Source: a virus. Taken from it: a DNA stretch of 22,792 nt. The stretch lies in IMG/VR virus record IMGVR_UViG_3300046007_001111, positions 1-22,792 of that record; one strand, written 5' to 3'. The notes under the pieces are model-generated. The model was not told the origin of the DNA, did not search any database, and saw only the letters and a list, made by a program, of their open reading frames with translations. Positions 1 to 22,792 of the stretch are shown here, in pieces. The number at the start of each line of letters is the position of its first letter. The stretch's first letter is position 1. Made by a program: the position numbers and the translations under genes.

Positions 1-2229
1 GGTTTGGATTGCGGCACCAGGATAGGCTGGATCGTATTTAAGAATATGGCCAGCATCGTGCAAATCTTTTACCATTTGCGCAATTTCTGGGTCTTCCATC
101 AAAATGCCTAATTTCTTATTGTTATCGTTTAAGTAATCAGTAACATTTTTGGCATTCCATTGGCCTTTATTTTTGGAGCCTTCTTCCAAAATACGGTTTG
201 CTAAATGACCTTTAATTTCTGCTATGGCTCGGTCTGCCTGTGGCCGCACTTCGTCTGGCATTTCTTTCAACAGTTTAATAAGGTGGCGCTGCTGGTCCAC
301 GCTCATGGTCTCGACTGTTTTGGCTATCTTTTCAATAGCAACGGAACGATTCATTGGAGCCTTGGGGTCATAGTCCATAATTTTGGCTACGCCTTTGGGG
401 TCATCAAATAATGTACGAATTTTGGTTCTAATATCGCGGGCATTTTTGTATACATCCTCGCCGGCGACTTTTGTTACATCATTGTCAATTTTGTCTTTTA
501 TTCGGCCAATAAGATTAGAACGCTCATTAGACCAATTTCCATTTATATATTTACGCAAATTTTCTGCTTGATCAACGGTCATCGGTTTAATGCGACCATC
601 CTTTGTAAGCAAATCCGCTTCTTTTAAATGTGTTTTGATGCCGTTTCGTAAATCTATAAAATTTTGATTAACAACAAAGTTTGAATTTGTGTTTAAAAAA
701 TTTTGCAAATTAGTTGGATTTACTATAGGTTGTCCCGCTGCAATCTGTTTAGCCTGGTCATAAGCCTGGCTCATTTGAGTTTCTAAAACATTTTTGAAAT
801 CATCAAACGGTTTAACAATGGCGTTCCCGCGGTTGTATAAACTGTTTTCATCAAGTCCAATTGTTCCGCCGGTACGGCGAATAATTTGCTGCCCAAAGTT
901 TTCTAGTGCTGCCCGCTCATTATCCAAGACATCTTTGTAGAAATAACCAATTGGCGCAGATGCTTTGCTGGTTTGGAATTCATTGGACGCGGCAATGCCA
1001 TCCCCAAGAATTGAAGATTCCCTTGCTTCTGGTAAACCAATCCGAGACAAGACCGCCTTTCTGGCATCTTGCTCTGATAAATTAACCGCGCCTTTTGGCG
1101 CATATCTAATTTCTGGAAATGGTGTTTGGGTCGTTGGCGCAGGCATTGTTGCAGTCTTGACTGGCGGGGCCGGCGGCAATCCAATAGCGCCTCGTTTTGC
1201 ATTGAGCTGCTCTTGGAATTCTGCGTAGGTTATTTTTGGTTTTGCCGGTGTTGGCTGAGTTGTGGGGATTGTCTGCCCTGGAATAGCGCCTTCAATCTTT
1301 TCGGCAGCTTTAAGCGCACCCCTTTGGATGGCCGGCGCAGCTTTAATGCCGCCGCCTGCAACCATGGTTCCCATCATGTTTTCCACATCTTGGACCGGCA
1401 TTCCGGTCTTTTCAGCAATCCACGCAGCGCCCTTTTGAAAGTTTTCGCCAATAAAATCAGTAATCCGGCGGCCAACCTCCCCCTTATATTCTGGGGTTTC
1501 CGTTATTCCAAGAGTGCGGCCCAAGGGCTGCTCAAATGGTTTTGCAGCGCCGGTGCTAATTTCTTTGGCCTGGGTTGGGCTCTTGCCTGCTGCCCTGGCG
1601 CCAGCATAGGTTACCGGTTCAATAATGCCTGGAGCAATAGACCCCAGGGTGACATCAAATAAACTTGCAGCCGAGCGCCCAAATTGGGTCATTGGACCAG
1701 CCTCGACCATGTCTTTAACTTTGCCAACATTGCGGCCAGCCGTAGACGCGGTGTCAATTACTTTTCCAGATGCATCTACCTGGGGAACAGACGCCGGACC
1801 AAGAGCCCCCATGTCTGATTGTTTTTTCGACAGGCCCGCTTTAATAGCCTGCTCTGCGTATTCTTTTTTGGTTTGATTTAATGCGCCAAATAAATCTGTA
1901 GGCGCAGCTTCTTTAGGCGCTTCTTTAGGCGCTTCTTTTGATTTTTCGTACTCTGTTCTGGTTTTATTCAGCGCACCAAATAACCCGTCCATTCCGCTTG
2001 ACGCAGCCGCTGGTGTAGCCGCAGCCGCTGGTTGGATGCCCAAGGTAATAAACAATCCCTTTCGGCTTTCGGCCGGCTGAGAGTCAAATTCTTCCGCGCT
2101 ACTAAAAACCTTTTCCAGCATTCTGGTGTTGAGCGGTATGTCACCAGGACCTTTTAGACGACTGGCAATTGTTAATGCCCTTTGGATGTCATCCTTGGTT
2201 AGGTTTTTATGAACATATGGATCGCTCAT
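1..2229 (-). CDS. P22 gp16-like DNA ejection/internal virion protein (3' end outside window)
   Basis: Reading leftward from an ATG at 2229-2227 the frame stays open for 743 codons to the window edge, so the C-terminus is missing. The start overlaps the upstream stop as ATGA, and AGGA lies about 8 nt before it. The N-terminal ~60 residues look helical. Residues 66-130 form an Ala/Pro/Lys-rich linker holding two copies of an LFGALN-x-T-x-x-EY motif (about 83-94 and 113-124) separated by KEAP repeats. The rest is mostly predicted helical and polar, with no obvious signal peptide or membrane segment. It is the last gene after gp7-like and gp20-like genes, the position of P22 gene 16 (about 609 aa, injected with the DNA); this one is longer. 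The function rests on gene order and size, not on recognised motifs. Base composition shifts from GC-rich in the 5' part to AT-rich in the 3' part. Confidence 0.75.
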   Translation of the reverse strand, partial: MSDPYVHKNLTKDDIQRALTIASRLKGPGDIPLNTRMLEKVFSSAEEFDSQPAESRKGLFITLGIQPAAAATPAAASSGMDGLFGALNKTRTEYEKSKEAPKEAPKEAAPTDLFGALNQTKKEYAEQAIKAGLSKKQSDMGALGPASVPQVDASGKVIDTASTAGRNVGKVKDMVEAGPMTQFGRSAASLFDVTLGSIAPGIIEPVTYAGARAAGKSPTQAKEISTGAAKPFEQPLGRTLGITETPEYKGEVGRRITDFIGENFQKGAAWIAEKTGMPVQDVENMMGTMVAGGGIKAAPAIQRGALKAAEKIEGAIPGQTIPTTQPTPAKPKITYAEFQEQLNAKRGAIGLPPAPPVKTATMPAPTTQTPFPEIRYAPKGAVNLSEQDARKAVLSRIGLPEARESSILGDGIAASNEFQTSKASAPIGYFYKDVLDNERAALENFGQQIIRRTGGTIGLDENSLYNRGNAIVKPFDDFKNVLETQMSQAYDQAKQIAAGQPIVNPTNLQNFLNTNSNFVVNQNFIDLRNGIKTHLKEADLLTKDGRIKPMTVDQAENLRKYINGNWSNERSNLIGRIKDKIDNDVTKVAGEDVYKNARDIRTKIRTLFDDPKGVAKIMDYDPKAPMNRSVAIEKIAKTVETMSVDQQRHLIKLLKEMPDEVRPQADRAIAEIKGHLANRILEEGSKNKGQWNAKNVTDYLNDNNKKLGILMEDPEIAQMVKDLHDAGHILKYDPAYPGAAIQT

Positions 2230-3632
2230 CTTGGTTTCCTCGGCGGCGGAAGTCTTCCGGTTTCCGACAAACTCTTCAAGTTCAGAGCTTTTTGTTCAAA
2301 TTCTTCTAATGCTTGCAAATTGGTTGGTTTTATTTTGTCGTAAGCCTTAATCTTTTCCGCAGGCGACAACCGGTCTGATGCAAAAATAGCCATGCCTTCA
2401 AGAACCCTGGGGTCCGCGTTGGCATCCCATGCCGCCCTGTATCCTCTGGCAAGGTTCGATTCCCCATATCCAGCTTCTAAAAACTTTTCGGCGCCTCTGG
2501 ATTGAAGCATTGCATTAAATGCATCTGCCCGCAGCTTGGTCGCTATGTTTTTCAATACGCCTGGTGGAAAGCTGGTATTGCCCATCGATTGGGAAACCAG
2601 TTCTGTGGTTGCGTCAGTTTTGCCACCAATTGCCTGGTTGGTTGCAATCACCAGGTCAGCAATCTCTTTTTCAAGTAATTTGTAATCAGCGTCACCAAAA
2701 GCTGATCTTAATCTTGATTCAAGTTCTCCGGCTTTACCGGCTTTGAAGAATCTATCAGATTCAATTTTTTCAATAGTTTGCAAAACCCTGTCTACTCGGT
2801 CCATGCCGCCTGGAGCCATGGCTCGAAGGTCTGCCAGCTTTTTATAATAGCCTTCTCCTTCGGTCCTTGCGGCTTCTTCGCCAGGCGCAAACGGCCGAAT
2901 ATCGCCCGCTCTGCGCGGTTGGAACGGCAACGGAAATCCTGGTCCGCTTGTTGGCGTCATAGTTGGCGCAGCGGCTGGAGCAGCAACAGGTGCAGCTTCC
3001 GGAGCAGCAGGCGGGGCAGCAGCCGGAGTGGCATTTGAACCAAAAGCCGGAGCGGCAGCAGCGGGTGCGGCGGCTGCGGGAGCAGCAGCGGCTGCGGGAG
3101 CGGCGGGCACAATGTTCATTGGCCGCACTTCGCCGGTTCCTGGGGTCATTACCGCCGGACCAGGTAAACCAGATATTGGCTGAGGTGTACGCAGGCCCTG
3201 TCTTGATTCCGCGCTGATTTGTGACTGGATCACATTGTCAAAATATTGCGGAAGTTTTGTAGGATTGCGTTCGGAAATCATATTTCCCATCCGCATTAAT
3301 TCATCAACCTTGTCAGCCGGAAGACCGGAGGCAATAGCTTTTGCGCGGATTTCTGCCAATGCCTCGCGGGTTTGATTGGAGTCTCCGCTGCTAATCCGTG
3401 GGTCGTTACGATATCCGCCAACCAGGCCCATCAAATTTGCCGTCTGATCTCTATTTAACTGAAATTGCGCTTGTTGGGTTTGGATTTTTGCTTGTTGAAT
3501 CTGTTCCGGCAAAATTTCACTTTCGCGCTGGTACATTTGCTGGCCGCGCACAAAGTTCAACATTTCTGGCAGCGTCATTACTGCCGGCGGTTTTATTCCA
3601 AGAGATATTTCTGGTTTTATATTAATTGGCAT
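2226..3632 (-). CDS. P22 gp20-like DNA ejection/internal virion protein
   Basis: 468 residues, almost the length of P22 gp20 (471). It sits in the same place, between gp7-like and gp16-like genes. The ATG at 3632 follows AAGGA at good spacing. The N-terminal region (to about 165) has a Gln-rich probable coiled coil (about 35-60). Residues ~171-240 are a low-complexity Ala/Pro linker. Residues ~240-468 are charged and helical, ending in a basic Pro-rich tail (PPPRKPR). In P22 the proteins of genes 7, 20 and 16 are packaged in the head and leave with the DNA to help it cross the envelope. I assign that role from synteny and size; no enzymatic motif is visible. The stop overlaps the next start by 4 nt, suggesting coupled translation. 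Confidence 0.68.
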   Translation of the reverse strand: MPINIKPEISLGIKPPAVMTLPEMLNFVRGQQMYQRESEILPEQIQQAKIQTQQAQFQLNRDQTANLMGLVGGYRNDPRISSGDSNQTREALAEIRAKAIASGLPADKVDELMRMGNMISERNPTKLPQYFDNVIQSQISAESRQGLRTPQPISGLPGPAVMTPGTGEVRPMNIVPAAPAAAAAPAAAAPAAAAPAFGSNATPAAAPPAAPEAAPVAAPAAAPTMTPTSGPGFPLPFQPRRAGDIRPFAPGEEAARTEGEGYYKKLADLRAMAPGGMDRVDRVLQTIEKIESDRFFKAGKAGELESRLRSAFGDADYKLLEKEIADLVIATNQAIGGKTDATTELVSQSMGNTSFPPGVLKNIATKLRADAFNAMLQSRGAEKFLEAGYGESNLARGYRAAWDANADPRVLEGMAIFASDRLSPAEKIKAYDKIKPTNLQALEEFEQKALNLKSLSETGRLPPPRKPR

Positions 3633-3641
3633 GATTAGTCC

Positions 3642-4436
3642 TTAACCTGGTCCATATCCGGATACTTGTCCTGGTGATATCCTTATTCCGCCTCCAACAC
3701 CCATGTTGGTTGCGTTTCCGCCCATACCGCCATAACCGCCATAACCACCAAGTGATGCTACGGGAGTAACGGCTGGGGCCTGTTGCGGCCGCATTCCATA
3801 CATCATGGCGTAATTGCCAAGCTGGCCAAGAGCCCCGCTATAAGCATTAGCAGCGCCCACCTGGCCAGCAGCCTGGGCAGCGCCCTGGCCCGTAATTAGG
3901 CCTGTTTGTTGCGCCGCAAAGTTTTGGCCAGCCTGAACGCCTGTATTGACAGACTGCTGCCCCATTCCTGCAATGTTGGCCAATAGGTTGTAAATATTTC
4001 CGCGCTCAGTTTGGAACCGATTAAATGACTGGCCGTATTCGGTGGATGCCAGACCTTGGCCATAATCTTCAAGAGCCCGCAAAGTGTTGCCGCTTAATGC
4101 CCCGCCGCCCACATTGGCTAATCGCTCGGTGGCCTGAGTTCCAAGTCGCCGGCGGAATTCCATGCTGGGGTCCAGATATTGCGCAAACTGATCCGGCCCA
4201 AATTGAGAAGTTAGAAACGGTTTCATCCGTTCTATGTCTTCGAGTGCTACTTGGCCAATCTCACGATATGGCGCCAGGTCTGCCCTAGAAATGTCAAACA
4301 TTTCCCGTTCTTGAGCCATAGCACGGTCGGCCGCAGCCGCTTGGGTTGCCGCCGCCTTTTTGGCAGCACTTGCGCCCATTGCTCCGCTAGCGACTGTCGA
4401 TACCGCTGCAATCGTTCCGGTTACTGGATCAGGCAT
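3642..4436 (-). CDS. P22 gp7-like DNA transfer/ejection protein
   Basis: 264 residues (P22 gp7 is about 229). The N-terminus has a small-residue hydrophobic stretch (about 7-25). An Ala/Lys-rich helix and a segment reading EREMFDISRADLAPYREIG (about 43-61) follow, a pattern I recognise from many podovirus ejection or internal virion proteins. The middle is rich in Gln, Ala and Gly (FNRFQTERGNIYNLLANIAG, about 130-149). The C-terminus is Gly/Tyr/Met-rich low complexity. AAGGAG lies 7 nt before the ATG, and the start overlaps the upstream gene's end by 8 nt. The role (released into the host envelope with the DNA) is taken from P22 gene order and the N-terminal pattern. Confidence 0.7.
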   Translation of the reverse strand: MPDPVTGTIAAVSTVASGAMGASAAKKAAATQAAAADRAMAQEREMFDISRADLAPYREIGQVALEDIERMKPFLTSQFGPDQFAQYLDPSMEFRRRLGTQATERLANVGGGALSGNTLRALEDYGQGLASTEYGQSFNRFQTERGNIYNLLANIAGMGQQSVNTGVQAGQNFAAQQTGLITGQGAAQAAGQVGAANAYSGALGQLGNYAMMYGMRPQQAPAVTPVASLGGYGGYGGMGGNATNMGVGGGIRISPGQVSGYGPG

Positions 4437-4860
4437 TTTGAAACTCCTTCACATAATCTTCGTAAGTCTCGCCATACAGTTTGGCGACAAATTCCGCAGC
4501 ATTTGCTGCCCCATCAAACCCATGAACCAGGCGCACAACCTCAAGAACCAAGTCGTAATAACCAGCCCGCCACATATAAGCCTTCTGTAATTGCTCTCTA
4601 TTATCTTCTAGTTTGTTAGCACCAATCCACCTTAAAATTAAACTGCTGACAATAGGTAACAAGTTGTGCGAATGAACCTGAAAAAATTGGTTTTGGGGCA
4701 ATTCCACCATGACCTGGTAGATCACCTTTTCCTTTTGTCTGGGCTCGACCGGATCGTTATCGCGCCAATCATCTAGGCCTTGGATAACAGACCAAAAGTC
4801 CAAAAGCCACTTTTGAGCGGCCGGTGGCAAAACTAGGGGTGCTAAATGTGTTTCATTCAT
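4429..4860 (-). CDS. Hypothetical protein in the P22 gp14 position
   Basis: 143 residues, acidic, Trp-rich and probably all-helical, with no signal peptide or membrane segment. I recognise no catalytic motif. It lies between a small gene following the gp10 homologue and the gp7-like gene, where P22 carries gene 14 (about 172 aa, needed for efficient gp7 incorporation). By position it may be an assembly factor or chaperone for the ejection proteins; this is inference. The ATG overlaps the upstream stop (ATGA) and has no evident Shine-Dalgarno, so translation is probably coupled. Confidence 0.6.
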   Translation of the reverse strand: MNETHLAPLVLPPAAQKWLLDFWSVIQGLDDWRDNDPVEPRQKEKVIYQVMVELPQNQFFQVHSHNLLPIVSSLILRWIGANKLEDNREQLQKAYMWRAGYYDLVLEVVRLVHGFDGAANAAEFVAKLYGETYEDYVKEFQNA

Positions 4861-5075
4861 GGATTGTAGTAAGGAACCTTTTTAGATTCGCCGTTGACAG
4901 TAATTTCAATAAAACCCGCTGGGGCCGCAGGCAATGTGGCCGAACCGGCCGTTGCCGTAGAGGCGCTGGAAAAGTTCAATAAATTTAGAAAAAATAATTG
5001 CCAGGCGCGAGTCGGCCGCCCACTTTGGTCCATCAATTGACTGGTTGGAATCCGTTGATTTTGGGGGGTGGACAT
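4857..5075 (-). CDS. Small protein of unknown function in the tail-needle slot
   Basis: 72 residues. The N-terminal half contains DQSGRPTRAWQLFFLNLLNF (about 16-35), the C-terminal half GFIEITVNGESKKVPYYNP. This two-part pattern (an SGRPTRxWQxFFxNL segment, then a short beta segment ending in PYY) seems familiar from small structural-region proteins of other phages, but I know no assigned function. The ATG overlaps the upstream stop by 1 nt (TAATG) and has GGGAGA 6 nt upstream. P22 has its tail needle gene 26 at this position; this protein is far too short and has no coiled coil, so it is not a recognisable needle. It could be a plug, adaptor or assembly factor. Confidence 0.65.
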   Translation of the reverse strand: MSTPQNQRIPTSQLMDQSGRPTRAWQLFFLNLLNFSSASTATAGSATLPAAPAGFIEITVNGESKKVPYYNP

Positions 5076-6946
5076 TAATTCTCTCCCGCCTCCGCCTTAA
5101 GGTTAGCCGACACAATGACCGCTTTTACTGGGTCAGAAACAGACACTTCAAAAATTTTGTCTCGAGACCAACCCAATCGGCGCCAGATAGCGCGGTTTTG
5201 GTATTTGCCCTGCTTGCCAATGCTGGTCCAGTATTCATTGCTCCAGGTAGATCCTCCGTCGTTGGACCACCGCAACATGGCCTGCGGGTCTTCTCCCTGG
5301 CCGGTCGATAATCCAACCCCAGGTTGGAATTGGATCTGAAGTTCGTGGAAATACTGCCTTTGAAGATCAGACACAAGGTGCGGAGCCCTGCGGATTCTTC
5401 TAATAGGCTGGCCATCATCCGTGTAATAGTTCCGGCTTAATTGATAAATCTTGCCGTTTTCGTAATCCCCGACCAGTATCTGCTGGTTAAAGAATGCGCA
5501 ACAATTACCACGGTGGCGTTCATATTGGTTTGAGTTGTTTCGATATAACCATTTGTGCCATAGGCCGGTTGTGTTGTCGTAGGCCCATGTCAAGCCGTTT
5601 TCGCCAATACTTGGGAACGAAACCACATAAACTTCGTGACCTTCTAATTGATAAGTCCAGGCAACCGCGTCAGAGACATTCTGGTTCACTAGGGTGGTCT
5701 CAACCGCGTGGGTTGAGATCCGCTCTGGAAAGTACCCGTTCATCCGCACAACCATGGCCTCGCCTCGGTTGTTTTTAGACACATAGGCAAAAGAATTACC
5801 CATTCGAGACATGGACCATTGAGCCGCGATTCCCTGCTGGGTTGAAGTTCCTGGAATCCTAGTAAATGGGAACGGAACCGCTCCCGAGTCAATCCACACC
5901 TCAGATGACATTTCCCCAAGCAGATAAACTTCTCGCCGGTCAACAATGATTGATACCAGGTCGTCTGGAGATCCGTCTTTAGAAGCAAAAGACAGGGGGT
6001 CCGTAATTGGGCTCAATAGGTCAGACGCAGCCCAAAGCTGGGAATCCGGCTTGTTGTAAACAAAGTAGTTGTCGGTGATATCCACCGTTCCGCCGCCCTC
6101 AAATGCTCCGTCTGTGGATGGTAGGACCGTCCAGTTTAATGCGTATATTGTGGTGCTAGAAACAGTCTGAGAGGCGCTTACCGTATAAGTACCGGCGCCA
6201 CCAGAACCTGTACCAAAGGCCTTGATAATCGTCCCATCGGTCACCCCGGAGCCTTCAATCGTCTGGCCTATCTTCAGAGTGCCGCTGGTCACCGCGCTAA
6301 CGGTCAAAGTTGTGCCTGAAATGCTTCCGGTCACAATAGCGGGTGAGGCGGTTGAGTTGATTGCGGTACTCGCAACGGTCTGGGAGTCGCTAACCGTATA
6401 GGTTCCGACCCCTCCTGACCCAGTTCCCAAGGCAGTAATTACGGTGTTCTGGGCAATTCCTTGTCCAAAAATAGCTTGGCCAACCGCAATCGTTCCGCTT
6501 AAAACCGAAGTAACGGTAAGGGTTGTGGTGCTGATTGATCCGGTAAAAATTGCAGATGAAGGGTTAGAAATAAACCATGTGTAACGGTAGCTATTGTCCA
6601 CAATGTAGACATTGACGCCGTTATCCACAATCCCAACGATTCCCGTTGAGGTGTTTAGTTGCCCAATCATTTTGGGCGTGTAATCAGACTCCATGACATA
6701 GGCAAAATCACCGCATACGGTGACAACCTGGGTACCGCCAGACAGGGTCCGAATGCCCCGCACTTCTTCCTGGTTTGGCAGAATAGCAACAGTTTCTAGC
6801 CCTGGTGTTGGGTATAGCGCCACAACCCCGCGCTCTCCCTGGGCCTTGGTTGGGTCCACCTCGGGATAAAAATTGATGCACTCTTGGGCATCCTGATATA
6901 TCGATGGCGCCTCGTATGCCGCGCCAACGAATCCAAAGTCCGGCAT
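5075..6946 (-). CDS. P22 gp10-like tail accessory / DNA stabilisation protein
   Basis: 623 residues. The N-terminus ([15 protein letters not shown], then LYPTPGLE around 45-50) and the overall beta-rich sequence match the phage stabilisation family of P22 gp10. That protein forms the tail hub below gp4 and holds DNA in the filled head. P22 gp10 is about 472 aa. The extra length is mostly two tandem ~64-residue repeats at residues ~133-196 and ~204-267, after which family-like sequence resumes ([32 protein letters not shown]). I chose the ATG at 6946 over the in-frame TTG at 6949 because GGAGG lies 6 nt before the ATG. It then overlaps the gp4-like stop by 1 nt (TGATG). Confidence 0.85.
6146..6550 (-). 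repeat. Tandem ~64-residue beta-rich repeats A and B in the gp10-like protein
   Basis: Repeat A is encoded at 6359-6550 and repeat B at 6146-6337, with about 7 residues between. Both start (I)-x-TGSIS-x-TTLTV, have a central GTGSGG-x-GTYTVS and end SQTV-x-STxI. By hand alignment they match at 42 of 64 positions with no gap. The pattern of short beta strands and turns suggests a small beta-sandwich or barrel inserted into a loop of the hub protein. A third copy lies in the neighbouring gp4-like gene. Confidence 0.85.
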
Positions 6947-7911
6947 CAAAAACCTCCGGTCAAAATCCAGCCTGCATCGGCTCTCTTGCCGACAATCAAA
7001 GTGTCCTCAAATCTAGCCACTTGCATGGGTTTCATGTTGGTCCGCTTAATGGTCGATTTGGCGTGACTAGCAAACCCGTTGATCATTTGGATCTGAGTTG
7101 GGCTGGCTTTTCCGTACATGGGCATGAGCCTCTCGGCTAGACACCAGCGCAAGCACATTAAATAGCCCTGCGGAATCACAATCTCGTCATTAATCGATGT
7201 AAACCTTTGGAATAGGGTATCGGCAAAGATATGCATTTCGCCTTGCGATGGGTTTGGCCAGACGATTATGGTTCCCAGGGTCTCGCCTGGCTGGTAATAA
7301 AGAGCCCGCGGCCAAGGTCCATTTAAAGTCTTTAAACCAATTAATTCGTAATTTTCCAGGTTCAAAATAGCAACCGGATAGTCCAGGCCGCCATTCAATA
7401 TGGGTTGGCCATTGGAGTTAGTGTTTACTCTCACAAATGACGAATTAATTGACAGGGGCCTTTCGTAAAATGCCGAAATGGTAGTGCTGGCCACCGTCTG
7501 AGAAATGTTGACGGTATAGGTTCCGTCTGAATTGATATTGCCGCCTGCGCCAGAGCCAAATCTGGTAATTTTTGTGCCAGCCGCTATACCAGAACCAGAC
7601 AAGGTCATGCCCAGGGCAATAGCACCGTCAGACACATCGGTGACCGTTAGGGTCGTTCCAGATATTGAGCCGGTCAGGGTGCCGCCAATTTGGCCGCCTG
7701 GGCCAATCGTGTATTGGGTCTGCCCAGCCGTCAAGGTAAAAATTATTTCGGTCTTGTAATAGACCATCATCTGCTCATTTGACCATTGATCGATCATGTC
7801 ATTGAGCATATCGAATGCATCCTGGGCATCCGCGGGAGCAGGGGTCTCACCAGCCTCGAGCGCCCCTATGTCTTTTAGGGCTCGGGAGATGATGTCGATT
7901 GGTTGTGTCAT
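6946..7911 (-). CDS. P22 gp4-like head-completion / DNA stabilisation adaptor
   Basis: 321 residues, nearly twice P22 gp4 (about 166). The N-terminus is typical of the family: I[13 protein letters not shown], then [21 protein letters not shown] (about 31-51) and a strand reading [15 protein letters not shown] beta-rich insertion (about 79-147) interrupts this domain. Family-like sequence resumes with [13 protein letters not shown] and an E(I/V)[23 protein letters not shown] helix near 243-266. gp4 binds under the portal ring and is the first protein to close the filled head, receiving gp10. The gene overlaps both neighbours by a few bases, keeping the P22 4-10 order. Confidence 0.83.
7471..7677 (-). 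repeat. Third copy (C) of the beta-rich repeat inside the gp4-like protein
   Basis: Residues ~79-147 carry [13 protein letters not shown], a GSGIAAGT-type turn, then [16 protein letters not shown]. These match the two repeats in the adjacent gp10-like protein. This copy has a few extra residues (NINSD region) before GTYTV. It is inserted just after the conserved QYTIGPGG strand, so it interrupts the adaptor rather than extending an end. Confidence 0.83.
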
Positions 7912-8219
7912 ATCGTCACCTTAAATGTTTCCACGGCCCAGGGCGGCTTGGTCGATTGGGCCGACCGCAGCGCATCCAGTTGCTCTTGTAACCTGTATTT
8001 TATTAGATGTTTACCCTCTTGGGTAGAGTCCAGATCCAGCCAATGGGAGACCTGATGTTCTGATGTATTTTCGTCCACCATGTGGGCCGTCCGCATTTTC
8101 CAATTACCCTCGGTTGCCACCGAATTTTGCTCATCTGACGCCTGGCACCAGTATTTGACGGATTTTAGAGCCCCGTCATCAATAACGGTTTCCAGAATTT
8201 TCCATTCAAAGGTCGGCAC
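7908..8219 (-). CDS. Small phage protein of unknown function (103 aa)
   Basis: 103 residues with a beta-rich start ([22 protein letters not shown]) and a helical C-terminal half ([18 protein letters not shown]). The general form (a W-x-I/V strand, a 'V..V.W.' strand, then a charged helix) recalls small conserved proteins found near tail genes of aquatic phages, for which I know no function. The start is GTG at 8219 with GGAGA about 7 nt upstream inside the end of the previous gene, giving a 14-nt overlap. Its stop overlaps the gp4-like ATG. Position suggests a tail or assembly role, not shown by sequence. Confidence 0.65.
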
Positions 8220-8409
8220 TTATTTTCTCCATAATCTCATCAAAACTCTCTGCCACCTCCCAAGAGTTGCCGTTCATACCGTAGGCAACCCGCACCTTTG
8301 ACCCATCTTCTTGAGTATGTTCAAAGATTGACGCAATCAGGTCTGTGTTAAGGATAAGACCCTCACCGATGCGCCCCTTGGCGGCGTTAGTTAGTTTGAT
8401 TAACTTCAC
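8206..8409 (-). CDS. Small hypothetical protein, possibly FlbD-like fold
   Basis: 67 residues starting at a GTG that overlaps the upstream stop (GTGA). The pattern MKLIKLTNA...LILNTDLIASIFEH...GSKVRVAYGMN...VAESFDEIMEKI resembles small FlbD-type proteins (strand, 'N-x-D-x-I-x-x-I', strand, 'V-x-E-S-x-x-E-I'), which occur in some phages without an assigned role. The resemblance is by eye and weak. It lies in a cluster of three overlapping small genes with non-ATG starts. It could be an assembly factor or unrelated. Confidence 0.6.
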   Translation of the reverse strand: MKLIKLTNAAKGRIGEGLILNTDLIASIFEHTQEDGSKVRVAYGMNGNSWEVAESFDEIMEKISADL

Positions 8410-8786
8410 GCAGTCACCTCAACCCAAGAGGTTGTGGCCTCATCCCATGAGTAACGCTTGGGGTTCTCGGGAGTGCCAACATCCGTTGGGTACGGTACTG
8501 GAGCATCCCACAGGCAAGTGTCCTCGTTTAGCAACCAAGACGCATAAGGTTTGGGAGGAATGAACGCATCACGCCCCGCATCGTATGTATAGCCTAGTCC
8601 CGCATAGTTCTTACGGAACGGGGTTCCACCTAGAGCGTGTACGCCGCCGTGGGTGTTATACGATGTCTGCTTGTAGACATCACCTGTGCGAGCAGAAAGT
8701 TCTGCCTCTTTGCCGTTGTCCTCGTCACGACCAACCGTGACAAAGATAACGACATTGTTTTCATCAAGTTTTGCAAAATGAGCCAA
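8406..8786 (-). CDS. Conserved aquatic-phage protein of unknown function (MAHFAKLDENNVV type)
   Basis: 126 residues. The opening MAHFAKLDENNVV, the central F-RKNYAGLGYTYDAGRDAFIPPKPYASW and the closing YSWDEATTSWVEV form a pattern I know from many cyanophage and other aquatic phage genomes, usually near tail or fibre genes, without known function. The start is TTG at 8786 with strong AAGGAG 6 nt before it. The many aromatic residues and short strands suggest a beta-rich structural or fibre-associated protein. It is separated by 10 nt from the oxygenase gene and overlaps the next gene by 4 nt. Confidence 0.72.
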   Translation of the reverse strand: MAHFAKLDENNVVIFVTVGRDEDNGKEAELSARTGDVYKQTSYNTHGGVHALGGTPFRKNYAGLGYTYDAGRDAFIPPKPYASWLLNEDTCLWDAPVPYPTDVGTPENPKRYSWDEATTSWVEVTA

Positions 8787-8796
8787 TTGCTTCTCC

Positions 8797-9426
8797 TTAT
8801 TTAAATGGTTTGCCAGTAATCCAGCTTACCAATGAATAGCGTGTTCCCTGTGTTACAGGTGTTACTTCATGTAATACATAAGACGGAAACAATGCTACAT
8901 GACCTTGTTCCCGTTTCATTATTTGTGGTTTATCTTCAAAATAAAGACATAAATCGCCGCCTTTATATGCGTTTGGATCAGATAATTGCAAAGTAAATGA
9001 TAATTTTCTAATTAAAGTTCCTGCCGCTGAATCGGTATGTTTTCCGTATTTTCCGTCAGGAGCAACATATTTTGTAAATTGAAATCCTTCGGTAGCACCA
9101 AATAAATCAAATTTAAAAAATCGTTCATTAAGATCCATAATTATGTCGGTCAAACGGCGATATGCCCAATTCAGATCATCGGATGGGTATAACCAAGCAA
9201 CATTAGATTTGCGAACTGAATTTTTACTACTGTCATTAGTTGTAGCTTGATGCTGAGTGTAAAAATTTCCAATAGAAATAATTTTTTCACATTCTTCTTT
9301 TGTAAAAGCATCGTTGCAATATGACCAATAATGAACAGGATCAAGGTTAAATGCCCAAGCTGGATTTGGAGTTTGTATCCCTTCTGGTTTTAAACGCATC
9401 GGTATGACTTCAGCAATTTTTTGCAT
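8797..9426 (-). CDS. 2-oxoglutarate/Fe(II)-dependent oxygenase (prolyl-4-hydroxylase-like)
   Basis: 209 residues. The iron triad is visible as H130-T-D132 in YGKHTDS and H186 in VLHEVTP. R196 (GTRYSLVSW) is placed to bind 2-oxoglutarate. GGDLCLYF (157-163) and GHVALFPSYVLHE (175-187) are the usual strands of the P4H/PKHD double-stranded beta-helix. Such enzymes hydroxylate protein side chains or other substrates and occur in aquatic phages with unknown targets. The gene follows the glycine-rich fibre gene by 8 nt. The ATG has no clear Shine-Dalgarno; an in-frame ATG at 9399 is an alternative. Four sampled 60-base lines have 25-38% GC against about 53% in a sampled line of the next gene, which suggests separate acquisition. 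The fold and cofactor call is firm; the substrate is unknown. Confidence 0.88.
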   Translation of the reverse strand: MQKIAEVIPMRLKPEGIQTPNPAWAFNLDPVHYWSYCNDAFTKEECEKIISIGNFYTQHQATTNDSSKNSVRKSNVAWLYPSDDLNWAYRRLTDIIMDLNERFFKFDLFGATEGFQFTKYVAPDGKYGKHTDSAAGTLIRKLSFTLQLSDPNAYKGGDLCLYFEDKPQIMKREQGHVALFPSYVLHEVTPVTQGTRYSLVSWITGKPFK

Positions 9427-9434
9427 TTTAGTAT

Positions 9435-12020
9435 TTACGAAAATGTTACCGTTTCAGAAGTTGTTGATGTAGCAGTCACGGTGTAAATCTTAAAGCCTGA
9501 TACCGCAGTCGATAGCGAAGATGTAACACCGCCTGAAAAGGTGGCGGTACGAGTATCTGGAATTTTCATGATAACTACACCAGATCCGCCAGCGCCGCCA
9601 GTTGACGGTTGCCCTCCACCTCCACCCCCGCCACCGCCTGTGTTTGCGGTTCCAGAAGTAGCAGTACCGTTGGTCGTTGTTCCAGCACCTCCACCACCAG
9701 AACCTCCGCTTCCCGCAGCCGTCCATCCACCACCACCGCCGCCACCACCACGGGTAACAGAAGATCCAGTAATTGATGATGCAACACCATTTCCACCAGC
9801 ACCGCCCGTTCCCGCAGTTGTTGTGCTTGCACCAACCGCGCCAGCACCACCCCCGCCACCGCCTCCTTCGTTATTAGTATTTGTTGCAGGCCCAGACGCA
9901 CCGCCTCCAGCGTAACCTTGATTTGCAGTTCCAGCTCCCCCGCTTCCACCTTCTCCTACTACTGCCCCCGCGCCTCCTCCAGAACCTCCTGAATATCCAT
10001 TCCAAGATGGGCCAGATCCTTCTACGTTTGATCTTCCCCTTCCACCGCCTGTTGAAGTAACTGAGGACAAAACAGAATTAGATCCGTTTGTTGGAGCTAA
10101 TGGAGTAGCGGTATTCCCAGCACTACCACCGCCACCAACCGTTACTGTGTATGCAACACCAAGTGCCAATCCTAGTGTGGATTCGGCAGACGCACCTCCA
10201 CCGCTAGTCCCTGCTGATGTTCTATATCCACCCGCGCCACCACCACCAGCGCCTCGATTTGCCGCCCCTCCACCACCGCCCGCAATAACCAAGAAATCAA
10301 CAGTTACTTCTCTTGCAAAAGTTACGGTCTCACTCGTTGTCGATGTTGCGGTCACAGAGTAGATGTTGAATCCACCAGAAGTAGACAGAGATGAAGTTAC
10401 GCCGCTAGAAAATGATGCGCCTACATAGCTAGGTACTTTGATAATGACAATTCCAGATGACCCAGAGCCGCCGGGTCTCCCGCCGCCTTCGTTACCGGAA
10501 CCGCCACCACCAGAGCCACGATTTGCTATTGAAGCGTTGCCGCCATCAGCCCCACCAAGCCCACCGCCTCCTGAGCCAGCACCAGCGCCACCACCAGAAC
10601 CACCTGAACCCGTGTATCCGCCACCGCCACCGCCACCAGCGTAGGCTACCGATGACCCTGTAATTGAATTATTTGTGCTTGAACCGCCATTACCGCCAAC
10701 CTGAAGGCTTGGAACATTAGCACCAACACCGCCAGAACCACCACCACCAGCACCTGAAGCAAAGTTTCCAAAGCACCCGCCACCATTGTTTCCTTGTGAT
10801 GGACTTGTACTTGGTGTATTTCCAGCGCCCCCTGCGTTTCCGTTTGGTGGGCCACTTCCCCCTCCTGAACCCCCTGCCAATCCTTGCCCTGTTGGTTCAG
10901 CATATCCACCACCACCCCCAGCGGAAGTAAACGTTGAAAATACGGAATTTGAACCAGAAGAACCTCGTCCTCCAGATGTTCCACCCGCACCACCTCCACC
11001 TACTGTGACTGTGTAAGCAAGCCCAAAGACAATAGATTGTGTCGTGCTAGTTCTGTATCCACCCGCACCACCGCCACCGGCTCCGTTTGAATTAAAATTT
11101 CCACCTCCACCGCCACCACCTCCAGCCACCACTAGCAAATCGCTAATAGATGCGCCAGCAAAAAAAGTAACAGTCTCGCTAGTAGTAGATGTAGCCGTTA
11201 CTGTGTATACGTTAAACCCAGCAACCGCAGTAGATAAAGTTGAAGTTACACCAGATGAGAATGAGGCATAGTGCGTAGATGGGATTTTGATGATAACGAT
11301 ACCGGAGCCGCCTTGACCAGCAGTTCCGCTAACCGAGTTATTTGCACCGCCGCCGCCACCGCCACCCCCTGTGTTGGCAGTTCCTGATGTTCCACTACCG
11401 CCATCTGCTCCACCCGCACCACCTCCATCAGATGCAGTTCCAGCAGTTCCACCGCCATAGGTTGCTCCACCCCCCCCTCCAGCACGGGTTACTGATGAAC
11501 CTGTGATTGAAGAAGCCGTTCCAGAACCACCATTACCACCATTAGAAGAAGAACCATTTGTGCCAACGGCTCCAGCACCTCCACCACCTCCAGAGCCATA
11601 AAAAAGACCACCACTAAATCCCGCGCCTCCATTATTACCTTGAGATGGAGATGTTGATGGAGTGTTTCCAGAACCGCCGCCAGATGGCGCACCCCAACCC
11701 CTTCCACCGCCGCCTGAACCACCATTTCCACCGGGAGCAGCACCTCTGCCGCCTCCAGCAGAAGTATTGACCCCAAATACAGAATTGGAACCTGCAGTGC
11801 CTGTACCACCACCGGCACCAACGGTAACCGTAAATGCGGTTCCAACCGTTAAAGTCTGAGAAGTAAATGCACGATAACCTCCCGCACCTCCACCACCTCC
11901 GCACAATGAACCAGCAACACCAGATTCTCCACCGCCACCACCCGCTACAACAAGAAAGTCAGCAAGGACAGATGGAGCCGCTTGGCCTCCAGCCAACAGG
12001 ATTTGGAATATACCCGTCAT
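9435..12020 (-). CDS. Glycine-rich triplicated adhesin-like tail protein
   Basis: 861 residues, dominated by Gly, Ser, Ala and Thr, with runs of up to nine Gly. After a short N-terminus come three modules of about 270-290 residues. Each begins D-(F/L)-LV(V/I)AGGGGG and GGGGAGGYR, continues with long Gly-rich loops and ends (I/V)V(I/M)K(I/V)P followed by a conserved beta cap finishing TATSTTSETVTF. This matches the phage glycine-rich domain class. Gly-rich loops packed as polyglycine-II sheets are known from receptor-binding adhesins such as T-even/S16 gp38, a plausible structural analogue, not a shown homologue. It directly follows the tail fibre stop (TAA then ATG, no gap) with only a weak, distant GGGA, so translation is probably coupled. 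The likely role is a distal tail or fibre adhesin. Confidence 0.8.
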   Translation of the reverse strand: MTGIFQILLAGGQAAPSVLADFLVVAGGGGGESGVAGSLCGGGGGAGGYRAFTSQTLTVGTAFTVTVGAGGGTGTAGSNSVFGVNTSAGGGRGAAPGGNGGSGGGGRGWGAPSGGGSGNTPSTSPSQGNNGGAGFSGGLFYGSGGGGGAGAVGTNGSSSNGGNGGSGTASSITGSSVTRAGGGGGATYGGGTAGTASDGGGAGGADGGSGTSGTANTGGGGGGGGANNSVSGTAGQGGSGIVIIKIPSTHYASFSSGVTSTLSTAVAGFNVYTVTATSTTSETVTFFAGASISDLLVVAGGGGGGGGNFNSNGAGGGGAGGYRTSTTQSIVFGLAYTVTVGGGGAGGTSGGRGSSGSNSVFSTFTSAGGGGGYAEPTGQGLAGGSGGGSGPPNGNAGGAGNTPSTSPSQGNNGGGCFGNFASGAGGGGSGGVGANVPSLQVGGNGGSSTNNSITGSSVAYAGGGGGGGYTGSGGSGGGAGAGSGGGGLGGADGGNASIANRGSGGGGSGNEGGGRPGGSGSSGIVIIKVPSYVGASFSSGVTSSLSTSGGFNIYSVTATSTTSETVTFAREVTVDFLVIAGGGGGAANRGAGGGGAGGYRTSAGTSGGGASAESTLGLALGVAYTVTVGGGGSAGNTATPLAPTNGSNSVLSSVTSTGGGRGRSNVEGSGPSWNGYSGGSGGGAGAVVGEGGSGGAGTANQGYAGGGASGPATNTNNEGGGGGGGAGAVGASTTTAGTGGAGGNGVASSITGSSVTRGGGGGGGGWTAAGSGGSGGGGAGTTTNGTATSGTANTGGGGGGGGGQPSTGGAGGSGVVIMKIPDTRTATFSGGVTSSLSTAVSGFKIYTVTATSTTSETVTFS
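9438..11960 (-). repeat. Three tandem glycine-rich modules
   Basis: Approximate units are 11163-11960, 10317-11141 and 9438-10298. Shared anchors are the opening LV(V/I)AGGGGG strand, GGGGAGGYR, a YTVTVG-like strand, NTPSTSPSQGNN (units 1 and 2), SSITGSSVTR-like strands and the cap SGVTS(T/S)LST...GF(N/K)(V/I)Y(T/S)VTATSTTSETVTF. The cap protein sequence is nearly invariant, yet its codons differ widely, so the triplication is old or maintained by protein-level selection rather than recent copying. Confidence 0.85.
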
Positions 12021-14834
12021 TTAGGACACATTCCCTGTCAGTACGCAGACCGTTCCAGAGATAAATAACACGGTACATACACCCCTAGTTGCAAGGGTCA
12101 CGGTAGCCTTATCTGTGTCAGTTCCCGCAATATAAGCGGTCGTGATTGTGCAAGTAATCGTGATGTTGCCGGTCGTGTTATTGAAGATTGATACCGCATC
12201 CCCAGCCGCAAAGGTTGAGTTAGGAATCGTAATCGACCCGCCAGTTCCTACGCCAACAAACTCACCAATGTCACCCAAAGCTAGGGTGTATGAGGTTGTC
12301 TTATCTGACCCTGACTGCGGAATGTTTAGATAACCAATGCTTGAGCTAGTCGGGGGGAAAGTCATGGTCGTGCTATCCGTACCCGCAAGGGTTAGGGTGT
12401 TGCTAACCGACAAGGTCTTGCCGTTAGTGACCGTTAGCGTTCCCGTACTGCTAGAGATTGTCAGGCCGTTGACGCTAGTTGCGGTCGCAGCTCCGATATT
12501 GGGAGTAGTCAGAGATGGGCTGGTCGCAAACACTAAAGAACCAGAACCCGTCTCGTCTGTAACCGCCGCAGCTAGATTTGCAGATGACGGGGTTCCAAGC
12601 CAAGTTGCTACACCAGTACCGAGAGATGTCAGTCCAGTTCCACCGTAAGCCGTTCCAAGCGCATTTGTTGGGGTCAGGCTTGTAGCCGTTAACGCACCTG
12701 TGCTTGGGTTAAATTGGAGCTTGGTAGACGATACATCCAGGGTGGTTTCGTTACCGGTCGTAAGGTTTGAAAATGTTATGTAACGGGTCGCATTGGTTGT
12801 GGTGTCATCGGTAATCGTCACCCCAGAGACATCGCTTGACCAAGTAGGAACCCCAGAGGCTAGTTTTAGAACCTGACCGTCTGTGCCAGCCGCAAGGAAC
12901 GTGGTCGTGTTTGTTGCTGATTGATACGGTAGAGAACCGGTCGCACCACCAGCAAGGCTAGTAGCCAACCCAGCCGTGACTGATGACGGGGCTCTGCTCT
13001 CCCAACGTGCGTCCGTGTTATCCCAAACGATTAAATCATTGTCTGATGGGCTTGGTGCGTAGACGTTTGACAGGTCGTTTAACCGTGGCTCAAACGTAGG
13101 TCTTACAAATAAGATGCCGTTGGTGTTGTCCGCGTGAACGACCGCAGCTACCTGAACCTTGGCGTTTGGCGCATTTGGTACGTTTTTGGTCAGCCCACCC
13201 GTAACCGCAGGGTTGTAATACAAAACGTCCCCGTCAACCCAAGTTTCACTTACAGGGGTTCCAGAGGTGTCAATTCCTTTAACTTCTCCAAAAGACTGAA
13301 CGTAAATCCAGCCGTTGAGAGCCGCCGATTCCTTGGCTATGCCTAAAACGTAGTAGCCGGTAGCCGCAGTCAGACCCGTAGCTGGAGCGCCTAATAAGCC
13401 CCCGGACGATCCTAACGTGCCGGTCAGCATCACGACATTACCCTTAGTAATTGCGGACGATGCCTTGACGCGGTAGTAGCTTTCTTGCGTAAGTTTTAGT
13501 TCTACGTTGTTATTTCCAATCAACTGCAAGGTTTGGGTGTTGTCGTTGTTATTCCAAGACAAGGAGCCCGCACCGCCTACAACTGACGCGGGAGTGATGT
13601 CAAAGTTGACCTCGTTGACGTTTTGCAGCGCACCAGCGTCAGACAGGGTAATTGTTGAGTTCTGAATAACTTTGCCGGTCGTTAGGTCAAACCTTGCAAT
13701 CGCATTATCCGTGGATGATGCTGGGCCGGTTACGTCACCGTAAGTTGTTGGCGTAGCCCAAGTCGGTACACCGCCCGCAACGGTCAAAACCTGACCCGTA
13801 GAGCCGATTCCAACAAAGGTGGTTGCCCCAGCCCCTGATTGGTACGGAACGCTCCCTGTGGCCCCGCCAGCTAGGTTTGTAGACGTTACCGCGTTGGTTG
13901 CATTAGTAGCGGTCGCAGCGTTACCAGAAATCGATCCGGTAATCGTTGCGCTGACCGTCAACCCCGACAGGGTTCCTACCTCGGTAATTCCGGTGTAAGA
14001 GCCTGAAATCCGTGCAGAGTCGATGGTTCCAGAAGTAATTTGGGATGCCGAAATGGCGATATTTGAGTTGCTTGCGCTTGTAATTTGGCCTTGGGCGTTG
14101 ACCGCAAAGACAGGAACCGCTGAAGCGGAACCGTAAGTTGCAGCCGTTACGCCTGTATTTGCTATGTTGAATGTGTCACCTGTGGTCAGCGTTAGGCCGG
14201 TTCCGGCAAAGTAAACGCCACCAACAGAGAAGTTATTCCAGTTAACCGCGGTAACCCCAAGAGTACCTCCGGGTTGTGCGGAGCAATACCAAGCCGATCC
14301 AGCTAAACCGCCTTCGGTAACAAACACCAAAGCAGAAATTAATTCATCCCAAGAATTAGTGTCTGGTGACCTAGTCCAAGGGGTTCCAACAATATAAATA
14401 CCGTTGTCGTAAGTGTCGTTTTGGTTCTTGACCAGCACCCTGTCACCCGCAACGACACCAACCGTATCGATGGTCTGAGCGCCTGAGAGGGTGATGTTGG
14501 CCGTTGTGGCAGCAATTACTGGTTGTTTCCAAGAAATGCCCAACGCCAAAGAATCCACATATAGCTTTGTAGTCAGGTCGTTATTGCTGACCGGCTGGTT
14601 TGTGGCGCTGGCCGTTGTAAACGCACCCGCCGCAGGGGTTGTCGTACCAATAGTCGTACTGTTAATCGTACTGTTGGTAATCGTTACCCCGTCCAGGTTG
14701 GGGTTTACGGGGGCGTAAAACGGCAGTCCCGCTGGCCCAATAAACGAAATAATGTCATACGGATACAGGGGCTCAAAGGTTCCCTGGACCGGAACGAAGT
14801 TTGTCGTTATGGTCTTGGCGGTATTGTTAGCCAT
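12021..14834 (-). CDS. Large tail fibre protein
   Basis: 937 residues. The N-terminus (to about 50) is probably the virion-attachment part. Residues ~50-76 have the NSTINSTTIGTTTPAAGAF fibre motif. Residues ~84-205 hold a domain with DLTTKLYVDS and VAGDRVLVKNQNDTYDNGIY, common in environmental phage fibres. Two copies of a LAGGATGS-(V/L)-PYQS...GQVL...GVPTW motif occur at ~321-359 and ~627-665. Between them, ~455-580 looks like a beta-barrel module (AITKGNVVML, GEVKGIDTS, WVDGDVLYY). The C-terminus (~850-937) is a beta-rich cap of the IGEFVGV...ITIPNSTFAAGDAVSIFN type. No intramolecular chaperone or endosialidase motif is seen. AAGGA precedes the ATG by about 6 nt. It probably binds the host surface. 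Confidence 0.85.
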   Translation of the reverse strand: MANNTAKTITTNFVPVQGTFEPLYPYDIISFIGPAGLPFYAPVNPNLDGVTITNSTINSTTIGTTTPAAGAFTTASATNQPVSNNDLTTKLYVDSLALGISWKQPVIAATTANITLSGAQTIDTVGVVAGDRVLVKNQNDTYDNGIYIVGTPWTRSPDTNSWDELISALVFVTEGGLAGSAWYCSAQPGGTLGVTAVNWNNFSVGGVYFAGTGLTLTTGDTFNIANTGVTAATYGSASAVPVFAVNAQGQITSASNSNIAISASQITSGTIDSARISGSYTGITEVGTLSGLTVSATITGSISGNAATATNATNAVTSTNLAGGATGSVPYQSGAGATTFVGIGSTGQVLTVAGGVPTWATPTTYGDVTGPASSTDNAIARFDLTTGKVIQNSTITLSDAGALQNVNEVNFDITPASVVGGAGSLSWNNNDNTQTLQLIGNNNVELKLTQESYYRVKASSAITKGNVVMLTGTLGSSGGLLGAPATGLTAATGYYVLGIAKESAALNGWIYVQSFGEVKGIDTSGTPVSETWVDGDVLYYNPAVTGGLTKNVPNAPNAKVQVAAVVHADNTNGILFVRPTFEPRLNDLSNVYAPSPSDNDLIVWDNTDARWESRAPSSVTAGLATSLAGGATGSLPYQSATNTTTFLAAGTDGQVLKLASGVPTWSSDVSGVTITDDTTTNATRYITFSNLTTGNETTLDVSSTKLQFNPSTGALTATSLTPTNALGTAYGGTGLTSLGTGVATWLGTPSSANLAAAVTDETGSGSLVFATSPSLTTPNIGAATATSVNGLTISSSTGTLTVTNGKTLSVSNTLTLAGTDSTTMTFPPTSSSIGYLNIPQSGSDKTTSYTLALGDIGEFVGVGTGGSITIPNSTFAAGDAVSIFNNTTGNITITCTITTAYIAGTDTDKATVTLATRGVCTVLFISGTVCVLTGNVS

Positions 14835-14843
14835 GATAAATCC

Positions 14844-15176
14844 TTATTCGGTGGCAACCAGCGTAATGTACAGAGTGTTGGTGCCTGATGAGATAGCCTT
14901 TAAATACAGATCCGGTGCGCCGCAATCGATGATCATTGGATAGATCATGTTGGCCGGCAGCACAAATGACCCAGATGCGCCGGTTGCCGCAATTGCTGGG
15001 GTATCCATATTGCTTGAAGTTGTGCCAAATGTTACCGCGGCCTTGCCGGTTCCCGTATTTAGCAGAGCCACACGGTAGGCGCGGGTCGGGGTGTTGGGAA
15101 CGATTTGGAGCGCCGAAGACGCGGCAGTTGTAAGATCCAGAGCATAGGTTGCGCTGAGAATTTTAATTTGATTCAT
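14844..15176 (-). CDS. Small beta-rich virion-associated protein (hypothetical)
   Basis: 110 residues, rich in Thr, Ala and Ser with alternating hydrophobic strands (YRVALLNTGTGKAAVTFG, SFVLPANMIYPMIID, LYLKAISSGTNTLYITLVA). It reads as a compact beta-sandwich, like small decoration or fibre-accessory proteins, but I recognise no specific family. GAGGTG lies 6 nt before the ATG inside the end of the glycosyltransferase gene, a 14-nt overlap. The tail fibre gene follows after 9 nt, so it may be co-translated with and attached to the fibre, or decorate the virion. Confidence 0.62.
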   Translation of the reverse strand: MNQIKILSATYALDLTTAASSALQIVPNTPTRAYRVALLNTGTGKAAVTFGTTSSNMDTPAIAATGASGSFVLPANMIYPMIIDCGAPDLYLKAISSGTNTLYITLVATE

Positions 15177-15876
15177 GGTTCACCTCAGATGTTGGTTGTG
15201 AAATTATCCTACTTTTCAGCCAGTTTCCAATATGTCCTTCGAAGATTTTATTCCCGATATGGCCCATGTTGATTTCTGGGTCGAGCCAGACCTGGCCACC
15301 GATTTCTTTCCACCGTTTACAAAATGAAAAATCCTCGCCGTACTTCCACTTTTTCTCAGTATCGATAAACGATTCAAAAAGGGGGTAAAACTGGTTGTTA
15401 ACGGCCGCATCGTGATGAAAGGTTTCTGGATATGCCTCAATCATCCTCGATATGCAGTTTTTAGTGATTTTTAAAAACCCTGTTGGGACCCGATCCACCT
15501 CTAAAAGTCCCGTCTCGGGGTCAGCTTTTAGGTACTTTCGTTCTTCAATCCAGCCTACGCTAAATTTGATTGGATCAGCCCGCGCTGGGTATGCCCCAGC
15601 CACCAGGTCCACCGGATGGTCAATAAGCCTGCACAGGGCTCCGGCTTCCCAGGCAACATCTGAGTCGATAAACACCAGTTCATCGCAGTCAGAATGATAG
15701 AAATTGGTTGTTATTACGCCTCGGCAGTCGGCAATAAGGGCATTTCCAATGTCATCGACCAGGGTAAACCGGTCGCCGCGCTTAATTAGATTTATGCAAT
15801 CCGTCATTAAAGAGCGCATCGTTCCCATGTGAACCACGCCTGTGTAGGCGGGCATTGCCAACATTATGTGCTTCAT
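15163..15876 (-). CDS. GT-A fold glycosyltransferase-like protein
   Basis: 237 residues. MLAMPAYTGVVHMGTMRSL begins a Rossmann-like GT-A start. A metal-binding DxD motif is at 71-73 (ELVFIDSDVAW), then LVAGAYPARAD, PTGFLKITK (131-139) and GEDFSFCKRWKEIGGQVWLDPEI (180-202), whose ED pair is typical of the acceptor-site/catalytic region. Such enzymes transfer a sugar from a nucleotide sugar; phage versions can modify virion proteins, DNA or host surface sugars. I chose the ATG at 15876 (AGGA 6 nt upstream) over an in-frame GTG at 15903, because the GTG lies inside the preceding terminator. It is the first gene of the tail cassette, just before a small beta protein and the fibre. The substrate cannot be read from sequence. 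Confidence 0.8.
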   Translation of the reverse strand: MKHIMLAMPAYTGVVHMGTMRSLMTDCINLIKRGDRFTLVDDIGNALIADCRGVITTNFYHSDCDELVFIDSDVAWEAGALCRLIDHPVDLVAGAYPARADPIKFSVGWIEERKYLKADPETGLLEVDRVPTGFLKITKNCISRMIEAYPETFHHDAAVNNQFYPLFESFIDTEKKWKYGEDFSFCKRWKEIGGQVWLDPEINMGHIGNKIFEGHIGNWLKSRIISQPTSEVNHESN

Positions 15877-15884
15877 GCGGTTCC

Positions 15885-15922
15885 TAAAAATGAGAAAAGC
15901 CACCCCTTTTGGGGGCGGCCTT
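15885..15922 (-). terminator. Rho-independent terminator after the capsid genes
   Basis: On the minus strand an 8-bp stem GCCGCCCC / GGGGTGGC (one G-U pair) encloses a CAAAA loop, then TTTTCTCATTTTT. The stem is at 15899-15919. Weak A-T and G-U pairs can extend it outward. It lies 23 nt after the stop of the small decoration-like gene and just before the glycosyltransferase start. It would reduce transcription from the head genes into the tail cassette. Confidence 0.85.
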
Positions 15923-15941
15923 CTTGATACATCAAAACATC

Positions 15942-16178
15942 TTAGGCGGTGATGCCAATGTTTTGCAATGCAGTAATGATGCTATTGACCCGAGCGCAAA
16001 CATCAGCCGTGGAGGCCGTTGTAGACACTAGCGGGGTGATAGCACCGGCTTGAACCACGGGGGTCTCGCCGTAAAAACCAACCTCACCTCCAGCGATGCC
16101 GAGTAAAACACCATCGGCTGCACTACCGTTTAATAGGTAGTTGGAGGTTTGGGTACTTGCTGGTCCTGGATTTGCCAT
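15942..16178 (-). CDS. Small head decoration/head-fibre-like protein
   Basis: 78 residues. The sequence SNYLLNGSAADGVLLG...EVGFYGETPVVQAGAITPL followed by a VCARVNSIITALQNIGI helix fits a motif common in phage head-fibre or decoration-type proteins: an FFGxTPVxQ-like strand, then a C-terminal helix thought to trimerise. AGGAA precedes the ATG by about 7 nt. It sits 19 nt after the coat gene and is the last gene before the terminator, which fits a high-copy capsid surface protein. The assignment is by motif and position. Confidence 0.65.
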   Translation of the reverse strand: MANPGPASTQTSNYLLNGSAADGVLLGIAGGEVGFYGETPVVQAGAITPLVSTTASTADVCARVNSIITALQNIGITA

Positions 16179-16197
16179 GATTAAGTTCCTTTCCTAA

Positions 16198-17445
16198 TTA
16201 AGCTGCAACGCGGCAGGCGAGTTCGGGATAGAGCGGAGCCCAACCGTAGAGAACATCCAAACGGGTCGGGATCGAGTCGTTGTTGATCGTATATTGACGA
16301 ACAACACGGATCGAGAGACCGTTGTCCTTGTCGCTTGCACGGCCAGCGAAATGAACGCCATCAGGCAATTCGAGGTCGGCAGTTGCCAGGGTGAACGCAT
16401 TGCGGTGGAACACCAAGTTCTGCGGGCTAACCACACCGGTCTTATTGAACGGAGTGACAACCGCAGTCGAAGATGTCGAAAGTACGGACACATTCTGGAA
16501 TTGGCCAGCGGTGATGATGGCCGGTGAGACCGTCACAGATGCTGAACCACCAGAAGTAATCGTGACCGCAGAAGTAACCACGAAGTTACGCAATACATTG
16601 CCACCGTATGGCTGGCGGTTCTGTGGGTTGACTGCAAACACGCCAGCAATCTGGATCGTGTCACCAGCATTCAACACGGCATTAGCAGTTGCAGCCGCGA
16701 TGGTGATGGTGGATGTCTGAGCCCAGCCAGTTGTCAGCGAACCGGTGAAGGTCGTTGTGTTGGTGGACATCGTTGCGGTCGAATACGAACCGTAGGTATG
16801 GGACACAATGTTCTGGTCCATGTACCAGTTCATGCCGATGGTGTCGCGACCCATCATTCCCTTTTCGTACTGGCCAGAAATCGTTCCCTGGGGGTTGAAG
16901 AGACCTTTTAAGGAGCCAACAATCGAGGCGCCGGTAAAGGGATCAACAACGCAAGAACGCTTGCCATCACGGGGAGCGCCTTCGCCGTCCAGGTAAGCCT
17001 GGGCAGTTAAGAAGGTTGCGATGTCAGACGGTACAACACCAGCAGTTCCAACCGTGTTGGCGGTGTTGTCAACGGCCATCGTTGTGCCATCAAAGTCGAT
17101 TTTGTTGGCAATAGCAGCGATAGCTGGCTTCAACACGCGGTCCGAGAACATATCCAAAGACAACGAAAGGTCTTGGGTAGTGAATTGCGTGTCCACATGG
17201 AATTGGGTTGAAAGGGTAACCGGTGTGGATGTCTCGTTAAAGTCTTCCACATTCAGGGCTGGGCCAGTCGTACCAATGAAACGGCCAGGACGGCGGACAT
17301 TGACGGTATTACCAATCTTGGCACCGACAACCGCAAACTGGTCATCATAGTTACGGTCAACGCGACCCGTGAAGGTTAGTTCGTTTTCCAGGACCATCAA
17401 CGCCTCGTTGGTGATCATGGATATGGTTAGCAAGTTATTTGCCAT
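16198..17445 (-). CDS. Major coat (capsid) protein, P22 gp5 family
   Basis: 415 residues (P22 coat about 430). The N-terminus NNLLTISMITNEALMVLENEL and the HK97-fold E-loop region with NTVNVRRPGRF (about 46-58) are diagnostic of the P22 coat family. So are QFHVDTQFTTQDLSLSLDMFSDRVLKPA, the VVDPFTGASIVGSLKGLFN segment and the C-terminal NLVFHRNAFTLATADLELP. Residues ~225-320 correspond to the region of the inserted I-domain and following beta sequence, with a Thr/Ser-rich stretch (TATMSTNTTTFTGS). GGAGA lies about 8 nt before the ATG. It follows the scaffold gene after 34 nt, the usual arrangement for scaffold-assisted assembly. Confidence 0.93.
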   Translation of the reverse strand: MANNLLTISMITNEALMVLENELTFTGRVDRNYDDQFAVVGAKIGNTVNVRRPGRFIGTTGPALNVEDFNETSTPVTLSTQFHVDTQFTTQDLSLSLDMFSDRVLKPAIAAIANKIDFDGTTMAVDNTANTVGTAGVVPSDIATFLTAQAYLDGEGAPRDGKRSCVVDPFTGASIVGSLKGLFNPQGTISGQYEKGMMGRDTIGMNWYMDQNIVSHTYGSYSTATMSTNTTTFTGSLTTGWAQTSTITIAAATANAVLNAGDTIQIAGVFAVNPQNRQPYGGNVLRNFVVTSAVTITSGGSASVTVSPAIITAGQFQNVSVLSTSSTAVVTPFNKTGVVSPQNLVFHRNAFTLATADLELPDGVHFAGRASDKDNGLSIRVVRQYTINNDSIPTRLDVLYGWAPLYPELACRVAA

Positions 17446-17479
17446 TTTATTTCTCCAATCAAGTTTTAGGGTTTACCCG

Positions 17480-18397
17480 TCACCTAATTTTCCCAGCGGC
17501 TCTCGCAGCTTTCCATTGCGAGAAAGTGCCATGAAATTGACGGTTGGAGTCCAGACTAATATCGGCTGGGTTTCCACCGGATTTCAGCGGGGTAATCGGT
17601 GCCGGAGCATTCGATTTCTTCGCCACAGGTTCCTTAACCACAGGTTTGGTTTCGAATTTCGATTCCAAACGCCCAATTGCACGCAGTTGAGAAGTGATGG
17701 ATTTCTCCGCCAATTCCCGAGCAAAATCAGGATTTTCGGCCAAGTAATACAGAACCTGGGGTCCCACATCACTTTCAATAATCGCATCCGTGACCGGTTG
17801 TGACACCGAGACATCACTAGACGCAATCATTTCGTCCCAATCCGGCAGTTCTTTTTTGGTGACCTCTAACCGCTCTTGGAATTTCTGCCGCATCCGCGAC
17901 TGTTCTTCCTCGGCCTTCCTTGCAAGTTCTGCTTGATCCCGCTCCCGCATCCTTTTATCAGTAGTCCACTCGGCCAGAGCCGCAGCCCACTCTTCAGCAT
18001 CATTAAATTGCGCCATTGTAGGTTTGGAGTCCGGTTCATCCGGTTTCGGCGGATTCACCTTTGCTTCCAAATCCTTTAATCGCGCTTCTAAGGCTTCTCG
18101 AGTTTTTCGCTCGCGTTCCGCTTCTTGGCGGGCCGCTTCGCGCTGCTTCGTCAGTTCCGAAAACCGCTTTTCAAGTTTTGGGTTTTGCTTCTTTTCACCT
18201 GTTGCAGCCTCTCCCTCGGCCTCTGATTCACTCCCATCTTGCTCGACAACCGGCTCCGCATCCGCGGCCTCAGTTGGAGTTTCTGGCTGGGCTAAACCAA
18301 GTTTTTTTGCCTGGAAATCAGCTAAATTTTCACTCGTTACCAGGTTCGCAGCTTGTTTCCTTACTGGCTCCTGGCTTACTTCTGCTACTTCAGACAT
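17480..18397 (-). CDS. Scaffolding protein, P22 gp8-like
   Basis: 305 residues, against 303 in P22. It is highly charged and helical. Residues ~45-70 are an acidic Glu/Ala/Ser segment. Residues ~70-120 form a Lys/Arg/Glu-rich coiled coil (KLEKRFSELTKQREAARQEA). The C-terminus is short and basic (GTFSQWKAARAAGKIR), like the helix-loop-helix by which P22 scaffold binds coat. It lies between portal and coat, the P22 gene 8 position. GGAG stands 7 nt before the ATG. It would direct procapsid assembly and portal incorporation and then leave. Sequence similarity is mostly compositional; size, order and architecture carry the call. Confidence 0.82.
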   Translation of the reverse strand: MSEVAEVSQEPVRKQAANLVTSENLADFQAKKLGLAQPETPTEAADAEPVVEQDGSESEAEGEAATGEKKQNPKLEKRFSELTKQREAARQEAERERKTREALEARLKDLEAKVNPPKPDEPDSKPTMAQFNDAEEWAAALAEWTTDKRMRERDQAELARKAEEEQSRMRQKFQERLEVTKKELPDWDEMIASSDVSVSQPVTDAIIESDVGPQVLYYLAENPDFARELAEKSITSQLRAIGRLESKFETKPVVKEPVAKKSNAPAPITPLKSGGNPADISLDSNRQFHGTFSQWKAARAAGKIR

Positions 18398-18417
18398 GGA
18401 TTACTCCAAGAATAAAC

Positions 18418-18433
18418 CCGATGATCCCATCGG
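18418..18433 (-). other. Perfect hairpin in the scaffold leader
   Basis: On the minus strand CCGATG-GGAT-CATCGG forms a perfect 6-bp stem with a 4-nt loop. It lies between the putative scaffold promoter and the scaffold Shine-Dalgarno, about 20 nt before the start codon. Only a broken T tract (GTTTATTCTT) follows, so it is a weak terminator at best. A 5' stabilising or processing hairpin is the alternative. Confidence 0.55.
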
Positions 18434-18445
18434 TAGGTTTAAGCT

Positions 18446-18474
18446 ATTAGAAACCGTTTCTTGATAGATGTCAA
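18446..18474 (-). promoter_or_regulatory. Sigma70-like promoter for scaffold/coat with shared spacer element
   Basis: Minus strand: consensus -35 TTGACA at 18469-18474 (overlapping the portal stop), a 17-nt spacer, and -10 TCTAAT at 18446-18451 (5 of 6 matches to TATAAT). The spacer's last 11 bases, AAGAAACGGTT, are identical and in the same register as in the terminase promoter at 22326-22354. The flanking AGAAAC-N-GTTTCT is a perfect palindrome at 18449-18461. This would give separate expression of scaffold, coat and decoration protein. Confidence 0.65.
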
Positions 18475-20720
18475 CGCGGCCCCATTGGTACACCAGGAAT
18501 AGCTGGCTGCTCGAGCGGCTGCGGCTGCATTTGTTGCGCTGCCATCATAGCCATGGCCTGGTCGTCCATCATCGGCGTTTGACCCATTGGCTGCTCTGCA
18601 ATCTGCATTTCCTGTTGCAAGAATGGGTTGCTCGACTGGTTTACTTCTTGTTCGGCAAAGCTGGCCGTCTCCGCCTGCTCCATGTCCCTGCGGGCAATCT
18701 CGCCTTGCAATTGGCGAATATCCATGCCCTTGAGCAATAGCTTGGTGATGGCATCTAATTCGCCGCGGTTTTGATCAGCCTCTGAACGCATGATCTGCTG
18801 GTTGACCTTGGCCTCGTTGATGGTGTCGGTGTTGTACGCACGCGAGGTGACATCCATCAGCTTGCGCCGGTTCTGACCTTCTTCCTTCATACGCTGGACA
18901 TCTGTCTGGTGCTGAAGGTTCATGGTCAGGGCCGCAATCTGCTGCTGAAGGTCGGCCACCATCTTCTGGCTGGCCATAAGCTGCATTTGGACCTGGGGCG
19001 GAATGTCCGATTTCTCGTCAATTTGAGCCATTGGGTTAACGGCTGCCAGGCGGTCGGCAATCACATCGGCGCCAGGAAAATCCATGTTGCGGAACACCAA
19101 GTCTCCGGCAGCCTGGAACAGTTCTGGGTTGGCCTGCAATAGCGGGATCATGGCCTCGACTGCTTCTTGGCGCTTGGATTGATAGCCAGGGCCGGTGTCC
19201 ATATAGATGTCATATTCACCTACCGTCACATCATTGAGGATCTTCTCGGCGCCAGACTCGTCTACAACCCGCTGATTAATAGTAACCATTTCAGGCTGGT
19301 TGTCGTATCCAATGATCCGCATAACCCGCTCTTTATCGTAAATCTTGGGAATCAGGTCCAGAATAATCCGGCCGGTTTGCTTGAGTGACCTGGTGAGGTT
19401 GTCGTAATAATGGAAATTCGACAGGTCAATCTGCATCTGCTGGCCGCGGATAGCCTTGCCAGATTGGTTGCCCTGCATAAATTGATTTGGGTCAAAAATA
19501 CCGACAACCGTCTGAAGGTCGTTATTGATGCTGCTGGTTGCCTCAACAATGCCGGCAGGCGGGGGCTCGGGCTGCAACCTAACTGGCTGCGGGGCCATCT
19601 GGCCTTCAATGTCCTTTTGCTTATATCTCAGGACCGGCGTTGCCTTGATGTTAGCCTGCGCCCACTCATTCTCATGGCCTTCGTCCTGGCCCTCGGCAAG
19701 CAGCCATTTGGCCTTTGGAGCCAGGGCAACCGATTCGGTCAAAGCCGTGCGCCAGTAGTTGTACATCCGCTGGGGGTCCTTGGCCATACGCACAATGCCG
19801 TACTTCTTGCGCTTGTCATCGACCACCAGTTGCTGGCCGTAGACCGGAACCACGGGAATGTACTTCCCAATCCATGTGGATTCTTCCAGAACCTCCATGC
19901 CGGTTAGCTTGGCCCACTTAATGGTCTTGCGCATGGTGTCGCGCTCGGCCACCACCTCGATGCCTGCGGCCGTCAGAATTTCGGCATTCGGGGCATCTTC
20001 CTTATAAACCTGAGTGCCGTCTGATAATAAGAGCAGCTTGGTCTTCTTGCGCTCGGTATACCACCACTCAGCGACCCGAATGTCGTCCTTCATTATCCAA
20101 TCCGCGTCCGCATCGCCGGTTCCGCGCATATTGAAGTTGCCGCCATCATCAGCGCCAGGGTATTGAGCCTTGAAGTCCTTCTTACTCATAACCTCGGTGA
20201 TCAGGCAAGACTCAGAGTCCGACCCATCGGGCATCTGGGAGTTCGGGTCCATGTAGACCGTAAAGGGGTTGGCAATCGGTCGAATGTAGATTTCCTGATC
20301 GAATGAGTCTTCCCGCACATAGTCGGTGACCACTCGCCAATAGCCCCAGCCCATACGGACCGCAAACTCAAATGCCGTGTCGTAAGCCGTGTCGGCGTCC
20401 GAGTTCACCTCGATGTGCTTGAAGATACCCGTCAGGATATCGGCCACCTTAGCGTTGGCGCTCGAGTTCATCGAGTGAGCCTTCATACGGGGCCGAGCCT
20501 GGCGCTGCTGGTTGCAGACCTGGCGGATGAACCCGTCCAGCTTATTGATTGTCAGGCATGGCCTGGCTTCAAGGTTGCGGGAGTTCTGCACCTCGACCGG
20601 CCATTGATCGCCTGATGAGAATTTAAGGTCGTCCAGGGCATCCTGGCGGTTGTAAGAATCCGCATCGTTAGCGAATCTCAAGAATTTTTGCGCATCTTGT
20701 ATGCGCTTGTCGTTAGCCAT
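18471..20720 (-). CDS. Portal protein, P22 gp1 family
   Basis: 749 residues (P22 portal about 725). The N-terminus (DSYNRQDALDDLKFSSGDQWP) and NKLDGFIRQVCNQQRQARP belong to the P22-type portal family. So do the middle segments GYWRVVTDYV, PFTVYMDPNS and GIVRMAKDPQRMYNYWRTALTE, and the SKRQEAVEAMIPLLQ region. The C-terminus is a long helical Gln/Met/Glu-rich region, matching the barrel that extends into the P22 capsid. The portal is the dodecameric DNA channel that docks the terminase and later gp4. I chose the ATG at 20720, which follows GGGGTGAT, over an ATG at 20735 lacking a Shine-Dalgarno. The chosen start leaves a 2-nt gap after the terminase stop. Confidence 0.93.
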   Translation of the reverse strand: MANDKRIQDAQKFLRFANDADSYNRQDALDDLKFSSGDQWPVEVQNSRNLEARPCLTINKLDGFIRQVCNQQRQARPRMKAHSMNSSANAKVADILTGIFKHIEVNSDADTAYDTAFEFAVRMGWGYWRVVTDYVREDSFDQEIYIRPIANPFTVYMDPNSQMPDGSDSESCLITEVMSKKDFKAQYPGADDGGNFNMRGTGDADADWIMKDDIRVAEWWYTERKKTKLLLLSDGTQVYKEDAPNAEILTAAGIEVVAERDTMRKTIKWAKLTGMEVLEESTWIGKYIPVVPVYGQQLVVDDKRKKYGIVRMAKDPQRMYNYWRTALTESVALAPKAKWLLAEGQDEGHENEWAQANIKATPVLRYKQKDIEGQMAPQPVRLQPEPPPAGIVEATSSINNDLQTVVGIFDPNQFMQGNQSGKAIRGQQMQIDLSNFHYYDNLTRSLKQTGRIILDLIPKIYDKERVMRIIGYDNQPEMVTINQRVVDESGAEKILNDVTVGEYDIYMDTGPGYQSKRQEAVEAMIPLLQANPELFQAAGDLVFRNMDFPGADVIADRLAAVNPMAQIDEKSDIPPQVQMQLMASQKMVADLQQQIAALTMNLQHQTDVQRMKEEGQNRRKLMDVTSRAYNTDTINEAKVNQQIMRSEADQNRGELDAITKLLLKGMDIRQLQGEIARRDMEQAETASFAEQEVNQSSNPFLQQEMQIAEQPMGQTPMMDDQAMAMMAAQQMQPQPLEQPAIPGVPMGPR

Positions 20721-20722
20721 AA

Positions 20723-22027
20723 TCACCCCATCCATGAGCCAGCCGGCTGGTAAGTTGCCCGTTTTCCTGTCGATTTGCGGGGCTCGTTTACCACCAGGCC
20801 AATATACCTAAACGCATCCGCACCATGGGAATAAATGTCGTGCAAAGGCGTCTTGGAAAACTGTTTAGTATCTGGGTCCACATCATACCGATAGTGGCGC
20901 AGACATTGTAGCCCTTGGTGGCAATTCTCTCGGTCGAAATAGCATTTCCCAAACATAGTTCGAGCGGCGTTGATTGAGTCCGCAATTGGTGTCCTTGGCA
21001 CAATCTGGACCTTGTAGCCCGCGGCCCTGACTATGTCGGCAATCGAGCGGCCAGACGCAGCCAGGGTCGAGTTCTCGGCATCATGGGGCAGCCAAATGGT
21101 GTCGTAGTGATAGCCATACTTCTGCATCTCAGACATATACCAGGACATCGTCTTCTGACTGTCTTCCAGGTATCTGATCAGCCGGATCTCAAACCCAATA
21201 AATTGCACAAACCAGATGGCCGTGTTGTCAGCCCAGCCCAGGTCGAAGACCGCGTGAACCGGTTTGATGGCGTCATATGGGACCTTAGTGAGCCTACCGT
21301 CCAGGTCTGCCATGGTTATCTCGTTGGCGAACACGGCGCCGTCCACGGTCTTGCGGCAGATGCCTTCCCAGACCATGTTGTAGGCCTCGATGTCTCGGAC
21401 CTGGAGGTTGTCCTTTTCCTCGCGCAGCGTCTGCGGAAACCAGGGGTTGTCGCGCCAGGTAATCTTTTGCACCACCGCGCTGGGCGGCGGCGAGACCACA
21501 AACCGTTGATAGGTTTCGTCCGTCTCAAGTTCTGGGTTGAAGGTGACCCAGATTTCGCTGCCGTCCTTACGAATGGTCGGGATCAGCACATTCCAAGAGG
21601 TTTTGGAAACAGTCTGGGCTTCCTCGACCCAACAGATATCCACACCTTCAAAGGATTTGACATTGGTGATGTTGTTTTTCAGCCCGATAAAAAAGAATTC
21701 CGAGCCATTCTTGCCGCGGATCGAGGTCTGAGTTATCTCGTAGAACGATTCCAAACCCAGAGCAATGATCTGGTCGGTCAGCAGCTTGTGGACCGAGTCC
21801 TTGATTGATACCTGGAATTCTCGAGCGCAGAGAACACGGAGCGGGTCTTTGGCTGCCTTGATCAAGAGAGCCCTGGCCACACCCCAGGATTTTGCACCGC
21901 CGCGGCCACCGTACAGGACCTTGTATCGGTTGGGCTCAAACAGGCACGCAAGTTTGACGGGGAATTCAGCTTTGGCAACGGCCTGCTGGAGTTGCTCTTG
22001 GTCGATTACTTCTGGCGCCTCGATCAT
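20723..22027 (-). CDS. terL: Terminase large subunit
   Basis: 434 residues. The packaging ATPase has Walker A GGRGGAKS at 40-47, Walker B VDICWVEEA at 129-137 with catalytic Glu 135/136, and coupling motif VTFNPE at 161-166. The C-terminal RNase H-like nuclease shows acidic positions D262 (FDLGWADNT), D316 (LPHDAEN) and D404 (HGADAFRY), all in expected contexts. It cuts concatemeric DNA and pumps it through the portal. P22 gp2 is about 499 aa. The ATG overlaps the small-terminase stop as ATGA, as is common for this pair. No truncation or missing catalytic residue is seen. Confidence 0.95.
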   Translation of the reverse strand: MIEAPEVIDQEQLQQAVAKAEFPVKLACLFEPNRYKVLYGGRGGAKSWGVARALLIKAAKDPLRVLCAREFQVSIKDSVHKLLTDQIIALGLESFYEITQTSIRGKNGSEFFFIGLKNNITNVKSFEGVDICWVEEAQTVSKTSWNVLIPTIRKDGSEIWVTFNPELETDETYQRFVVSPPPSAVVQKITWRDNPWFPQTLREEKDNLQVRDIEAYNMVWEGICRKTVDGAVFANEITMADLDGRLTKVPYDAIKPVHAVFDLGWADNTAIWFVQFIGFEIRLIRYLEDSQKTMSWYMSEMQKYGYHYDTIWLPHDAENSTLAASGRSIADIVRAAGYKVQIVPRTPIADSINAARTMFGKCYFDRENCHQGLQCLRHYRYDVDPDTKQFSKTPLHDIYSHGADAFRYIGLVVNEPRKSTGKRATYQPAGSWMG

Positions 22028-22290
22028 TCTTGTGGCTTAACAAACATGACCTGGATGCCGGAAAGGATCGGAGTTCCGTCCGAGTTCTGCATCTCAGTCG
22101 TCTGAACGGCCTTGCCATCCAAGCGGTCAATAACCTCTTTGACGGCCCAGGCTTCGCCTGTTTCCGCCTGCGTGATCAGTTGATTGACGATGCTTTCCAG
22201 CCTGTGCGGCTCTTGTACAAGCACTTTGCGGAGCTTGTCGTAGAACATCTTGCCTTTGACGGCATTTGTATTTCCTATCGGTGCGGCCAT
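22024..22290 (-). CDS. terS: Terminase small subunit (probable)
   Basis: 88 residues. It begins MAAPIGNTNAVKGKMFYDKLRKVL, a basic start of a kind common in small terminase-like phage proteins. It continues with a helical AETGEAWAVKEVIDRLDGKAVQTTE segment that is a recurrent signature of that group. It lies directly before and overlaps terL, the normal terS position. It would bind the packaging site and load the large subunit. At 88 aa it is much shorter than P22 gp3 (about 162). It is the first gene of the leftward block, with a weak Shine-Dalgarno (GAGA) but a candidate promoter about 36-64 nt upstream. Confidence 0.78.
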   Translation of the reverse strand: MAAPIGNTNAVKGKMFYDKLRKVLVQEPHRLESIVNQLITQAETGEAWAVKEVIDRLDGKAVQTTEMQNSDGTPILSGIQVMFVKPQE

Positions 22291-22325
22291 GTAGATTGTC
22301 TCAATCTATAAGTTCCTGATGCGCA

Positions 22326-22354
22326 ATGATAAACCGTTTCTTATTGCTTGTGAA
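22326..22354 (-). promoter_or_regulatory. Sigma70-like promoter for the terminase genes
   Basis: Minus strand: -35 TTCACA (22349-22354), 17-nt spacer, -10 TATCAT (22326-22331), each 5 of 6 matches to consensus. The spacer ends AAGAAACGGTT, the same bases in the same register as in the scaffold promoter. AAAC-N-GTTT at 22331-22339 is a palindrome abutting the -10. The predicted start of transcription is near 22320, about 30 nt before the terS ATG. Confidence 0.6.
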
Positions 22355-22372
22355 TCTATTCTTTGGTAAACT
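22344..22372 (+). promoter_or_regulatory. Sigma70-like promoter for the divergent small gene
   Basis: Plus strand: -35 TTGCTT (22344-22349), 17-nt spacer, and an extended -10 TGG-TAAACT (TAAACT at 22367-22372). Its -35 touches the -35 of the opposing terminase promoter at 22349, so the two polymerase sites are back to back. The small gene starts 26 nt after the -10. Confidence 0.5.
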
Positions 22373-22378
22373 GTTTAC
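22366..22378. promoter_or_regulatory. Palindromic operator candidate GTAAAC-T-GTTTAC
   Basis: A perfect 13-bp inverted repeat (6-bp arms, 1-nt centre) covering the -10 of the plus-strand promoter. Its core AAAC-N-GTTT recurs at 22331-22339, 37 bp away centre to centre, over the opposing promoter, and again in the scaffold promoter. This fits a dimeric repressor or activator site; no regulator is identified. Confidence 0.5.
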
Positions 22379-22397
22379 TCTTTCGGAGAGTGATGCT

Positions 22398-22616
22398 ATG
22401 AAAAAGATTGTCTTCTACTGTGGAGTTAATGATCAAACTGGTAACGCCTACTTTCGCAATGCGCCTCATTTCTTGTCTTTGGAGGATCACGAAAGGATCG
22501 CAGTTTTGAGTAAGGTAATTGCCGAGTTAACGAATCACCTGGAGTACACGGTCAAACGGGTTACTGCCGCAACGATTCAAGAAATTCGGACAAAACATCC
22601 GCGTGTTGCTGAGTAA
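22398..22616 (+). CDS. Small hypothetical protein, the only plus-strand gene
   Basis: 72 residues from the ATG at 22398, which has GGAG about 9 nt upstream and a candidate promoter before it. An upstream in-frame ATG at 22326 is less likely because it would lie upstream of the predicted promoter. The sequence MKKIVFYCGVNDQTGNAYFRNAPHFLSL followed by a helix (EDHERIAVLSKVIAELTNHL) and a basic C-terminus is protein-like but belongs to no family I recognise. I see no helix-turn-helix. It is transcribed away from the terminase block and could be a regulator or early gene by position only. Its 3' end overlaps the opposing gene by 56 nt. Confidence 0.55.
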   Translation: MKKIVFYCGVNDQTGNAYFRNAPHFLSLEDHERIAVLSKVIAELTNHLEYTVKRVTAATIQEIRTKHPRVAE

Positions 22617-22792
22617 ACATTTCTCCCTGGTGGGACATCCGCATTTTGGCCAGGATTTGGTCGTCTTTCTTCTTTTTGGCTCTTTGTTCCGCAAATAGGT
22701 TCTGAAATATCTTCTCAGCCGGTACACCGGTTTCTGCGGCGTTGATGTTCAAGCCGCCGAGGTATTTGCCAGGAATACCTGTTGAATAGGAT
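22561..22792 (-). CDS. C-terminal fragment of an unknown gene (5' end outside window)
   Basis: The frame is open from the right edge to a TAA at 22561, giving 76 residues. It begins SYSTGIPGKYLGGLNINAAETG and ends with a charged helical tail (EQRAKKKKDDQILAKM...LSEFLESLRQ). No start is needed inside the window; a TTG at 22752 is the only plausible internal one. The steady protein-like character up to the edge suggests the end of a longer gene rather than a 63-residue one. No family is recognised. It converges on the small plus-strand gene. Confidence 0.5.
   Translation of the reverse strand, partial: SYSTGIPGKYLGGLNINAAETGVPAEKIFQNLFAEQRAKKKKDDQILAKMRMSHQGEMFTQQHADVLSEFLESLRQ

Follow-up and report, generated by a model that had tools for sequence, protein, structure and literature searches.

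A palindrome fused to core promoter elements, the putative operator of a small winged-helix regulator, in a clade of uncultured P22-headed phages

The question raised by this locus is why two late promoters of one phage carry the same dozen nucleotides in the same position. The window analysed here is an entire virus record of 22,792 bases, a fragment whose end lies upstream of the terminase genes, leaving the early region outside it; its gene content is of the P22-headed phage type, with PHROG matches for large terminase, portal, scaffold and coat. As a preliminary description of the DNA had stated, AAGAAACGGTTT is present in two exact minus-strand copies (18462..18451 and 22342..22331), which close the 17-nt spacers of the scaffold/coat and small-terminase (TerS) promoters in identical register. 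The scaffold/coat promoter, TTGACA-17-TCTAAT (18446..18474, minus strand; -35 at 18474..18469, -10 at 18451..18446), reads TTGACA-TCTATCAAGAAACGGTT-TCTAAT on its strand and precedes the genes for the scaffold (17480..18397, minus strand; phrog_8865) and the P22-type major coat protein (16198..17445, minus strand; phrog_283). The TerS promoter, TTCACA-17-TATCAT (22326..22354, minus strand; -35 at 22354..22349, -10 at 22331..22326), reads TTCACA-AGCAATAAGAAACGGTT-TATCAT, was listed independently by a promoter scan and precedes the TerS gene (22024..22290, minus strand), which had no PHROG match and was assigned from position and conservation. The earlier placement of both promoters in short intergenic gaps is not wholly correct for the first of them, the -35 of which overlaps the portal stop codon. 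A third exact copy of the 12-mer was, as claimed, not found within the window, and its sole copy with one mismatch (4212-4223) is located inside a coding ORF.

The inventory of two copies was correct for the 12-mer and incomplete for the element, since a third site had been overlooked: the full palindrome GTAAACAGTTTAC (22366..22378) lies between the TerS promoter and a small divergent gene, X (22398..22616, plus strand, 72 aa), which begins shortly downstream of it. This second putative operator precedes the TerS copy by 37 bp, and the same spacing was found in 35/35 loci having both sites (overlapping contigs included). The core AAACGGTTT itself occupies 18451..18459 in the scaffold/coat promoter (minus strand; the spacer end plus the first base of the -10, within the 12-mer at 18451-18462) and 22331..22339 in the TerS promoter (minus strand; 12-mer at 22331-22342). 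Two further features of the window were recorded: a short hairpin, TAGATTG-AGA-CAATCTA, in the TerS leader (22308..22292, minus strand), immediately ahead of the TerS ATG and with a GGA farther upstream, whose stem appears to change in paired fashion among relatives and which may place the ribosome site near the start; and a phage-encoded 2OG-Fe(II) oxygenase-like protein (8797-9426, minus strand; phrog_61).

Conservation of the element was followed through 80 loci with related portals, in which the promoters were placed by gene order. The preliminary description had named the absence of the element from homologous promoters of related phages as evidence against it; it is present there. Every relative with a portal identity of at least 73% had the core in its scaffold promoter, where the 13 distinct promoter sequences, all of the form TTGACA-17-TnTAAT, followed the pattern TTGACA-N9-AAACRGTT-TnTAAT with minor departures only, the operator core reading AAACRGTTT. 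In the TerS promoter of the same relatives the core was more or less exact, as AAACRRTT-TAYYAT or more decayed, the decayed forms of the 73-77% portal group being AAACAGTT-CACAAT and GAATAGTT-TACATT. Neither promoter carried the element in relatives with a portal identity of about 69% or below. The leading AAG of the 12-mer differed among relatives and between both promoters, and the centre base of the palindrome was free, with A, C, G and T all occurring, as in an odd-centred palindrome. The conserved unit is, therefore, the 9-bp palindrome AAAC-N-GTTT fused to the -10 rather than the 12-mer; the palindrome had been noticed within the element originally described, and the AAG proved incidental. 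The longest form of the putative operator is GTAAAC-N-GTTTAC, inside which the 9-bp palindrome lies.

These comparisons also bear on the simplest explanation of the shared 12-mer, a chance likeness or the recent origin of one promoter as a copy of the other. In its favour, exact identity over the whole 12-mer is peculiar to the phage of the window and the AAG is unconserved, but the two promoters differ outside the core and relatives nevertheless keep the core at both. Intergenic exact matches to AAACNGTTT amounted to 19 in eight element-bearing records against about 0.75 expected (summed per-record dinucleotide-shuffle means), a count based on rough gene calls that is an undercount where spurious ORFs made promoter sites coding, and that in the window includes three sites of which two (21946 and 21980, reversed coordinates) truly are coding, within an open-ended ORF at 1-2229. 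In ten more distant relatives lacking the element no intergenic exact match was present (about 0.64 expected from shuffles). The claim that the match exceeds chance was borne out by this difference and by the recurrence of the core in the relatives' promoters; on these sequence comparisons chance or copying is refuted for the core, holds only for the extra AAG and is hardly credible as a general account. An exact search for AAGAAACGGTTTNTNAT across the collection gave at least 119 stretches, a number of the order expected by chance for 15 specified bases in so large a collection, and was set aside.

A scan of longer relatives placed the palindrome at early promoters as well. It was found at the leftward early promoter PL of the SSB/exonuclease/recombination operon and at the rightward early promoter PR (TTGCAAACNRTTT), where the site is on the -35. 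At PL the site is on the -35 in several groups of relatives, and in group A it stands against the -10 (TTGnnn-17-TACTAT); sites of the early promoters are often fused to the -35 in the form TTGCAAACNGTTT. Between PL and PR a long stretch without a convincing gene was observed (about 1050-1760 in contig L299 and about 21000-21589, reversed, in record G006), carrying a block, CTGACCGTACTCCGCACGATAG, common to distant groups; it had no above-threshold Rfam match and is possibly a non-coding RNA or a replication origin.

The position of the element between the -35 and -10 of late promoters resembles that of the Q-binding element of phage lambda, which also lies in the late-promoter spacer between these two hexamers, and one gene of a relative, Xanthomonas phage PBR31, bears the annotation 'antiterminator Q'. 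A binding site for a Q-type antiterminator is, nonetheless, very improbable: profiles of Phage_antitermQ (PF06530) and Antiterm (PF03589) matched 0/9 records (the eight element-bearing ones and PBR31), no Q-family protein was found, and the element is palindromic and present also at early promoters and at the promoter of the candidate regulator described below.

This candidate, HTHm, is a protein of 77-88 aa with weak winged-helix matches, whose gene lies in the rightward early cluster, just ahead of a DUF5856 gene. Profile searches recovered it at full length in 13 of 15 element-bearing records, truncated in one (G004) and missing in another (G005, an incomplete record in which its neighbouring gene was not found either), and did not find it in ten records that lack the element, the neighbouring gene being retained in several of these; this presence and absence follows largely one clade and so represents few independent events. 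The homologues form groups A to E, and those groups with operator sites span 41-100% identity. In groups B-E the HTHm ATG is directly preceded by AAACNGTT (sometimes TAACAGTT) and then TATAAT (one TACACT), that is, by a AAACNGTTTATAAT-like site at the regulator's own promoter, in which a TATAAT-like -10 is fused to the operator, the ATG follows a few nucleotides downstream and no good -35 is present. In group A the gap ahead of the ATG has the related GAACTGTTTATT, with only the variant GAACTGTTTATTATG as a site. In contigs L297, L299 and L303-L310 the operator and -10 are open in frame with HTHm and read QTVYN from an upstream ATG, and a longer HTHm form starting there is possible, in which the same DNA would be operator, promoter and coding sequence.

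Although the early region is absent from the window, contig L299 is 100% identical to it over 1,036 bp and then continues into that region, where it carries a group-B HTHm near 3.9-4.15 kb, beginning MKRRSKLSKDIL and preceded by AAACAGTTTATAAT, as well as PL and PR sites and a second winged-helix gene, HTH_39; by this identity, the phage of the window possesses HTHm. A GroES-like gene is also present in the early cluster, both in relatives and in L299 (4877-5179). At position 7940 of L299 (against 1036-1323 of the reversed window) about 286 bp are absent inside the large-terminase gene and the frame is broken, which is either a deletion variant or an assembly fault.

One group of HTHm proteins passed the cut-off of HTH_24 (PF13412) with 22.5 bits against 21.9, and the other groups shown scored below it; the best score against MarR profiles (PF01047/PF12802) was 17.7 bits, below the curated cut-offs of 24.6-27. 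No convincing relative emerged when solved structures were searched by sequence, and the AlphaFold model (mean pLDDT 57) was too poor for a fold search. HTHm resembles MarR/HTH_24 proteins in its weak matches to PF13412 and PF01047, and differs from them in that only one sequence passes a Pfam cut-off and in its size of about 80 aa, below the typical MarR length.

The conservation, together with a co-occurring winged-helix gene that has the same site ahead of its own start codon, gives good support to the idea that a phage regulator could bind adjacent to the -10 in both promoters; HTHm is the best candidate for this regulator. An unlikely alternative would assign the binding to HTH_39 (PF14090), the winged helix encoded in the PL operon, or to a host regulator. 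The distribution of HTH_39 nearly matches that of HTHm and the promoter of its operon carries a site, but a dedicated promoter with a site at the start codon exists only for HTHm (groups B-E); a host protein fails to explain why ten related phages lack the site, unless their hosts differ. As to the hosts, genome contigs gave only two distant matches, to a Legionella MAG and a Methylococcales MAG. TerS as its own repressor was also considered and is not favoured, its homologues (59-66% identity) being present in records lacking the element; autorepression by TerS is listed as reported for phage SPP1 in PMC6316719 (its reference 69).

In three contigs (L282, L283 and L284) the N-terminal half of HTHm is lost, and for two of them the TerS region is covered (L282 as L138, L284 as L169). 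In both, the upstream palindrome is decayed, with TGTAAATAGTTACACC replacing GTAAACAGTTTAC where close relatives retain AAACAGTTT, and AAACAATTT replaces AAACGATTT; the scaffold promoter site is intact in spite of the truncated HTHm (L138 and L169, the latter being G004). The association of truncation with operator decay is suggestive of a link, but the two contigs are close relatives and G004 lacks HTH_39 too. What is left of HTHm is its C-terminal 40 residues (L282 near 1815, L283 near 4127, L284 near 6406), directly following an ORF that by eye resembles a VRR-NUC-type nuclease and that seems to have replaced the RusA gene together with the HTHm N-terminus.

From the sites, their positions, their conservation and their co-occurrence with the HTHm gene we infer a binder, a mode of action and a timing. 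On balance, AAAC-N-GTTT is probably the operator through which HTHm represses early and late promoters alike, as well as its own gene. A single phage-encoded regulator, with HTHm as the best candidate, would recognise the palindrome over the -35 of early promoters (TTGCAAACNGTTT), or against the -10 in PL of group A; at the scaffold, small-terminase and its own promoters, where the site abuts and enters the -10, bound HTHm would block RNA polymerase. With the ATG a few nucleotides past the -10, the HTHm mRNA would be leaderless and its gene autoregulated, and one feedback loop would join the capsid, packaging, recombination, replication and regulator genes. Autoregulated repressors typically have this layout, with palindromes over the -35 or -10 of good promoters and a further one where the regulator gene itself starts. 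The same palindrome was found over core promoter elements at several promoters per genome and at the regulator's own promoter in groups B-E (as a variant in group A); repression is favoured since the overlapped promoters are otherwise good and the regulator's start has a site. The joint control of packaging and capsid genes originally proposed would hence be part of a regulon that reaches beyond late genes to take in both early promoters, the promoter of the regulator itself and the small divergent gene.

HTHm might instead activate the promoters whose -10 is abutted (scaffold, TerS and its own) and repress the early ones covered at the -35. Such a double role would account for the constant register to the -10 at the scaffold, TerS, own and group-A PL promoters, for the early sites on the -35 in most groups and for the own promoter lacking a -35, which would also fit positive autoregulation. 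We regard it as doubtful: the scaffold promoter has the consensus TTGACA-17-TnTAAT in every element-bearing relative and should need no activator, a palindrome centred beside the -10 leaves RNA polymerase little room, and PL of group A, though early, shows the late register. Overlap with either the -35 or the -10 fits occlusion by a repressor better than a fixed-register activator.

The repressor favoured here is not readily connected with lysogeny by integration, a role rejected in the absence of an integrase from the eight element-bearing records. Neither a serine recombinase nor a ParA-type ATPase was found in these records, two of which have overlapping ends (123 and 127 bp), a sign of complete circular assemblies. 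With none of the three functions found, the repressor would more probably serve lytic timing or feedback than maintain lysogeny in the classical manner. A more specific and rather speculative version is that in this integrase-less P22-headed clade one 9-bp palindrome and a winged helix of about 80 aa form an early-to-late switch, in which the palindrome is fused to the -35 of early promoters and to the -10 of late and regulator promoters, the early promoters would be repressed, the late ones activated or delayed, and the regulator made from a leaderless, self-controlled mRNA.

Among known systems, lambda Cro/CI is similar in that a single palindromic operator serves the two divergent early promoters and also the regulator's promoter, and the lambda cI mRNA from PRM is leaderless, as predicted for HTHm. 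In contrast, the late promoter of lambda is not known to be a target of Cro/CI, the operator sequences are unrelated, and no tyrosine integrase, serine recombinase or ParA-type ATPase was found here. The operator of P22 Arc lies between the -35 and -10, and Arc is likewise a small autoregulating phage repressor, from the phage whose type of head genes is found here; it differs in being a ribbon-helix-helix protein of the immunity region, whereas the present candidate is a winged helix whose putative operators are located at promoters of capsid, packaging and early genes. The reference list of PMC3741392 includes, as number 76, a work on autogenous regulation by Arc.

Downstream of the scaffold promoter and separate from the operator, the scaffold leader has an RNA hairpin, CCGATG-GGAT-CATCGG (18418..18433, minus strand). 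This 6-bp stem occurs in relatives with and without the operator (CCNNTN-loop-NANNGG) and kept 6/6 pairs in 21 distinct sequences with 25 double-changed cells; its covariation score was 0.54, compared with 0.12 for shuffles and no more than 0.05 for slid controls, and it had no Rfam match. The P22 scaffolding protein limits its own synthesis post-transcriptionally, which makes the hairpin a natural candidate for such self-control; it is, as a lead only, a possible site of translational control of scaffold synthesis.

These results provide an uncultured phage clade with a concrete regulon, in which the operator is defined and a candidate for the regulator is named. Its logic differs from that of lambda and P22 in that the capsid and packaging promoters share their putative operator with the early promoters and with the regulator.
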